Both the position numbers and the translations under genes were made by a program. A DNA stretch of 63,111 bases from Ruminococcus sp. (GTDB taxonomy: Bacteria; Bacillota; Clostridia; Oscillospirales; Ruminococcaceae), in the NCBI GenBank assembly GCA_022768805.1, contig JALELB010000064.1, forward strand, positions 1 to 63,111, written 5' to 3'. The notes beneath the pieces are model-generated. The model saw nothing but the letters and a program-made list of their open reading frames with translations. It made no database searches and was not told where the DNA came from. Numbering within the stretch: the stretch's first letter is position 1; each line of letters starts with the position of its first letter. Shown piece by piece: positions 1-63,111 of this stretch.

Positions 1-492
1 CATAAACAACGAAGCGGTCAGCAGGCAAAGGATGACTTTTATCAGCAAAATTGCGGAAAAGCCAATCTCCAGATGGCTCCAGGCATAGGAAAGCGTAAAG
101 ATGCCAAAGGCAAGCTGCCCCAGCCCCTTAATGTCAAACACCTCGGACATGTAGTAGAAAAACAGATTGATTGGCCGGAAGCAGTATTTGATGAAATCAC
201 CGGAATAGACGTAATGCCGCAGATTCCAGTTGTTGTCAAAGAGACATTGTACCGGCGTCAGGGCGATTAACGAAAAACCGTAGAGAAAGAGCATTTCGTG
301 ATAACCCCATCCCATGATGGAGGGAAAGTTCTGAAACAGAATCCAGAAGGACAAAAAACCGGAAAGGTTGGTGAAGATCATACCGATGGTGGAAATAATA
401 AAATCCGCCCGGTAGCTCATCTTGCTTTTCAGATCCTGCACCAGAATCTTCCGATAAATCCGGAGGTAAAAGCCGAATGTTCGTTTTTTCAT
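1..492 (-). CDS. ABC-2 type transporter permease, second subunit (3' end cut by window)
   Basis: Integral membrane subunit of an ABC-2 exporter. The 164 visible codons start at an ATG preceded by GGAGGTTGATTCT, a good ribosome site that overlaps the end of the upstream permease gene. The protein has a short basic cytoplasmic start and then several hydrophobic segments with the aromatic-rich loops usual in the ABC-2 permease paired with a DrrA-like ATPase (COG3694-like). Only four bases separate it from the preceding permease, so the ATPase and the two permeases form one transcription unit. The substrate cannot be read from the sequence. Relatives are annotated as drug, viologen or antimicrobial exporters. 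The C-terminus lies outside the window. Confidence 0.85.
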   Translation of the reverse strand, partial: MKKRTFGFYLRIYRKILVQDLKSKMSYRADFIISTIGMIFTNLSGFLSFWILFQNFPSIMGWGYHEMLFLYGFSLIALTPVQCLFDNNWNLRHYVYSGDFIKYCFRPINLFFYYMSEVFDIKGLGQLAFGIFTLSYAWSHLEIGFSAILLIKVILCLLTASLFM

Positions 493-496
493 AGAA

Positions 497-1300
497 TCAA
501 CCTCCGTTTACCGTAATCTTGCGTATGGATCTGCGCCAGAACAGACTGGTGAGCAGAAGCATCACACATGCCCAGAACAGTTGGACGGCCAGCATAGTCA
601 GGGTTTCCTGCAGAGGCATGCTGTTCCGGATCAGAATGGTCAAGGGCGTGTTATAGATGGACTGGAAGGGCAGATAGGATACAATCCGGCGCAGGGTGTC
701 CGGAAAAAATGCCAGCGGAATGGTTGCACCGGACAGCAGCAGCACGATGACCTCTTTCATGATGTTGATGCCCCAGATGGACTGGGTATACAGACACACG
801 GTGCCGATAAAAAAGTCAATGCAGAAATTGATGGTCAGGGCAAACACCACAGAAACCATAAAAAACAGCAGATTGACCCCCAGGTGAATGACACCGTCCG
901 TCAGAAAGTATACCACCAGGAAGGTAGGCAGAAAGGTCATCAGAAAGGACATGACCAGGGAACCGGACTGTGTCCAGAACAGAAATTTCCGGTATCCTAT
1001 GGGCTTGATCAGATCCAGCACGATTTTACCGCTCTGGATGTCGTTCCCCATATACCAGACCAGATACATTTCCATAAAGCTGAACAGGGCGGAAGCCAGT
1101 ACCAGATAAATCAGCGTATCCGAAAAGGTCATGCCGTTGACCTCATCCGTCCCCGCAGAGGCGAATATGGCTTTCCACAGAAAATAAATGAGTACAAGAT
1201 AAATGAGATTGCCGGCAACGGTGACCAGAGAGCCAAGGCGGAACTGCAGCTGCTCCAGCATGCCGGCACGGGTCATGGAAAAATAGCGGCGCAGCTTCAT
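497..1300 (-). CDS. ABC-2 type transporter permease, first subunit
   Basis: A 267-residue membrane protein with about six hydrophobic segments, of the COG4587-like permease family. It begins [20 protein letters not shown] and ends with a basic tail. The start codon overlaps the stop of the ATPase gene as ATGA, which implies translational coupling. Together with the next permease it would form the heterodimeric channel driven by the ATPase at 1297-2322. Family membership is clear from length, topology and neighbours. The transported molecule is unknown. Confidence 0.88.
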   Translation of the reverse strand: MKLRRYFSMTRAGMLEQLQFRLGSLVTVAGNLIYLVLIYFLWKAIFASAGTDEVNGMTFSDTLIYLVLASALFSFMEMYLVWYMGNDIQSGKIVLDLIKPIGYRKFLFWTQSGSLVMSFLMTFLPTFLVVYFLTDGVIHLGVNLLFFMVSVVFALTINFCIDFFIGTVCLYTQSIWGINIMKEVIVLLLSGATIPLAFFPDTLRRIVSYLPFQSIYNTPLTILIRNSMPLQETLTMLAVQLFWACVMLLLTSLFWRRSIRKITVNGG

Positions 1301-2322
1301 TGTACCCCCTCCTCATAGATTTTTCGGATGATCTGCTCGGTGGAGAGCTCCTCCAGCTTGATATCCTCAATGGGATGCAGATGCTGTACCGTATTCAGCA
1401 CATCCATCATAGACAGCTTGTCCTCATCGATGACAATGTTCACCCATTCCTCCTGGACGGAAACCGACGGAGTAGCCGGATCCGGAAATGCCTGGGCAAG
1501 CTCTGTCTGAATCCGTTTGCAGGCATCCTCCGGCGCAGCTTCCTTCAGCCGCAGCTTCAGGGTGCGGTAGCAGCCGAAGAATTTCTGTAAGTGGGCAATG
1601 TCGTTATCATACAGCATTTTGCCGTGGTCAATGATGACAATCCGCTGACAGAGTGCATCCACATCCCCCATGTCATGGGTGGTCAGAATCACCGTGGTAT
1701 GCTTCTCCTGGTTCAGGGCATGAATAAGCCCACGGATTTTGTTTTTCATGGAAACATCCAGACCGATGGTAGGCTCGTCCAGGAACACCACCTTCGGATT
1801 ATGCAGGAACGCAGCCAGAATATCACTGAGCGTACGCTGTCCCAGGGACATCTGCCGGACAGGCTTGTGCAGCAGCGGCTCCAGATCCACCAGGTCGCTG
1901 TACAGCCCCATCATCTGGTCGTACTGCTTCTGGGGAATCTGATAAATATCCCGCAGCAGCTTGAAGGATTCGATCAAGGGCAACGCCCACCAGAGCTGGG
2001 AACGCTGTCCGAATACAACACCGATTTCCTGGGCGTTCCGGGTCCGGTTCCGGTAGGGCACCTGACCGTTAACGAGAATTTCACCGGAGGTTGGCTCCAG
2101 CACGCCGGTCATCATCTTGATGGTGGTGGACTTCCCTGCCCCGTTTGGCCCCAGGTATCCAACCATTTCTCCGGGGGCAATATCCATGGATATATCATCC
2201 ACTGCCCGGACGATCTTGTAGTCCCGGGAAAACAGATCCTTCAGGCTCCCCTTCAACCCTTCCCGGCGGTTCAGAACCTTGAATTCCTTTGTAATGTGTT
2301 TAATCTGAATCATGCTGTCCAT
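1297..2322 (-). CDS. ABC-2 exporter ATP-binding protein
   Basis: A 341-residue nucleotide-binding subunit. Walker [10 protein letters not shown] lies at residues 58-66, the signature appears as MSLGQR near 158-163 (a variant of LSGGQ typical of the COG4586 group), and Walker B VVFLDE lies near 178-183, followed by the H-loop TTHD. An N-terminal extension before Walker A and a C-terminal domain of about 100 residues are usual in this branch. The start was set at the ATG eight bases after AAGGAG; an upstream in-frame start has no ribosome site. It is first in the operon and overlaps the next permease gene by four bases. Confidence 0.92.
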
Positions 2323-2391
2323 TGGTGCATCTCCTTTCCTTGCTGAAAGCAATGCCGGTTAGCGCATATACGGAAAATTCTTTATGGGTAC

Positions 2392-2420
2392 ATTTTATCA
2401 TATAAACCGGATACCTGCAA
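2392..2420 (-). promoter_or_regulatory. Promoter of the ABC-2 exporter operon
   Basis: On the minus strand TTGCAG is followed after 17 bases by TAAAAT, a good vegetative sigma-A promoter about 70 bases upstream of the ATPase start. The remaining sequence between 2421 and 2535 is A+T rich and holds no gene that I can support. Confidence 0.65.
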
Positions 2421-2535
2421 GGTTTATATAGTCTTTGTTGCGCAATAAGAGATTTTTTGTAGAAGTAGATAATTTATTGGCGATAAGCGAAGGCAGTTTG
2501 GGGATTCTGCATAGAAAGCGATCTCCGGAAAGCAG

Positions 2536-2573
2536 AAAAACGCTGTCCCTGACACATTGCATCAGGGACAGCG
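2536..2573 (-). terminator. Rho-independent terminator of the ATPase-permease fusion gene
   Basis: A perfect 12-bp stem (arms 2541-2552 and 2562-2573) with a nine-base loop, followed on the minus strand by a run of five T. It sits just past the stop of the gene at 2606-4954 and insulates it from the exporter operon. Confidence 0.9.
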
Positions 2574-2605
2574 CTGATCTTATCTCATTCTTCTTGTCTG
2601 TGGGA

Positions 2606-4954
2606 TTATTCTGTACGCAGTGCCACTACAGCATCCTTCCGGGAAGCCATTTTCGCCGGAATATGACCGCCCAGCATGGTCAGGATCGTGCTGATTGCCA
2701 CCAGCAGAACCGCATGCCCGATCTGCAGCGTTGCTACATTTTTCAGATCCGTCATGGCTTCAATGACTGCATTGATGGGGAAGGTGCCGATCCAGGCGAT
2801 TACCACGCCCAGGGTGCCGGAGAATACGCCCAGAATACAGGTTTCCGCATCAAATACCCGGGTAATATCCTTTTTCCGGGCACCCAGCGCACGCAGCACA
2901 CCGATTTCCTTAGTACGCTCCAGCACAGAGGTGTAGGTAATGATGCAGATCATAATCAGGCTGACAATCAGCGAAATGGCAGCAAAGGCAACCAGCACCA
3001 TGGTAATTGCATTCATAATGCCCTTGGTCATGGAAGAAATAGAGGCTGCCAGATCCGTATACACAATGGCGTCCTCTTCGCTCTTGCCCACATTCCATGC
3101 ATCCAGATATTCTGTGATTGCATCCTTAGTATCGAAATCCTTGGGGTACAGCATCAGCATGTATGGAGTTTCGTCTCCGCCCAGGGAAGCCAGCGTCATC
3201 TGCTTCTGGGTTTCATCCAGTGCTTCCATGGTAAATACGCTGGTACTGCTGTCCTTCTGCGCCTTGACAACCTGGGAATCCAACGCCCGGTCTATTACCA
3301 GCTTGGAGAGAGAATCACTGTAAATAATACCGCATCCCAGCAGTGCCAGATCATTATCCGGATCAATCCGGATGATACCGGTGATGGTCAGTGTCAGACT
3401 ATCCGAAGCGTTGTACATGGCTTCATAATCCGTAGCGGGGATAAATGTGCCGTATTCGGTCTGATCGTAGAACGCATCGTTGGAAATCAGGCGCATCTGG
3501 GTGCCGATGATCTCGTCAAAGGACAGCTTTTCCACGTCCTTTACATCAAAGCCCAGGCTTTCCAGTATGGTCTGATCCAGCCGGTTCTGATTGTCCACCA
3601 GAAGAACCAGGTCTGTTTCCTTCTGGGGGAAGCTGCCTGCCAGCAGGTCATAGTTCTTTTCCAGGAAATCCGGACTGTTCTGATCTAGATTGATGGGATA
3701 GGAGGATAAGCCGGCAGAGCTCATGCTGGTCAGGTTGGTGGATGAAGTACCTGCGGAAATGCCGGAGCTGATGGAAACGGGCATATACTTGCCGTCCACC
3801 TCCCGGACCAGGTTCATATTCACCATACGGAAATAACCGATGGAGCCGCACTTTGCCGGATCAATGCTTTCCACATACTTTACAAACTCCGGCGTAAACC
3901 GATTGTAATGGGTGGTGTTGTTTTTTTCCGGGTCATATAAGTATACTTCTTTGGTATCCGGGAAGAGGGCTTCATTGTTTTTATCAAAGGAGCCCTGCAT
4001 TTCCTGGATGTCATCTTCCGTAATCTGGGTTATTGCCTGGGAAATCATAATGGGAAATTCGCTGAGGGCATTAGCCTGGTATTCATCAATCTGCTTCTGA
4101 AAGCCTGTGGAAAGGCTCAGAATCAGGGCAATGCCGATGATGCCGATGCTGGAGGCGAAGGCTGTGAGAAAGGTTCTCCCCTTCTTGGTGCGAATATTGT
4201 TGAAGGAAAGTCCCAGGGCGGTGGGAAAAGACATGCTGGTTTTCTTCAGCTTGAACTGATCCTCCTTGGGGCGCTCCCGGTGGGGATGGCTGTCACTGAT
4301 AATCTTGCCGTCGGAAAATTCTACAATCCGGTCCGCATATTTTTTCGCAAGCTCCGGATTGTGGGTTACCATAATAACCAGCTTATCCTTTGCTACTTCC
4401 CGGATAAGATCCATGATCTGAACACTTGTTGTAGTATCCAGCGCACCGGTGGGTTCATCGCAAAGCAAAATTTCCGGGTCATTTGCCAACGCCCGGGCGA
4501 TTGCCACACGCTGCATCTGTCCGCCGGAAAGCTGATTCGGCTTCTTGTGGAGATGATCCTTCAGCCCTACCTGTTCCAGTACCTCCAGGGCCCGCTTATG
4601 CTTTTCCGCTTTGGATACACCGCTGAGGGTCATGCCCAGCTCTACGTTTGCCACTATAGAGAGGTGCGGAATCAGATTATAGCTCTGGAAAATAAATCCG
4701 ATGGAATTGTTCCGGTAAGCGTCCCAGTCCCGGTCGGAAAAGTCAGAGGTATGTTTCCCCTTGATGATGAGCTCCCCGGAATCATAGCGATCCAGTCCCC
4801 CGATGATATTCAGACAAGTGGTTTTCCCCGAACCGCTTGTGCCAAGAATTGCAACAAACTCCTTCTCCCGGAATGCAACGCTGATACCATCCAGCGCTTT
4901 TGTCTCGGTTTCCCCTACCCGATAGGTTTTTTTGATGTTCTTTAACTCCAGCAA
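2606..4954 (-). CDS. ABC transporter with fused ATPase and FtsX-like permease (MacB-like)
   Basis: A 782-residue fusion. The N-terminal ATPase has Walker A GTSGSGKT (38-45), the signature LSGGQMQRVAIARAL, and Walker B with ILLCDEPTGALD near residue 165. This is the LolD/MacB class. A membrane segment follows at about 250-275, then a long extracytoplasmic region of some 350 residues rich in Ser, Thr and Asp, then three C-terminal membrane segments with the FtsX-type ERTKEIGVLRALGA motif. Such proteins act in envelope stress, peptide resistance or lipoprotein handling by mechanotransmission. The start is TTG: GGGAGG stands seven bases before it and no ATG fits. The gene is last in its run and is followed by a strong terminator. 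Confidence 0.9.
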   Translation of the reverse strand: MLELKNIKKTYRVGETETKALDGISVAFREKEFVAILGTSGSGKTTCLNIIGGLDRYDSGELIIKGKHTSDFSDRDWDAYRNNSIGFIFQSYNLIPHLSIVANVELGMTLSGVSKAEKHKRALEVLEQVGLKDHLHKKPNQLSGGQMQRVAIARALANDPEILLCDEPTGALDTTTSVQIMDLIREVAKDKLVIMVTHNPELAKKYADRIVEFSDGKIISDSHPHRERPKEDQFKLKKTSMSFPTALGLSFNNIRTKKGRTFLTAFASSIGIIGIALILSLSTGFQKQIDEYQANALSEFPIMISQAITQITEDDIQEMQGSFDKNNEALFPDTKEVYLYDPEKNNTTHYNRFTPEFVKYVESIDPAKCGSIGYFRMVNMNLVREVDGKYMPVSISSGISAGTSSTNLTSMSSAGLSSYPINLDQNSPDFLEKNYDLLAGSFPQKETDLVLLVDNQNRLDQTILESLGFDVKDVEKLSFDEIIGTQMRLISNDAFYDQTEYGTFIPATDYEAMYNASDSLTLTITGIIRIDPDNDLALLGCGIIYSDSLSKLVIDRALDSQVVKAQKDSSTSVFTMEALDETQKQMTLASLGGDETPYMLMLYPKDFDTKDAITEYLDAWNVGKSEEDAIVYTDLAASISSMTKGIMNAITMVLVAFAAISLIVSLIMICIITYTSVLERTKEIGVLRALGARKKDITRVFDAETCILGVFSGTLGVVIAWIGTFPINAVIEAMTDLKNVATLQIGHAVLLVAISTILTMLGGHIPAKMASRKDAVVALRTE

Positions 4955-4980
4955 GATTGTTCCTCCCTTTCGGTGTGGCC

Positions 4981-5322
4981 TTAGAAATTAGAACCGTTCC
5001 AGCCCCAGTTGTCTGTTTCGCTATAGTTTACATACACACGATTCTGGGGCAGTCCCAGCTCATCAGAACAGATTTTGCAAATCCGGGCAGTCATCTTCTC
5101 GTATGCTGCAGGGTCTGCACTGCCAAACACCTCTACATGCACCATTGCAGCCGGCGCATTGCTTCCCTGGAACCACAGTGCGCAGTCGGGCTGGATGCCC
5201 ACCATAAGCCACTGTTCGCTTTTTCCGGGCAGCAGGGTGATTGCCTGCCCCAGAGCGGATTTCAGAGCCGTTTTCTGTGCATCAGAAACCGCCGCATTTG
5301 TTTTCAGATCGATATAAGGCAT
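4981..5322 (-). CDS. MIF-like tautomerase
   Basis: A 113-residue member of the macrophage migration inhibitory factor / phenylpyruvate tautomerase superfamily, with the length of animal MIF rather than of the 60-residue 4-oxalocrotonate tautomerases. It starts MPYID, which puts the catalytic proline at position 2 after removal of Met. It ends with RVYVNY and an NWGWNGSNF tail close to the conserved MIF C-terminus. The oxidoreductase CXXC of human MIF is not present. The ATG is preceded by AGGGAGAATCATT. It sits in a minus-strand run with a flavodoxin-like gene and an M20 peptidase. The native substrate is unknown. Confidence 0.85.
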   Translation of the reverse strand: MPYIDLKTNAAVSDAQKTALKSALGQAITLLPGKSEQWLMVGIQPDCALWFQGSNAPAAMVHVEVFGSADPAAYEKMTARICKICSDELGLPQNRVYVNYSETDNWGWNGSNF

Positions 5323-5399
5323 AATGATTCTCCCTTTCTGACGGTGTATCCCGTCGCAATATTCTTTCAGTATAGCACATTCTGCCGGGTTTTGCAAGG

Positions 5400-5942
5400 C
5401 TATATCATCGATGCGCCAAGGTCATATGCCTGCTGCAGCGTATCCCCCGCCCTGATGATGTCCCCTTTTTCCCGGACACCCCGGACAAGAACCTGCCCCA
5501 CATGCTGTAGCTGAAAATAGTTGCAGGTCAGCTGATATTCCATCAGGATTGCATCAAACAGCTCCGGCAAAGTGGCTGCGCCCACAAGCAGAAGCCCGGT
5601 CCGGCGAATCCGAAAACTGTCCCGCATTGGGGTATGCAGTCGGTCAATTACTGCCTTCAGCTGGGCACTGATGCCATAGAAGTATACAGGCGACGCCAGC
5701 ACCAGCATATCTGCATCCCGGAGTTTCGGGTAAATCCTCTGCATATCATCCTGCTGTACGCAGGAATTGCCCGGCCGTTGAAAACACGCATTACAGCCCA
5801 GGCAGGGATTCACCTGATAATCCGCCACAGAAAGGATTTCTACATGATTGTGCAGGCCTGCACCCCGGGCAAAGGCTTCCGCCAGCAGCTCTGTGTTACC
5901 GCCCCGGCGCATGCTGCCGTTCAGAATGACGATATTGCTCAT
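5400..5942 (-). CDS. NAD(P)H-dependent FMN reductase / flavodoxin-fold oxidoreductase
   Basis: A 180-residue flavodoxin-fold protein. It begins with a beta strand and the phosphate-binding loop NGSMRRGGNTELL, carries CLGCNACFQRPG near residue 48 (the cysteine-containing loop of the iron-sulfur flavoprotein/FMN reductase family) and the segment ASPVYFYGISAQLKAVIDR that binds the isoalloxazine ring. The cysteines could bind an Fe-S cluster or be redox active. The start overlaps the stop of the upstream M20 peptidase gene as ATGA, so the two are translationally coupled. Specific acceptor unknown. Confidence 0.88.
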   Translation of the reverse strand: MSNIVILNGSMRRGGNTELLAEAFARGAGLHNHVEILSVADYQVNPCLGCNACFQRPGNSCVQQDDMQRIYPKLRDADMLVLASPVYFYGISAQLKAVIDRLHTPMRDSFRIRRTGLLLVGAATLPELFDAILMEYQLTCNYFQLQHVGQVLVRGVREKGDIIRAGDTLQQAYDLGASMI

Positions 5943-7360
5943 ACTGCTTCCTCCGGTTCTTCACCGCATAGTCTGACCATAGCCAGTGCGGTCAGTTCTG
6001 CAATTTTCAGCAAGCTTTCCACCCGGATGGATTCATCTGCGCCGTGCATTTGGTTTTCCTCCCCCGGAAATTCCGCACCGAATGCCACACCGCCGGGAAT
6101 ATCGTGAACATAGGTTCCTCCGCCGATGGCAAGACAATGTGCTGGCTGACCGGTGGCACGCTGGTATACATTCAGCAGGGTCTGTACAAAGGGACTGTCC
6201 TCCGGGGTTTCATGGGGCGGATGGTGCATCTGCACCCGGGTAGAGATGCCGCCGGATTGCAGGGATTCTCTGATCCGGGCGGAGATTTCTTCTCCATGGC
6301 CGCAAAGCGGATACCGCAGATCCACTGCAGCCGTCAGGGTACCGGCTTTGTAGGTCAGAAGACTCAGCACCTGGGTCAGTCCGCCGGATTTATCATCCCG
6401 GCAGGCAATGCCAAGGGCACTGCCGTCCGTATCTCCGTAGGGAAATGCCCTGTGCAGCGCCAGCAGCATGGCATGCTGCTGTGCCGGCAGATTCAGCTTT
6501 ACCAGCAGCTCCAGCAATGCGGTCAGTGCATTTTTTCCAAGCTCCGGCTTGGAGGCATGGGCACTCTGTCCCTGTAATGTCACACAGCAGCAGCCGGCTT
6601 CTTCGGAGCACTCCCCTTGTATCCCCTCTGGCAGCTGTCTGAAAAGTGTTTCAATCTCCTGTCCGGTACAGCCCCGGATCCATGCCTGTGCCCGGGCAGG
6701 CACTCCGTTGATGACCGTGCCTCCTTCTATCGTTTCCACCCGGCAGCCGGATTGAGCCGGTTCCGCTTGGGCAGTCAGCTCCAGACGCAGCATTCCCTTT
6801 TCAATATTGATGACCGGATAATCCCCGTCCGGCGTAAAGACCATGGGCGGCATAGTCCGGTGCTTCCGGTATAAAACCAGGTCGGAGGAGCCGTTTTCCT
6901 CGTCCGTCCCCAGCAAAAGACGCACTCCCTGCCGCATGGGAATGTCAAGCTCCCGGATGGCACGCATGGCAAACAATGCCGCAACCGCCGGACCTTTGTT
7001 ATCAATGGCTCCCCTGCCGTAGAGCCGTCCCGTATCCTGCCGGTAAACCAGCGTAAAGGGATCCTGGGTCCAGCCCTCTCCTGCCGGCACCACATCCAGG
7101 TGGCACAGTACTGCCAACGCAGGGGGCAGCTGGTTCAGATCGGCGCTGCCCATGCAGTCTGCCACTTGCTCTGTGGAAAAGCCAAAGGCTGTGCATTGCT
7201 CCAGAGCAAGGGTCAGCATGCGGGCAGGTCCCTCCCCGAAGGGCATACCGGGCTGTGCCTCACCCCGGACACTGGGTACGGCAACCCATGCCGCCAGTGT
7301 ATCGATCATTTCCTGCCTGTGTGCCTGAAAATACGTCCGCAAAGCTACAGAAATGTCCAT
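5939..7360 (-). CDS. pepV: M20 family dipeptidase (PepV/Sapep-like)
   Basis: A 473-residue zinc-dependent peptidase. Visible metal ligands are CHLDVVPAGEGW (His and the catalytic Asp), GRGAIDNKGP (bridging Asp), and GTDEENGSSD (catalytic Glu and ligand Glu). A lid/dimer domain interrupts the catalytic fold, and a C-terminal GGGTYVHD supplies the last His. This matches the PepV branch that trims dipeptides and some beta-alanyl peptides in the cytoplasm. The start is an ATG (MDISVALRT); upstream in-frame codons have no ribosome site. It is the first gene of a run with the FMN reductase and the tautomerase. The symbol is assigned by family, not by orthology. Confidence 0.85.
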   Translation of the reverse strand: MDISVALRTYFQAHRQEMIDTLAAWVAVPSVRGEAQPGMPFGEGPARMLTLALEQCTAFGFSTEQVADCMGSADLNQLPPALAVLCHLDVVPAGEGWTQDPFTLVYRQDTGRLYGRGAIDNKGPAVAALFAMRAIRELDIPMRQGVRLLLGTDEENGSSDLVLYRKHRTMPPMVFTPDGDYPVINIEKGMLRLELTAQAEPAQSGCRVETIEGGTVINGVPARAQAWIRGCTGQEIETLFRQLPEGIQGECSEEAGCCCVTLQGQSAHASKPELGKNALTALLELLVKLNLPAQQHAMLLALHRAFPYGDTDGSALGIACRDDKSGGLTQVLSLLTYKAGTLTAAVDLRYPLCGHGEEISARIRESLQSGGISTRVQMHHPPHETPEDSPFVQTLLNVYQRATGQPAHCLAIGGGTYVHDIPGGVAFGAEFPGEENQMHGADESIRVESLLKIAELTALAMVRLCGEEPEEAV

Positions 7361-7397
7361 ATGGGTTCCCTCACTTTCTTTGTCGGGTGTTGCCTTT

Positions 7398-7426
7398 AGT
7401 GTAACACAGGATGCAGTAAACCGCAA
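7398..7426 (-). promoter_or_regulatory. Promoter of the M20 peptidase run
   Basis: TTGCGG, 17 bases, TACACT with an extended TG motif, about 40 bases upstream of the peptidase start. It faces away from the plus-strand promoter at 7451-7479. Confidence 0.6.
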
Positions 7427-7450
7427 TGTGAGAAAACCCACAAAAAACTG

Positions 7451-7479
7451 TTTACTTTTTCCGAAGAATATGTTATGAT
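7451..7479 (+). promoter_or_regulatory. Promoter of the VanY-like gene
   Basis: TTTACT, 17 bases, TATGAT preceded by the extended -10 TGT. It is back to back with the peptidase promoter and about 35 bases upstream of the VanY-like start codon. Confidence 0.65.
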
Positions 7480-7514
7480 AAATAAGAATATTATGCTCGG
7501 AAAGGAATATGACT

Positions 7515-8510
7515 ATGGCACAGAAAAACAAGAGAAGAGTTGTCCGTTATGACCGGATTATCGCCGTTGCTGTGATTTTTATCATTCTGATTGTGCTGCT
7601 GGTGTCCTGTATCAGCTCCTGCGGTGAAGGCGGTTCATCCGATGGCAGCAGCTCAGGGACGGATAATTCTTCAGCTTCCACAGACTCCGGCGGCAGTGCT
7701 CCGGAGGGAACGGACAATTCCGGCACAGACTCTTCTTCCCCGGCTGATCCGGCCGGCTATACATCCGTTTCCATGGAGGCGGATGCGGTTTACGCAGGGG
7801 ATCTGATTGTGGTCAACAAGGATTATGCATATCATTTCCCGGAAAATGAGGATAACCTGGTATCCATCTATCTCAACAAGCTGTCCACCTATCAGGCCAA
7901 GGACTGGGATACCTTGCTGGACAAGGATATCCTGACCCAGTTCAATGCACTGATGGACGGCTATTACAAGAGCACCCACAATGTGGATATTATGGTCATT
8001 TCCGGCTACCGCAGCAAGGCGACTCAGGAAAGCATGCATACCTCCAAAACCAGCGAGGTTGCGGCGGGATATACGGAATATCATACCGGTATGAACTTTG
8101 ATCTGGGTATCTTCCCCAAGGGCAAAAACTCCTACTATTACAAAGCGGAAGGCGATTACAAGTGGATTTCGGACAATATGCCTTCCTATGGATTTATCCT
8201 GCGCTATCCGGAAGATAAGGAAACACTCACCGGCATCAAGGGAAAAAGCTATAAATTCCGCTATGTGGGTGTGCCCCATGCGGCCTATATCACGGAAAAC
8301 AGCCTGTGCCTGGAGGAATACCTGGAAGCGCTCAAATCCTACAATCCGGAGAAGCCCCTGAATGTTGAAGCCGGCGGAAAAAGCTATCGCATCTACTATG
8401 TGGCAGCCTCCAAATCCGGCAGTACGGATGTTTCCGTACCTACGGATAAGCCATATACCATTTCCGGCAATAACATGGACGGCTTTATTGTCACCGTGGA
8501 GATGAACTGA
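7515..8510 (+). CDS. VanY-like (M15B) D,D-carboxypeptidase-family protein with altered metal site
   Basis: A 331-residue protein: basic start, one membrane anchor (about residues 13-35), a Ser/Gly/Asp linker, then an M15B/LAS-type peptidase domain. Landmarks are MVISGYRSKATQ, YGFILRYPEDKE and FRYVGVPHA. The family usually has SEHxTGxAxD and EPWHxRYVG, giving two zinc His, one Asp and a catalytic Glu. Here these read TEYHTGMNFD and GKSYKFRYVG. The first His is replaced by Tyr with a His one place later, and the last His and the Glu are Lys. It may bind peptidoglycan stems without cutting them. The ATG at 7515 was preferred over the one at 7509 because AAAGGA then lies eight bases upstream. Confidence 0.82.
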   Translation: MAQKNKRRVVRYDRIIAVAVIFIILIVLLVSCISSCGEGGSSDGSSSGTDNSSASTDSGGSAPEGTDNSGTDSSSPADPAGYTSVSMEADAVYAGDLIVVNKDYAYHFPENEDNLVSIYLNKLSTYQAKDWDTLLDKDILTQFNALMDGYYKSTHNVDIMVISGYRSKATQESMHTSKTSEVAAGYTEYHTGMNFDLGIFPKGKNSYYYKAEGDYKWISDNMPSYGFILRYPEDKETLTGIKGKSYKFRYVGVPHAAYITENSLCLEEYLEALKSYNPEKPLNVEAGGKSYRIYYVAASKSGSTDVSVPTDKPYTISGNNMDGFIVTVEMN

Positions 8511-8512
8511 AC

Positions 8513-9508
8513 ATGCAGCAGACCCGATCAGCAGATAATCCGGAAATCCTGAACGATTATCTTGTTTTTCTGAGCATCGTCAAGGGGCGGTCTCCCCGGA
8601 CGGTAGCGGAATATAATCTGGATCTCCGGCTGTTTCTCAAGTACATCAAATTCATGAAAACCGAGCACAATACGGCGGCGATAGAGGATATGGATATCCG
8701 GGATGTGGATATCACCCTCCTGCGGAAGGTCACCCTGCAGGATATTTATCAGTTTGAATACTACCTGAAGGACGACAGACAGAACAAGGATCGGGCCCGC
8801 AGCCGGAAAACCTCAGCAGTGAAGGGCTTCTTTTCCTATCTTACCTACAATGCAGCTCTGCTGGAAAAGAACCCGGCAGAACACCTGGAGCTTCCCGGAA
8901 TCAAGCAAAGCCTTCCCAAATTCCTGTCCCTGGAGGAAAGCCTTCGTATGCTGTCTGCTGTGGATTCGGACCACCCCCAGCGGGATTACTGCATTCTGGT
9001 GCTGTTTCTCAACTGCGGCATCCGGTTAAGCGAACTTGTGGGCATCAACGTACAGGATATTGATATGTATGAACGCCGGATGCGCGTGCTGGGCAAGGGC
9101 AATAAGGAACGGATGATTTACCTGAATGATGCCTGTCTGTCCGCCATTACGGAATATCTGCAAACAAGAGAAAACCCTCCCACAGAGCCGGATGCCCTGT
9201 TTTTAAGCCGGAACAACAGGCGCATCAGCCGCCGGCGGGTGCAGCAGATTGTAGAAACCGTACTCCGGAATGCTGATCTTGGGGGCAGAGGTCTATCCAC
9301 CCACAAGCTCCGGCATACGGCTGCTACTTTGATGTATCAGCACGGAAATGTGGATACGCTGACACTGAAGGAAATTCTGGGGCATAAGAGCATTGCCACC
9401 ACGGAAATCTATACGCATCTTTCCGATGAACAGCGGCAGGAAGCCATTGAGCATAATCCATTGGCCAATGTAAAGAATCCGTATAAGGGTAAGACCCGGA
9501 AGGAGTAG
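8513..9508 (+). CDS. xerC: Tyrosine recombinase of the XerC/XerD type
   Basis: A 331-residue site-specific recombinase. It has an N-terminal SAM-like core-binding domain (about 1-130) and a catalytic domain with the full active site: Arg in CGIRLSELVG, Lys in GKGNKERMIY, HxxR in STHKLRHTAA, His in LGHKS and the nucleophile Tyr in EIYTHLS. Such enzymes resolve chromosome dimers or integrate elements. No attachment site, integrase-flanking repeat or prophage is near, so a housekeeping Xer role fits better. It starts two bases after the VanY-like gene and ends ten bases before the next, so it is the middle gene of a three-gene operon. Whether it is XerC or a lone XerS/XerA-like enzyme cannot be told. 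Confidence 0.88.
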   Translation: MQQTRSADNPEILNDYLVFLSIVKGRSPRTVAEYNLDLRLFLKYIKFMKTEHNTAAIEDMDIRDVDITLLRKVTLQDIYQFEYYLKDDRQNKDRARSRKTSAVKGFFSYLTYNAALLEKNPAEHLELPGIKQSLPKFLSLEESLRMLSAVDSDHPQRDYCILVLFLNCGIRLSELVGINVQDIDMYERRMRVLGKGNKERMIYLNDACLSAITEYLQTRENPPTEPDALFLSRNNRRISRRRVQQIVETVLRNADLGGRGLSTHKLRHTAATLMYQHGNVDTLTLKEILGHKSIATTEIYTHLSDEQRQEAIEHNPLANVKNPYKGKTRKE

Positions 9509-9517
9509 GAGGACACG

Positions 9518-9970
9518 TTGAAAAATATCATTTATGCTGCAATCGCCATATTCCTGGTTCTGCTGATGGGCATTTTGGGGATTACCCTGAACCGCATAGG
9601 AGATCAGAAGGAGGCTTCCTCCTCAACACCGGACATAGTAGAAACCATTCCCCCTGAAACCAAGAGCATCTGGGATGTGATTGAGGAGCAGCAGACTCAG
9701 ACCACTGTGCCGGAGGTCTTGATGACGGATGAATACGGCAACGTCATGACGGATGAAAACGGAAATCCGCTGCCGGCAATAACCGGAGACACCACGGAAA
9801 CCCAAGTGGTAACCGGCACAGATATTCCCGGAGCAGAAACAAATGTACCGGACTCTACGGATACAACGGATACTACCGGAGTACCCGAGACGACTGCACC
9901 GCCCCAGACCCTGCCCTGGCTGCTTCAGACCACCACGAATGATGTGTTGGTCATTCCCTTTATCGAGTAA
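9518..9970 (+). CDS. Hypothetical single-pass membrane protein, Thr/acidic-rich
   Basis: A 150-residue protein not recognised as any family. An N-terminal membrane helix (about residues 4-25) is followed by a low-complexity extracytoplasmic region rich in Thr, Pro, Glu and Asp. It includes a short tandem repeat, MTDEYGNV then MTDENGNP. The composition suggests a wall-spanning stalk or a glycosylated linker. The start is TTG: AGGAGG stands five bases before it and no ATG is available. It is the last gene of the VanY-like/recombinase operon. Confidence 0.7.
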   Translation: MKNIIYAAIAIFLVLLMGILGITLNRIGDQKEASSSTPDIVETIPPETKSIWDVIEEQQTQTTVPEVLMTDEYGNVMTDENGNPLPAITGDTTETQVVTGTDIPGAETNVPDSTDTTDTTGVPETTAPPQTLPWLLQTTTNDVLVIPFIE

Positions 9971-9978
9971 AAGAAAAG

Positions 9979-10002
9979 CCCCTGGATCAAAAGATCCAGG
10001 GG
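9979..10002. terminator. Terminator shared by two convergent transcription units
   Basis: A perfect 10-bp stem with an AAAA loop lies between two convergent genes. The T-rich tail (CTTTTCTTTT) is on the minus strand, so it best serves ligA; on the plus strand the tail is poor (TTACGTTA). Confidence 0.85.
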
Positions 10003-10007
10003 TTACG

Positions 10008-12630
<2,623 letters not shown>

Positions 12631-12676
12631 AGCACCTCCTTAACCGGAAAACGGGCGACTTACAGCCGCCCTGTTT

Positions 12677-13423
12677 TCATGAACCGTCACAGCCGCAGCC
12701 TTCCTGGTTCCCTGTTGCCTCAAGAGGCGTGGGAGAGAATTCTTCCGCAGGGAACTGCAGCCGGCTGAATACCTGGCAGGGGCTGTCGCTGTTGGCGCAG
12801 CATGCCTTTGTAGGTACGGTGTAGGGATAAGTGGGAACCAGTACGGTTACCGGCCGGGACAACTCCACAATGGAGAATAAGCCCAGCGTCAGGATTACCG
12901 ACCGATGGGGCATCTCCGACTCCCCGGCTGCACATTTGCAGTGCCCCCGGCCGATTTTCGCCTCCAGCACCACCGGATCCACAACCTGAACAGATGCAAC
13001 AGGCAGATTCACAATGTTGCAGCAGTGATTGGTGTGTCCGGTGCATGCACCGGAGCTGGAAAAGGTCTTGGTTGCGGATTCGCTGCCGTAGAGTATGCAG
13101 GTTTTTGCCGCAGTGGCTGTGCCGTGCAGGGGCATACCCGGCTCGCAGGCATGTTCACTGACCAGCAGATCCACATCAAAGGTATAGGTGAGATCAATAG
13201 AATAGAATCCCCGGTTAAAGGGCACCGGTTCCACTGAAATACACACATCCCGGATGGATACACACTTGGTTTTGACGAATGTGCTGTGGGGCGGCAGCTC
13301 ACAGCCCTCCAGCCGGACAACCACGCCGGTCAGACAATCCTTATCGCTGCAGCTGTCGAACACACGGTTCACTTTTACCGGAACAGCTTCCTGGGGACAA
13401 TCCGGATGCAAAGACTCGCTCAT
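12677..13423 (-). CDS. Cysteine-rich hypothetical protein, possibly spore-associated
   Basis: A 248-residue soluble protein with about 21 Cys, many in pairs or clusters: CSDKDC near the N-terminus, HCCN, CKC, CC and a terminal GCGCDGS. No signal peptide or membrane segment is seen. I recall similar proteins, with a KVNRVFDSCSDKDCL-type start and an EPVPFNRGFYSID motif, as uncharacterised proteins across spore-forming Clostridia, but cannot name a family. Co-orientation with the yunB-like gene 46 bases downstream and the high cysteine content suggest a spore coat or disulfide-linked structural role. That is inference. AAGGAGG precedes the ATG by six bases. Confidence 0.72.
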   Translation of the reverse strand: MSESLHPDCPQEAVPVKVNRVFDSCSDKDCLTGVVVRLEGCELPPHSTFVKTKCVSIRDVCISVEPVPFNRGFYSIDLTYTFDVDLLVSEHACEPGMPLHGTATAAKTCILYGSESATKTFSSSGACTGHTNHCCNIVNLPVASVQVVDPVVLEAKIGRGHCKCAAGESEMPHRSVILTLGLFSIVELSRPVTVLVPTYPYTVPTKACCANSDSPCQVFSRLQFPAEEFSPTPLEATGNQEGCGCDGS

Positions 13424-13516
13424 ATCCTTCCTCCTTCACAATGCTTTCTGAAGCGCAGAAATTGTACTTCTGTACATCATATTCGCCGGAAGGGGAAAAT
13501 GTGACTGTGCAAAGAA

Positions 13517-13876
13517 TCAGGTTTCCCGGTCCACCTGCTTGAATACCTTCAGGTTGCCGATCTTCTTGCTGCGCTCCTCCAGAACCGCCTCCACTTCAGA
13601 AAAAGGAAGGTTCTCCTCTGCGCACAGCACCATGATATGATACAACAGATCGGAAATCTCATTTTTCAGCTCATCGTTATCGTGATTCTTTGCAGCGATA
13701 ACCATTTCTGTGCACTCCTCGCCGCATTTTTTCAGAATCTTATTCTCCCCCTGGGAAAACAGATAACAGGTATAGGACTTCTTCTTGATTTCCTCTGCGG
13801 ATTCGCCGCTTTCTGCATACTGTGCCTTCCGATCCAGCACAACCTGGTACAGATCTTCTAAAACATTCTTCGACAT
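13517..13876 (-). CDS. hisE: Phosphoribosyl-ATP pyrophosphatase
   Basis: Second step of histidine synthesis: hydrolysis of phosphoribosyl-ATP to phosphoribosyl-AMP. A 119-residue all-alpha MazG-like protein with the metal-binding EECTEMVIAAKN segment and NEISDLLYHIMVLC. Here it is a separate gene and not fused to hisI. It is the last gene of the his operon, three bases after hisI. Confidence 0.95.
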   Translation of the reverse strand: MSKNVLEDLYQVVLDRKAQYAESGESAEEIKKKSYTCYLFSQGENKILKKCGEECTEMVIAAKNHDNDELKNEISDLLYHIMVLCAEENLPFSEVEAVLEERSKKIGNLKVFKQVDRET

Positions 13877-13879
13877 GAT

Positions 13880-14212
13880 TCAATCCTCCGTCTGTCGTTC
13901 AAAAATTCTCGTATAAAAACAGCTGTGGTGTCCGGTGTGGCATGCCGCCCCGGTCTGCTCCACGGTTATCAACAGGGTGTCATTGTCACAGTCTGCGTCA
14001 ATGGACAGCACCTTCTGTAGATGACCGGAGGTGGCTCCCTTGTTCCAAAGCTCCTGCCGGGAACGGCTCCAGAACCAGGTGTATCCGGTTTCCAGCGTCT
14101 TCTGCATGCTCTCCCGGTTCATGTAGGCCAGCATCAGTACCTGCCCGGTGCTTGCCTCATATACAATAGCAGGAATTAGTTCTCCCTTTTGAAAGTATTG
14201 CTCCAGATTCAT
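13880..14212 (-). CDS. hisI: Phosphoribosyl-AMP cyclohydrolase
   Basis: Third step of histidine synthesis, opening the purine ring of PR-AMP. At 110 residues it is the stand-alone form. Zinc and magnesium ligands lie in [10 protein letters not shown] and in [28 protein letters not shown] and [12 protein letters not shown] are typical. It starts from a GGAGG site near the end of hisF and runs into hisE. Confidence 0.96.
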
Positions 14213-14221
14213 ACTGCCTCC

Positions 14222-14977
14222 TTACCGCACGGCAATGCCCTGCTGCTTTAAATGGGTCTTGACCTGCTGCACAGTCAGCTCTTTGAAATGAAACAGAGAG
14301 GCCGCCAGGGCAGCTGTGGCTCCCGTTTGTGCAAATACATCAGAAAAATCCGACAGGCAGCCGCAACCGCCGCTGGCGATCACTGGAATCTTTACCGCAT
14401 CGCATACAGCGTTCAGCATTTCAATATCAAAACCCGCCTTGGTACCGTCTGCATCAATGGAGTTCAGGCAGATTTCCCCTGCCCCCAGCTGCTCCACCTG
14501 CTTGACCCACTGGATCAGATCCAGGTGCATGTCAATGCGGCCGCCGTTCACGTATACCGTATAGCCACCCAGGCCGTTCCGCTTGGCATCTACGCCTACC
14601 ACCACGCACTGGCTGCCGAAAATATCCGCCGCTTCTGCGATCAGCTTGGGATTCTTCACCGCGGAGGAATTGATGGATACCTTGTCCGCACCGGCACGCA
14701 GGGTTTCCCGGAAATCTTCGATGGTGGAAATGCCGCCCCCTACAGTCAGGGGAACAAATACCTGCTGCGCCGTCCTCCGGACAACGTCCAGGATGACCCC
14801 CCGTCCCTCATGGGAAGCAGTGATGTCATAAAACACAAGCTCATCCGCACCCTGTCGGTTGTATTCTGCTGCGCATGCCACCGGGTCTCCCACGTCCTGG
14901 ATGCCCTCAAAGTTGACACCCTTGACCACCTTGCCGTTGCGCACATCCAGACAGGGTATGATTCGTTTTGCAAGCAT
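14222..14977 (-). CDS. hisF: Imidazole glycerol phosphate synthase, cyclase subunit
   Basis: A 251-residue TIM barrel that takes ammonia from HisH and forms IGP and AICAR. The N-terminal [19 protein letters not shown] contains the catalytic Asp, and the second catalytic Asp is in [12 protein letters not shown]. GGxS-type phosphate loops (VGGGIS, ASGGCG) occur in both half barrels. Length and motifs are normal. Downstream of hisA and upstream of hisI in the operon. Confidence 0.97.
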
Positions 14978-15005
14978 AGCTGATGCTCCTTTCAGTCAGT
15001 ATCGC

Positions 15006-15731
15006 CTATACACGCCGGCCCTCTGCAATGGCTTCCCGAAGATCCAGCGTTCCCTTGTACAGGGACTTGCCGCAGATGGTACCGTAAAGCCCCATGTCCC
15101 GGCAGATCCGGATATCCGCAATGGTATGCACACCGCCGCTGGCAATAATGTTGCATGCACCCCGGGTAGCTTCTGCTAGGGCGGACAGCTGTTCCGCATT
15201 GACCCCGGACAGGGTGCCGTCCTTGGAAATATCCGTAAAAATAAATGTCCGTACTCCCGCCTGAATCATTTCCCGGGCAAGGGTAATGTAATCCACATCC
15301 GAATCATCCAGCCAGCCCTCGGCGGCAACCTTTCCGTTTTTGGCGTCAATACCCACGGCAATCCGTTCCCCGTATTCCGCAGCAGCTTCTTTTACAATCT
15401 GCGGATTTTTCAGGGCAATGGATCCCAGAATCACCCGGCTGATGCCGCCGGAAAGATAGTATTCCACTGTATCCAGGGAGCGGATTCCGCCTCCAAGCTC
15501 CACCTTCAACGGTGTATGCTTTGCCACATCCAGAAAGATCTCCCCGTTTACCGGCTTTGCGGATTTGGCGCCGTCCAGATCTACCATATGGATCCACTCT
15601 GCACCCGCCTTTGCAAAGCTCTGGGCCGTGTCCATATAGCTTTCCGCCACCTGCTCGGCTGTCTGGAAATCCCCTTTCCACAGCCGGACGCACTTGCCAT
15701 CCTTAATGTCAATCGCTGGTAAAATAATCAT
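15006..15731 (-). CDS. hisA: ProFAR isomerase
   Basis: A 241-residue TIM barrel that isomerises ProFAR to PRFAR. It starts MIILPAIDIKDGKCVRL with the catalytic Asp, and has ELGGGIRS and TDISKDGTLSGVN (second catalytic Asp). The ATG follows AAGGAG by seven bases; an upstream in-frame extension runs into hisH and was not used. It lies between hisH and hisF. Confidence 0.97.
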   Translation of the reverse strand: MIILPAIDIKDGKCVRLWKGDFQTAEQVAESYMDTAQSFAKAGAEWIHMVDLDGAKSAKPVNGEIFLDVAKHTPLKVELGGGIRSLDTVEYYLSGGISRVILGSIALKNPQIVKEAAAEYGERIAVGIDAKNGKVAAEGWLDDSDVDYITLAREMIQAGVRTFIFTDISKDGTLSGVNAEQLSALAEATRGACNIIASGGVHTIADIRICRDMGLYGTICGKSLYKGTLDLREAIAEGRRV

Positions 15732-15742
15732 AAGCCTTCTCC

Positions 15743-16345
15743 TTATGCCAATGCCGCAAAGTTTTTCAGCATCTGTAAGCCAACCTCGCCGCTCTTTTCC
15801 GGGTGGAACTGGGCGCCGAATACATATGCCCCATCGTACACCAGTGCCGGAATGGTGCTGCCGTATGCACAGGAGGCAGCAATCACCGAATCCGGACACA
15901 TTGCCTGATAGGAATGCACAAAGTACACATATGCTTCCTCCGGCAGACCCTGCAGCATGGGGCAGTCCAGCTTGCAGTCCAGCTTATTCCAGCCCATATG
16001 GGGGATCACCAGTCCGTGATCCGGAATCCGCTCCACGGTTCCCGGCAGCAGTCCCAGTCCCGCACAGGGTTCAAATTCAAAGCTTTTTTCAAACAGCATC
16101 TGCATACCAAGGCAGATACCCAGAAAGGGCTTTTCCTTTGCCTGCTGCTGCAAAAGCTCCGTGAGTCCGTGGGCATGGAGCATCTGCATGGCACTGGGGA
16201 ATGCGCCTACCCCCGGCAGAATAATGGCATCCGCCCGGCGGATGGTATCCGGATCATCCGTCAGTACATGCTCCTGTCCCAGATACCGCAGGGCATTTTC
16301 TACGCTGAAAATATTGCCTGCGCCGTAGTCAATTACCGCAATCAT
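15743..16345 (-). CDS. hisH: Imidazole glycerol phosphate synthase, glutamine amidotransferase subunit
   Basis: A 200-residue class I glutaminase that feeds ammonia to HisF. The oxyanion strand is LPGVGAFPSAM, the nucleophile Cys lies in GICLGMQML, and the His-Glu pair lies in FGAQFHPEKSG. All catalytic residues are present. The start codon overlaps the hisB stop by one base (TAATG). Confidence 0.97.
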   Translation of the reverse strand: MIAVIDYGAGNIFSVENALRYLGQEHVLTDDPDTIRRADAIILPGVGAFPSAMQMLHAHGLTELLQQQAKEKPFLGICLGMQMLFEKSFEFEPCAGLGLLPGTVERIPDHGLVIPHMGWNKLDCKLDCPMLQGLPEEAYVYFVHSYQAMCPDSVIAASCAYGSTIPALVYDGAYVFGAQFHPEKSGEVGLQMLKNFAALA

Positions 16346-16926
16346 TACAACGCCCCCTTTGTGGAAAGCAGTGCGCCTGTTTCATTTTCCTTCACCGCAG
16401 CCTGCAGTGCATGGGCAACCGCCTTGAAAGCTGCCTCACACTTGTGGTGGTCGTTGCTGCCGTACAGCATGTTCACATGCAGGGTGATGCCGGCATGAAA
16501 GGCAAAGGCGCGAAAAAATTCTTCTGCAAGGTTGGTATCAAAGGCACCGATCATGGGTGTAGTGAAGCTGCCGTTCCACACCAGAAAGGGCCGGTTGCTG
16601 ATGTCCAGAGAGGCAAAGGCAAGGGATTCGTCCATGGGGATACAGGCGGTTCCGTACCGGCAGATACCGGACTTATCCCCCAGCGCCTGCTTCAGCGCCT
16701 CCCCCAGTACGATGCCCGTATCCTCCACTGTGTGATGGGCATCCACATGCAAATCACCCTTGGACTGAATCACCATACTGATTCCGCTGTGGGCGGACAG
16801 GGCCGTGAGCATATGGTCAAAAAAGCCGATGCCTGTGTCAATCTGGGCGGTGCCCTTTCCGTCCAGCAGGACTTCTACGTGAATCTGTGTTTCCCGGGTC
16901 TTCCGGTCTACAGCTCCTGTTCTCAT
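16345..16926 (-). CDS. hisB: Imidazoleglycerol-phosphate dehydratase
   Basis: A 193-residue single-function dehydratase, without the N-terminal phosphatase of enteric HisB. Metal-binding motifs are FFDHMLTALSAH, DVDAHHTVED-like DLHVDAHHTVEDT, FAFHAGITLH and NDHHKCEAAFKA. The histidinol-phosphatase step must come from another locus, as no hisJ/hisN is in this operon. The ATG stands directly after a GGAGGGAAGGAA ribosome site and overlaps the hisC stop. Confidence 0.97.
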   Translation of the reverse strand: MRTGAVDRKTRETQIHVEVLLDGKGTAQIDTGIGFFDHMLTALSAHSGISMVIQSKGDLHVDAHHTVEDTGIVLGEALKQALGDKSGICRYGTACIPMDESLAFASLDISNRPFLVWNGSFTTPMIGAFDTNLAEEFFRAFAFHAGITLHVNMLYGSNDHHKCEAAFKAVAHALQAAVKENETGALLSTKGAL

Positions 16927-18005
16927 TTCCTTCCCTCCTCGCTGCAAATGGTATCCAGACTCCGGGTCAGTGCCTCCAGCAAAGCAGCATTCTCCTCCGA
17001 GGATCCGGTGCAGATCCGCAGGAAGCCCCGGAACCGGCGAACTGCGATGGATGCATCCAGCAGCAGCTGATAAAGCTGTGCATCATAGGCGGTTTTGACA
17101 AACACAAAGTTTGTGCAGCTGTCATACACCTGTTCCAGGATGGCGGAATACTGCTTTTGCAGCTGCAGCATATCCCGGTGCAGCTGTTTTGCATGCGCTG
17201 TGATTTGGGATGTACAGTCACGGAGATATTCCGGCTTATTAAACAGAATTCTGCCAATGGTCTGGGCGATCATGTCCGTATTGTAAGGAGATTTGGCTGC
17301 CCGCAGAGCACGGGTAATGGTCTTCCCGGCTACTGCAAAGCCAAGCCGGATGCCTGCCAGCCCCAGCGCCTTGGAGCAGGTTTTGAGGATGATACAGTTA
17401 TCATAGCGGGAAAGCTCCGGCAGCATGCTTTGATCCCAGAAATCCATATAGGCTTCGTCCAGGATTACCAGACAATCCAGGCTCTCCAGCAGGCGGCGGA
17501 TCTCCTCCCGGTTCACGCCCAGGGACGTGGGGTTGCAAGGGTTAGAGAAAACCACCGCTTTTGCATGGGTTTTCCTGCAGAAGGCAATCAGTGCGTCCAC
17601 GTCAATGGTCAGATCCTCCCGCTTGGGGCATACCTCCACATGCAGTTCATAGAGGCTGCTGTAAAAGGCGTACATGGAAAAATCCTGCGACAGGGTGACG
17701 ATGGTGTCCCCGGATTCCAGAAAGCAGCTGGTAATGATGCTGATGAGTTCGTCCGACCCGTTGCCGGAGGTGACACAGTCCGGATCCAGCCCGTAATAGG
17801 CAGCAAATGCTGCGTTTACATCCCTGGACAGAGGATCCGGATACCGGTTCAGGGGCAGTGCCCCCACCGCATCACCGATCTGCCGGCGCAGCTCCTCCGG
17901 CAGGGATATGTAGGATTCATTGGCATCCAGCCGGATCCGGTAGCAGCCCTGAATCGGGTCATAGGGCACCAGATCCGCCAGCTTCTGATTCAGCTGATAC
18001 TGCAT
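16923..18005 (-). CDS. hisC: Histidinol-phosphate aminotransferase
   Basis: A 360-residue class II PLP aminotransferase that converts imidazole acetol phosphate to histidinol phosphate. SGNGSDELI anchors PLP, NPCNPTSLG binds substrate, DEAYMDF holds the pyridine-N Asp, and the Schiff-base Lys is in KTCSKALGLAGIRLGF. The start overlaps nothing upstream (18 bases after hisD) and the stop overlaps the hisB start as ATGA. Confidence 0.95.
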   Translation of the reverse strand: MQYQLNQKLADLVPYDPIQGCYRIRLDANESYISLPEELRRQIGDAVGALPLNRYPDPLSRDVNAAFAAYYGLDPDCVTSGNGSDELISIITSCFLESGDTIVTLSQDFSMYAFYSSLYELHVEVCPKREDLTIDVDALIAFCRKTHAKAVVFSNPCNPTSLGVNREEIRRLLESLDCLVILDEAYMDFWDQSMLPELSRYDNCIILKTCSKALGLAGIRLGFAVAGKTITRALRAAKSPYNTDMIAQTIGRILFNKPEYLRDCTSQITAHAKQLHRDMLQLQKQYSAILEQVYDSCTNFVFVKTAYDAQLYQLLLDASIAVRRFRGFLRICTGSSEENAALLEALTRSLDTICSEEGRK

Positions 18006-18023
18006 AGCGTTCTCTCCTTCCGG

Positions 18024-19316
18024 TCAATCCTTTGCGAACCGTACCTTGATGGCATTTGCGTGAGCGGTAAGCCCCTCCCGCTCGGCAATCAGCACAATAT
18101 CATCCTTGGCGTCCGCCAGGGCCTCCTTGGTGTAGTACACATAGCCGGAACGCTTCAGAAAGCTGGAAACGGACAGGGGTGAGAAGAACCGGGCAGTACC
18201 GCTGGTGGGCAGAACGTGGTTGGGGCCGGCAAAATAATCACCCAGGGGCTCGGAAGCATACTGCCCCAGGAAGATGGAGCCTGCATTATCCAGCCTGCCC
18301 AGATACTCCATGGGGTTCTGCAGGTGTACCTCCAGGTGCTCCGGCGCAATGGCGTTGGCCAGTTCAACTGCACAGTCCACGCAGTCGCAGATCAGGATGG
18401 CGCCCTGATCCCGCAGGGAAGCCTCGATGATCTCCTTCCGGGACAGGCTCTGCACCTGCTTTTCCAGCTCAACAATCACTGCATCCGCCAGTTCTTCACT
18501 GGTGGTCACCAGAATGGAGGAGGCCAGCTTGTCGTGTTCCGCCTGGGACATGAGATCCGCTGCCACAAAGGAGGGATCCGCAGAATCATCCGTCAGCACC
18601 AGGATTTCGCTGGGACCAGCCACCATATCAATATCCACAACCCCGTACAGCAGCTTCTTTGCAGTTGCCACGTAAATGTTTCCGGGACCTACGATCTTGT
18701 CCACCCGGGGGATCTGTTCCGTGCCGTATGCCAGCGCTGCAATGGCCTGGGCTCCGCCGCTGAGGAATACTCTGTCCACGCCGCAGATTGCAGCTGCCAC
18801 CAGAATATCCGGGTTCGGCGTGCCGTCCTTCCGGGGGGGCGTTACCATAATAATCTCCTCCACCCCGGCGATTTTTGCCGGAATAGCATTCATCAGCACA
18901 CTGGAGGGATAGGCAGCCGTACCGCCGGGCACATAAAGACCAACCCGCTTCAGACCCCGTACACGCTGTCCAAGCAGCACACCGTTGGGCAGGGCGTTCA
19001 CAAAGCTGTTTTCACGCTGGCGATTGTGAAAATCTGCGATATTTTCCATGGCATCCAGCAGGGCATTGACAAAATCCTCGTCCGCCTCATTCAGGGCATC
19101 CTCGATGACTTCCCGGGGAACCTCATAATACTGGGGCAGCTCTCCGTCAAACTGCTTGGTATAATTCTGTACAGCCTGATCCCCGCCCTTGCGGACGGTT
19201 TCAATGATTTCGGTAACGATCTGGCTGACCTTCTTGTCGGTTTCGCCGTTGCGCTGTGCAAGCTGCTCCAGAAAGGCCTTTTCGTCGGTACCGTTGGCAT
19301 AAATTTTCTTCATCAT
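18024..19316 (-). CDS. hisD: Histidinol dehydrogenase
   Basis: A 430-residue zinc enzyme that oxidises histidinol to histidine with two NAD. Motifs include VPGGTAAYPSSVLMNAIPA, DKIVGPGNIYV, MSQAEHDKLA (zinc Gln/His) and the C-terminal GPNHVLPTSGTARFFSPL. Length is standard. AGGAGG lies eight bases before the first of two adjacent ATG codons. It follows hisG by 12 bases. Confidence 0.97.
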   Translation of the reverse strand: MMKKIYANGTDEKAFLEQLAQRNGETDKKVSQIVTEIIETVRKGGDQAVQNYTKQFDGELPQYYEVPREVIEDALNEADEDFVNALLDAMENIADFHNRQRENSFVNALPNGVLLGQRVRGLKRVGLYVPGGTAAYPSSVLMNAIPAKIAGVEEIIMVTPPRKDGTPNPDILVAAAICGVDRVFLSGGAQAIAALAYGTEQIPRVDKIVGPGNIYVATAKKLLYGVVDIDMVAGPSEILVLTDDSADPSFVAADLMSQAEHDKLASSILVTTSEELADAVIVELEKQVQSLSRKEIIEASLRDQGAILICDCVDCAVELANAIAPEHLEVHLQNPMEYLGRLDNAGSIFLGQYASEPLGDYFAGPNHVLPTSGTARFFSPLSVSSFLKRSGYVYYTKEALADAKDDIVLIAEREGLTAHANAIKVRFAKD

Positions 19317-19328
19317 GGCTCTGTCCTC

Positions 19329-19964
19329 CTATTTGTTCAGCTGGGCTTCGATTTTTTCAATCAGGGCTTCAATCTGCTGCTGCCGCAGCTTCAGACTTAC
19401 TGTATTGACGATGAGCCGGGCGGAAATCGGCGCTACATCCTCAAAGACCTCCAGCCCATTTTCTCTCAGAGTGGACCCTGTTTCTACAATATCCACAATG
19501 CCATTGGCAAGCTCCAGCAGGGGCGCCAGCTCCACAGAGCCTTCAATCTTAACGATCTCCACGTCCATGCCCTTGGCTTCAAAGAATGCCCGTGCTACAT
19601 TGGGATACTTGGTGGCAATGGTCTTGACGCCGATGCCGGCATAAAAGTCATCACCCTTTTTACCGGCAAGGGCAAATTTGCATTTGCCGAAGCCCAGATC
19701 CACCAGCTCATAGAATTTCCCGTTCATTTCCATAATGGTATCCTTGCCGACAACACCCATATCACAGACCCCGTGCTCCACATAGGTAATGACATCCGCC
19801 GCCTTGGCAAGTACTACCTCCAGATTGGCATCCGGAATCGGCAGAATCAGCTTTCTCCCCTTTTCCCGGACTGCGGTGCAGTCAAAGCCCAGAGATTCCA
19901 GCAGCCCAATCGTATCCTTTTCCAGTCTGCCCTTTGTCAGGGCAATGCGCAATGGTTTTTCCAT
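19329..19964 (-). CDS. hisG: ATP phosphoribosyltransferase, short catalytic subunit
   Basis: First and feedback-controlled step of histidine synthesis. At 211 residues it is the short HisG, which lacks the C-terminal regulatory domain and needs HisZ for activity and control; hisZ is the adjacent upstream gene. Motifs are LTKGRLEKDT at the start, DMGVVGKDTI, and the PRPP loop in DIVETGSTLRENGLE. The hexadecameric or octameric HisG-HisZ complex is known from the family. Confidence 0.97.
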   Translation of the reverse strand: MEKPLRIALTKGRLEKDTIGLLESLGFDCTAVREKGRKLILPIPDANLEVVLAKAADVITYVEHGVCDMGVVGKDTIMEMNGKFYELVDLGFGKCKFALAGKKGDDFYAGIGVKTIATKYPNVARAFFEAKGMDVEIVKIEGSVELAPLLELANGIVDIVETGSTLRENGLEVFEDVAPISARLIVNTVSLKLRQQQIEALIEKIEAQLNK

Positions 19965-19985
19965 TTCCGTTTCTCCTTTATCCCA

Positions 19986-21185
19986 TCAGCCGGAAATGAT
20001 TTCCGTTGCTGTTTCGTCATTGATGATTACGAGCTTGGCGATACCTCTCTGCCGGGCGTATTCTCTTGCATCCTCCACAGAATCCTGCATAGCAAGCTCT
20101 ACAATAAGCCCCTCTGCCCGCAGCTTTTTGGCACGGCTGATTGCCTGTACTTCACAGCCCTCGCCGGCAAAAATCAGCACATCACTGTGTGCAGACACCT
20201 GGGGATCATGCTTTGCATACACCTGGGAAATGGCGTCCACATGGACGGCAAAGCCCGTGGCCGGCACGTCGTAGCCAAACTCTGCGATCAGCTTGTCGTA
20301 ACGCCCGCCGGAAAGCACCTCGTCTCCATAGCCGGACAGGTAGCCCTTGATGATGATGCCGGTGTAATAATCCGTCCGGTTCACCATACCAAGATCAATG
20401 GTCACCTTGCCGTTGCCGCACATCCGTACTGCATCCTCATACACGCTGCGGAGATTATTCAGGATTTCCTGCATTCTCTCCCCCTTGAAGTAATGGGCGG
20501 CCTTTGCAAAGACCTCCTCGCCGCCAAACAGACGGGGCAGCATTTTCACCGCCCGGACAGTCTCACTGTCCCCGATGGTATCCAGCAGATCGTTGAGGGC
20601 AGGATAGTTCTTGAATTCAATCAGACTGCGGATCTGCTCCTGGGTTTCCTCGTCCGTGTGGAGCTGGTTCATCAGTTCCTTGAATACGGCGATGTCTCCA
20701 AGCTCCAGGGAGAAGGTATCATAGGCGCAAGCCTCCAGTACCTCCAGTGCGGTGGAGATCACCTCAAGATCGGCCAGCTTGGAATCCGAACCGATAAGCT
20801 CAATGCCGGTCTGGGCAACCTGATCGCTGCGGCCCTTCAGCTGAGGGGTATTTGCATACACACACTGGTTGTAGTACAGCCGCAGGGGCAGGGGCGCATC
20901 CTTCAGCCGGGTTGCAACCACCCGGGCAATGGGCATGGTGGAATCCGGACGGATCACCAGCAGCCGCCCCTTGCTGTCTGCGAATTTATACATCTGCTCC
21001 TGGGGAAAATATGCGGATTTGTGGCTGAATACATCAAAAAACTCCAGCACAGGGGTGATGATCTCGGAAAAGCCCCGGCTTTTGAAAATCTGCTCGATCC
21101 TGTGCTCCACGCTGCGTCGCTGTGCGCATTCGGTAAACAGATAGTCCTTCGTACCCTCCGGCGTAATCAAATCATAATATCTCAT
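19986..21185 (-). CDS. hisZ: ATP phosphoribosyltransferase regulatory subunit
   Basis: A histidyl-tRNA synthetase paralog that binds histidine and regulates short HisG. It has class II motif 1 around ITPVLEFFDVFSHKS, motif 2 around RPDSTMPIARVVATR and motif 3 near the C-terminus, but lacks most of the anticodon domain (399 residues). The start MRYYDL was chosen for family length. The only strong ribosome site, AAAGGAG, lies 23 bases upstream, and a 5-bp hairpin (GCGGC/GCCGC) fills part of the gap. GTG at 21221 and ATG at 21218 are also in frame but overlap that site or have no site of their own. First gene of the his operon. Confidence 0.9.
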   Translation of the reverse strand: MRYYDLITPEGTKDYLFTECAQRRSVEHRIEQIFKSRGFSEIITPVLEFFDVFSHKSAYFPQEQMYKFADSKGRLLVIRPDSTMPIARVVATRLKDAPLPLRLYYNQCVYANTPQLKGRSDQVAQTGIELIGSDSKLADLEVISTALEVLEACAYDTFSLELGDIAVFKELMNQLHTDEETQEQIRSLIEFKNYPALNDLLDTIGDSETVRAVKMLPRLFGGEEVFAKAAHYFKGERMQEILNNLRSVYEDAVRMCGNGKVTIDLGMVNRTDYYTGIIIKGYLSGYGDEVLSGGRYDKLIAEFGYDVPATGFAVHVDAISQVYAKHDPQVSAHSDVLIFAGEGCEVQAISRAKKLRAEGLIVELAMQDSVEDAREYARQRGIAKLVIINDETATEIISG

Positions 21186-21223
21186 GGCTGCCTGCGGCTG
21201 CTGCCGCACTCCTTTCATCACTT

Positions 21224-21264
21224 TACTATGCTAATATGTTAGCATAGTATTATAAAAAAGTCAA
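21224..21264 (-). promoter_or_regulatory. his operon promoter with a palindromic operator over the -10 box
   Basis: On the minus strand TTGACT (21264-21259) is followed after 17 bases by TAACAT (21241-21236). The -10 box lies inside an inverted repeat with perfect 11-bp arms, 21224-21234 and 21239-21249, separated by four bases (half site TACTATGCTAA). A repressor bound here would block polymerase. A TrpR-family histidine regulator (YerC/HisR type) is a plausible ligand, by analogy with predicted his regulons in Firmicutes. No regulator gene is in the window. The promoter begins right after the polC stop. Confidence 0.75.
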
Positions 21265-21265
21265 G

Positions 21266-24200
21266 TTAGAACAGGGTCATCTGGCTGGATTTCGGCAATG
21301 CGCCCAAAGCGCCGATGCTTTCCAGGGTGTCCACTATGGTTTTTGACACACCGCATTTGTTCTGGAACTCTTCTATGGAAACAAAATCCCTTGCCTGTGC
21401 AGTTTCGTACAGGCTCATGGCTGCTGCCTCCCCCACACCGGACAGAGCCCCGAAGGGAATGCGGATCTTGCCGTCTTCAATCAGATATTTGACCGCATGG
21501 GATTTGTAAAGATCGATGGGCAGAAATTCAAAGCCCCGGGACATCATTTCGTTGACAATCAACAAAATATCGTAAAGGTCGGACTCCTTCTTGCTCCGGT
21601 CATTGCCAAGGGCACGCAGCTCCTCAATCCGGTTGCGGACAGCGGCAATGCCCCGCACGGCAAGCTCTGCGTCAAAGTCTCCGCCCCGGACGGTAAAGTA
21701 AGTGGAGTAAAACTCCAGGGGCTTATGCAGCTTGAACCATCCCAGCTTGATGGCTGCAATGACATAGGCTGCCGCATGGGCCTTCGGGAACATGTACTTG
21801 ATTTTCAGACAGCTGTCAATATACCACTGGGGCACATTGTGATCCTTCAGCATCTGGATTCTTTCCGGGGTAAAGGTTTTGGGCGCCTTGCCCTTTCGGG
21901 TATCCTCCATGATCTGGAACGCCTGCTTGGGCTCTACCCCCTTGTACAGCAGATAGGTCATAATACTGTCACGGGTACCGATAACCTCGGAAATGGTACA
22001 GGTCTTGTTCTCGATCAGATCCTTTGCGTTGCCCAGCCATACGTCCGTACCATGGGACAGACCGGAGATTTGCAGAAAGTCGCTGAATTTGGTGGGCTTT
22101 GCGTCCATCAGCATACCGATGGTGAAATTGGTACCCATCTCCGGAATACCCAGACTGCCGGTGGGACAATAAATATCCTCCTTGGTGACCCCAAGCACGG
22201 ATACGTCCGTACACATACGGATGACGTCCGGATCCGTAGTCGGAACGTCTGCAATTTTGATGCCGGTCAGATCCTCCAGATGCTTATAGAGGGTGGGCAC
22301 CACATGCCCCAGCTCATCCAGCTTCAGGATGGTGTCGTGGAGACTGTGGAAGTCGAAATGGGTGGTAATCACGTCGGAATCCGCACAGTCAGCCGGATGC
22401 TGCACCGGGGTAAAGTCATATACATCGTAATCAGAGGGCACAACCACCATGCCCCCAGGATGCTGTCCGGTGGTACGCTTGACGCCGGTACAGCCCTTGG
22501 CAAGACGGTTTTCCTCCGCCGGATTCTGGGATTCGTTCCGTTCCTCCAGAAAATGCTTGGCATAGCCAAAGGCGGTTTTTTCTGCCACGGTGCTGATGGT
22601 GCCTGCCTTGAACACGTTGGCTCTGCCGAACAGCTCCTCCGTATACCGGTGGGCAGAGGACTGGTACTCGCCGGAGAAGTTCAGGTCTATATCCGGCGCC
22701 TTGTCTCCGTCAAAGCCCAGGAAGGTTTCAAAGGGTATGTCATGCCCGTCCCGGCGCATTTCAATGCCGCAGTCCGGACAGTTTTTGGCGGGAAGATCAA
22801 AACCGGAGCCGTAGCTGCCGTCAGTAATGAATTCGCTGTGCTTACACTTGGGGCATACATAATGGGGAACCAGAGGATTGACCTCGGAAATGCCCGCCAT
22901 GGACGCCACAAAGGAGGAGCCGACGGATCCACGGGAGCCCACCAGATAGCCGTGTTCCTCGGAATTGGAAACCAGCTTCTGGGCGATAATGTACAGTACG
23001 GAAAAGCCGTGCTTGATGATGGAGGAAAGCTCCCGGTCCAGCCGCTTTGCCACAATCTCCGGCAGAGGATCCCCATAGATCTCTCTGGCTCTGGCATTGG
23101 TAATCCGGGTCAGATCTTCCTCTGCGCCCTCAATATTCGGGGTAAAGGTACCCTTGGGAATGGGGCGGACAAAATCAATCTGGTCTGCAATCCGGTTGGT
23201 GTTTTCCACAACCACCTCATAGGCCTTTTCCTGCCCCAGGTAGGAAAACTCCTCCAGCATTTCATCGGTGGTGCGCAGATACAAAGGCGCCTGCTGGTCC
23301 GCATCCTTGAACCCGTTGCCCGCCATCAGAATCTGCCGGTACTTTCCGTCCTTAAGGTCCATAAAATGTACATCACAGGTTGCCACCACGGGCAATCCCA
23401 GATCGTCCCCGATCTTACAGATCATCCGGTTCCAGTTTTTCAGATCCTCCTCGGATTCCGCCGTACCGTTCCGGAGCATAAAGGCATTATTTCCCAGAGG
23501 CTGTATTTCCAGATAGTCATAGAATTTCGCAAGCTCCAGCAGCTCTGCATAGGGTCTGCCCTCCACCATGGCACGGAACAGCTCTCCCGCTTCACAGGCA
23601 CTGCCGAACAGCAGTCCCTCATGATGCTTGAGCAGCTGGGATTTTGGCATCAGGGGCTTTTTATAGAAGCAGTCTATATGCCCGTAGGAAATCAGCCGAT
23701 AAAGATTTTTGAGGCCGGTCTGGTTTTTCGCCAGAATAATCTGGTGATAGGATTTCAGCTTCTTTGCATCGATCTTCTGCACCTTGGTATTCAGCTCGGA
23801 CAGGTATTCCAGCTTCTTGTCCGTAATCAGCCGCCCCACAAGCTCCAGATAGATTTTCGCCAGCATCATGGCGTCATTGTCCGCCCGGTGGTGATCGAAC
23901 TTGCCCAGCTTTAGATGCTTTGCCACAATGTTCAGCTTATGCTTTGCAAGATCCGGCAGCATGGCCTGACACAGCACCAGGCTGTCGATGTAGGCATAGG
24001 CATACCGCTGTCCTGCCCGTGCCGCCGCCGCATCTAAAAAGCTGGTATCAAACCGGGCGTTGTGGGCAACCAGCACCGGATCCTCTCCGCAGAAGGCAAA
24101 GAACGCCTGCAGCGCCTGAGGTGCCTTGGGCGCATCCGCCACCATGCCCTCATGAATGCCGGTAAGCTCGGTGATCTCCGGCGGAATGGGGCGCTCCGGA

Positions 24201-25600
24201 TTCACATAGGTGTGGAAGGAATCCGCCACCCGCATATTCTTGATTTTCACTGCACCGATTTCGGTAAGTCTGTCCCGCTCGGCGCTGAGTCCGGTGGTTT
24301 CCACGTCAAAAATGATAATGGTATCGTTAACTGTCTTATCGGTTTCTCCGATCAGAATGTTCCGCTGGGCAATGTCGTTGACCACATAGGCTTCGCACCC
24401 ATAGATGACCTTAAAATCCTTTGCCTTGCCGATGGCGTTCATGGCCTCCGGGAATGCCTGTGCCACACCGTGATCCGTAATGGCAATGGCGGAATGTCCC
24501 CAGGCCTGGGCCCGGGCAATCAGGTCAGAGGCGGAGCTTACCGCATCCATTGCGGACATGGTGGTATGCATATGCAGCTCCACACGCTTTTTCGGCGCAT
24601 TGTCCATACGCAGCTTCCGCTTTACCAGCATCAGATCCATAGGCATCAGGGTGATGTCCTTATTGAAGGTGTCAAACTCAATATTGCCCTTTGCCACCAC
24701 AGTGCAGCCGTTTTTCAGTTTGTCATAGGCAGCCTCGGACAGCTTCTTGGTGTCAATGAACATCTTCAGCATGATGGACCCGGTATAATCCGTAATGTAA
24801 TAGCTGAGGATGGTTTTCTGCCCGTTCTTGACTTCTTTCCGGTCCGGAACGTCAAAAATATCTCCCCAAACCACCACCTTGGTGTCCAGCCGGCCGGTGG
24901 CTTCCTGGAGGGAAATGGGCTGTTCCTTGATGGTGCTGCCCCGGATCACCAGCGCCGAGCCTTCTTCAATTTCAAAGGGAAGATGCAGCAGCGCCGTATT
25001 GGCGGAAACCACCTTCGGGGCAGCCGGCTTGTCGGAACCGCCGGAAGCAGTTGCAGCCAGCTGTTCCGTATGCTGGGGAATAGCGGCAGCCACCTTGGCG
25101 ATCAGTTCCTCATGCTGGGCAGGAGCTACCGTGGTTTCGCCATCCAGCTCGACCTGAAGCTGGATGCCGTACTGCTCCTGTATCAGCATACTCAGGGCAC
25201 GGCAGAAGCCGGCTTGCTCCAGAATGTCCCGTCCCCCATGCACCAGGGAGATGGTCAGCTTGTCTTCTTCCCGCTTGACAGCCGCATGATCCAGAAAGCC
25301 GTTGAGCACGGACATCCGGCGCTTCAGCAGGGTAATCAGGGCGGGATAGCTGGTTTCCAGCCGGAACAGCTCCGGCGCATACCGACAGGCAAGGGTAACC
25401 CTGGACAGGGAAAGCCGATGCTCCAGTGCAGCCTCAAAGGCGAAGATGGCCTCTGCCTCCAGCACCTGGTCGTAACGCACATGAAAGGTCATTTCCGTCC
25501 GGTTTTCCGTATAGGTCAGACGATAAAGCATACCCTCCAGTGCAGCCCCCGGCAGCTCCGGTGCAAGATCCGACAAAAAGTCAGCGAGTTTCAGTTCCAT
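21266..25600 (-). CDS. polC: DNA polymerase III alpha subunit, PolC type
   Basis: A 1444-residue replicative polymerase of low-G+C Gram-positives. In order: N-terminal domain, OB fold (about 235-330), PHP domain (VELHMHTTMSAMDAV) interrupted by a DnaQ-type proofreading exonuclease (IIFDVETTGLSAERD near 430), then the C-family palm/fingers with a zinc module (CPKC, CPDC) and catalytic PDIDLNFSGEYQ, and GQHPGGMVVVP. The PolC order (exonuclease inside PHP) separates it from DnaE. It ends the long ribosome-to-replication operon, and its last codon abuts the his promoter. No terminator is seen between polC and hisZ. Confidence 0.98.
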   Translation of the reverse strand: MELKLADFLSDLAPELPGAALEGMLYRLTYTENRTEMTFHVRYDQVLEAEAIFAFEAALEHRLSLSRVTLACRYAPELFRLETSYPALITLLKRRMSVLNGFLDHAAVKREEDKLTISLVHGGRDILEQAGFCRALSMLIQEQYGIQLQVELDGETTVAPAQHEELIAKVAAAIPQHTEQLAATASGGSDKPAAPKVVSANTALLHLPFEIEEGSALVIRGSTIKEQPISLQEATGRLDTKVVVWGDIFDVPDRKEVKNGQKTILSYYITDYTGSIMLKMFIDTKKLSEAAYDKLKNGCTVVAKGNIEFDTFNKDITLMPMDLMLVKRKLRMDNAPKKRVELHMHTTMSAMDAVSSASDLIARAQAWGHSAIAITDHGVAQAFPEAMNAIGKAKDFKVIYGCEAYVVNDIAQRNILIGETDKTVNDTIIIFDVETTGLSAERDRLTEIGAVKIKNMRVADSFHTYVNPERPIPPEITELTGIHEGMVADAPKAPQALQAFFAFCGEDPVLVAHNARFDTSFLDAAAARAGQRYAYAYIDSLVLCQAMLPDLAKHKLNIVAKHLKLGKFDHHRADNDAMMLAKIYLELVGRLITDKKLEYLSELNTKVQKIDAKKLKSYHQIILAKNQTGLKNLYRLISYGHIDCFYKKPLMPKSQLLKHHEGLLFGSACEAGELFRAMVEGRPYAELLELAKFYDYLEIQPLGNNAFMLRNGTAESEEDLKNWNRMICKIGDDLGLPVVATCDVHFMDLKDGKYRQILMAGNGFKDADQQAPLYLRTTDEMLEEFSYLGQEKAYEVVVENTNRIADQIDFVRPIPKGTFTPNIEGAEEDLTRITNARAREIYGDPLPEIVAKRLDRELSSIIKHGFSVLYIIAQKLVSNSEEHGYLVGSRGSVGSSFVASMAGISEVNPLVPHYVCPKCKHSEFITDGSYGSGFDLPAKNCPDCGIEMRRDGHDIPFETFLGFDGDKAPDIDLNFSGEYQSSAHRYTEELFGRANVFKAGTISTVAEKTAFGYAKHFLEERNESQNPAEENRLAKGCTGVKRTTGQHPGGMVVVPSDYDVYDFTPVQHPADCADSDVITTHFDFHSLHDTILKLDELGHVVPTLYKHLEDLTGIKIADVPTTDPDVIRMCTDVSVLGVTKEDIYCPTGSLGIPEMGTNFTIGMLMDAKPTKFSDFLQISGLSHGTDVWLGNAKDLIENKTCTISEVIGTRDSIMTYLLYKGVEPKQAFQIMEDTRKGKAPKTFTPERIQMLKDHNVPQWYIDSCLKIKYMFPKAHAAAYVIAAIKLGWFKLHKPLEFYSTYFTVRGGDFDAELAVRGIAAVRNRIEELRALGNDRSKKESDLYDILLIVNEMMSRGFEFLPIDLYKSHAVKYLIEDGKIRIPFGALSGVGEAAAMSLYETAQARDFVSIEEFQNKCGVSKTIVDTLESIGALGALPKSSQMTLF

Positions 25601-25609
25601 GCAATCACC

Positions 25610-26647
25610 TTACAGCTTTTCGATTTCCTTCAGCAGCTCCGGCACAATTTCCGACTCCGGAATCTTGCGCAGGCACTGATCCTTTTTGAAGATCACGGCG
25701 CAGCCGTCTCCCCCTGCCACGCCGATGTCTGCTTCCCGTGCTTCACCGGGTCCGTTGACAATACAGCCCATAACGGCGATCTTGATGTCCTTATCCAGGT
25801 TAGCCACAGCAGCTTCCACTTCCTTTGCCGCCCGCACCAGATCAATCCTGGTCCGGCCGCAGGTGGGACAGGATACGATCTGTACACCGCTGCGTTTGCC
25901 TACTCCCTTGAGAATATCCCGGGCAGCGGCAATCTCCTTGATGGGATCATCCGTCAGGGATACCCGGATGGTTTCCCCGATGTCATCCGCCAGCAGTGCC
26001 CCGATGCCGATGGCGGATTTGATGAGCCCCATGCGCTCCGTACCTGCTTCGGTAACGCCCAGATGCAGCGGATAGGGGCAGGCCTGGGCTGCAAGCCGGT
26101 ATGCCCGGATCATGGTGGGCACATCCGAGGACTTGATCGAAATCACAATATCGTCAAAGTCAAACCGGTTGAGCATTGCCACATGCCCCATGGCGCTTTC
26201 CACCAGAGCCTCCGGCGTGGGAGCCCCGTACTTTGCCAGCAGTTCCTTTTCCAGAGAGCCGGAATTTACCCCGATCCGGATGGGAATCTGCCGGGACTTA
26301 CAAGCCTCTACCACCTGTCTGACCCGATCCATATCCCCGATATTTCCCGGATTGATGCGGATCTTGTCCACACCTGCTGCTGCTGCCTCAATGGCAAGCC
26401 GGTAATCAAAGTGAATATCCGCCACCAGGGGAATATGCAGCTTTTCCTTCAGTGCCCCCACAAGCCGTACCGCATCCATATCCGGAATAGCAGCACGCAC
26501 AATCTCACAGCCTGCCTGTTCCAGGGCAAGAGCCTGTTCCACACTGCCTGCAATATCATCGGAACGGCGGTTCAGCATGGACTGGATATAAATATGCTTG
26601 CCGTCCAGCAGGCAATCCCCGACTTTTACCGGTTTTACTGTTCGCAT
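25610..26647 (-). CDS. ispG: 4-hydroxy-3-methylbut-2-enyl diphosphate synthase
   Basis: MEP-pathway Fe-S enzyme that reduces MEcPP to HMBPP. A 345-residue protein with a TIM-barrel half and a C-terminal cluster domain. Cluster ligands are in SCPTCGRTRIDL and VMGCIVNGPGEA, with Glu in the latter as the usual fourth ligand. The substrate-binding loop reads IQSMLNRRSDD where many bacteria have QSMTNT. It sits between rseP and polC, with dxr two genes upstream, so two MEP enzymes are co-transcribed. Confidence 0.96.
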   Translation of the reverse strand: MRTVKPVKVGDCLLDGKHIYIQSMLNRRSDDIAGSVEQALALEQAGCEIVRAAIPDMDAVRLVGALKEKLHIPLVADIHFDYRLAIEAAAAGVDKIRINPGNIGDMDRVRQVVEACKSRQIPIRIGVNSGSLEKELLAKYGAPTPEALVESAMGHVAMLNRFDFDDIVISIKSSDVPTMIRAYRLAAQACPYPLHLGVTEAGTERMGLIKSAIGIGALLADDIGETIRVSLTDDPIKEIAAARDILKGVGKRSGVQIVSCPTCGRTRIDLVRAAKEVEAAVANLDKDIKIAVMGCIVNGPGEAREADIGVAGGDGCAVIFKKDQCLRKIPESEIVPELLKEIEKL

Positions 26648-26665
26648 GATTTCTTCTCCTTTGGT

Positions 26666-27709
26666 TTATTGAATCAGTCTGACAATGTCGTTATAGGTCA
26701 CCGCCAGCATCAGCAGCATCAGCAGCCCCATGCCCACCAGATGAACCATACCCTCATGCTCCGGCTTGATGGGCTTCCGGCGGATGGCTTCGATGATGAG
26801 GAATACCAGCCGTCCCCCATCCAGCGCCGGCAGGGGCAGCAGATTGCAGAAGCCCAGATTGATGGTCACAAGAGTGGACAGGCTCAGCAGGGACAGCACA
26901 TGCTCCCGGAGGGTTTCCCCAAGGGTAGCCGCCTCTCCGATGGCGTTGACGATGCCCACAGGACCGGACATATCATGAAAGCCCACATTGCCCCGGATGA
27001 GATCCAGAAAGCACACCCAGGTCATCCGGGCAATGGAGTAGGTATTTTTCGCCGCATAGGACAGTACACTGCCCACCGTGGGCTTCTGTCCATATACCCA
27101 GAAATCCAGTCTGCCGGTGGTGGCGGTATCCTCAAAGCGTACATGCTCCAATGTCACGATCTCACCATTCCGGCGCACATCCACGGTAAAATCATTGTCA
27201 TTGGTATACTGCAGCTTATAGGAAAGGTCCGTATCGGTATAGATCCGCATGCCGTTAATCCGGACAATGGTGTCATTCACCTGCAATCCGGAGCTTTCGC
27301 TGGAGGAAACCGAATTGCCGTTCTCGTCCGTGTGGAACCGGCTGATGGTGGTGGTGGTAATGGCGTCCCCCATGCCGGTGGTGATTACCAGCAGGATAAA
27401 CCCCAGCAAAAGGTTCATGACTGCACCGGCCACCACCACAGCCATACGCCGGGGTACACTTTTGTGATTGAATGCCCGGGAGTCCTCGCTGGCCTCGTCC
27501 TCCCCCTCCATGGAGCAGAACCCGCCAATGGGCAGCAGCCGGAGGGAATACTCTGTTTCTCCCCACTTCTTTTTCAGAATAGCAGGACCCATACCGATGG
27601 CAAACTGATTCACCCGGATGCCGCAGAGCTTCGCTATTGCAAAATGCCCGAATTCGTGAATCGCTACAATGATGCCCAGCACCAGAATTGCAAGGATAAT
27701 TTTTACCAT
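26666..27709 (-). CDS. rseP: Site-2 zinc protease (RIP metalloprotease)
   Basis: A 347-residue intramembrane M50 protease. The first membrane helix carries VAIHEFGHFAIAK (HExxH), a PDZ domain occupies about 150-230, and the second metal site is LLPLPALDGGRL in a C-terminal helix. Members cut anti-sigma factors, signal-peptide remnants or SpoIVFB-type targets. The position between dxr and ispG is the usual one for RseP/RasP. The gene starts from AAAGGTG. Confidence 0.95.
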   Translation of the reverse strand: MVKIILAILVLGIIVAIHEFGHFAIAKLCGIRVNQFAIGMGPAILKKKWGETEYSLRLLPIGGFCSMEGEDEASEDSRAFNHKSVPRRMAVVVAGAVMNLLLGFILLVITTGMGDAITTTTISRFHTDENGNSVSSSESSGLQVNDTIVRINGMRIYTDTDLSYKLQYTNDNDFTVDVRRNGEIVTLEHVRFEDTATTGRLDFWVYGQKPTVGSVLSYAAKNTYSIARMTWVCFLDLIRGNVGFHDMSGPVGIVNAIGEAATLGETLREHVLSLLSLSTLVTINLGFCNLLPLPALDGGRLVFLIIEAIRRKPIKPEHEGMVHLVGMGLLMLLMLAVTYNDIVRLIQ

Positions 27710-27733
27710 AATACACCTTTCTCAATTAGAGAA

Positions 27734-28876
27734 TTACAACAGATTTTCTTCCACAAATGCCCGTGCCTGCGTATCAGCCTGCATCACGTCCTCATAGCAG
27801 TGCAGCTGCATAAACGGGAAATGGGAGACTGCCGCTGATACCAGTTCGCCAATCCGCAGAAACGGAATGTCCCCCGCCAGGAAATGGGCAACAGCCGCTT
27901 CATTGGCTCCGTTTGCAATGCAGGGATAGGCCCCGCCTCTTGTAATGGCGTCAATGCAGGTGCGCAGACAGTCAAATATTTCCAGATCCGGCTTTGCAAA
28001 GGTCAGGGTACCGTAATCCGTCAGGGAAAGGGACTGCGTGGGACAGGGCATCCTATCCGGATACAAAAGCGCATACTGAATGGGTATTTTCATATCCGGC
28101 ACACCAAGCTGGGCGATTACGGAATAATCCTGATACTCCACAGCAGAATGCACAACGCTTTGCCGGTGTACCACAATTTCAATCTGATCCGGCTCCAGAT
28201 CAAAAAGCCACTTGGCTTCAATAAATTCCAGACCCTTGTTCATGAGGGTGGCAGAATCAATGGTGATTTTGCTGCCCATGCTCCAGTTGGGATGTTTGAG
28301 GGCCTGCTGAACCGTTACATGCTTCAGCTCCTCCCGGGTTTTGCCAAAGAATGGTCCGCCGGAGGCGGTGAGAATGATTTTCCGCAGCTGGGAACGCTTG
28401 TTCCCCTGCAGACACTGAAAAATGGCGGAATGCTCACTGTCCACCGGATAGATGGGAACCTGCTTGCGTCTTGCAGCCTCCATCACCAGCTGACCGCCTG
28501 CAACCAGGGTTTCCTTGTTGGCCAGAGCAATGTCCTTCCCTGCTTCAATGGCAGTCAGGGTCGGGAGTAATCCCACCATGCCAACCACTGCGTTTAAAAA
28601 GGTATCCGCTTCCTTTTGCTGTGCAATTTCACATAGCCCATCCATTCCGCAGAGTACCCGGATGCTGGTATCCGCCAGCCGCTGCTTCAATTCTGCATAT
28701 TGCCCTTCGTTATAGATACAGACGCACAAGGGGGAAAATTCTCTTGCCTGCTGCTCCAGCTTTTCCACACTGCTGTGTGCAGCCAGCGCTGTTATGTTCA
28801 GTTTATGCTGCCTGGCAACGTCCAATGCCTGGGTACCGATGGACCCGGTACTGCCCAATATGGCTACAGATTTCAA
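27734..28876 (-). CDS. dxr: 1-deoxy-D-xylulose 5-phosphate reductoisomerase
   Basis: Second MEP-pathway step, NADPH dependent. The protein begins KSVAILGSTGSIGTQALDV (Rossmann loop), has TASGGPFFGK and SMGSKITIDSATLMNKGLE (metal and phosphate binding), and the C-terminal helical domain. I set the start at TTG: GGAGGG lies six bases before it, and family members usually start one residue before this strand. The neighbouring ATG (28882) directly abuts GGAGGG and is a less likely start; it would add two residues. Confidence 0.95.
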   Translation of the reverse strand: MKSVAILGSTGSIGTQALDVARQHKLNITALAAHSSVEKLEQQAREFSPLCVCIYNEGQYAELKQRLADTSIRVLCGMDGLCEIAQQKEADTFLNAVVGMVGLLPTLTAIEAGKDIALANKETLVAGGQLVMEAARRKQVPIYPVDSEHSAIFQCLQGNKRSQLRKIILTASGGPFFGKTREELKHVTVQQALKHPNWSMGSKITIDSATLMNKGLEFIEAKWLFDLEPDQIEIVVHRQSVVHSAVEYQDYSVIAQLGVPDMKIPIQYALLYPDRMPCPTQSLSLTDYGTLTFAKPDLEIFDCLRTCIDAITRGGAYPCIANGANEAAVAHFLAGDIPFLRIGELVSAAVSHFPFMQLHCYEDVMQADTQARAFVEENLL

Positions 28877-28952
28877 ATTCATCCCTCCAATGAAGATTCC
28901 CGTAAACAAGGGAAAAAGAGGCTACCCCCAAGCGGAAAATAGCCCCTTATGT

Positions 28953-29786
28953 TTAATAGCTGTACAGCGGCGTAAGCTGGAGCACGGCGCAGAAAAACGG
29001 CACAACAAGCAGAACACTGTCAAACCGGTCCAGCAGTCCCCCATGCCCCGGCATAATATTTCCGTAATCCTTGATCTGAAAATGCCGCTTGATCAGGGAA
29101 GCGGTCAGATCCCCCACTGTGCCGATCAGGGCGCATGCCATGCCCAGCAGACATACCGTCACATAATGCACTGTAAATACATCTCCGCGGGCTGCCATAA
29201 TCCGGCTGTAAACCGCAGCAAAAGCAATGAACAGTATCCCGTTGGTCAGAACGCCGCCCAGAAAGCCCTCCACGGTTTTCTTCGGACTGATCTTCGGACA
29301 TAGCTTATGTCTGCCGCAAAAGGTACCCACAAAATATGCTCCGGAATCAGCAAGCCAGGCACCGCACAGCGCCATGACAACATAGATGATGCCATGAATG
29401 CCGTCCATCCCGTTCATGGTAATGCAGCAGCACATGGAGTAGGGAATCAGCAAAGTGCCGAATACCAGCATTATGGCATGGAACAGGGACATGCGTGTAT
29501 GCTGCAGAATGTACGTTGCAAAAAGCAGAATACATGCAATTGCAGCAGCCAGCGGACGATATGCCGACTTGCCAAAGTACACAAGAAACGGAAGTACTCC
29601 CCCGTAGAGGAATGCAATCCCCGCCGAAAGCCGGTAGCGCAGACAGCCTGCTGCCCGGAACAGCTCAAACATCAGAATCATGCTGACTGCTGCAATGGCA
29701 ATGGGAAACACCACCGTGTTATGCAGAAGCAGAACCCCGATTGCCAACGCACTGGCCACCGCAGAGGAGATCAGACGTATACCCAT
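28953..29786 (-). CDS. cdsA: Phosphatidate cytidylyltransferase
   Basis: Makes CDP-diacylglycerol for phospholipid synthesis. A 277-residue polytopic membrane protein with about eight hydrophobic segments and the CDS signature near the C-terminus, with LCPKISPKKTVEGFLGG and SLIKRHFQIKDYGNIMPGHGG followed by LDRFDS. The ATG follows GGAGGGG by six bases and lies one base beyond the uppS stop. Confidence 0.96.
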   Translation of the reverse strand: MGIRLISSAVASALAIGVLLLHNTVVFPIAIAAVSMILMFELFRAAGCLRYRLSAGIAFLYGGVLPFLVYFGKSAYRPLAAAIACILLFATYILQHTRMSLFHAIMLVFGTLLIPYSMCCCITMNGMDGIHGIIYVVMALCGAWLADSGAYFVGTFCGRHKLCPKISPKKTVEGFLGGVLTNGILFIAFAAVYSRIMAARGDVFTVHYVTVCLLGMACALIGTVGDLTASLIKRHFQIKDYGNIMPGHGGLLDRFDSVLLVVPFFCAVLQLTPLYSY

Positions 29787-29787
29787 C

Positions 29788-30528
29788 TCACACCCCTCCG
29801 AATCTTCTGCCCCGTCCGGCATAATCCACCAGAGCCTTATCCAGTTCCTTCTGGGAAAAATCCGGCCAAAGCACGTTGGTGAAGTAGAATTCCGCATAGG
29901 CACACTGCCAGATCATGTAGTTGGAGAGGCGCAGCTCTCCGCTGGGTCGGATCAGCAGATCCACATCCGGCACACCGGCGGTATAGAGATATTGCTCGAA
30001 CATATCCTCCGTCAATGTGTCAGGGTCAAGCTGCCCATCCTGTGCCTTCAGGGCAATCTGCTTTGCAGCGTGGACAATCTCATCCCGACCGCCGTAGTTG
30101 ATGGCGATCATCATGGTCATCTTGTCAAAGTGTGCCGTATCCCGTTCCACTGCCAGCATCTTTTCCCGCAGTTCAGGAGTGAACCTAGACTTATCCCCCA
30201 GAAAAATCAGCTTTGTTTCCAGATCAAAGAATTCCCGCACATCGTCGATATACTGGTCAAAGAGCTTCATCAGCGCATCCACCTCATCCTGGGGTCTTTT
30301 CCAGTTCTCGGTGGAGAACGCATAGAACGAAATATACGGAATATTCAGATTCCGGCAGTACCGGGCAATGGTCTTGAAGGTCTTGGCACCTTCCCGGTGT
30401 CCCAGCTTCCGGGGCAAGCCACGTTTTTTTGCCCACCTGCCGTTTCCGTCCAGGATAAAACCAATATGCCGGGGCAGCTTTTCCGGCGGCGGCAGGGTTA
30501 GTTCTGTCTGTTTTGATTTAAATGCCAT
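29788..30528 (-). CDS. uppS: Undecaprenyl diphosphate synthase
   Basis: A 246-residue cis-prenyltransferase that makes the C55 carrier for peptidoglycan. HIGFILDGNGRWAKKRG holds the catalytic Asp and the diphosphate loop; LRHREG-like GHREGAK and the C-terminal RPSGELRLSNYMIWQ are present. It lies between frr and cdsA, the common Firmicutes order. GGAGAAGCT precedes the ATG. Confidence 0.97.
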   Translation of the reverse strand: MAFKSKQTELTLPPPEKLPRHIGFILDGNGRWAKKRGLPRKLGHREGAKTFKTIARYCRNLNIPYISFYAFSTENWKRPQDEVDALMKLFDQYIDDVREFFDLETKLIFLGDKSRFTPELREKMLAVERDTAHFDKMTMMIAINYGGRDEIVHAAKQIALKAQDGQLDPDTLTEDMFEQYLYTAGVPDVDLLIRPSGELRLSNYMIWQCAYAEFYFTNVLWPDFSQKELDKALVDYAGRGRRFGGV

Positions 30529-30546
30529 AGCTTCTCCATCTTGTAC

Positions 30547-31101
30547 TTACAGGCTCATAACTTCCTTTTCCTTATCGGAAACCATGGAATCCGTCTGTGC
30601 GCAGTATTTATCGGTAATATTCTGGATTTTCTTTTCTGCATCCTTCAGCTCATCTTCGGTGATTTCACTGTTTTTCTTGAGCGCCTTGAATTTTTCCATA
30701 GTATCCCGACGGATATTCCGGACTGCCACCTTGGTTTCATCACCGTATTTCTTGATGGACTTGCAGATCTCCTTACGTCTGTCCTCGGTGAGCTGAGGAA
30801 ATACCAGGCGGATTACCTTGCCGTCATCCGTGGGGGTAATGCCGATATCCGAAGCCAGCAGCGCCTTGTTGATTGCTTTAATCATGGAAGCATCCCAGGG
30901 CTGAATCAGCAGAATGCGTGCCTCAGAAACAGTAACGGCAGCCATCTGGTTCACGGGAGTCGGTGCACCATAATAATCCACAGTGACCTTGTCCAGAATG
31001 CCCGGATTGGCACGTCCTGCACGGATGGAAGCAAACTCAGCGGAAAGATGCTGAAGAGCCTTGTCCATTTTTTCTTCTGCGAGTTTAATCTGTTCGTTCA
31101 T
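30547..31101 (-). CDS. frr: Ribosome recycling factor
   Basis: A 184-residue three-helix and beta-barrel protein that splits post-termination ribosomes with EF-G. IRAGRANPGILDKVTVDYYG and the C-terminal KEVMSL are typical. The ATG at 31101 follows AAGGAG by eight bases; that site is inside the last codons of pyrH, and the pyrH stop is two bases before the start. An in-frame TTG two codons upstream is rejected because it sits too near the site. Confidence 0.97.
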   Translation of the reverse strand: MNEQIKLAEEKMDKALQHLSAEFASIRAGRANPGILDKVTVDYYGAPTPVNQMAAVTVSEARILLIQPWDASMIKAINKALLASDIGITPTDDGKVIRLVFPQLTEDRRKEICKSIKKYGDETKVAVRNIRRDTMEKFKALKKNSEITEDELKDAEKKIQNITDKYCAQTDSMVSDKEKEVMSL

Positions 31102-31103
31102 CG

Positions 31104-31829
<726 letters not shown>

Positions 31830-31881
31830 CTATCGTATTCTGTTCCGGTGTGTACTGATCTCACCCAGTACACCCTATTCT

Positions 31882-31910
31882 ATTTTACACTATTTCCTTC
31901 TGCTTGTAAA
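31882..31910 (-). promoter_or_regulatory. Promoter of pyrH-frr-uppS-cdsA-dxr-rseP-ispG-polC
   Basis: TTTACA, 17 bases, TAAAAT on the minus strand. The surroundings repeat the element GTGTAAAA/TTTACAC several times (31883-31929). With the terminator just upstream this makes pyrH the head of its own operon. Confidence 0.75.
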
Positions 31911-31927
31911 GTGTAAAAGTGTAAAAA

Positions 31928-31963
31928 AATAAAGAACACCGAAATTTTTCAGTGTTCTTTATT
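31928..31963 (-). terminator. Terminator of rpsB-tsf
   Basis: A perfect 12-bp stem (31928-31939 with 31952-31963) and, on the minus strand, a tail of seven T. It ends the tsf transcript 18 bases past the tsf stop. Confidence 0.9.
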
Positions 31964-31981
31964 AGTTGAAATAATCCTGGA

Positions 31982-32905
31982 TTACTTAATCATGCTTGCA
32001 ACTTCGTCAGCAAAATTATCCACACGCTTTTCAATACCCTCGCCGCGCTCAAACCGAACAAACTTGGTGATCTTGATATCGGAGCCGATGGTCTTTGCAA
32101 CACTGTCTGCATACTGGGTGATGGTCATGGAGCTGTCCTTGACGAAATCCTGTTCCAGCAGGCAGTTCTCGGAATAGTACTTGCCAACCTTACCTTCAAC
32201 AATCTTTACACGAACCTGTTCCGGCTTGGATGCCATTTTAGGATCCTCAGCCATCTGTGCCAGCAGAATCTTCTTCTCCTCATCCAGAACGGAAGCAGGA
32301 ACTTCCTCTCTGCACAGGTAAGCCGGATTCATTGCAGCAATCTGCAGTGCACAGTCCTTAGCCACAGTCAGAACCTCAGGCTTAGCGCCTGCCTCACATG
32401 CAGCCTGTACCAGTACGCCGATCTTGCCGTCACCGTGTACATAGGGAACCAGAATGCCCTCCAGCCGCTCAAAACGACGGATCTGCAGATTCTCACGGAT
32501 CTTCAGGAACAGATCCTGCAGAGCTTCAGCAACGGTCTTGTCGGAACCACTCATCTTTGCGTTGTTCAGTGCATCCAGATCAGCAGGGTTCTGCTCGATA
32601 ACAGTCTTTGCAACGTTGTTGACAAATTCCTTGAATTCAGCGTTCTTTGCAACAAAGTCGGTTTCAGAGTTAACCTCTACAATTGCGCCTACGGAATGAT
32701 CCTCATTGACGATTGCAGCAACCAGGCCCTCAGCAGCAACTCTGCCTGCTTTCTTCGCCTGGGTAGCCAGGCCCTTTTCACGCAGAATGGTAATTGCCTT
32801 TTCTACGTCACCGTCTGCCTCGATCAGTGCCTTCTTGCAGTCCATAATGCCGACACCGGTGCTCTTGCGCAGCTCGTTTACTTCCTTAGCAGAAAAATTA
32901 GCCAT
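31982..32905 (-). CDS. tsf: Elongation factor Ts
   Basis: Nucleotide exchange factor for EF-Tu. A 307-residue protein with the N-terminal UBA-like segment VNELRKSTGVGIMDCKKAL, the core motif SETDFVAKNAEF and a second half with the dimerisation domain. The ATG follows GGAGG by eight bases. It follows rpsB after an 81-base gap that contains a hairpin. Confidence 0.97.
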   Translation of the reverse strand: MANFSAKEVNELRKSTGVGIMDCKKALIEADGDVEKAITILREKGLATQAKKAGRVAAEGLVAAIVNEDHSVGAIVEVNSETDFVAKNAEFKEFVNNVAKTVIEQNPADLDALNNAKMSGSDKTVAEALQDLFLKIRENLQIRRFERLEGILVPYVHGDGKIGVLVQAACEAGAKPEVLTVAKDCALQIAAMNPAYLCREEVPASVLDEEKKILLAQMAEDPKMASKPEQVRVKIVEGKVGKYYSENCLLEQDFVKDSSMTITQYADSVAKTIGSDIKITKFVRFERGEGIEKRVDNFADEVASMIK

Positions 32906-32942
32906 TGTGAAATCCTCCATTTCAGATTTTAGCTTCGTATAG

Positions 32943-32976
32943 AAAACCCGAATATATCGCAACATATCCGGGTTTT
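32943..32976 (-). promoter_or_regulatory. Attenuator-like hairpin between rpsB and tsf
   Basis: A 13-bp stem with one mismatch (32943-32955 with 32964-32976), followed on the minus strand by TTTTCTAT. The T-run is weak, so partial termination or protection of the 3' end of rpsB mRNA is more likely than full stop. It could set the S2 to EF-Ts ratio. Confidence 0.6.
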
Positions 32977-32986
32977 GAATTATTCT

Positions 32987-33730
32987 TTATTCAGCAGCCT
33001 CAGCTTCTGCGGGAGCTTCCTGTGCAGCCTCAGCAGCAGCATTGTCAGCGCCCTGCTTGCCTTCGATGATTGCATTGGCAATGGTGCCGGCAATCAGCTT
33101 TACAGCACGGATTGCATCGTCGTTGCCGGGGATGACATAATCCACTTCATCCGGATCACAGTTGGTGTCCACAATTGCAACGATCGGAATGTTCAGCTTC
33201 TTCGCCTCAGCAACAGCAATCTTTTCCTTGCGGGGGTCAACGATGAACAGTGCACCCGGCAGCTGCTTCATGTTCTTGATACCGCCCATGAACTTTTCCA
33301 GCTTCTCAATCTCCAGGTTCAGCTTGATAACTTCCTTCTTGGGCAGCAGATTGAAGGTGCCATCTGCCTCCATAGCGTGAAGCTGCTCCAGACGCTGGAG
33401 TCTTCTCTGGATGGTCTTGAAGTTGGTCATCATACCGCCCAGCCAACGTGCATTTACATAGTAAGCGCCGGCACGGGTTGCTTCTTCCTTTACGGAATCG
33501 CCGGCCTGCTTCTTGGTGCCTACGAACAGAACGCTCTTGCCCTCTGCGGACAGATCCCGAACGAACATGTAAGCTTCCTCAAGCTTCTTGACTGTCTTCT
33601 GCAGATCGATGATGTAGATGCCATTTCTTTCGGTGAAAATGTACGGTGCCATTTTCGGGTTCCATCTTCTTGTCTGGTGACCAAAGTGTACACCGGCTTC
33701 AAGAAGCTGCTTCATTGATACTACGCCCAT
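32987..33730 (-). CDS. rpsB: 30S ribosomal protein S2
   Basis: A 247-residue small-subunit protein. [18 protein letters not shown] and [18 protein letters not shown] at the N-terminus, [12 protein letters not shown] and [12 protein letters not shown] later, with an Ala/Glu-rich tail. AGGAGG lies eight bases before the ATG. First gene of the rpsB-tsf unit behind a strong promoter and a structured leader. Confidence 0.98.
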
Positions 33731-33836
33731 TGTGTAGTCCTCCTATTGGTTTTAAATTTTCCCGCCGCAGCCGCTTCCCGTCGGGAACAACCTTTCGCAA
33801 GGCACCAACCCCCGTTCACAGCTGCGTGTGAATTAC
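33731..33836 (-). promoter_or_regulatory. Structured 5' leader of rpsB
   Basis: About 105 bases of untranslated leader. On the transcript a CGCAGC/GCTGCG stem (33821-33826 with 33766-33771) encloses a CCTT-GCGA-AAGG hairpin with a GNRA loop (33791-33802) and a TTCCC/GGGAA hairpin (33775-33787). This is the kind of nested fold seen in autogenous ribosomal-protein leaders. S2 is known to repress its own mRNA in E. coli. Binding of S2 here is inference. Confidence 0.5.
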
Positions 33837-33842
33837 TGAATT

Positions 33843-33871
33843 ATTATATCACATTTCTCTTTTTGATGCAA
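33843..33871 (-). promoter_or_regulatory. rpsB promoter
   Basis: TTGCAT, 17 bases, perfect TATAAT with an extended TGA just before it, on the minus strand. It lies about 110 bases upstream of the S2 start codon. Confidence 0.85.
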
Positions 33872-33886
33872 GTCATTTCACACTGT

Positions 33887-34195
33887 TTATTTGAACAAAT
33901 CTTCAACATGAAATGCCTTGAATCCTGTCCTTTTTGCACAATCCGGTTTTGCATGTTCCTGATCCCGGACCACAAGAATCGTGTCTGTGCCGATCAGCTG
34001 AATCTGCCGGAACGGAATCATCAGATCCTGTTCCCTGCCCAGCAGACCGAACAGGCGCTCCCGCCCCCGGATGACGAAGGCGGCAACTGCTGCGGACTGG
34101 GCATCAAATTCAAGATCATCCACATATCCAAGCTTTTCGCCGTTGCCCACATCAATGACTTCCTTGCTGCGGAATTCTGCAAAGCTGTACAGCAT
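33887..34195 (-). CDS. YlmC/YmxH family PRC-barrel protein
   Basis: A 102-residue PRC-barrel protein. The N-terminal MLYSFAEFRSKEVIDVGNG and DDLEFD and the ERLFGLLGREQDLMIPF segment are the hallmarks of the YlmC/YmxH family, small proteins linked to sporulation and common in Clostridia. The role is not established. The ATG at 34195 was preferred because GGGGGTGAT lies upstream; an earlier in-frame ATG lacks a site. It is the last gene of the recD2-comF-mreB run. Confidence 0.82.
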   Translation of the reverse strand: MLYSFAEFRSKEVIDVGNGEKLGYVDDLEFDAQSAAVAAFVIRGRERLFGLLGREQDLMIPFRQIQLIGTDTILVVRDQEHAKPDCAKRTGFKAFHVEDLFK

Positions 34196-34244
34196 CCGAT
34201 CACCCCCGGTATACATATCTATGCATCACCGGAGGTTTCTTAGG

Positions 34245-34382
34245 CTACTTTTTCTTTTTCAGCATCAGACAAAGAATAATCAGCACCAACGCAATGCCGC
34301 CCAGCACCGCATACAGCGCAATGGGGGTGGTATCCCCGGTCTTGACCGCATCCATCATGGTCAGCAGCTGCATCCAGTTCAT
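34245..34382 (-). CDS. 45-residue membrane peptide resembling a sortase sorting tail
   Basis: A very short gene with a strong ribosome site (GGAGG, eight to nine bases before ATG) embedded in the last codons of the upstream phosphoesterase gene. The peptide is MNWMQLLTMMDA, then VKTGDTTP, then one membrane helix of about 20 residues (IALYAVLGGIALVLIILCLML) split here for length: IALYAVLGGI plus ALVLIILCLML, then KKKK. A KTGD-like motif, helix and basic tail is the architecture of a C-terminal cell-wall sorting signal, but here it is the whole protein with no passenger. It could be a free-standing membrane anchor or regulator. Function unknown. Confidence 0.72.
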   Translation of the reverse strand: MNWMQLLTMMDAVKTGDTTPIALYAVLGGIALVLIILCLMLKKKK

Positions 34383-34384
34383 GC

Positions 34385-35233
34385 TTACGCACCTCCTTCA
34401 ACATGTCGTAATGTAACAGTCACAATTTCCGGCCGGTTGCCGACCCGGAAGGGAAACCCGCTGTTTCCTGCACCCCGGTTCACAATCAGCATGTGACCGT
34501 TTCCGTAAAAAGCTCCTCCGTCATATTCCGGCAGGATTCCCTGATCCGGTGCATACAGTCCGCCGATGAGCGGGAACCGGAACTGTCCTCCGTGGGTATG
34601 GCCGGTCAAGGTCAGATCGGCATCGGACTGAAGGAACGCTTCCGCATCCGCCGGGTTATGCTCCAGCAGCACCACAAAGTCCGTTTCTGCATCCGAGATC
34701 TGCTTCAACGCAAAGTAATCTGCTTTTTGAATGCTCTCCAGTCCGGACAGTGTAATCGACGCTCCATTCCGGGTCAGTTCCACATTCCGGTTAAGCATGA
34801 AAATCACCCCGCAGGCATGCATCCGGTCGAAAAGCTCCCTCCGGTAACTGTATTCCGCTAACATCTCGTGATTCCCCGATACATAATACACCGGTGCAAG
34901 CTTCACAGCCTGCTCACAGAACCGTGCCGCAGGCTCCACCTTTGGCCGATTGCCGTCCATTATATCCCCGGTGAGCACAATAATATCCGGCTGTGCTGCC
35001 TGGATTGCTTCCATCATACGTTCCTGATCCTTGCCCCACCATTTGTTGTGCAGGTCGGAAATCTGGACGATACGGTAACCGTCAAATGCTTCGGGAATAT
35101 CCGGGCTCTCACAGGTGTAGCCGATCTGCATCAGATCATTATCCTGCCAATACAGATAGCCGCTCAGCAGCAGTGCCGCCGCCAGGCAGAGGATCCATCG
35201 TTTTCGTCGTTTCTTTTTCTTCTGTTCGTCCAT
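34385..35233 (-). CDS. Membrane-anchored metallophosphoesterase (YkuE-like)
   Basis: A 282-residue protein with a Lys/Arg-rich start, one membrane helix (about residues 12-30), and a calcineurin-like domain facing outward. The five metal motifs are VQISDLHNKW, LTGDIMDGN, VSGNHEM, and LTGHTHGGQFRFP; the internal His/Asp are intact. Members such as YkuE/YaeI act on phospholipid-type substrates or lipid carriers at the membrane. It lies between mreB and the 45-codon gene. Confidence 0.9.
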   Translation of the reverse strand: MDEQKKKKRRKRWILCLAAALLLSGYLYWQDNDLMQIGYTCESPDIPEAFDGYRIVQISDLHNKWWGKDQERMMEAIQAAQPDIIVLTGDIMDGNRPKVEPAARFCEQAVKLAPVYYVSGNHEMLAEYSYRRELFDRMHACGVIFMLNRNVELTRNGASITLSGLESIQKADYFALKQISDAETDFVVLLEHNPADAEAFLQSDADLTLTGHTHGGQFRFPLIGGLYAPDQGILPEYDGGAFYGNGHMLIVNRGAGNSGFPFRVGNRPEIVTVTLRHVEGGA

Positions 35234-35240
35234 ATATACC

Positions 35241-36251
35241 TCACTTGAACAGGGTGACACTTTCAAACCCATCCAGCAGCACGTCCCGGCGGCGGAATGC
35301 CTTTGCGGTTCCCTTTGCTACACAGGTTTCCGCATCCTTTGCCACATGGCATCTGACCCCCAGGGTCCGGCTGATGAGCTTTTCCAGCCCCCCCAGATAG
35401 GAAGAGCCGCCGGTCAGCAGGATGCCGTTGTCGTAGATGTCTCCGATCAGTTCCGGAGGCGTCTGCTCCAGCACATGACGCACTGCCTCGATGATGGAAA
35501 ATACATCCTCCTCCAAAGCCTCGAACATTTCCACCTCCGTGAGCTCTGCTGAATCCGGCAATCCCCGCATCAGATTCTTTCCCCGGACAGTCAGGCGCAC
35601 ATCCCCACTGGGGTCATACAGATTGGCAAGGGCAATCTTGGCGTCCTCTGCTGTCCGTTCTCCGATCATCAGCTTGTACTTGTTGGATACATACCGGATG
35701 ATAGCTTCGTCCAGCCTGTTCCCTGCCACCTTGATGGAGTGGGAGGTGACAATGCCGTTCATGGATACCACAGCAATATCCGTGGTTCCGCCGCCAATGT
35801 CCACCACCATATGTCCGTTTGCCTGCCCGATGCTGACTCCTGCCCCCAGCATGGCGGCAAGGGGCTCCTGGATAAGATTCACCTTCCGGGAGCCCGCACT
35901 CCGGGCAGCCTCCATTACCGCGCGCCGCTCCACATCCGTGATAAAGGAGGGAACACAGATAATAATCCGCGGCTTAATCAGCTGCTTGCCGCTGACCTTG
36001 AGAATAAACTCCCGGATCATACACTGGGTCAGCTCATCGTCTGAAATCACGCCGTCCTTCAGGGGTCGCACCACCGCCAGATAGTCCGGCGCTCTGCCGA
36101 TCATGGCATAAGCCTTACGACCGATGGCCACCACCTGTTCCGTCCGCTTGTGAAAGGCAATCACTGAGGGCTCATTGAGTACAACCCCCCGTTTGCCCAT
36201 GGTCATCACGATATTAGCCGTACCCAGATCGATGCCAATATCCACGTTCAT
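35241..36251 (-). CDS. mreB: Rod-shape protein MreB/Mbl
   Basis: A 336-residue bacterial actin. Phosphate 1 loop GIDLGTANIVM, ADENOSINE-side motif VVDIGGGTTDIAV, connect motifs EPLAAMLGAG and LTGGSSYLGGL. It polymerises under the membrane and guides wall synthesis. mreC and mreD are not adjacent, so this may be an Mbl or MreBH-type copy. The start overlaps the comF stop as ATGA. Confidence 0.93.
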   Translation of the reverse strand: MNVDIGIDLGTANIVMTMGKRGVVLNEPSVIAFHKRTEQVVAIGRKAYAMIGRAPDYLAVVRPLKDGVISDDELTQCMIREFILKVSGKQLIKPRIIICVPSFITDVERRAVMEAARSAGSRKVNLIQEPLAAMLGAGVSIGQANGHMVVDIGGGTTDIAVVSMNGIVTSHSIKVAGNRLDEAIIRYVSNKYKLMIGERTAEDAKIALANLYDPSGDVRLTVRGKNLMRGLPDSAELTEVEMFEALEEDVFSIIEAVRHVLEQTPPELIGDIYDNGILLTGGSSYLGGLEKLISRTLGVRCHVAKDAETCVAKGTAKAFRRRDVLLDGFESVTLFK

Positions 36252-36961
36252 TTCTCCTTTGCTTGATTGCTTCTGTCATGCTCTGTAAGGCATTCCCGTA
36301 CAACGGAACAGCCCACAGCTAGTGCAACATCCGCAGCTCCCATCTGCCGCAGAAGCTCTGCGCAGCGCTGTGCCGTGCTGCCGGTGGTGAGCACATCGTC
36401 ACACAGCAGGATCCGCATACCCTCCAGCTTATGTCCCGATGCTTCATACAGCTTTGCATGTTCCCTACGTTCCCTGGCACCAAGATCATGCTGCCGGATA
36501 TCGGACTGCCGCTGGATCAAACAATCCTTCCGGACCGGAAGCCCGATGCTGGCGCCGATGGCAGCACCAATTCGCTCTGCCTGGTTGTAGCCTCTCTCCC
36601 GGATACGCCGCTCGGACATGGGCACCGGAACAATGCAGTCATACGCCGCCGCCGGAATCCGTTCACCCAGCACCCTGCCAAGATGCACAGCAAAATTCAG
36701 GTTATTTCCCCGTTTCAGAGAAAGAATCCCGTCCCGGGCTCTGTCCTTGTATGCATATGCAGCATATACCCGGGAGTAAGGCAGCTTGTCCTCACCGGTA
36801 CAGGGCATTTTACCGCAATGAGAACAAAGGGACGCGGGCATAAGGGATGCCGCACAGTCCGGGCACAGCAGCCCGTTCCATGGAATGAAAGCCCCGCAGC
36901 AGCCGCACCGGTTGGGATAGAACAGATCCAGCAGCCAGGCTTTAACCGCTTGCCTGTTCAT
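36248..36961 (-). CDS. comF: ComF family phosphoribosyltransferase-like protein
   Basis: A 237-residue protein with an N-terminal zinc ribbon (CGCC, CPDC, CSHC with a later Cys) and a type I PRTase fold with PVPMSERRIRERGYNQAERI and the PRPP loop ILLCDDVLTTGSTAQ. ComF is needed for single-strand DNA uptake in competence, probably as a helicase partner. The start lies inside the 3' end of recD2 (20-base overlap), which couples it to that helicase. Confidence 0.92.
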   Translation of the reverse strand: MNRQAVKAWLLDLFYPNRCGCCGAFIPWNGLLCPDCAASLMPASLCSHCGKMPCTGEDKLPYSRVYAAYAYKDRARDGILSLKRGNNLNFAVHLGRVLGERIPAAAYDCIVPVPMSERRIRERGYNQAERIGAAIGASIGLPVRKDCLIQRQSDIRQHDLGARERREHAKLYEASGHKLEGMRILLCDDVLTTGSTAQRCAELLRQMGAADVALAVGCSVVRECLTEHDRSNQAKEK

Positions 36962-39161
36962 TCTGCATCAGCATGTGCCGCAGACAGGAATACCGGTTGG
37001 TTCTGCGGTTATTATGTACCATTTCCTCAATCTTCTTCCGGGAGCCAACCAGAATCAGCAGCTTTTTTGCACGGGTTACCGCCGTATACAGCAGATTGCG
37101 GTAATAGAGCTTTTCAAAGCCCCCCAGAATGGGAATCACCACTGCCTCAAACTCGCTGCCCTGGCTTTTATGTACGGTAATGGCATAGGCAAGCTCCAGC
37201 TGATCCAGCTGATCCAGAGGGTAAGGGGTGATCCGCCCGTCAAAATCAATGGTGGCCATCATCTGGGCCCGGTTGATCTCCAGGATCCGCCCGATGTCCC
37301 CGTTGAAAATCCCGGTTCCCTGCTCCCCGTCCTTTTTCCACAGAATATCATAGTTGTTCCGGGTCTGCATGACCTTATCCCCCACCCGGAAGGTGTACAG
37401 GGGCGTTTTGCACTCTGCCCTCCCCTTTTGCTTCGGGTTCAGGGCATTCTGCAGAGCCTGGTTTAGGGCAATCACCCCAAGGGTTCCCTTCCGGGCAGGC
37501 GCGATGACCTGAATGTCATTCAAGGGATCAAAGCCGTATGCTTTCGGCAGACGATCCCGGCACAGGGAAATCACCAGCTCACAGGCAGGCTCAGGCTCCA
37601 GCCGCTGTAAAAAAAAGAAGTCACTCTGCTTCTGCATCAGATCCGGATCCTCCCCCCGGACGATCCGGTGGGCGTTGGTGACAATGCAGCTTTTCTGCGC
37701 CTGGCGGAAGATTTCCTGCAAGGCGATAACGGGAATACTTCCCCCGTCAATCAGATCCCGCAGCAGATTTCCGGCACCCACCGAAGGCAGCTGGTCACTG
37801 TCCCCTACCAGCACCATGCGGCAGTGCAGCTTCAGCGCCCGGAGCAGATGCTCAAACAGCAGTACATCCACCATGGACATTTCATCCACCACCAGCACAT
37901 CGCAGTCCAGAGGATCCTTTTCGTTATGTTTGAAGCTGAGCCGCTCGTTGCTGTCAAACTGCACCTCCAGCAGCCGGTGGATGGTCTTGGCCTCGTAGCC
38001 GGTGAGATCTGAAATCCGCTTGGCAGCTCTTCCGGTGGGGGCGGCAATCATCACCTTCTTGCCCTGCTTTTCGTAAAGAGAAATGATGGCGTTAAGGGTA
38101 GTGGTCTTGCCGGTTCCGGGCCCGCCGGTAAGCACCATCAGTCCCCGGGATAAAGCAGTGGTAATGGCTTTCCGCTGAAGCGCTTCATACCGGATCTGCT
38201 TCTCCTGCTCCTCAAGATCAATCAGTGCATCAAAGTCGTAATCCTCCGGAGAGCTGAACGCCAGAATCACCTGGATACGATCTGCAATATAGGACTCGGC
38301 AATGTAGTATTCCGGCAGATATACAAACTCCCGTTCGCCCTTTTTGTACTCATACAGGGTCTGTTCTTCCAGCGCCTGATTGTAAATGGAATAGAAAGCC
38401 TGTTCCCCGATTCCCAGATACCGGCATGCCAGGGGCTGCAGCCTGTCCAGGGGCAGACAGGTATGTCCGCTGAAGGTATTTTCCGTCAAAAGATACTGGA
38501 TTCCTGCCAGAATGCGCTGCTCTGAATCCATGGAAATCCGAAGGGAACGGGCCAGCACCTCCGCCTTCTGGAAGGGAAGCCCCACCAGCTCACTGCATAG
38601 GGAATAGGGATTGCTGTCAATCACATCCCGGCTTTTCACGCCCCACTGCTGAAAGGCCTTCATGGCATAGCGGGCAGGAATACGGTACTGGGAGAGATAG
38701 GTCATCAGACTCCGCAGGGTGAAGATCTTCTGCACCTCCCGGGCAATCTCCTGACACTTCTTCTGGGATATTCCCTTAATGGAGGCCAGCTGTTCCGGAT
38801 GCTGTTCCATAATCTCCAAGGTCTTGTCCCCGAACACATCCACAATACGCTTGGCAAGGGAAGGACCAATGCCGGAAATGACGCCGGAGGAAAGATATTT
38901 CCGGATATTCTCCGCCGTACTGGGCAGCTTCCGCTCACAGTATTCCGCCCGAAACTGCATGCCGAACTTGCTGTGGCTGATATACTGCCCCATCACAAGC
39001 AGGGTTTCGCCGTCCTCGATTTCTCCCAGCTCGCCCACAACCGTTTCGATGGACTGCTCCGTTTCCAGCTCCAGCACAATGTATCCATTAGTGGCGTTGA
39101 AAAACAGTACCCTGTCCACCACGCCCTCCAGCTTCAGGGGCTGCTGCTCCGGCTCCGTCAT
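36942..39161 (-). CDS. recD2: RecD2-type ATP-dependent DNA helicase
   Basis: A 739-residue SF1B 5'-to-3' helicase not tied to RecBC. It has an N-terminal OB/HhH region (SGVISGIGPSLAKRIVDVFG), Walker A LTGGPGTGKTTTLN near 345, Walker B VLVVDEMSMVDV, motif III LVGDSDQLPSVGAGNLL and motif VI with AYAITVHKSQGSEF and YTAVTRAKKLL. The second of two adjacent ATG codons was taken as start, because GGAGGG then lies five bases upstream. Confidence 0.95.
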   Translation of the reverse strand: MTEPEQQPLKLEGVVDRVLFFNATNGYIVLELETEQSIETVVGELGEIEDGETLLVMGQYISHSKFGMQFRAEYCERKLPSTAENIRKYLSSGVISGIGPSLAKRIVDVFGDKTLEIMEQHPEQLASIKGISQKKCQEIAREVQKIFTLRSLMTYLSQYRIPARYAMKAFQQWGVKSRDVIDSNPYSLCSELVGLPFQKAEVLARSLRISMDSEQRILAGIQYLLTENTFSGHTCLPLDRLQPLACRYLGIGEQAFYSIYNQALEEQTLYEYKKGEREFVYLPEYYIAESYIADRIQVILAFSSPEDYDFDALIDLEEQEKQIRYEALQRKAITTALSRGLMVLTGGPGTGKTTTLNAIISLYEKQGKKVMIAAPTGRAAKRISDLTGYEAKTIHRLLEVQFDSNERLSFKHNEKDPLDCDVLVVDEMSMVDVLLFEHLLRALKLHCRMVLVGDSDQLPSVGAGNLLRDLIDGGSIPVIALQEIFRQAQKSCIVTNAHRIVRGEDPDLMQKQSDFFFLQRLEPEPACELVISLCRDRLPKAYGFDPLNDIQVIAPARKGTLGVIALNQALQNALNPKQKGRAECKTPLYTFRVGDKVMQTRNNYDILWKKDGEQGTGIFNGDIGRILEINRAQMMATIDFDGRITPYPLDQLDQLELAYAITVHKSQGSEFEAVVIPILGGFEKLYYRNLLYTAVTRAKKLLILVGSRKKIEEMVHNNRRTNRYSCLRHMLMQNEQASG

Positions 39162-39197
39162 CATATCCCTCCTCTCACCATATGCTCATATTCTTTT

Positions 39198-39226
39198 ATT
39201 ATACACGATTCCGTGAAAAAAATCAA
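39198..39226 (-). promoter_or_regulatory. Promoter of recD2-comF-mreB run
   Basis: TTGATT, 17 bases, perfect TATAAT on the minus strand. The -35 box contains the birA stop codon, so transcription of the downstream run can start independently of birA. Confidence 0.78.
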
Positions 39227-40215
39227 TGATTTTCCCCCAGGTGAGGACGGATCCGCACTTCTCCGGAGGAGAGCACATCCTCCCTGCCGTCCGGATAACG
39301 CACCAGCAGACGGCAGCCGTCGTCAATGCCCAGCACCAGTGCGTCCTGTTCCCGTTCTCCCTGCACTACCGTCACCGGTCTGCCGGTGAGCATGGAACGC
39401 TCCCGGTACCTAGACAGGAAATCGTGGGAGGGCAGCGCCTTGTACCGGGCATCAAAGGCGGAAAGAACACCTGCTGCCAGCTTGTCTGCAAAGCAATCGG
39501 GAATACCGTCCTCCGGAAATAGGGATCCTGCAATGCCGGAAAGCTCCGGAGGAAAGCCTCCTGCCGGCGGCGTGAGATTGACGCCGATGCCCAGTACCGC
39601 ATACCGGAGCATGCCATTTTCCAGGTCCAGCGCAGCCTCTGTCAGAATGCCGCAGATCTTCCGCTCCTGCAGGTAAATATCATTTACCCACTTGATTTGG
39701 GTATGCATCTGTGCAGTGGCGTCAATAGCCTCAGAAACAGCTACTGCAGCGGCTGCTGTAATAAACAGTGTTTCCTCCACCGGCATTTTCGGACGCAGCA
39801 GCAGACTCATATACATGCCGGAACGGCTGGGGGAATAGAATGTCCTGCCGCATCTTCCCTTGCCGGCGGTCTGTGCATTTGCCAGCACCACCGTGCCCTC
39901 CGGAGCGTCCTGCTGGGCAAGCTCCCGCACCAGGGTATTGGTGGAGGTTACCGTATCATGCACATGCAGTGTAAATGCCTGGGGATCCGAAAGGTGTCCG
40001 TATATCCCGGAAGCAGAAAGTCCCTGCTTTGCGGGAATCATGGCATAGCCCCGGTTTGGGATTGCCTCCATGGGGACGCCCTCCTTCTCCAGTGCCTGTA
40101 CCGCCTTCCACACCGCATTGCGGCTTACCCCCAGCTGCCGGGCAAGCTGAGCGCCGGACAAAAAGCTGCCTCCGGCACGCTCAAGCTCCAACCGTACCTG
40201 TTCCTTAGTGGTCAA
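39223..40215 (-). CDS. birA: Biotin--protein ligase / biotin repressor
   Basis: A 330-residue bifunctional BirA. The N-terminal winged helix (LARQLGVSRNAVWKAVQALE) indicates a DNA-binding repressor. The ligase domain has TSTNTLVRELAQ, GKGRCGRTFYSPSRSGMYMS, KWVNDIYLQERKICGILTE and the C-terminal SH3-like domain. It biotinylates acyl-CoA carboxylases and senses biotin. The start is TTG; no ATG fits the length, and AAAGGA lies ten bases before it. Confidence 0.95.
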   Translation of the reverse strand: MTTKEQVRLELERAGGSFLSGAQLARQLGVSRNAVWKAVQALEKEGVPMEAIPNRGYAMIPAKQGLSASGIYGHLSDPQAFTLHVHDTVTSTNTLVRELAQQDAPEGTVVLANAQTAGKGRCGRTFYSPSRSGMYMSLLLRPKMPVEETLFITAAAAVAVSEAIDATAQMHTQIKWVNDIYLQERKICGILTEAALDLENGMLRYAVLGIGVNLTPPAGGFPPELSGIAGSLFPEDGIPDCFADKLAAGVLSAFDARYKALPSHDFLSRYRERSMLTGRPVTVVQGEREQDALVLGIDDGCRLLVRYPDGREDVLSSGEVRIRPHLGENH

Positions 40216-40252
40216 TGTCCATCCGTCCTTTCCCTGCAAACTCTTCCTGAAA

Positions 40253-40281
40253 AGTATAGCACATCCCTCCGGACCAGTCAA
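40253..40281 (-). promoter_or_regulatory. birA promoter
   Basis: TTGACT, 17 bases, TATACT with extended TGC on the minus strand, about 40 bases upstream of birA. The span between here and the tRNA promoter (40282-40406) shows nothing else I can support. Confidence 0.8.
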
Positions 40282-40406
40282 CCGCCCGAGCATGCAGACC
40301 GGGTCAGACTGTCCGGTGGGTTCAGTATCTCTGCGGCAATTTTTCGTTTTGTCAATCCATTCCGGGTAATTCTGAAAAAATCTCTATAACATCCTTTATG
40401 AAGCGC

Positions 40407-40435
40407 TTGACAGATCCAGAAAAAAATGATATAAT
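40407..40435 (+). promoter_or_regulatory. Consensus promoter of tRNA-Leu
   Basis: TTGACA, 17 bases, TATAAT: a perfect sigma-A consensus, 21 bases upstream of the mature tRNA 5' end. Confidence 0.92.
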
Positions 40436-40456
40436 CTTTATGTAATGTATTTCTGC

Positions 40457-40543
40457 GCCGGTGTGATGGAATTGGTAGACGTAGTGGACTCAAAATCCAC
40501 CGCCAGCGATGGCGTGGCGGTTCGAGTCCGGACACCGGCACCA
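40457..40543 (+). tRNA. tRNA-Leu (anticodon CAA)
   Basis: An 87-base class II tRNA. The 7-bp acceptor stem is GCCGGTG/CACCGGC, the D arm holds TGGAATTGGTAGACG, the anticodon stem is GTGGA/TCCAC with loop CTCAAAA (anticodon CAA), a long variable arm follows, and the T arm has GGTTCGAGTCC. Discriminator A and a genome-encoded CCA complete it. It has its own promoter and terminator, so it is a single-gene unit. Confidence 0.97.
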
Positions 40544-40545
40544 TG

Positions 40546-40590
40546 TCGAGTGTTCATAAAGTCCTTTACTTTATGAACACTCGATTTTTT
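40546..40590 (+). terminator. Terminator of tRNA-Leu
   Basis: A perfect 16-bp stem (40546-40561 with 40569-40584), seven-base loop and six T. It begins three bases after the tRNA. Confidence 0.95.
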
Positions 40591-40702
40591 GTGTGATACA
40601 ATCAGCATTGCGCTCTGCCCCATCCCGCCGATAGTATTCATGGATGCATACCCTTTCCCATTCTGCCAGCAGGTGCTGCTATTCCAAGCCTGGAAGTGCG
40701 TG

Positions 40703-40731
40703 TTGACAGAAGCCGGTGGCTCTGCTATAAT
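40703..40731 (+). promoter_or_regulatory. Consensus promoter of the lipoprotein esterase gene
   Basis: TTGACA, 17 bases, TATAAT, again a perfect consensus, 36 bases upstream of the start codon. No operator-like repeat is seen around it. Confidence 0.9.
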
Positions 40732-40767
40732 GAAATCCATCAAGTGCTAACAACAGGAGTGTGATAA

Positions 40768-41967
40768 ATGATGACACATAAATTATTTGCCTGTGCTGCA
40801 GCAGCTGTCTTACTGCTCGGGTGTATGACAGGCTGCTCCTCTGACCGGCAAAGCAGCCAGGATGCAATACAGAACGCCACCGACTCCACCATATCCGGCG
40901 CCTATGCAGACATCATAGAACGGTCCTTGCTGTCTTTGGGCAATACAACCCGGATACGGGCTGCCATGGACCGGGCGCAAAACGGGAATGCCACAATCGG
41001 CTTTATCGGCGGCTCCATTACCGAGGGGATGACTGCCGGAGGCAGTGACTGCTATGCCGCATGTACCTACCGTTACTTTCAGGAGCATTTCGCCGGGAAT
41101 AATCAGGTGCAGTACGTAAACGCCGGACTCAGCGGCACCTCCTCCGTGCTTGGACTTCTCCGGGCACAGAAAGAATTATTTCAGTATGCTCCGGATGTGA
41201 TTTTCATTGAGTTTGCGGTCAATGACGCCCAGGATGAAGAGCACCGCATTGCCTATGAAAGTCTTGTGAAATCCTGTCTCAATCAACCTCAGCAGCCGGC
41301 GGTGGTGCTGGTATTTACTATGCTGAAGGACGGATATTCCTGTCAGGAGCAGATGACCAAGATTGGTGAGGCGTATCAGCTTCCCATGATCAGCGTGGGA
41401 GATGCGCTGAACCCGGAATTCCAGTTGGGGCGCATGCAGTGGAGTGAGTACTCCGATGATTCCTCCCATCCCAACAAATTCGGTCATCAGCTGGTGGCTT
41501 CGATGATTTCCAACTATCTGGAGAAGGCGGCAGTTCAGCCCCCTGCGGAGGAATCCCTGCCCCAGACTCCGGTGTACGGGGATGGATATATGGGAGCGAC
41601 ACTGGTGGATCTGTCCGGCGTGACAAGTCTGGGTTCCTTTGAACCCAGGAGCTTTTCCCAGCTGTTTGACCGGGGATATGCTGCAAAAGCAGACGGGACT
41701 GCCCAGCCCCTGAGCTTTACGGTAACGGGCAAAAAGCTGTTTCTGGTGTACACTGCCCAGAACAGTGCGGACTGGGGCATTGCCGGCGTCTATGTGAATG
41801 ACAGGCTAGTCAGCACGGTGTCGGCCAACAGCAAGAACGGCTGGGGCGGTCCGGCGGTAGTGCTTGCCTATGAAAGTGATACTCCCCAGGAGATGCATGT
41901 ACAGCTCTCCATGCTCCAGGAACAGGAATCCAAGCAGTTCCAGCTTCTCGGGGTGGGAATCCAGTAA
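40768..41967 (+). CDS. SGNH/GDSL-family esterase, lipoprotein
   Basis: A 399-residue secreted lipoprotein. The N-terminus has a basic start, hydrophobic core and lipobox ending at Cys (LLLGCMTGCSS; two candidate cysteines). The SGNH domain has block I GFIGGSITEG (GGS in place of GDS), block III FAVNDAQD and block V DDSSHPNKFGH with the Asp-His pair. A C-terminal beta-rich domain of about 130 residues follows (from about residue 265). It probably removes acetyl or similar esters from polysaccharide or surface glycans. Single-gene unit with a consensus promoter and a terminator. Substrate unknown. Confidence 0.85.
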   Translation: MMTHKLFACAAAAVLLLGCMTGCSSDRQSSQDAIQNATDSTISGAYADIIERSLLSLGNTTRIRAAMDRAQNGNATIGFIGGSITEGMTAGGSDCYAACTYRYFQEHFAGNNQVQYVNAGLSGTSSVLGLLRAQKELFQYAPDVIFIEFAVNDAQDEEHRIAYESLVKSCLNQPQQPAVVLVFTMLKDGYSCQEQMTKIGEAYQLPMISVGDALNPEFQLGRMQWSEYSDDSSHPNKFGHQLVASMISNYLEKAAVQPPAEESLPQTPVYGDGYMGATLVDLSGVTSLGSFEPRSFSQLFDRGYAAKADGTAQPLSFTVTGKKLFLVYTAQNSADWGIAGVYVNDRLVSTVSANSKNGWGGPAVVLAYESDTPQEMHVQLSMLQEQESKQFQLLGVGIQ

Positions 41968-41972
41968 CACAG

Positions 41973-42010
41973 AAAGCCATGTATGCATCAGCTGCATACA
42001 TGGCTTTTTT
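41973..42010 (+). terminator. Terminator of the lipoprotein esterase gene
   Basis: A 15-bp stem (41973-41987 with 41993-42007), five-base loop and a run of six T on the plus strand (42005-42010). The minus-strand side is poorer in T. Confidence 0.9.
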
Positions 42011-42021
42011 GCAATGAGGCC

Positions 42022-43005
42022 TCACACCTTTACCTTTTCCTGCTTTGTTGGAATACTGTCTATTCCGGAAACCCCCGATTCAGCATGAACCGGGGGTTTT
42101 TCAATATCCTGGTTCATCTTGAACACGTCTGCCACATCACTGATGGTAATATAGGCGGCGGGGTCGATGCTGTGTACAATGGTTTTCATTTTACTGATCT
42201 GAAACCGGTTAAGCACGATATAGATCACATTCCGGTCAGCGCCGGAATAAAAGCCCTTTGCGGACAGGATGGTCATGCCCTGTTCAAACTCCAGGGATAA
42301 TGCTCTGCACACCTGCTTCTGCTTTTCAGACACGATCAGAGCCGCCTTGGAACGATCCAGGCCTTCCACAATAAAGTCCACGGTTTTCAGCGCAGCCATA
42401 TAGGTGACAATCGAGTAGAGAGGCAGAATCCAGCTGTGCATGACACAGCCGCAGATAATATACAACAGGATGTTGTATGCCATAACAAATGTCCCAACGG
42501 TGATGCCCAGCCGCTTGGCAAAGATCACAGCCATTACCTCAATGCCATCCATGGCACCGCCGAACCGGATAGCTGTGCCGCTGCCCAGACCGGAAATCAG
42601 TCCCCCGAAAAGAGCACACAGCAGCAGATCCTCTCCGGCAAGGGGGGAGGCGATGCTGACATCCACCGGCAGAACATCTGTGATGAGCCATGCACCAAGT
42701 GAGTAGATTGCCACAGCGTAAATCGCATAGATCGTAAACTGGATTCCCTGCTTTTTCAGACCATACAGAAACAGAGGAATATTCAAAAGGATGAGGAATA
42801 CAGAAAGGCTCCATGCCTCCGGTGTAATCTGGGCAAGCAGCATGGAGGTGCCGGAAATGCCGCTGTCATAGAGTTTGACCGGTGAAAGAAAGATCGTGAC
42901 GCCAAACGCGTTGATGAAGCCGGCAATGGTCAGCATCAGAAAATTCTTCGGGTTCAGACGTTTCAGCTCACGCTTGTATTTCAGCAGTCTGTGGGTGATT
43001 TTCAT
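42022..43005 (-). CDS. YitT family membrane protein
   Basis: A 327-residue protein with about five to six membrane helices (start LTIAGFINAFGVTIFLSPVK, the YitT hallmark with GISG following) and a C-terminal soluble DUF2179 domain of about 80 residues (RALSLEFEQGMTILSAKGFYSG). Function is not established for the family; a ligand-binding regulator or transporter is proposed. A terminator-like hairpin in antisense sense lies over its last codons. It follows the hydrolase-like gene by 41 bases and may be the last gene of the rnf-like operon. Confidence 0.88.
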   Translation of the reverse strand: MKITHRLLKYKRELKRLNPKNFLMLTIAGFINAFGVTIFLSPVKLYDSGISGTSMLLAQITPEAWSLSVFLILLNIPLFLYGLKKQGIQFTIYAIYAVAIYSLGAWLITDVLPVDVSIASPLAGEDLLLCALFGGLISGLGSGTAIRFGGAMDGIEVMAVIFAKRLGITVGTFVMAYNILLYIICGCVMHSWILPLYSIVTYMAALKTVDFIVEGLDRSKAALIVSEKQKQVCRALSLEFEQGMTILSAKGFYSGADRNVIYIVLNRFQISKMKTIVHSIDPAAYITISDVADVFKMNQDIEKPPVHAESGVSGIDSIPTKQEKVKV

Positions 43006-43046
43006 ATGTGTCCTCCTGTTCTGTCCGGGCGGGTGCTTTGCTTACA

Positions 43047-44324
43047 TCATCTGAACATGTACTGGGCATAACCGTTTGCGTGCAGCCAGGCTTCTGCCTG
43101 TTCCCGTTCCTGCTGCCGGAAGGAACGCTCCCGGAAACAAGGAATAAGATGCATATCGCCGCAAAGCTCCTGGGCAATAGGCATCAGAACCTCCAGTCTT
43201 TCCGGCATGCTCATTCCGGAAAGATTCACCTTTGCGTTATTGTACCAGAAAGAATCCCGGAAGGAATTGGGGTCAATGTACACCACTGCGCTCTGGGTAT
43301 TGAGTATCACCGGCTGCAAAGCCTCTGCATCCCGGTTCAGCGCATCATAAAGGGAAAAGCCGTACATGGCGGCACCGCCCTGGTCTGATGCGGTCTGGTT
43401 TACACTGTTGAGCACCCGGATCAGAGCCTCCGCCCGGGTTTGCCGGTTCTGCACCTGATTTCCAAGCAGTTCTAGGTCCGTATCGTAAAAGGCAGGGTAC
43501 TCCAGATCCGTGCAAAGAATAAGCGGAAATCCCGCCTGCATGATTTCGCCGGTCAGCGCCTGTAAATACCCGATTGCAGAATCCGAAAAGGGCGACATCC
43601 AGGGCTTTCCGCTCTTTTCCGGCTTATTGTCCAGCCAGCGGCTGAAGCCATCTTCCAGCAGAAAGCCGGCAGTGGGATCATAAGCCGGATAATATGTATC
43701 CTCCAGCAGGGCAAGCTGCGCTATACCGGATAGCTGATGAGCCTGGAGTGCCTGTGCAATCTCCGCTATGGTCAGTGCTGCATCCCCGGTTGCTCCGCTG
43801 GCAGAAGCCCCCTGGACCTCCGAACGGTACAGCAAAGCACCGCCCTCACACTTGAGGGGCACAATCACACAGCTCCCCGCCGGCAGCTCCGCCAGTGCTG
43901 CATCCAGGGCAAAGGTGCTTTTTAGTGCATCCTCCCCGAGGCAATAGCCCACATACGTATAGGATTTTAGCCCGATGTCTGCTGTTGGCACGGCAGTTGT
44001 GGTGAATTGGGCAGTCGTTGTTTCCGTGGATACATCAGGCGGTACCGCAGTTGTTGTTTGTGGGACGGATGTGACTTCTGGAAGAGATGAATCCTCCGTG
44101 ACCATCCGGGATGGCTCCGGTGCAGAGTCTTCACTCCCCCGCCATTTGTGCCACAACCGGCTGAGGGGACCGGCGGCAAAATAACCTGCTGCCACCAGCA
44201 ACAGGATAATTAGGATGGTCAGCAGCACGGACAGAACGGAACGAAACCGATGCCTGGTATGGAACATATTGCGCTGTCGGCCGCGGTAGGCATAGACCTT
44301 GCGGCGTCTGGGCTCTTTTTTCAT
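43047..44324 (-). CDS. Membrane-anchored hydrolase-like protein (DUF4015-like, tentative)
   Basis: A 425-residue protein: basic cytoplasmic segment of about 35 residues, one membrane helix (LSVLLTILIILLLVAAGYFA), a Thr/Pro/Ser-rich stalk, then a globular domain of about 300 residues. The domain shows alternating strands and helices like a TIM barrel, with YVGYCLGEDALKS, CVIVPLKCEGGALLYRS, PWMSPFSDSAIGYLQALTGE and GFPLILCTDLEYPAF. This order resembles putative glycoside hydrolases of the DUF4015 type, but the usual acidic DYVRFP-like motif is replaced by TDLEYPAF. Activity on cell-wall glycans is a guess. It sits between the rnfA-like gene and yitT. Confidence 0.6.
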   Translation of the reverse strand: MKKEPRRRKVYAYRGRQRNMFHTRHRFRSVLSVLLTILIILLLVAAGYFAAGPLSRLWHKWRGSEDSAPEPSRMVTEDSSLPEVTSVPQTTTAVPPDVSTETTTAQFTTTAVPTADIGLKSYTYVGYCLGEDALKSTFALDAALAELPAGSCVIVPLKCEGGALLYRSEVQGASASGATGDAALTIAEIAQALQAHQLSGIAQLALLEDTYYPAYDPTAGFLLEDGFSRWLDNKPEKSGKPWMSPFSDSAIGYLQALTGEIMQAGFPLILCTDLEYPAFYDTDLELLGNQVQNRQTRAEALIRVLNSVNQTASDQGGAAMYGFSLYDALNRDAEALQPVILNTQSAVVYIDPNSFRDSFWYNNAKVNLSGMSMPERLEVLMPIAQELCGDMHLIPCFRERSFRQQEREQAEAWLHANGYAQYMFR

Positions 44325-44385
44325 GGACGGGTCTCCTTTTGTTGTTTCTTTTGTTCTCTTTCGCAATGCAGCGGATTGCTTCTTT

Positions 44386-44949
44386 TTATTTCATGTTCGC
44401 TGCGTAAAGTGCCATACTCAATATGCCGATATACAGCAGGATGGCAGGATAGCCCCGCACGCTGGCGGGAACACGGTCACAGGTCAGTTTAGGATACACT
44501 GCCTTCAGTGCCCATGCGCCCACAACAAAGCCAAGACCGGAGACAGCACCGAATTGCAGGCTTGCGGCAAGACTGGTGCTCTGGGCGGCGCTGAGCAGCA
44601 GGGTGCCCAGCACGGCACAGTTGAAGGTGCAAAGGTGCACATATTTGCGGAAACGGAGAAAGGTGGGTCTGCCTACCGCCTGCAGCAGCACCAGCAGCAG
44701 AATATACAGCACAGCCAGCACCAGGATATAGGCTGCGGGCCGGTATGCGGTATCCAGCGCCGGAAACAGACGGTTGATGCCGTAGGTGATACCGCAGCCA
44801 ACCGTGGTCAGCAGAGTGACCATCAGCCCAATCCCGACGAAATCTGTTTTGCTTTTGGCAGAAGCGGTAATGGTGCTGATGCCCAGAGCCTTGGTAAAGA
44901 TCAGATTGGCTGTAAAGGCAGTCAGGATCAATGAAAGGAAAGGCGTCAT
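44386..44949 (-). CDS. rnfA: RnfA-like membrane subunit lacking one cluster cysteine
   Basis: A 187-residue six-helix protein of the RnfA/NqrE family. In redox-active RnfA one Cys of the intramembrane [2Fe-2S] site lies in FLGICPFLG and another in NCAVLG. Here the first reads ALGISTITA (Cys to Ser) and the second, FNCAVLGTLLL, is kept. The family tail (RVPASVRGYPAILLYIGILSMAL) is normal. The start overlaps the rnfE-like stop (ATGA). With RnfE it would normally form the centre of the Rnf ion pump. Loss of the Cys suggests no cluster. Confidence 0.85.
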   Translation of the reverse strand: MTPFLSLILTAFTANLIFTKALGISTITASAKSKTDFVGIGLMVTLLTTVGCGITYGINRLFPALDTAYRPAAYILVLAVLYILLLVLLQAVGRPTFLRFRKYVHLCTFNCAVLGTLLLSAAQSTSLAASLQFGAVSGLGFVVGAWALKAVYPKLTCDRVPASVRGYPAILLYIGILSMALYAANMK

Positions 44950-45560
44950 GAAGCATGCTCCTTTCTTTGCCGGAACAGGATCCGGAGTTTATGGAAGCAG
45001 ACTGCCAGCAAACCGGTAACCAGGAACCCGCCCGGAGTGGTGGCCAGCCCCGGCATGGTGTGCCGGAAGCCGGTCAGGGTGCCGAACATGGTGCCGTAGG
45101 CGAGAAGCTCCCGGATAAAGCCTACCAGGAGCGCTGCAAGATCAAAGCCCAGGATATAGCAGAGGAGTGTGACAAACAGGGTGACACCGTCCTGCCGGTT
45201 AAAGAGGAATTCGGTCTGGGTGGTCACAAGACTGCTCACTGTCAGCAGGGGCAGATAAATGCCCATGGCCTCCACCTCCTCCGGAAAAGAGGAAACACAG
45301 ACCTTGGCAATGGGGACATACACCAGGGCGGCGATCAGACTGTATACTATAATACGAAGCCCGTAGACCAGCCGGCGGGGCACAAAGGCTGAAAGCATAA
45401 CGGAAATGAAGGTAAGCACGGAAAATACCAGGGACAGCACAAGCGCATGGGCAAGCGTATCCGCACATACGATGACCGGTCCGGAAATAAGTCCGCCGAT
45501 GAGCACCGGGTTTTTGTAGAAAAAGCCGTCATAGATGGTTTTTTTGCGTTTAGTCCCCAT
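44946..45560 (-). CDS. rnfE: RnfE-like membrane subunit lacking cluster cysteines
   Basis: A 204-residue protein of the RnfE/NqrD family with about six helices. The family motifs GLCPTLAV and VNCIILGRAE, which carry the two cluster Cys, read LISGPVIV and VSSLVTTQTE here, so both ligands are missing. AMGIYLPLL and the helix order are kept. The ATG follows GGAGGT by eight bases, inside the end of rnfD. The rnfG gene that usually precedes rnfE is absent. Confidence 0.85.
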   Translation of the reverse strand: MGTKRKKTIYDGFFYKNPVLIGGLISGPVIVCADTLAHALVLSLVFSVLTFISVMLSAFVPRRLVYGLRIIVYSLIAALVYVPIAKVCVSSFPEEVEAMGIYLPLLTVSSLVTTQTEFLFNRQDGVTLFVTLLCYILGFDLAALLVGFIRELLAYGTMFGTLTGFRHTMPGLATTPGGFLVTGLLAVCFHKLRILFRQRKEHAS

Positions 45561-46509
45561 GCTGTTCCACCTCCTGTTCCCGGCGTCTGCGCCGGTACAG
45601 CTGTCTGCGCCGGGCATATTCCAGCTGCCAGCTCTGGGTTCTGAGGAACTGGGCAAGAGGGCTGAGCAGCACAGCAGTAATCACCACGGCATATTCAATG
45701 TCTGTAATGGTAGTCAGATACAGTGTCAGGATTCCTGCAAGGGTGCCGTAGAGAATGCCCCCCAGGCTTTTCGGCGCAATCCGCTGATCGGAAATGAGAA
45801 ACATGGCACCGAACAGGGTCATATTGCAGCCCAGCAGCTTCATCCCATATGCGGAGTCTGCTCCCGTCACGACGCAAACCAGCAGATACTGTGCCAGAAA
45901 GCTCACAAGGGTGGATATGGACACACTGCGCCGGGCAATCAGAATCACTGCTCCCACTGTCAGCAGCAGGATGCATCCTGTGCCCATGGGTCCAGGAAAT
46001 GCGCCCAGCAGCAGCTTGTCGGTCAGATTGATCATCCGGTTTGTATTAAACTGGGCGGATGCGGATATGGTGCATGCCGCATCAATCTGATTCCCAAGAG
46101 ACAGAGCCGTACCGGGCTGGGGAAACTGAAGCAGCTCAGAGCCAAATGCAAGAATTGAAAAGGTATACCCCACGGCTGCCGGCGGAAACAGCAGGTTTGC
46201 TCTGCCGCCAAACAAGGCTTTTCCAATGATAATCGCAGCAAAACAGGTTATGATAAGCGTATCATAGCGCACGGATGCGGGCATCATCAGGGTCAGCGTC
46301 AGCCCTGTGTTTACAGCGTCCAGATGGGCTGCACGTATGGGCCGATGCCGCAGATGCAGACATGCAGCGTCCAGTGCCAGACAGGTGCCTGCTGCAATCA
46401 GCGCCAGGATCAGAACCCGGACGCCGTAATAATAGCTGGAAAGGATGAGCAGTGCCAGCTGGACAACAAACAGATCCAGCACAACGGCGGCTGCCGTTTT
46501 TCTTTGCAA
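45550..46509 (-). CDS. rnfD: RnfD-like membrane subunit with altered flavin site
   Basis: A 319-residue protein with about ten membrane helices of the RnfD/NqrB family. HLDAVNTGLTLTLMMPA, FGGRANLLFPPAAVG and LLGAFPGPMG are family landmarks. The covalent FMN site, usually SGAT or SATP with Thr as the attachment residue, reads TISASAQFN here, so Thr is replaced by Ser or missing. The start is TTG, placed eight bases after AGGAGG; no ATG fits. First gene of the operon. rnfC, rnfG and rnfB are not nearby. Confidence 0.87.
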   Translation of the reverse strand: MQRKTAAAVVLDLFVVQLALLILSSYYYGVRVLILALIAAGTCLALDAACLHLRHRPIRAAHLDAVNTGLTLTLMMPASVRYDTLIITCFAAIIIGKALFGGRANLLFPPAAVGYTFSILAFGSELLQFPQPGTALSLGNQIDAACTISASAQFNTNRMINLTDKLLLGAFPGPMGTGCILLLTVGAVILIARRSVSISTLVSFLAQYLLVCVVTGADSAYGMKLLGCNMTLFGAMFLISDQRIAPKSLGGILYGTLAGILTLYLTTITDIEYAVVITAVLLSPLAQFLRTQSWQLEYARRRQLYRRRRREQEVEQHGD

Positions 46510-46552
46510 TGAGGACACCTCCTTGAATCTTATGTGAAAGGAACAGCCGTGT

Positions 46553-47170
46553 ATGACCATGTATCGGATCGGTCCCTCCGCCGTAAAGATCCATCTGACC
46601 GGGGCGGAGCTGCGTGCATATCGGGTCACCTTTGATTTGTTCGGAAAGAATGAGCCGGCGGTGGTGCGCCTGCTGGAGGATCTGGTGGTTGCAGCGGTCC
46701 GTCGATTCGCTCTTCCCTTTTCCGGCAGCAGGCTGTGTGTGGAAGTATTTGCACGCAGGGATGGAGGCTGTTATATTTATCTGTCCGCAGCGGAGGATCC
46801 GGAACGGACCGGAGCGGTACAGGATGTGATGCTGTATGAATTTGAACGGATGGCAGATCTGGTCCAGTGCTGCAGGGGCTGCCTGGCATGCTGGCCGGCT
46901 TGTGGAGAAAGCGCCTGTTACAGGAACGCCGGATGCTACCGGCTGGTATTCCGTGTACCCCGGCCGGATGAAAACCGGATCTGTATGCATATGGGGGAAT
47001 TCGGTACCCAGGCAGAAGCTACGCCCCAGCTTCTGGCACAGACCCTGGAGCATTTTCAGTGCATTGCTTCCGGAGATGCGGTCACACGGCTTGCGGGTTG
47101 GTGTTCTCTCCCCGTACCAGAGCCGCCGCCAGGGCAGGATCCGGAGACTGGAAGAGATAACTGCCCGTAA
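46553..47170 (+). CDS. mecA: Adaptor protein MecA-like
   Basis: A 205-residue protein. The N-terminal domain (YRIGPSAVKIHLTGAELRAY, TFDLFGKN) matches the substrate-binding half of MecA, and FARRDGGCYIYLSA matches the linker start. The C-terminal half, which contacts ClpC in Bacillus, is more diverged and cysteine rich (CCRGCLACWPACG). The gene lies divergently 43 bases from rnfD and overlaps the 3' end of rpe by 89 bases on the opposite strand. The start is the ATG ten bases after AGGA. Confidence 0.72.
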   Translation: MTMYRIGPSAVKIHLTGAELRAYRVTFDLFGKNEPAVVRLLEDLVVAAVRRFALPFSGSRLCVEVFARRDGGCYIYLSAAEDPERTGAVQDVMLYEFERMADLVQCCRGCLACWPACGESACYRNAGCYRLVFRVPRPDENRICMHMGEFGTQAEATPQLLAQTLEHFQCIASGDAVTRLAGWCSLPVPEPPPGQDPETGRDNCP

Positions 47171-47741
47171 CCAGCTCGCTGGCACCGGCTCCACGGGCAA
47201 GAGAAGCCGTTTTCTCGTTAATGCCCCCGTCCACCTGGATGCACAGGTCAGGAAATGCCCGGTGAAGCTGTCGGATCTTATCCGTCATGTCCGGCAGATA
47301 GCTTTGTCCGCCGAAGCCTGGCTCCACTGTCATCACCAACACCATATCCGTCAGAGAAAGGAAGGGAAATACAGCTTCCGGCGGTGTTGCAGGCTTCAGG
47401 GCGATGCCTGCTTTGCAGCCTGTACTGCGGATTGCCTCCAGTGTGGCCCGGGGATCACTGTTGCTTTCCAGGTGAAAGGTAATCCGGTCTGCGCCCGCTT
47501 CTGCAAAGGCCTGGGCATAGCGAAGGGGATCGGTAATCATGAGGTGAACATCCAGAAACATGTCCGTGTAGCTGCGCACGGCGGAAAGCATGGGGATGCC
47601 AAAGGAAATATTCGGTACAAATATCCCGTCCATGACATCGAAATGGAGCATATCCACCTGCCATGCACGAAGCTTGTCAAGTTCATCTGCCAGATGACAG
47701 ATATCTGCGCTTAAAATGGATGCGGAAACAATTGTATTCAC
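47082..47741 (-). CDS. rpe: Ribulose-phosphate 3-epimerase
   Basis: Interconverts ribulose 5-phosphate and xylulose 5-phosphate. A 219-residue TIM barrel with SASILSADICHLADEL, HFDVMDGIFVPNISFG (metal His/Asp), LDVHLMI, MTVEPGFGGQ and QVDGGIN. The start is GTG: GGAGGT stands four bases before it. It is convergent with the mecA-like gene and overlaps it by 89 bases. Confidence 0.96.
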   Translation of the reverse strand: MNTIVSASILSADICHLADELDKLRAWQVDMLHFDVMDGIFVPNISFGIPMLSAVRSYTDMFLDVHLMITDPLRYAQAFAEAGADRITFHLESNSDPRATLEAIRSTGCKAGIALKPATPPEAVFPFLSLTDMVLVMTVEPGFGGQSYLPDMTDKIRQLHRAFPDLCIQVDGGINEKTASLARGAGASELVTGSYLFQSPDPALAAALVRGENTNPQAV

Positions 47742-47784
47742 TTGAACCTCCAAAAAAGCCGGTTATTTATCCATACTTATTTAT

Positions 47785-47813
47785 ATTATACATCATATTG
47801 CTACAAAGGTCAA
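47785..47813 (-). promoter_or_regulatory. rpe promoter
   Basis: TTGACC, 17 bases, perfect TATAAT, about 40 bases upstream of the rpe start. Confidence 0.85.
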
Positions 47814-48002
47814 GGCGCAGGAATCGGTTATTTCCGTACAGTTTACCTATGCAGCGGTTCCCCCTCCCCGTCTAAACATATCCTGGATTGCAGATAATTC
47901 CTCTGCAATTGTTATCATTCCGTTTTGCAAAGCGATTGCCATCCCTCCGACTGTGCTTTTGTACGATTTATATGATTTTTTGCTTCATATGTGCCATGGA
48001 TG
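47814..48002. other. Intergenic region with an inverted repeat
   Basis: Between two divergent promoters lies sequence without a gene. It holds a perfect 8-bp inverted repeat, ATTGCAGA and TCTGCAAT (47887-47894 and 47902-47909), seven bases apart. This could be a regulator site or a hairpin. Nothing else is supported. Confidence 0.5.
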
Positions 48003-48031
48003 TTGACAAATTGTGTACACAATGTTACAAT
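48003..48031 (+). promoter_or_regulatory. Promoter of the dockerin esterase gene with a palindrome in the spacer
   Basis: TTGACA, 17 bases, TACAAT. The spacer contains the perfect 14-bp palindrome ATTGTGTACACAAT (48010-48023), which fills almost all of it. A dimeric repressor bound there would exclude RNA polymerase. The start codon is 47 bases downstream of the -10. Confidence 0.78.
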
Positions 48032-48078
48032 TGAGTTATGAGTCGATATAAGCATTCAACATAAAAGGGGGAATTATT

Positions 48079-51072
48079 ATGAAGTTCAGGTTGAACCGCC
48101 TGATCGGCATGCTGTCTGCTGCTGCGATGGCATGCACCTGTCTGGCAGGCATGCCAGGCATCACTGAAATTCAGAATGTACAAGCAGCATCCAGTTACTA
48201 CCGCTTTGATTTCGGCGCCGGCGGCACGGAAAACGGCTATACCGGGGTCAGTGCTTCTACTGGGTATTCTGCACAGCAGGGCTATGGCTTCCGCACACCG
48301 GCCAATATGAAGGATGTGGCCGCCTCCGGCAGCGGCGCATTGAGCGATGCGGTCCAGTTCGTCACCTACGGCACTTCCACGGACAATACCTTTGATGTGG
48401 ATCTGGATAACGGGCTCTATCAGGTTACGGTCACCCTTGGCAACACCAATCGGACCAGCGTTGCGGCAGAGGGGGTTTATCAGCTGATGAACCTGACCGG
48501 AAATAATGCAACGGATACCTTTCAGATTCCGATTACGGATGGTCAGCTGAATATCAACTGCACCGCCGGCAAGGAAGGCTATCCCTATACCCTCAGCGCA
48601 CTGGAAATTAAAAAGCTGTCAGATAATCCTACAATGAAGCCAACCATCTGGCTGTGCGGGGATTCCACTGTGTGCAACTACTATCCCCTTGCCACCAGCA
48701 CCCAGGCCGGCTGGGGACAGATCTTTCCCGATTTCATCAATACGGACGTGTATCAGGTCCGCAATATGGCGACCGGCGGACAGTACGCAGAAGCCTTTAT
48801 GAACGATGGTCAGTTTGATGCCATTTTGAAGTATATCAAACCCGGTGACTATTATATCATCTCCATCGGTATCAATGATACCAACTACTCCAACCAGGAT
48901 GCCTATTACAATGCCCTTACATCCATGACCCAGCGGGCAAAGGCCAAGGGGGCAACAGTTATTCTGGTTGCCCAGCAGGGCCGGCAGGGAGATATTTCAA
49001 ATTCCGCACTGAATGCGGACAGCGGCCGCTGGTTCAATGGCACGGTCAAGCAGGTAGCCAGTGAACAGAATGTACAGTGCATTGACCTGTTCAAGCTGTT
49101 CTATAATTACTGCAAATCCGTGGGACAGGCAGTTACTGATACCCTGTATATCGATACGGACACCCTGCATCCCAACCGGGCAGGTGCAACCGTGCTTGCA
49201 GAGCTGGTGGCAAAGAATGTTTCCTTTTCCACCGTGGCGGAACAGCCCGGCGCAGACCTGCCTGCTGACTCCACCTATCAGATTCAGAATGTAAACAGCG
49301 GTCTGTATCTGGAGGTGCAGGATGGAAAGGCTGAAAACGGTGCCAATGTGCAGCAGTGGGGCGCAGAAAGTGTACAGCCCCATAATTTGTGGAAGGTCGT
49401 TCCCTCCGGACAACATGACGGCTATTACTATATCTACTCCATGCTGGGTGACGGCAGCACCTTCCTGCTGGACGTGGATTACGGCAGGACGGAGGATGGA
49501 ACCAATATCGGCATCTACGGTAACACCAATTCCGACGCACAGCTGTATAAATTCATCGACTGCGGCGATGGCACCTACCAGATTGCCACTAAGGTAACCA
49601 GCAGCCACAGCGTTCTGATGCCCGCAGACAGCTCTACTGCCAATGGCGCAAATGTGATTGAGTCTGCCTATACCGGTCTTTCCTCCCAGCGCTGGAAGCT
49701 GGAACAGGCGTCCCTTCCTTCTGTCACCACAGAACCTGCTAAGACGCTCATTAAGGGCGACCTGAATGACGATAGCATCCTGAACGGTATGGATATTGTC
49801 CTGTTCCGGCAGGGGATGGTCAGCGGCTTTGGCAGCAGAACGCTTTCTTTTGCGGCGGATGTGAATTATGACGGCGATGTTTCAATTGCCGATCTGTTGC
49901 TGCTGAATCAATATGTTACCCGCATTATCCGGGAAATTCCCGCTGCCCGGATTGCCCGGTATGATGCCGTCAAGGCAGACTTTACCCAGGGCATTTTTGA
50001 AACCGTCAACGCCGGCTATACGGCTGAGGCTTATCTTAATCTGAATAACGAGATTGGCAGCGGTGTAACCTTTCAGGTTTCCGTTCCGAAAACCGGGAAT
50101 TACCTGGTCACCTTCCGGATTGCAAACGGCAGTGTCAACAACCGCCCAATGATGCTCAGCGTCAACGGTGGAGCAGATCGCTGGCTGCAGGATTTTCTGA
50201 CCACAGGTGCATGGACCACCTGGGAGGATCGGGGAATCGTATTGCCCCTGCAGGCTGGCATCAACAGCATCACTGCCGTTTCCAACACGCCGGAGGGCGG
50301 CCCCAATATGGACTATATTACCCTGGAGCAGACGGATGAACCCATTGCAGAAACCTATGAGGAACCGGCGGAGACCCAGCCTGTCAGCGGAGCATCCACC
50401 ATTTATATTGCCGGAGATTCCACTGTCCAGACCTATCGGGCAAGCTACGCACCGCAGCAGGGCTGGGGGGCATATCTGGCGGATTACTTTGACAGCTCCA
50501 TAGCAGTCAGCAACCACGCCATCGCAGGCAGAAGCTCCAAGAGCTTTTATGACAACGGCAGGCTGGATACCATCCTTGGCGAGATTCAGCCGGGAGATTA
50601 TCTGATGGTTCAGTTCGGCATCAATGACTCGGCTTCCTCCAACGCAGAACGCTATGCACCGGTGTGCGGCGCAGTTACGAATCCAACAGAGGGCTCCTTT
50701 GAATTCTATATTGAAAAGTATGTGGAAGGCGCATTGGAAAAGGGTGCAACGCCGATTCTGGTTACCACCGTTATCGGACTGAAGGCATACTCCAACGGGA
50801 GCTTTGTCAACAGCTACGGCACCTACTGCCAGGCCATGAAGGATATTGCGGCACAGTACAGTATCCCCTGCATTGATCTGAACAGTCTGATGGTTGCCCA
50901 TTACAATGCCGTTGGTTATGACACCGCCTATACCTATCATCTGATTTCAGCGGTGGAGGGCAGCACGGATATGACCCACTTTACAGAAACCGGCGCAAAG
51001 GCCGTTGCCAATCTGGTGGCCCAGGCAGTGAAAAATCAGAATATCCAACCCCTTGCGTCCCATGTCAAATAA
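48079..51072 (+). CDS. Cellulosomal double CE12-like esterase with dockerin
   Basis: A 997-residue secreted enzyme. Order: signal peptide (1-36); beta-rich domain (about 38-175); first SGNH esterase (about 188-385), GDST with Ser196, GINDTN, and D361-x-x-H364; a ricin-type CBM13-like domain (about 395-545); a type I dockerin (559-622) with two calcium loops, DLNDDSILNGMD and DVNYDGDVSIAD; a CBM35-like domain (about 635-745); second esterase (about 765-985) with Ser781, GINDSA and D964-x-x-H967. Both triads look complete. CE12 enzymes remove acetyl groups from rhamnogalacturonan or xylan. The dockerin attaches it to a cellulosome scaffoldin. No scaffoldin or cohesin is in the window. Single-gene unit. 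Confidence 0.9.
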   Translation: MKFRLNRLIGMLSAAAMACTCLAGMPGITEIQNVQAASSYYRFDFGAGGTENGYTGVSASTGYSAQQGYGFRTPANMKDVAASGSGALSDAVQFVTYGTSTDNTFDVDLDNGLYQVTVTLGNTNRTSVAAEGVYQLMNLTGNNATDTFQIPITDGQLNINCTAGKEGYPYTLSALEIKKLSDNPTMKPTIWLCGDSTVCNYYPLATSTQAGWGQIFPDFINTDVYQVRNMATGGQYAEAFMNDGQFDAILKYIKPGDYYIISIGINDTNYSNQDAYYNALTSMTQRAKAKGATVILVAQQGRQGDISNSALNADSGRWFNGTVKQVASEQNVQCIDLFKLFYNYCKSVGQAVTDTLYIDTDTLHPNRAGATVLAELVAKNVSFSTVAEQPGADLPADSTYQIQNVNSGLYLEVQDGKAENGANVQQWGAESVQPHNLWKVVPSGQHDGYYYIYSMLGDGSTFLLDVDYGRTEDGTNIGIYGNTNSDAQLYKFIDCGDGTYQIATKVTSSHSVLMPADSSTANGANVIESAYTGLSSQRWKLEQASLPSVTTEPAKTLIKGDLNDDSILNGMDIVLFRQGMVSGFGSRTLSFAADVNYDGDVSIADLLLLNQYVTRIIREIPAARIARYDAVKADFTQGIFETVNAGYTAEAYLNLNNEIGSGVTFQVSVPKTGNYLVTFRIANGSVNNRPMMLSVNGGADRWLQDFLTTGAWTTWEDRGIVLPLQAGINSITAVSNTPEGGPNMDYITLEQTDEPIAETYEEPAETQPVSGASTIYIAGDSTVQTYRASYAPQQGWGAYLADYFDSSIAVSNHAIAGRSSKSFYDNGRLDTILGEIQPGDYLMVQFGINDSASSNAERYAPVCGAVTNPTEGSFEFYIEKYVEGALEKGATPILVTTVIGLKAYSNGSFVNSYGTYCQAMKDIAAQYSIPCIDLNSLMVAHYNAVGYDTAYTYHLISAVEGSTDMTHFTETGAKAVANLVAQAVKNQNIQPLASHVK

Positions 51073-51114
51073 CTGAAATAGTCTCAGCTTAAAGTAAGAT
51101 AGATATATAGAAGG

Positions 51115-51144
51115 ATAACCCGTGAAGTTTTCTTCACGGGTTAT
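51115..51144. terminator. Hairpin between the dockerin esterase gene and the convergent orphan
   Basis: A perfect 12-bp stem (51115-51126 with 51133-51144) and a six-base loop between two convergent genes. T-runs are short on both sides (TTATTTACGG on plus), so efficiency is uncertain. Confidence 0.7.
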
Positions 51145-51156
51145 TTACGGCAAACT

Positions 51157-51588
51157 TTATAACACCCAAGGTATATGAAAGGCAATTTCCATTACGACGG
51201 TTGGATACGTAAAGTAGGAGGAATCTTTGATCCGATCCCCTGTATCAAAAGAAACGGAGTAGCCCTTTTCAATTTCAAAAAATATACTATCATGAAAAGT
51301 GGGCATTACATGTTTAACGGTTCCACATAAGAAATACATGCCCCCATAAAAACACTGTTTTTCTTCACATTCATGGCAATTTACATACGCATCATATGGC
51401 TTTTTCCCATTTATGCCAAGCTTCCTGAATAACGCCTTAACTGTATCGGGAAAGAATTCATATGCCAAATAATAATTTTTGCATCCTTCGCAACCGCAAT
51501 CATCAATAATCAGTTTTTGTTTTTCATAACACAGCCGTGTTTGCTCTACATCAACATCCAGAATAAACTGTCCGAGTTGAAAAATCAT
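51157..51588 (-). CDS. Hypothetical cysteine-motif protein, A+T-rich orphan
   Basis: A 143-residue soluble protein not recognised. It has CGCEGCKN near residue 36, CHECEEKQC near 78, and FQLGQFILDVDVEQTR at the start. The two Cys groups could form a metal site. By eye the gene is near 38% G+C, far below its neighbours, a sign of recent transfer. GGAGAG precedes the ATG by seven bases; an upstream in-frame ATG has no site. It stands alone between two hairpins. Confidence 0.65.
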   Translation of the reverse strand: MIFQLGQFILDVDVEQTRLCYEKQKLIIDDCGCEGCKNYYLAYEFFPDTVKALFRKLGINGKKPYDAYVNCHECEEKQCFYGGMYFLCGTVKHVMPTFHDSIFFEIEKGYSVSFDTGDRIKDSSYFTYPTVVMEIAFHIPWVL

Positions 51589-51647
51589 AAATCTACTCTC
51601 CAATCAATATATGAATTATGATCTCAAAAACGTTATAGCGTTAAGGT

Positions 51648-51683
51648 AAAGCCGCTGTTGATAAAAACATCAAAAGCGGCTTT
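51648..51683. terminator. Long hairpin between the orphan and nadA
   Basis: A 9-bp stem (51648-51656 with 51675-51683) extended after a bulge by TTGAT/ATCAA. Tails on both strands have few T. The place, just past the nadA stop, suggests it ends nadA transcripts. Confidence 0.55.
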
Positions 51684-51735
51684 GTCCTATTCATCAATTG
51701 CTCACGAACTGATGGCTGTTTTTATGTATCGTAGC

Positions 51736-52659
51736 TTATGCGCCCAACCGCAGCATTGCTTCAATGGAGCGTTGCGCTGCCTGCTGAATCTGTGCCGGAA
51801 TCAGAATTTCCTGGGCCGTTCCCCTGCTGATATCCCGGAGCGTATGCAGCACATCCATCAGGGTTGTCAGCTTCATATCCGGACAGATCAGCTTTTTGGA
51901 AAGATTATAAAAACGCTTGTCCGGACAGTCAACCTGCAGATGCTCTGTAATGCTGATTTCTGTGCCGATGATAAATGCATTCCGGTCAGACTGCTTTGCA
52001 TACTGCATGATGGCAGAGGTTGCACCGGCAAAATCCGCTCCGGCGGTAATCTCCTTCCTGCATTCCGGATGCACCAGGATTTCCGCCTCCGGATACTGTG
52101 CCCGTGCCGCAGACAGCTCCTCCGGCTCCACAGAAGCATGCACCGGGCACCCGCCGGGTAACAGATAGATTTTCTTTTCCGGTACCCGGCTCTGCACATA
52201 GCTGCCCAGATTGCAATCCGGAATAAACAGAATTTCATCGGCATCAAGATTCCGTACAATCTGTTCTGCGGAAGAGGAGGTCACACACACATCGCTGACT
52301 GCCTTGAGGGCTGCTGTGGTGTTGATGTATGCAACAACCTTGCAGCCCGGATGCTTTGCCCGTTCCGCCATAATCTGCTCAGGCGTGAATTGCCCGGCCA
52401 TAGGGCAGACCGCCCCCGGATGAGCCAGATAAACCTGCTTGTCCGGAGACAGCAGCTTTGCAGTCTCCGCCATGAAATGCACCCCGCACAGCAGGATCCG
52501 GGACTGGCTGCAGACCTGTGCCTGCTTACTCAGCTGAAAGCTGTCCCCCACGGCGTCCGCCACCTCCAGAATCTCCTGACCCTGGTAGCTATGCGCCATT
52601 ACTGCCACATCCAGCTGTCGCTTCAACTGCTCAATTTCCGTTTGAATCTGCTGAATCAT
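51736..52659 (-). CDS. nadA: Quinolinate synthase
   Basis: [4Fe-4S] enzyme that condenses iminoaspartate with DHAP to quinolinate for NAD. A 307-residue protein with three pseudo-symmetric domains. Cluster Cys lie in GAVCPMAGQ, DCNLG or PGGCPVHASVEP, and KLICPDMKLT. HSYQGQEI near residue 23 and HPECRKEI are family motifs. nadB and nadC are not adjacent. The start lies in the 3' end of the AI-2E-family gene (29-base overlap). Confidence 0.95.
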   Translation of the reverse strand: MIQQIQTEIEQLKRQLDVAVMAHSYQGQEILEVADAVGDSFQLSKQAQVCSQSRILLCGVHFMAETAKLLSPDKQVYLAHPGAVCPMAGQFTPEQIMAERAKHPGCKVVAYINTTAALKAVSDVCVTSSSAEQIVRNLDADEILFIPDCNLGSYVQSRVPEKKIYLLPGGCPVHASVEPEELSAARAQYPEAEILVHPECRKEITAGADFAGATSAIMQYAKQSDRNAFIIGTEISITEHLQVDCPDKRFYNLSKKLICPDMKLTTLMDVLHTLRDISRGTAQEILIPAQIQQAAQRSIEAMLRLGA

Positions 52660-53950
52660 TCTGTTTCTCCTCCGTTTTTTCCGGAATATCCGTTTTTACT
52701 TCCGGTGTTTTCTGCTTGGGAAGCTCCCGGCTTACCATGCCGGGCGCCATATATGCGTCGCTGCTGACCGGCAGATGCTTTTGGGAAAGCCGCTGATTGA
52801 CACTGTCCCGTACAAAGGCATACAGCACAGCAAACAGTGGCACGAATGCAATCATACCGACGAAATTGAACATGCCGCCTCCCAGGAAAATGGCGAACAT
52901 AATCCAGAATGGGGACAGGCCCAGGGAGTTGCCCAGAATTTTCGGGCCCAGGATATTGCCGTCAAACTGCTGCAGCAGGATGATGAAAATGACAAAGGTC
53001 AGTGTCCGGTCAGGCTCAGACAGAAGAATCAGTAATCCGCTGGGTACTGCGCCAATGATGGGACCGAAAAACGGCACCATATTGGTTACACCCACCAGAA
53101 TAGAGATCAGCAGCACATAGGGCATTTTCAAAATGGTCAGAATGATGAAGCACAGCATGCCCATAATCAGGGAATCCAGCGCCTTGCCGGAAAAAAAGTG
53201 CATAAAGGTGTAGTTTGTGCGGGAGGCAATGCGGAAAATATGCTCACAGTGGCGTTTGGAAAACAGCGCATGCACCAGCTTCTTGATCTGGGCCAGAAAC
53301 ATTTCCTTGCTGTAAAGCAGATAAATGGATACAAAGACGCCCAGGCAGAAATCCTTCAGGGCAATGAGAAATGCATAGGCACTGCTGGTTACATTGGCAA
53401 CCACGCCATCCTTGTCCAGCAGACTGTCCAGCTTCGGACTGAATTCATCCGCCAGACCCAGCAGCATATCCTGCATGTTGGTAAAGGTTTTGGTGAGCTT
53501 TTCACCCATTTCCGGATTGTCCTGAATAAAGGAATTAAAGAGGTTGGACAGATATTTCTGAAGATTGGAAAGATAATCCGGAAGCAGCATAAAGATATTT
53601 TTCATGCTGCTGGTAATCTCCGGAATTACTGCATATACAATCCCAACAATGGAGAGAATCAGAATAGACATACAGAGAAAGATGGAGATTACACGGATCA
53701 GCTTATTGTGTTCCTTTTTCCGGTTGATCCACTTTTTCAGATACTTTTCAAAGAAGTTTAGCAGAGGTGTGCTCAGATAAGCAATGACCACTCCCCAGGT
53801 AATGGGAGCAATAACAGAAAAGAAACGGTGCACATACCCGGTTAGTGTGCTGAAGCGGAATACCACCGCCACCAGAGCCAGGCAAACGGCAAACACCATA
53901 ACCACATAGGCTGCAATGGTGTTATAGTGGGTATTGAACCGGAATTTCAT
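52631..53950 (-). CDS. AI-2E family transporter-like membrane protein
   Basis: A 439-residue UPF0118 protein with about seven to eight membrane helices, including GVVIAYLSTPLLNFFEKYL near the start and VGVTNMVPFFGPIIGAVP toward the end, which is the family signature. The C-terminal tail is hydrophilic and acidic. Members export autoinducer 2 or exchange ions; which applies here is unknown. It overlaps nadA by 29 bases and follows a small membrane protein gene by 26 bases. Confidence 0.9.
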   Translation of the reverse strand: MKFRFNTHYNTIAAYVVMVFAVCLALVAVVFRFSTLTGYVHRFFSVIAPITWGVVIAYLSTPLLNFFEKYLKKWINRKKEHNKLIRVISIFLCMSILILSIVGIVYAVIPEITSSMKNIFMLLPDYLSNLQKYLSNLFNSFIQDNPEMGEKLTKTFTNMQDMLLGLADEFSPKLDSLLDKDGVVANVTSSAYAFLIALKDFCLGVFVSIYLLYSKEMFLAQIKKLVHALFSKRHCEHIFRIASRTNYTFMHFFSGKALDSLIMGMLCFIILTILKMPYVLLISILVGVTNMVPFFGPIIGAVPSGLLILLSEPDRTLTFVIFIILLQQFDGNILGPKILGNSLGLSPFWIMFAIFLGGGMFNFVGMIAFVPLFAVLYAFVRDSVNQRLSQKHLPVSSDAYMAPGMVSRELPKQKTPEVKTDIPEKTEEKQNDSADSNGN

Positions 53951-53976
53951 AGCTTTTCTCCAATCTTGACAGAATA

Positions 53977-54522
53977 TCAGGCTTCATACTGCAGGTCCGA
54001 TGCAGATTTTCCGGAATATCCCGCCCAATATGCACCGACAATACACAGAAACGTCACCAGAAAGAACACCGGAATCAAAAGCAGCCGTCCCATGCTTACA
54101 TCCCCAAGGGTGCCGGAGCCGGTCAGCAGATTCAACAGCTGAAAATAATGGGCATTCAGCAGCCGGTATGCGGGCAGGAAATCCCCTAGGCTGCAAAGCC
54201 GGCAAAGCATCAGCAGACCCCATAGCAGAATCAGCGGCGCAACAGAGGCAAGCCCCATCCAGAAGGGGCGGCTTTGCCGGTGAGGCAGCTGAAAACGCCG
54301 TTCCTCCACCCTGTCCCGTCGTGCGATTTTTACCGCATAATCCGCCATCAGACCGAGATGGATACCGGTGGTACAGAGGATGCTGAACCATTTGGCAGCA
54401 GGCAGCGAAACAGCCAGCATGGCACAGCTGAACGCCACAAACAGACAAAGGATTTCTGACAAAAGCAGACTGCCCACGCCCAGCAGCATGGCTTTGGACA
54501 AACTGGTTTTCTGATTGGTCAT
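53977..54522 (-). CDS. Hypothetical four-helix membrane protein
   Basis: A 181-residue protein with four predicted membrane segments (about residues 12-36, 42-62, 88-108 and 150-170) and a basic middle loop. No family recognised. GGAG lies eight bases before the ATG. First gene of the apparent run with the AI-2E-family gene and nadA. Confidence 0.7.
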   Translation of the reverse strand: MTNQKTSLSKAMLLGVGSLLLSEILCLFVAFSCAMLAVSLPAAKWFSILCTTGIHLGLMADYAVKIARRDRVEERRFQLPHRQSRPFWMGLASVAPLILLWGLLMLCRLCSLGDFLPAYRLLNAHYFQLLNLLTGSGTLGDVSMGRLLLIPVFFLVTFLCIVGAYWAGYSGKSASDLQYEA

Positions 54523-54642
54523 AAAACCGTCTCCGATCTCTTATCGTTGCCATGTTTAAAATCAAAAAAACATGATACACTATTAGTATAACAAATGCAC
54601 AGCAAAAAAGCAAGGGCAATACCGGAAGGAATGTGGAATAAA

Positions 54643-55074
54643 ATGAAAAAGGAAATGATTTCCCTGCTGAATGCTTTCTATTACAATGCCGCATTGGGGG
54701 CAGACGCAATCGGAGCAATCCTTTCCAGTGCGAAGGACGAAGCCTTCCAGCTGACCCTGTACCGACAGCTTCAGTACTACCGGCAACAGGAAAGCAGGCT
54801 TACGGAGCAGATGCACGGACTGTATGAAGTGCCCACTGAGCCGGGCAGCATGCTCCGGCTATGGATGGATCTGATGATCCGGTGCAAAACGCTGTACGGG
54901 CTGACGGATGAACGGCTGGCAAAGATGATGATGCAGGGCAGTCAGATGGGTATCATCCAGCTGATCCGTGCGCTCAATCACAGCGGCAAGGTGCCGGAAC
55001 GGCTGCATGCCCAGGGAGAGAAGATTCTGGAGCATGAACAGGCCTTTATCAATGAGCTGAAACCATTTTTATAA
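54643..55074 (+). CDS. Ferritin-like helical-bundle protein (uncharacterised clostridial family)
   Basis: A 143-residue all-alpha protein starting KKEMISLLNAFYYNAALGAD. Four long helices are expected, with spaced Glu/His (EHEQAFINELKPFL at the end) and MMMQGSQMGIIQLIRALNH. I recall similar uncharacterised proteins of Clostridia with ferritin- or DUF2383-like architecture. The metal residues typical of true ferritins are not all visible. The ATG at 54643 was preferred; the ATG at 54631 abuts the GGAAGGA site. A 47-codon gene follows 15 bases downstream. Confidence 0.68.
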   Translation: MKKEMISLLNAFYYNAALGADAIGAILSSAKDEAFQLTLYRQLQYYRQQESRLTEQMHGLYEVPTEPGSMLRLWMDLMIRCKTLYGLTDERLAKMMMQGSQMGIIQLIRALNHSGKVPERLHAQGEKILEHEQAFINELKPFL

Positions 55075-55089
55075 AAGGAGTGTACCGTG

Positions 55090-55233
55090 ATGGATGAGAA
55101 ACAGGAACAGGAAGTTGCCATGAAAATCTATACCCCCAGACCCGTAAAAACTCCGCCCACACAAAGCACAGCCGTCCCGGATACGGAACAGATCCGTATC
55201 TGGAACGGCAGCAGGCAGCAGATCGGGCAGTAA
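55090..55233 (+). CDS. 47-residue hypothetical protein
   Basis: A short gene with an excellent ribosome site (AAAAGGAG, nine bases before ATG; GTG three bases upstream is also possible). The peptide starts MDEKQEQEVAMKIYTPRPVK, is rich in Gln, Pro and Thr and ends IWNGSRQQIGQ. No membrane helix and no known motif. Its TAA stop abuts the convergent stop of the metal permease gene with no base between. Probably co-expressed with the helical-bundle protein. Confidence 0.6.
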   Translation: MDEKQEQEVAMKIYTPRPVKTPPTQSTAVPDTEQIRIWNGSRQQIGQ

Positions 55234-56067
55234 TCAGTTACCGCTGCGCAGTCTGCCGATCAGCGTAAAGAGCAGGAAAACCACCAGATTCGCAACCACC
55301 ACGCTTGCACCCGGTGCGGTATCAAAGGCCAGGGAGAGAAAGAACCCCAGCAGGAAACAGACAACCGATACCAGTGCGGCGCAAAGCACCACGCTCCGGA
55401 AGCTGCGGCAGACCCGCATGGCGGTCACTGACGGAAAGATAATCAGACTGGAAATCAGCAGCGCCCCCATCATCATCATGCCCAGCACCACGGTGACAGC
55501 AGTCAGCACAGCCAGCAGCAGATTATAAAACCGCACATTTGTACCGGTTGCCCGGGCAAAGTCCTCGTCAAAGGTTACGGCATAGATCTTGTGATACAGC
55601 AGCAGATATGCCACGATCACCAGCATGGACAGAATCACGCTTAGCAGAACATCCTCCCGGCTCATGGCAAGAATGCTGCCGAACATATAATGGCTCACGT
55701 CATTGGTGAGTCCTGCCTTGGAGGAAACCAGAACCCCGATGGCCAGGGCTGAGGTGGAAAAGATCGCAATGGCGGAATCCCCCTTTAGCTGGGATTTCTC
55801 TGACAGATGCAGCAGGAAGACAGCCGCTACGATCACCACCGGGATCGCCACCTTGAGCGGTGCCAGATTCATTACCGCAGCGATGGATAAGGCACCGAAG
55901 CCCACATGGGATAGCCCGTCTCCGATCATGGAATACCGCTTGAGCACCAGGCTGACCCCCAGCAGGCTGGAGCATAAGGTCACTGCAATGCCGCCGATCA
56001 GCGCCGGAAGCAGGATCACCGTGATAAACTCCGGCGTAAGCATATTGTATAGATCGTTCATCATCAT
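55234..56067 (-). CDS. znuB: Metal ABC transporter permease (ZnuB/MntB type)
   Basis: A 277-residue ABC-3 permease with about eight to nine helices. Landmarks: GISG-like SLLGVSLVLKRYSMIGDGLSHVGFG and LGVMMMGALLISSLIIFPS. It imports zinc or manganese from the lipoprotein encoded upstream. The start overlaps the binding-protein stop (ATGA). No ATPase gene lies between or beside them. Its stop directly abuts the convergent 47-codon gene. Confidence 0.92.
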   Translation of the reverse strand: MMMNDLYNMLTPEFITVILLPALIGGIAVTLCSSLLGVSLVLKRYSMIGDGLSHVGFGALSIAAVMNLAPLKVAIPVVIVAAVFLLHLSEKSQLKGDSAIAIFSTSALAIGVLVSSKAGLTNDVSHYMFGSILAMSREDVLLSVILSMLVIVAYLLLYHKIYAVTFDEDFARATGTNVRFYNLLLAVLTAVTVVLGMMMMGALLISSLIIFPSVTAMRVCRSFRSVVLCAALVSVVCFLLGFFLSLAFDTAPGASVVVANLVVFLLFTLIGRLRSGN

Positions 56068-57026
56068 GCTCCTAACTCATCATTCAGCGCCTGTTTCAGT
56101 GCCGCAAGATTCTTCTGCATGAGGGATACATAAGTTGCACCCGACTCCATTTCCTCCTTGCTGACATTATTGCAGGAATGGAGCATGGCTGTGCCGGCAC
56201 CGGTGGCTTCGGCAATCCGATCCGCAATTTTATGGTTGGAAGATTCCGTATAGAACACCAACGGGATTTTATCCTGCTTCACCCGTTCTATCAGAAAGGA
56301 CATGGTTGCAGGACTGGCTTCGGTTTCGCTGTTGCATCCGGAAAATGCCGCATAGCATTCCAGCCCATAGGCCTGAGCAAGATAACGGAAAGGAAACCTG
56401 TCACCAAAGACAATTTCCTGACGCTTTCCCGCTGACACCGCCTGGGCAAAAGCTGTATCCAGGTCAGTCAGTTCCTTTGTGTATGCTTCTAGACGCTGGT
56501 CATATTCCGCTGCATGCTCCGGGTCAGCCCCGGACAGCGCCTCTGCAATAGCCCCGGACATGGCAATAGCATTTTTCGGAGACGTCCAGATATGCTCGTC
56601 GTATTCCGTTTCATGATCATGGTCGTCAGCAGCTTCGTGCTCGGAGCCTTCAATTTCTTCCTCCTCCAGTGGGCTAATCACGTCAAACAGCCGCAGGGTA
56701 CGGATCTCCTTCCCCTCCAGGCTTTTGAGGATATCATCCACCCACACCTCGGACTCGCCCCCAATATACACAAAGAGATCACACTGCTGAATCCGCAGCA
56801 CATCCGCAGGGGTGGGCTCATAGGCATGGCTTTCTGCGCCGGGAGTCAGCAGCAGGGAAACCTGGGCGTCCTCCCCTGTCAGCTGCCGGACAAAATCATA
56901 GCTGGGAAATACAGTTGTTACAACCTGCAGGCTGTCCCCAGACTGTGCGCCGGACAAGGTACAGCCGCTCAGCAGCCCAATACCCAGACATGCAGTCAGT
57001 ATCCATGCCATCCATTTTTTCATCAT
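56064..57026 (-). CDS. znuA: Zinc-type substrate-binding lipoprotein
   Basis: A 320-residue cluster A-I binding protein. Lipobox GLLSGC near residue 22. Metal His motifs: AESHAYEPTPADV, DEHIWTSPKNA, and a later Glu/Asp site in FYTESSNHKIAD. A loop rich in His and acidic residues (EHEAADDHDHETEYDEH) is the usual mark of zinc rather than manganese. The start overlaps the Fur-family regulator stop. Regulator, binding protein and permease form one operon. Confidence 0.92.
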   Translation of the reverse strand: MMKKWMAWILTACLGIGLLSGCTLSGAQSGDSLQVVTTVFPSYDFVRQLTGEDAQVSLLLTPGAESHAYEPTPADVLRIQQCDLFVYIGGESEVWVDDILKSLEGKEIRTLRLFDVISPLEEEEIEGSEHEAADDHDHETEYDEHIWTSPKNAIAMSGAIAEALSGADPEHAAEYDQRLEAYTKELTDLDTAFAQAVSAGKRQEIVFGDRFPFRYLAQAYGLECYAAFSGCNSETEASPATMSFLIERVKQDKIPLVFYTESSNHKIADRIAEATGAGTAMLHSCNNVSKEEMESGATYVSLMQKNLAALKQALNDELGA

Positions 57027-57448
57027 TTTTCCTCCTCAGCCCGGCTGCAATCCTGGCATATGCCGTAAAAAACAGTTTTGGAATGATCCACATGAAACCC
57101 ATGGTGCTCCAGAATATGCTTGTCAATCTCCTGCAGATAACCGCAGTCCGTATGAATCAGCTTTCCGCAGCGGACACATTTCAGATGAAAGTGAAGGGCA
57201 CAGGCACCATGCTGCTCCACAAACTGATAACAGGCACTGCTTTTTTCGTCCATCGTATACTTGCGTACTTCTCCCTGCTCCACCAGCTTGTCCAGATAGC
57301 GGTAAATGGTTGCAATACCCACCGGAGTGCCCTCTGCCAACAGATAACTTGCAATATCGGTTGCGGTAATATGCCGCTGCCGGTTGTCCAGAATGTATTG
57401 ATAAATCATGGATTTCTGCCGGGTGTGATAACCCGTATTCCGTTCCAA
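57023..57448 (-). CDS. zur: Fur family metal regulator (Zur-like)
   Basis: A 141-residue repressor. The winged helix holds ITATDIASYLLAEGTPVGIATIYRYLDKL. The structural zinc site is CVRCGKLI and CQDC, with HLKCVRC and HHGFHVDH supplying the sensory ligands. The start is TTG: GGAGGG stands six bases before it. Location next to a zinc-type binding protein suggests Zur. A Fur-box-like site lies right after the -10 of its promoter, implying autoregulation. Confidence 0.9.
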   Translation of the reverse strand: MERNTGYHTRQKSMIYQYILDNRQRHITATDIASYLLAEGTPVGIATIYRYLDKLVEQGEVRKYTMDEKSSACYQFVEQHGACALHFHLKCVRCGKLIHTDCGYLQEIDKHILEHHGFHVDHSKTVFYGICQDCSRAEEEK

Positions 57449-57470
57449 AGAGATCCCTCCAAAATCAAAT

Positions 57471-57514
57471 TAAGAATCATTTTCAATTTTACTCCCTTTC
57501 ACCAGTTTTGTCAA
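57471..57514 (-). promoter_or_regulatory. Promoter and Fur/Zur box of the metal uptake operon
   Basis: TTGACA (57514-57509), 17 bases, TAAAAT (57491-57486). Directly downstream is TGAAAATGATTCTTA (57485-57471), which matches 11 of the 14 defined positions of the 7-1-7 Fur-family box TGATAATNATTATCA. A bound repressor would block initiation. Confidence 0.85.
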
Positions 57515-57573
57515 GAGGAAAAGTCCCGGAATTTTTAATGCGATACCCCGCTTTATGCTGTGTTCCGCTAAGC

Positions 57574-57602
57574 TTTACAAATCTTTTTGGGTATTATATA
57601 AT
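57574..57602 (+). promoter_or_regulatory. Promoter of the two-component system
   Basis: TTTACA, 17 bases, perfect TATAAT. The 60-base leader that follows holds a 6-bp GGCAAC/GTTGCC hairpin. Confidence 0.82.
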
Positions 57603-57669
57603 AAATAGAAGGCAACACGCAGGATGCCGGCAGGGTTGCCATTAGGATAATACGTAAAGAGGTTGCATA

Positions 57670-58272
57670 ATGGAGCAAATTCTGTTGGTAGAAGATGGCG
57701 AAGCCATGGCGGACAGCCTGATTTTTGCCCTGGAGGCAGAGCAGTTCACCGTAAGGCATGCTGCCACATTAGAGGAAGCAGAACAAGGCTGTAAAGGCGT
57801 GGATCTCATTATACTGGATGTGTCCCTGCCGGACGGCTGCGGCTTTGATTTTTGCAAAAGACTGCGGCAGAGGGAAAACTGCCCTGTAATCTTCCTGACA
57901 GCCAGGGATGACGAAGCAGATATTGTACATGGTCTGGAACTGGGTGCGGATGACTACATCACCAAGCCCTTCCGGCTCCGGGAGCTGATCGCCAGGATTC
58001 ACGCCCTGATCCGCCGGGCAAAGGGGAAAAACCAGCTTCCGGAAACCCTGACTGCCACAGAACGGCGGCTGGTCCATTACTTGCAGATCAACAGCGACAG
58101 AGTGGTGACCCGGAATCAGATTCTGGACTGTCTCTGGGATCAGCACGGTGAATTTGTTGTTGACAATACCCTGTCGGTACATATCCGACGGCTGCGGGAA
58201 AAGCTGGACACAGACGGTGTGCAGCATATCAGAACGGTGAGAGGAATCGGATACCAATGGATCGAATCTTAA
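57670..58272 (+). CDS. Response regulator, OmpR-type with shortened DNA-binding domain
   Basis: A 200-residue regulator. Receiver domain with acidic pocket (VEDGE), phospho-acceptor Asp50 in LIILDVSLPDG, Thr in FLTARDD and Lys in YITKPFR. The winged helix keeps the recognition part (TATERRLVHYLQINSDRVV, VDNTLSVHIRRLREKL, IRTVRGIGYQW). The antiparallel sheet of about 25 residues that usually precedes it is missing. The sensor kinase start overlaps its stop by 16 bases. Signal unknown. Confidence 0.92.
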   Translation: MEQILLVEDGEAMADSLIFALEAEQFTVRHAATLEEAEQGCKGVDLIILDVSLPDGCGFDFCKRLRQRENCPVIFLTARDDEADIVHGLELGADDYITKPFRLRELIARIHALIRRAKGKNQLPETLTATERRLVHYLQINSDRVVTRNQILDCLWDQHGEFVVDNTLSVHIRRLREKLDTDGVQHIRTVRGIGYQWIES

Positions 58273-59519
58273 ATATGTTTGCCAACCGGTCAGTACGGCG
58301 GTTTACTGCATTGAGTCTGCTGTGTATGCTGCTATGCACACTGGGGAGCTGGATGGTTGCAGAGCGACATGCAAAACAGACCGCACAGCTGCTGCTGGAG
58401 CAGGAGCTGCAGATTGCAGGAAAGCTGGAACGGGAAATGCCGGATGCAGCAGCACAGATCCGTACTGCCGTACTGACAGCCTCTGTTCCGGAGGATCTTG
58501 CACGAGGAGAAGCGTTGCTGGGCGCATATGGGCTGCGTGCGGCAGATACGCCGCCGGAGATTCTGCCTGTGTACAGTACAATCCGTAACCAGACACTGGC
58601 CACCAGTCTCAGCTGCGGCATGCTGCTGTCCTTATTGCTCTTTCTGCTGGCACTGCTCGCCCAAGGGCGGCTGCTACGGGGCATACAGGCTCTTACCGGG
58701 ATCTGTCGGCAAATTTCTGCCGGGAAAGCTCCTGAAAGCAGCAAACGAATCCCGGACGGAGATCTGCTGGTACTGAAGCTGGAGCTGGAACGGCTGTATG
58801 AGTACTGTATGCACTTCAGGCAGGTGATGCACCGGGAAAAAGAGCAGCTGCGCCAGAGAATGCAGGACATTTCCCACCAGATGAAAACTCCGGTATCCGT
58901 CATCCGGCTGAATCTGGAGCTGCTGCTGGAGCACCCGGATATGGCCACTGAAAGAAAAAACGGCTTTCTGAAAACCAATCTCTCAGAGCTGAATCATATG
59001 GAATGGCTCATCAGCAATCAGCTGAAGCTCGCAAGGCTGGAGGCTGGTGTGGTGGAATACAATATGCGCAGACTGCCGCTTGCAGAAACCTGTCAGACGG
59101 TATGCCGGCGGTTTCAGCAGACAGCAGACCAGCAGGATACCCTACTGGTCTGCTCAGTGCCTCCGGAAATTCTGCTGATGCATGACCCGGCCTGGCTCTC
59201 TGAGGCACTGACCAATCTGGTAAAGAATGCACTGGAGCATACCCAAGGCGGTACGGTGGAGCTATCCGGAGAGGAAACCCCCATGACGGTGCAGTTGACC
59301 GTCCGGGACAATGGTACGGGCATCAGCAGTGCGGAACAAGCCGCTGTGTTTGAACGCTTCTACCGGCGAAGCAGCAGCCTCAGCGAGGCAAGCACCGGTA
59401 TCGGCTTATCCATTGCAAAGCGAATCACTGAGGATCAGGGCGGAGAGCTGGTGATGGAGCCTGCTTCCGACCGGGGCTGCTGCTTTCACCTTTGCTTCTT
59501 GAAAAACCAGAACTCATAG
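58257..59519 (+). CDS. Sensor histidine kinase
   Basis: A 420-residue membrane kinase. Two membrane helices (about 16-34 and 120-140) flank an extracytoplasmic domain of about 85 residues. The HisKA box is DISHQMKTPVSVIRLNLELLL with the phospho-His. Then N box (LTNLVKNALEHT), G1 (DNGTGIS), F box (FERFYRR) and G2 (STGIGLSIAK). The short sensor domain is like those of antimicrobial-peptide or envelope sensors, but no transporter is adjacent. Confidence 0.93.
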   Translation: MDRILNMFANRSVRRFTALSLLCMLLCTLGSWMVAERHAKQTAQLLLEQELQIAGKLEREMPDAAAQIRTAVLTASVPEDLARGEALLGAYGLRAADTPPEILPVYSTIRNQTLATSLSCGMLLSLLLFLLALLAQGRLLRGIQALTGICRQISAGKAPESSKRIPDGDLLVLKLELERLYEYCMHFRQVMHREKEQLRQRMQDISHQMKTPVSVIRLNLELLLEHPDMATERKNGFLKTNLSELNHMEWLISNQLKLARLEAGVVEYNMRRLPLAETCQTVCRRFQQTADQQDTLLVCSVPPEILLMHDPAWLSEALTNLVKNALEHTQGGTVELSGEETPMTVQLTVRDNGTGISSAEQAAVFERFYRRSSSLSEASTGIGLSIAKRITEDQGGELVMEPASDRGCCFHLCFLKNQNS

Positions 59520-59593
59520 ACAGGATGCAAATCTTTTCGACAGTACAAGACAGAAACATGCAAAAATAACCTCTTCCCTTTTCCGGAAATCCA

Positions 59594-59872
59594 TGCTATG
59601 ATAAAACCACAGAATAGTACGGGAAATATCGTACAGCTGTGAACAAAAGAAAGAGGCAGACCGCTGCGGATCAGCAGAAAGGAACAGAACGATGCATGGA
59701 GAAAGATTCATTTGTGTACAGCACGGGCATTCCCCTTTGCTGATCTGCAAAAGCGTCAGCCGCTATTACGCCAGGTATAGGGTGCGGTGACGCACTGAAG
59801 GCGCTCCCTGAGGGAATGCCTTGACCTTTACATAGATTAAAAAGGCAGTATGTATCCGCATACTGCCTTTTT
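59594..59872 (+). ncRNA. Candidate structured RNA with own promoter and terminator
   Basis: Stand-alone unit. Extended -10 TGCTATGAT (59594-59602; -35 TTCCCT weak). The predicted start, near 59608, begins a hairpin: CACAG/CTGTG and GTACG/CGTAC (59608-59641). A second fold has a closing stem GGCATTCCC/GGGAATGCC (59726-59734 with 59812-59820) around three hairpins: GCTGA/TCAGC (59739-59760), CTA-TAC/GTA-TAG (59763-59780) and GTGCG-GTGA-CGCAC with a GNRA loop (59782-59795). A perfect 14-bp terminator with five T follows (59839-59872). It fits no RNA class I know. A 32-codon ORF runs through it. Confidence 0.55.
59692..59790 (+). CDS. 32-residue cationic peptide ORF inside the structured RNA
   Basis: ATG with AAAGGA eight bases upstream, 32 codons, stop inside the GTGA loop of the third hairpin. 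The peptide starts MHGERFICVQHGHSPLL and ends SRYYARYRVR, with a strongly basic C-terminus. It could be a leader peptide, a small toxin or chance. Its reading frame overlaps the closing stem, so translation would unfold the RNA. Confidence 0.4.
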   Translation: MHGERFICVQHGHSPLLICKSVSRYYARYRVR

Positions 59873-59903
59873 CCTGCCCTTGTTTCCGGTATAGCCAAGA
59901 AAT

Positions 59904-59930
59904 AATCCGTATGCTGACAGCATACGGATT
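59904..59930 (-). terminator. Terminator of the coaD run
   Basis: A perfect 12-bp stem with a three-base loop, followed on the minus strand by TTATTTCTTG. It lies 30 bases past the stop of the coiled-coil gene. The plus-strand RNA terminator just left of it can act as a backup. Confidence 0.8.
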
Positions 59931-59959
59931 CTGAGAAATATACAGCCTGAAAGGATGGC

Positions 59960-60409
59960 TTACTTGTTCAGATTCAGCTGTGCTCTCTTGCGCTTGACCT
60001 CCTGCAGGCCGTCTGCATAGTAGGCCTCCAGCTCAGTCATACGGCCATCCACATAGGCATTGACCGCCTTTTTGATTTCGCTGGACTTGCTCTTTGCCTT
60101 CAGCAGCATATCCTCTGCGCTCTTTTTGGCATCCTTTACGATAGCCTCCTGAGAAACAATGGCCTTTGCGCGCTCCTCAGCACGACGAACAATGCCCTCC
60201 GCCTTGGCTTCCGCTTCCTTCATGATGCGCTTGCAGTCATAATCAATGAGCTTTGCCCGCTTGATTTCCTGGGGAATATTCAGGCGCACATCATTGATAA
60301 GCTCCCGCATACGCTCCCCATCGATCATTGCCTTATGAGCGGCAAAGGGCACCCCATGTGCCTTATCCAGCAGCTCATCCATTTCATCCAAAATTTCATC
60401 AATATTCAT
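59960..60409 (-). CDS. Coiled-coil protein, ATPase subunit-b-like
   Basis: A 149-residue protein that is almost entirely alpha-helical coiled coil, rich in Lys, Glu and Ala (EAEAKAEGIVRRAEERAKAI). No membrane segment. Similar proteins sit next to coaD in many Clostridia and are annotated as ATPase or F0 subunit-b-like. The start overlaps the coaD stop by 11 bases. The sequence gives no catalytic motif; a scaffold or DivIVA-like role is possible. Confidence 0.78.
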   Translation of the reverse strand: MNIDEILDEMDELLDKAHGVPFAAHKAMIDGERMRELINDVRLNIPQEIKRAKLIDYDCKRIMKEAEAKAEGIVRRAEERAKAIVSQEAIVKDAKKSAEDMLLKAKSKSSEIKKAVNAYVDGRMTELEAYYADGLQEVKRKRAQLNLNK

Positions 60410-60905
60410 GTTTAACTCCTTTTTCCTGCATCAGCCTGTCCTGAATATCCCCGAGGATTTCTACCGGCACAAAATGACTGATATCTCCGCCAAAGTAGGC
60501 AATCTGCTTCACCACACTGGAGCTGAGATACATATTTTCCGCAGTGGTAGTCAAAAAAACCGTTTCCGCACCGGCATACAGCTTTTTGTTTGCCAGAGCC
60601 ATCTGGAATTCATACTCAAAATCGCTGACTGCCCGCAGTCCTTTGACAATGGCAATGGCGCCCACATCCCTTACATAATCTGCCAGTAGACCATCCAGAA
60701 TATCGATCACAACATTGTCCAGATCCTTGGTGACCTGCTGAATCATCATCACACGTTCCGTGGAGGAAAAGCTGGGTTTTTTTGCGGCGTTCACAGAGAT
60801 CAGCACAATTACCTTGTCAAACAATTTTGAAGCACGCTGAATGATGTCCAGATGTCCGAGCGTGACAGGATCAAAACTGCCGGGACAAACAGCTATTCTG
60901 CGCAT
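60399..60905 (-). CDS. coaD: Phosphopantetheine adenylyltransferase
   Basis: Penultimate step of coenzyme A synthesis. A 168-residue nucleotidyltransferase with CPGSFDPVTLGHLDII (HxGH), VKGLRAVSDFEYE and TTTAENMYLSSSVVKQIA. The second ATG was taken as start because AAGGGG lies nine bases before it; the first abuts the site. It follows rsmD by 16 bases. Confidence 0.97.
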   Translation of the reverse strand: MRRIAVCPGSFDPVTLGHLDIIQRASKLFDKVIVLISVNAAKKPSFSSTERVMMIQQVTKDLDNVVIDILDGLLADYVRDVGAIAIVKGLRAVSDFEYEFQMALANKKLYAGAETVFLTTTAENMYLSSSVVKQIAYFGGDISHFVPVEILGDIQDRLMQEKGVKHEY

Positions 60906-60921
60906 GCTTGCCATCCCCTTT

Positions 60922-61464
60922 TTAAGAATTGTTGACAGAATACATTACAACTTTTATTTTACCATACTTGTAGGATTTTTTCAACCCCAAACGGCCAATT
61001 TTTTCGGGAAGATTCAATTCTGTTTCCATTTCACAGATCACCAGCCCATCCGGATTCATATATTCTGACAATACAGGCAGGGTTTCCTCCAGGATGCCCT
61101 TTCTGTATGGCGGATCCAGAAACGCAAAGTCGAACCGCTGATTGGTGGTACGCAGAAAATCCATCTGGGATTTCAGCACAACGGAGGACATATCCGAAAA
61201 GCCGGTGATCTCCAGATTTTCCTTTACCACAGCGATTGACCTGGGTGATTGATCCACAAACACCGCATGAGCAGCCCCACGGCTCAGGGCTTCAATCCCC
61301 AGCTGGCCGCTGCCCGCAAAGAGATCCAGTACCTGTGAACCCGGCAGCTGAAACTGGATTGCCGAAAACATAGCCTCCTTGACCTTGTCCGTGGTGGGAC
61401 GAACATCCATCCCCTCCAGGATCCGCAGGCGTCTGCCCCGGGCAGAACCGGTAATTACTCGCAT
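60922..61464 (-). CDS. rsmD: 16S rRNA (guanine966-N2) methyltransferase
   Basis: A 180-residue SAM enzyme. RVITGSARGRRL at the start, SAM loop LDLFAGSGQLGIEALSRGA, and catalytic DPPY in FLDPPYRKG. The rsmD-coaD pair is a common order. The ATG follows AAAGGAG by eight bases. It comes 12 bases after uvrC. Confidence 0.96.
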   Translation of the reverse strand: MRVITGSARGRRLRILEGMDVRPTTDKVKEAMFSAIQFQLPGSQVLDLFAGSGQLGIEALSRGAAHAVFVDQSPRSIAVVKENLEITGFSDMSSVVLKSQMDFLRTTNQRFDFAFLDPPYRKGILEETLPVLSEYMNPDGLVICEMETELNLPEKIGRLGLKKSYKYGKIKVVMYSVNNS

Positions 61465-61476
61465 AAGATTACTCCT

Positions 61477-63111
61477 TTACATTTCCTGTATGAATGCATA
61501 CAGCGCATCGGCGGTTTCACCGGTGACGCCGGCGGTTTTCGCCAGTGCATCCCGGGAAGCAGCCTTCAGCGCCTCCTTGGTTTTGTAGGTCAGAATCAGC
61601 TTCTGAGCTTTCTTTTCGCCGATGCCCCGTACCTGGGTCAGACTCAGTCCGAATGACTGCTTATGCCGGCTGTGCATATAAGCAACGGAGAACCTGTGCA
61701 CCTCATCCTGAATCTGCGTCAGAAGCTGGAATGCAGCCTGCCTGCTGTTCATGGATATTTCCCCGCCCCCATAGGCGATGGCACGGGTACGGTGCTTGTT
61801 GTCCTTGACCATGCCATACACCGGAACGTGAATGCCCAGCTCCCGGAGAACAGGGGTTACGGCATTCACCTGCCCCTTTCCACCGTCCAGCAGGATGAGA
61901 TCCGGCAGCCGGGAAAAGCCCTCGTCTGTGGCTGCCTGGTATTCCCGGAACCTGCGCTCCAGCACCTCGTGCATGCAGGCATAGTCATTCTGAATCCGGG
62001 TTTCCTTCACAGAGAACCGCTTATATGCTTTTTTGAGGGGTCTACCGTTTTCAAACACAACCATGCCTGCCACCATGGCAGAAGAGGACAGGTTGGATAT
62101 ATCATATGCCTCAATATACAGCGGCGGCTTATCCAGACCCAGCAGACGGCCCAGCTCCTCCAGGGCAAGCAGCTCCTTTGCGGTACGGTTGCTGCCCAGG
62201 GAAATGGCTTCCGCCGCATTATGCTTTGCCATCTGGAGGCGTTTATATGCATCTCCCCTCTGTCTGTTTTCCAGATGCACCGGATGTCCGGCCTGCTCTG
62301 TCAGAAGCCGGGCGATCAGAGCCTGGTCAGAGATTCCCTGTTCCAGCAGCACATACCTGGGAATATCCGTTCGGTCCCGGTAAAACTGGGGCACGAATTC
62401 CTCCAGTAGCTGCACCGTATTTTCCGCATCGTGAAAAGCAAAGGATGCCTTGTCCGCCAGTCTCCCTCCCCGGTACATCAGGACGGATACTGCAGATTCC
62501 TGCCCGCCGGAGGCTGCCGCAATCAGGTCGCAGTCCGCCAGATCCGGGTCAATGATCTTCTGGGAATCCCCTGCTTTCCGGATTGCCTTGATCCGGTCAC
62601 GCAGCTGGGCTGCCCGCTCGAACTGCAGCTGCTCTGCCGCCTCCTCCATCTGGGCGGTAAGCCGCTGGACGGACTGCTCGCTGCCGGAGCGGATATACGC
62701 CACAGCTTCTTCAATCAATGCTCCATAGGCTTCCTCGTCCATATTGCCCCGGCAAAGTCCCATGCATTTGTGAATATGATAATTGAGACAGGGACGCTGC
62801 TTCCGGAAATCCTGGGGAAACCGCCGGCGGCAGGTAGGAAGCCGGAATACCTGGTTCACCTCGTCCACAGTCTCCCTGGTAACAAAGGAACTGGTATAGG
62901 GGCCAAGGTAGGTACCGTCCTTCCGGGTGTTCTGCTTTTCTGCCGTGATCCGGGAATAGGGCGGGTCGGAAATCTTGATATAAAAATACCCTTTGTCGTC
63001 CTTCAATAAAATGTTATATTTGGGCTTATGTTGCTTGATGAGGCTGCATTCCAGCACCAGTGCTTCATATTCGGAATCCGTTACGATATAATCATAATCG
63101 TATACCTGGGA
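61477..63111 (-). CDS. uvrC: Excinuclease ABC subunit C (5' end cut by window)
   Basis: The incision subunit of nucleotide excision repair, which cuts 3' and 5' of a lesion. The visible 544 residues hold the end of the GIY-YIG domain (DYIVTDSEYEALVLECSLIK), the four-Cys segment (CRRR, CLNYHIHKCMGLCRG), a UvrB-binding UVR motif near LTAQMEEAAEQLQFERAAQLRD, the RNase H-like C domain with EAYDISNLSSSAMVAGMVVF, and a C-terminal HhH (LTQVRGIGEKKAQKLI). The GIY-YIG start lies past the right edge. Confidence 0.96.
   Translation of the reverse strand, partial: SQVYDYDYIVTDSEYEALVLECSLIKQHKPKYNILLKDDKGYFYIKISDPPYSRITAEKQNTRKDGTYLGPYTSSFVTRETVDEVNQVFRLPTCRRRFPQDFRKQRPCLNYHIHKCMGLCRGNMDEEAYGALIEEAVAYIRSGSEQSVQRLTAQMEEAAEQLQFERAAQLRDRIKAIRKAGDSQKIIDPDLADCDLIAAASGGQESAVSVLMYRGGRLADKASFAFHDAENTVQLLEEFVPQFYRDRTDIPRYVLLEQGISDQALIARLLTEQAGHPVHLENRQRGDAYKRLQMAKHNAAEAISLGSNRTAKELLALEELGRLLGLDKPPLYIEAYDISNLSSSAMVAGMVVFENGRPLKKAYKRFSVKETRIQNDYACMHEVLERRFREYQAATDEGFSRLPDLILLDGGKGQVNAVTPVLRELGIHVPVYGMVKDNKHRTRAIAYGGGEISMNSRQAAFQLLTQIQDEVHRFSVAYMHSRHKQSFGLSLTQVRGIGEKKAQKLILTYKTKEALKAASRDALAKTAGVTGETADALYAFIQEM

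Follow-up and report, generated by a model that had tools for sequence, protein, structure and literature searches.

The question raised by the locus described here is what an Rnf-type membrane complex may be doing once it has given up the sites that carry electrons. The locus lies in a 63,111-nucleotide stretch of Ruminococcus sp. DNA (the window). Comparison of its sequences with those of relatives supports the existence of a selected Rnf-type trio without cofactor sites and without adjoining rnfG, rnfB or rnfC genes, both in the window's genome and in those of related gut bacteria, and suggests that an electron-driven pump, Rnf, has given rise to a complex in which electron transport has ceased. 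That the trio is conserved and is not a redox pump is judged highly probable.

The three genes are encoded on the reverse strand in the order D-E-A. D' (RnfD-like membrane protein, 319 aa, positions 45550-46509) has a TTG start at 46509, E' (RnfE/NqrD-like, 204 aa, positions 44946-45560) an ATG start at 45560 and A' (RnfA/NqrE-like, 187 aa, positions 44386-44949) an ATG start at 44949. All three starts are preceded by Shine-Dalgarno-like sequences and the frames are intact, overlapping by 11 bases (E'/D') and 4 bases (A'/E'), which bears out a preliminary description of the genes as intact, overlapping and well-started Rnf homologues. Both A' (80.4 bits) and E' (81.8 bits) exceed the Pfam cut-off for PF02508, as does D' that for PF03116 (128.5 bits). 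The PDB matches agree, those of significance being to RnfA and NqrE for A', RnfE and NqrD for E' and RnfD for D', with an E-value of only 0.04 for D' against NqrB. Scores remain far below the NCBIfam subunit cut-offs for A' (69.5 versus 229.3 bits), E' (38.3 versus 213.4 bits for rnfE and 47.1 versus 184 bits for RsxE) and D' (90.3 versus 207.05 bits). By a crude hydropathy count, E' has 5 segments compared to 7 in the RnfE of the same genome, while trio and canonical subunits are equal for A (6) and D (9). As had also been noted, no rnfG is present between D' and E', and neither rnfB nor rnfC stands beside the window trio; likewise, no rnfC, rnfG or rnfB adjoins the trio in loci of class II, to which the window belongs. 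A scan of 9 proteins from this part of the window found neither an FMN_bind (RnfG-like) nor an NAD-binding domain.

To describe the cofactor sites, residues are given in A. woodii numbering unless stated as the window's own, and counts refer to 27 canonical sequences and to 108 (A'), 110 (E') and 106 (D') class II sequences. In the window, the cluster cysteine C25 of RnfA is replaced by A' Ser25 (own numbering, in ALGIST; 44875-44877, reverse strand, as for all residues below), C25 of RnfE by E' Gly27 (own numbering, in LISGP; 45480-45482) and C108 of RnfE by E' Ser110 (own numbering, in VSS; 45231-45233), and only the equivalent of RnfA C113, A' Cys111 (own numbering, in FNCAVLG; 44617-44619), is kept. 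The same holds throughout the family alignment, in which cysteine occurs in 0 of 126 rows at A C25 and in 0 of 127 rows at both E C25 and E C108, but in 115 of 126 A' rows at A C113, a pattern of loss far beyond chance. By class, cysteine at A C25 (26/27 canonical) has given way to serine in 102/108 class II sequences, with no cysteine; E C25 (27/27 canonical) to alanine (60) or serine (42), again with no cysteine; and E C108 (26/27 canonical) to serine in 96/110, with no cysteine, whereas A C113 (27/27 canonical) persists in 98/108.

In A. woodii RnfD, T156 is the FMN site, and N123 and D249 are riboflavin contacts (PMC11889175). In the window, D' Ser149 (own numbering, in SASA; 46063-46065) takes the place of T156 and Pro109 (46183-46185) that of N123, with Asp241 (45787-45789) kept at the position of D249. 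Threonine at T156 (27/27 canonical) is replaced by serine in 99/106 class II sequences, N120 and N123 (each 27/27 canonical) remain in 18/106 and 44/106, respectively, and D249 (27/27 canonical) is aspartate in 90 and glutamate in 12 of 106. A loose ApbE flavinylation motif, in the form that we take to apply to RnfD, was matched by 1/106 class II and 0/21 class I D' sequences compared to 21/27 canonical RnfD. A shifted FMN threonine, T147, located two residues before Ser149, was suggested by pairwise alignment with A. woodii RnfD; this candidate was ruled out, as the family alignment sets Ser149 at T156 and has threonine at position 154 in only 10/123 D' rows. The earlier proposals that three of the four cluster cysteines are gone and that the FMN site of the window reads SASA stand, the same ligand positions being replaced in relatives, and, as far as sequence can tell, the alignment then called for revealed no ligands at shifted positions. 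Flavinylation of the serine that replaces the FMN threonine is conceivable in principle, and the trio may possibly bind some loose cofactor, because the cluster cysteine survives in 98/108 class II A' and D249 in most D'.

Parts of the proposed ion gate are retained. In A. woodii Rnf, Na+ is gated by an ion pair between R67 and E115 of RnfE, and N112 of RnfA has a role too (PMC11889175). The window keeps these residues as E' Arg69 (45354-45356), E' Glu117 (45210-45212) and A' Asn110 (own numbering). Across the class, N112 is present in 108/108 A' (27/27 canonical), R67 is arginine or lysine in 109/110 E' (27/27 canonical) and E115 is glutamate in 100 and aspartate in 5 of 110 (glutamate in 27/27 canonical). 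Glutamate at E115 is found in only 4/21 rows of class I, however, and the Na+ pair does not extend to the family as a whole. Furthermore, the emptied cluster site holds new, strongly conserved residues: Ser25, Thr26, His107, Ser109 and Phe111 in A' and Ser108 in E'. The window has His105 at position 107 (44635-44637), where all 27 canonical sequences have proline and 104/108 class II sequences histidine, and Phe109 at position 111. The 28 most strongly conserved columns of each subunit include Ser25, His107, Phe111 and Asn112 for A', Ser108 for E' and Ser156 for D' (medians 0.48, 0.52 and 0.42, respectively).

A search for D-E-A clusters without C, G and B, as had been recommended, found that the trio recurs across relatives with its own conserved neighbourhood, mostly in the order rpe-[mecA]-D'-E'-A'-DUF4015 among 110 distinct degenerate loci. 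A scan of named genomes with the single A' protein as query gave no relatives, and one with a closer alignment (A3) gave 113; the best 80 of the 113 were taken, and the named loci consequently lean towards class II. A' forms one clade inside RnfA and E' one clade inside RnfE (SH-aLRT 100 each), the trio having originated before families f1 and f5 parted. An E' scoring at least 123 bits is present in 79/118 family genomes. Between the window and a relative (G001), dN/dS was 0.113 for A', 0.083 for E', 0.131 for D', 0.130 for the DUF4015 gene and 0.155 for rpe; together with the clades shared across relatives, these values uphold the view that the genes are kept by selection. The older class I carries C', an RnfC-like subunit, whose presence is placed by the tree as the older condition, with only about two changes. 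Both CxxCxxCxxxC ([4Fe-4S]) motifs are present in 22/22 C' rows and the GLGG (NADH) loop in 0/22, one row (L091) being cut before the loop.

The gene adjoining the trio downstream (43047-44324, reverse strand) encodes a 425-aa DUF4015-type membrane protein (PF13200, 29.8 bits against a cut-off of 27) with a basic N-terminus, a hydrophobic segment at about residues 24-58, a Thr/Pro linker and a DUF4015 putative glycosyl hydrolase domain. The protein is predicted from this layout to be membrane-anchored and extracytoplasmic; a second stretch, residues 137-157 where the domain starts, is picked out as well when hydropathy is scanned crudely. PF13200 is matched by 50/50 members of the corresponding alignment (A4; E ≤ 0.01), and the PDB relative is 4s1a (profile E 2.6e-20). 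Conserved residues are D88, W108, D110, E134 and P151, and the aspartate of the FDYIRFP segment of 4s1a, which can be no more than guessed to be a catalytic acid, is kept in 25/99 class II and 11/17 class I proteins. The gene follows the trio in 100/110 distinct degenerate loci; the ten without it are all 3 distinct f5 loci, L046, L076, L077, L161 and three (L151, L157 and L174) in which the sequence ends within 189 bases of A'. On the other side, a MecA-like adaptor gene (46553-47170, forward strand; PF05389, 51.7 bits) is divergent to D', the two starts being separated by 43 bases, and was found by BLAST in 33/110 loci. The ribulose-phosphate 3-epimerase gene rpe (47082-47753, reverse strand; TIGR01163, 239.6 bits) is a conserved upstream neighbour (104/110); as background, rpe of Caproicibacterium lactatifermentans carries a putative Rex site and increases on lactate (PMC9600882). 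Envelope-type genes, with names assigned from their sequences, also lie near some loci (PBP1A-like in 21, MBOAT-like in 24, DHHW-like in 26 and murB-like in 38 of 110). The preliminary description mentioned neither this DUF4015 gene, nor class I with its RnfC-like subunit, nor the canonical rnf locus.

That canonical locus is split over two contigs of the window's genome, one (C27) with rnfC and the first half of rnfD and the other (C46) with the second half of rnfD followed by G, E, A and B, thereby answering the question of a complete second rnf locus. The only FMN_bind match of the genome is the canonical rnfG. The trio had been said to have lost its partners, which is true of its surroundings but not of the genome, where canonical C, G and B are encoded elsewhere. 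Among the matches listed, four PF02508 matches were found in 48/50 trio-bearing genomes at least 96% complete, and these may be read as the trio pair plus a canonical pair. These findings, and a transcriptome paper that groups an rnfDEA set with rnfCDGEAB as rnf operons (PMC10781979), would suit a trio that is an accessory module of canonical Rnf, either forming hybrid complexes with C, G and B in trans or modulating the pump or serving as its decoy. The known electron path cannot, however, pass A'/E', because the intramembrane cluster that it uses is absent. Moreover, two genomes of one genus, G237 (99% complete) and G178 (97%), have the trio but only two PF02508 matches, with no canonical RnfA/E pair and no RnfC_N match, and the trio has a conserved neighbourhood of its own. 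Supply in trans, once named as grounds for refutation, is thus available in the window's genome but would not restore the known path, and the accessory role is considered quite improbable.

Loss of cofactor sites and partner genes could also mark a decaying paralog heading to a pseudogene, but dN/dS of 0.08-0.13, intact overlapping frames, an origin preceding the f1/f5 parting, the breadth of E' among family genomes and the new conserved residues leave this next to no probability. Pseudogene and sequencing-error readings were ruled out by dN/dS, age and gene order. A further alternative is redox sensing rather than pumping, in which C' and a riboflavin in D' of class I would sense the state of ferredoxin and open or close an ion path accordingly; class II would retain the gated portion after loss of the sensor. 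It draws on the age of C' and its intact cluster motifs without a GLGG loop, and on the retention of N120 and N123 in 21/21 C'-bearing D' compared to the low counts given above for D' without C'. That association, however, amounts to one or two events, a paired sign test relating the loss of C' to that of the riboflavin residues was not significant with about two C' changes on the tree, and for the window's class only ancestry would be explained; this is regarded as unlikely. It is similarly doubtful that D'E'A' is a scaffold only, which would transport nothing and would anchor and position wall enzymes or the DUF4015 protein. The retention of subunits whose redox sites are lost, the conserved DUF4015 neighbour and the envelope-type genes near part of the loci would fit, but the conservation of the buried former cluster site and of the R67/E115 gate would be left unexplained.

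The explanation preferred here is that the trio is a non-redox Rnf derivative with an ion path and a DUF4015 partner, perhaps an ion-coupled transporter or transducer; it is judged fairly probable, with the function proposed from sequence. The trio would be the membrane core of an ancient Rnf duplicate that ceased to carry electrons, in which the A'/E' pair may still switch between an inward and an outward state and the remodelled cluster site may bind a cation or polar substrate, with cluster reduction no longer the driving force. The DUF4015 protein, considered a partner because of the gene order, would stand in for RnfG as the extracytoplasmic subunit, and together they may serve the cell envelope, either through ion-coupled transport or by transducing force. 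Retention of the ion path and partnership with the DUF4015 protein are, as a part of this explanation, also fairly probable; that transport or transduction at the envelope is the actual job is put forward tentatively. By analogy with MotAB or ExbBD, an ion gradient might power or control envelope work through a cofactor-free A'/E' gate, a Ser/Thr/His/Asn site and a membrane-anchored glycan-binding or glycan-cleaving protein swapped for RnfG, a speculation with rather low odds. Older lineages with the RnfC-like [4Fe-4S] subunit would then record a half-way stage of this conversion.

The family is a natural experiment on how Rnf and Nqr couple electrons to ions, as it gave up the sites for electron carriers, while the window's class held on to parts of the proposed ion gate. 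Annotations of RnfD/E/A in Ruminococcaceae and Oscillospiraceae should accordingly be checked for ligands before being counted as Rnf energy conservation. In Faecalibacterium duncaniae A2-165, rnfDEA lies beside a separate rnfCDGEAB, the two being called putative rnf operons that build a proton gradient (PMC10781979); by gene content and relatedness of the host, this rnfDEA probably belongs to the same family, and it seems, from what that paper says of it, to have been counted without a ligand check. A Faecalibacterium 16S probe pattern had no match in the 8 genomes compared with it. The claim that no system of this kind had been described was nearly right for the open-access full text, failing in that this paper names an rnfDEA operon, treated as ordinary Rnf.

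Two-subunit "Nqr/Rnf-like" systems derived from NqrB/RnfD (PMC10979944) resemble the trio in being a reduced set and in the absence of the flavinylation threonine from their D-like subunit. These systems retain an NAD-binding domain and a flavoprotein of the RnfG type, their authors regard them as redox active, and no A/E pair figures in the description given there; the trio has A'/E', and neither of those domains turned up in the proteins scanned around it. RnfD and NqrB are reported to be structurally related to cofactor-free urea/ammonium solute channels (PMC12174285), but the D' sequence matches RnfD and not these channels. Na+-NQR shares the subunit families (NqrB, NqrD, NqrE), with NqrE and NqrD as significant PDB matches; the trio, however, scores best to Rnf subunits, has no NqrA, C or F among its neighbours and lacks the cofactor sites. 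Canonical Rnf (RnfCDGEAB of A. woodii and C. tetanomorphum) is like the trio in its homologous D, E and A, their D-E-A order, the R67/E115 pair, Asn112 and Asp249. The trio differs from it in the replacement of three of the four [2Fe-2S] cysteines and the FMN threonine, and in the window also of N120 and N123, in having no G, B or C alongside, and in a locus that is separate from the genome's own rnf and has a DUF4015 gene attached.

The three overlapping genes on the minus strand at 46509-44386, each with a Shine-Dalgarno-like sequence ahead of its start, encode in this order an RnfD-like protein of 319 aa (D', 45550-46509; PF03116, 128.5 bits), an RnfE-like protein of 204 aa (E', 44946-45560; PF02508, 81.8 bits) and an RnfA-like protein of 187 aa (A', 44386-44949; PF02508, 80.4 bits), all above the family cut-offs and all far under the NCBI curated cut-offs for rnfD, rnfE and rnfA. 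Their significant relatives of solved structure were Rnf and Nqr subunits, with NqrB matching D' at just E 0.04. Alignment to the A. woodii Rnf, with ligand positions taken from the portion of PMC11889175 available, placed Ser at RnfA C25, Gly at RnfE C25, Ser at RnfE C108 and a retained Cys at RnfA C113, and the FMN threonine RnfD T156 was replaced by Ser, bearing out the loss of three of the four cluster cysteines and of the RnfD threonine claimed in the preliminary description. The riboflavin contact RnfD N123 was replaced by Pro, and RnfD D249, RnfE R67 and E115, and RnfA N112 were kept. The starts of D' and of a divergent mecA-like gene lie just 43 bases apart (46509-46553), and the mecA-like gene extends into the 3' end of rpe.

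A'-like proteins were found throughout the family of the window. In 40 regions picked from the A' match list (most of the top matches together with a range of lower ones), a near-uniform order was observed: rpe, in many a mecA-like gene of opposite orientation, D', E', A' and a DUF4015 gene. A second set, the best 80 of 113 relatives, consisted of named loci, including those of Ruminococcus flavefaciens strains, Massilioclostridium coli and many Oscillospiraceae assemblies. In total, 126 degenerate loci, in which the redox ligand positions are replaced, carried rpe in 117 cases, the DUF4015 gene in 115 and the mecA-like gene in 41; as some of these come from one genome present in two collections, the suggested genome search for rnfD-E-A clusters yielded 110 distinct degenerate loci of near-constant gene order (rpe 104, DUF4015 gene 100, mecA-like gene 33). 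Three of the ten distinct loci without the DUF4015 gene end right behind A'. In L065 (5960-7156) and L152 (10758-11954), the DUF4015 gene lies about 2 kb away from A' on the same strand. Among 118 family genomes, each at least 90% complete, E' scored at least 123 bits in 79, the top score of a canonical RnfE there being 121; the ten lowest of the 79 (G080 down to G102) were inspected and all were degenerate, and 79 is a lower bound because G055 and other confirmed members fall below that score. A class-wide search of 391 genomes returned 30 loci (four degenerate of the window's family, three degenerate of family f5 and 23 canonical Rnf) and an order-wide draw of 88 genomes one further degenerate locus, both surveys covering returned loci, so that weaker members elsewhere may be missed. 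This further locus (L224, genome G648, family f103) is a D'-E'-A'-DUF4015 set from a family other than f1 and f5, and its E' match has one internal TGA.

When the window was compared with its orthologs in genome G001 (75-88% identical), dN/dS was 0.113 for A', 0.083 for E', 0.131 for D' and 0.130 for the DUF4015 gene, and rpe and mecA gave 0.155 and 0.178, respectively; with 0.083-0.131 for its three genes, the earlier view that the trio is kept by selection was upheld. A tree built by a quick method from 72 rows of the RnfA/RnfE type grouped the 22 A' within RnfA and the 22 E' within RnfE, each set as a single clade with an SH-aLRT of 100, which fits one old origin of the trio, before families f1 and f5 parted. 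The finding holds up, and the trio is ancient, broadly distributed in its family and under selection.

The complete second rnf locus that the preliminary description had proposed looking for was found in the same genome (1.91 Mb, 99.35% complete) as a canonical set split over two contigs: rnfC and the first half of rnfD stand at one end of C27, and C46 holds the remaining half of rnfD, followed by rnfG, E, A and B. The trio is therefore a second, separate locus. The division of rnfD over two contig ends (G000:C27:1-434 and G000:C46:1-498) indicates an assembly break inside the operon. The C27 part adjoins what we take, from sequence likeness, to be ApbE-, NusG-II- and heptaprenyl-synthase-like genes. 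A GDSL-type protein of 997 aa that includes a dockerin-like segment is encoded beside the trio's rpe (48079-51072, plus strand), and proteins behind the canonical rnf on C46 are, as read from their sequences, presumably dockerin-like too, a pointer to a cellulosome-bearing Ruminococcus relative. Among 50 trio genomes, each at least 96% complete, 48 had four PF02508 matches among those listed, read as the trio pair plus the canonical pair. Two genomes of one genus, G237 (99%) and G178 (97%), had just two each and no RnfC_N match, so that canonical Rnf does not seem to be needed for the trio to be retained; RnfC_N was also without a match in G091 and G074, yet four PF02508 matches were present there. 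No FMN_bind match was found in G237, and G178 had one, in a 148-aa frame. Genome G338 (family f3; L119 and L096 are the same locus) has an Rnf locus that encodes C, D, E, A and B along with a weak match to rnfG, and in it Gly is aligned at RnfA C25 and RnfE C108. No other canonical genome in the alignment shows losses of this type, which may mean that the [2Fe-2S] site changed a second time, independently, while the partners were kept.

Among 20 lower-scoring loci, 19 were degenerate and one canonical, and an RnfC-like gene, C', was located between rpe and D' in 15 of the 19. Degenerate loci with C' form class I; class II, which includes the window, was defined by no C' being found in the locus, and may wrongly take in a few loci on cut contigs. 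The 22 C' rows are these 15 plus L072, L082, L120 and those of family f5, L091 and L116 being one and the same locus. Both CxxCxxCxxxC motifs (two [4Fe-4S] clusters) were kept in all 22, and none had the GLGG that opens the GLGGAGFP loop, the NADH/FMN site, although the L091 row is cut ahead of that loop. In class I, Cys was found in 0/21 at each of A C25, E C25 and E C108, and the riboflavin residues of RnfD were present (N120 and N123 21/21 each; D249 as Asp in 18 and Glu in 2 of 21). In class II, where C' is absent, D' had N120 left in 18/106 and N123 in 44/106. In a 68-row tree built from concatenated A' and E', C' loci were the older, paraphyletic part, L209, a long-branched C' row, fell among class II, and the C' state changed about twice; the coincidence with N120/N123 thus rests on one or two events, and a paired test of the association was not significant.

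With column medians of conservation in class II of 0.48 (A'), 0.52 (E') and 0.42 (D'), A' had Ser25 in 102, His107 in 104, Phe111 in 103, Asn112 in 108 and Cys113 in 98 of 108 rows, E' had Ser108 in 96/110 and D' Ser156 in 99/106. Judged from sequence, the old cluster site has not decayed in class II. In class II E', position 67 was Arg or Lys in 109/110 and position 115 Glu or Asp in 105/110; in class I, A' position 107 was Pro, Ala or Ser in 16/21 and E115 was Glu in just 4/21. These counts suggest that the cluster site was rebuilt and the Na+ gate kept in class II, and that the gate was not kept in class I. The loss of redox sites in class II is well supported by sequence, and the rebuilt site with the kept gate is read as a sign of a function specific to this class; the present function of the trio is one that we infer.

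The product of the DUF4015 gene (43047-44324, minus strand) has a basic N-terminus followed by a hydrophobic segment (about residues 24-58), a linker of low complexity and then the domain, at whose start residues 137-157 were also flagged as hydrophobic by a crude hydropathy scan. The protein is read as a probable single-pass one whose domain is extracytoplasmic, a layout that RnfG shares according to the available portion of PMC11889175. D88, W108, D110, E134 and P151 (PDB 4s1a numbering) were conserved in nearly all of 99 class II and 17 class I rows, and the Asp of the FDYIRFP segment of 4s1a was kept in 25/99 and 11/17, respectively. A figure legend in PMC12700454, a source available in part, gives DUF4015 fused to a YkyA domain, and a literature search for DUF4015 found no other paper. 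By names given from reading sequences, murB-, hprK-, rapZ-, whiA- and dnaE-like genes were nearby in 34-39 of the 110 loci, a PBP1A-like gene some 2 kb beyond the A' start in 21, a DHHW-like gene in 26 and an MBOAT-like gene in 24.

That no system of this kind had been described, as first stated, holds for a cofactor-less Rnf, of which no description was found in the open-access literature; a probable member of the same family does appear in a legend in PMC10781979 (available in part), which names 'two putative rnf operons (rnfDEA, rnfCDGEAB)' as NADH:ferredoxin oxidoreductase in Faecalibacterium duncaniae, and no other open-access paper with the word rnfDEA was found. The nearest published reduced relatives are the 'Nqr/Rnf-like' systems, whose D-like subunit, according to the available portion of PMC10979944, likewise lacks the flavinylation threonine; unlike the trio, these systems keep RnfG-like and NAD-binding parts.
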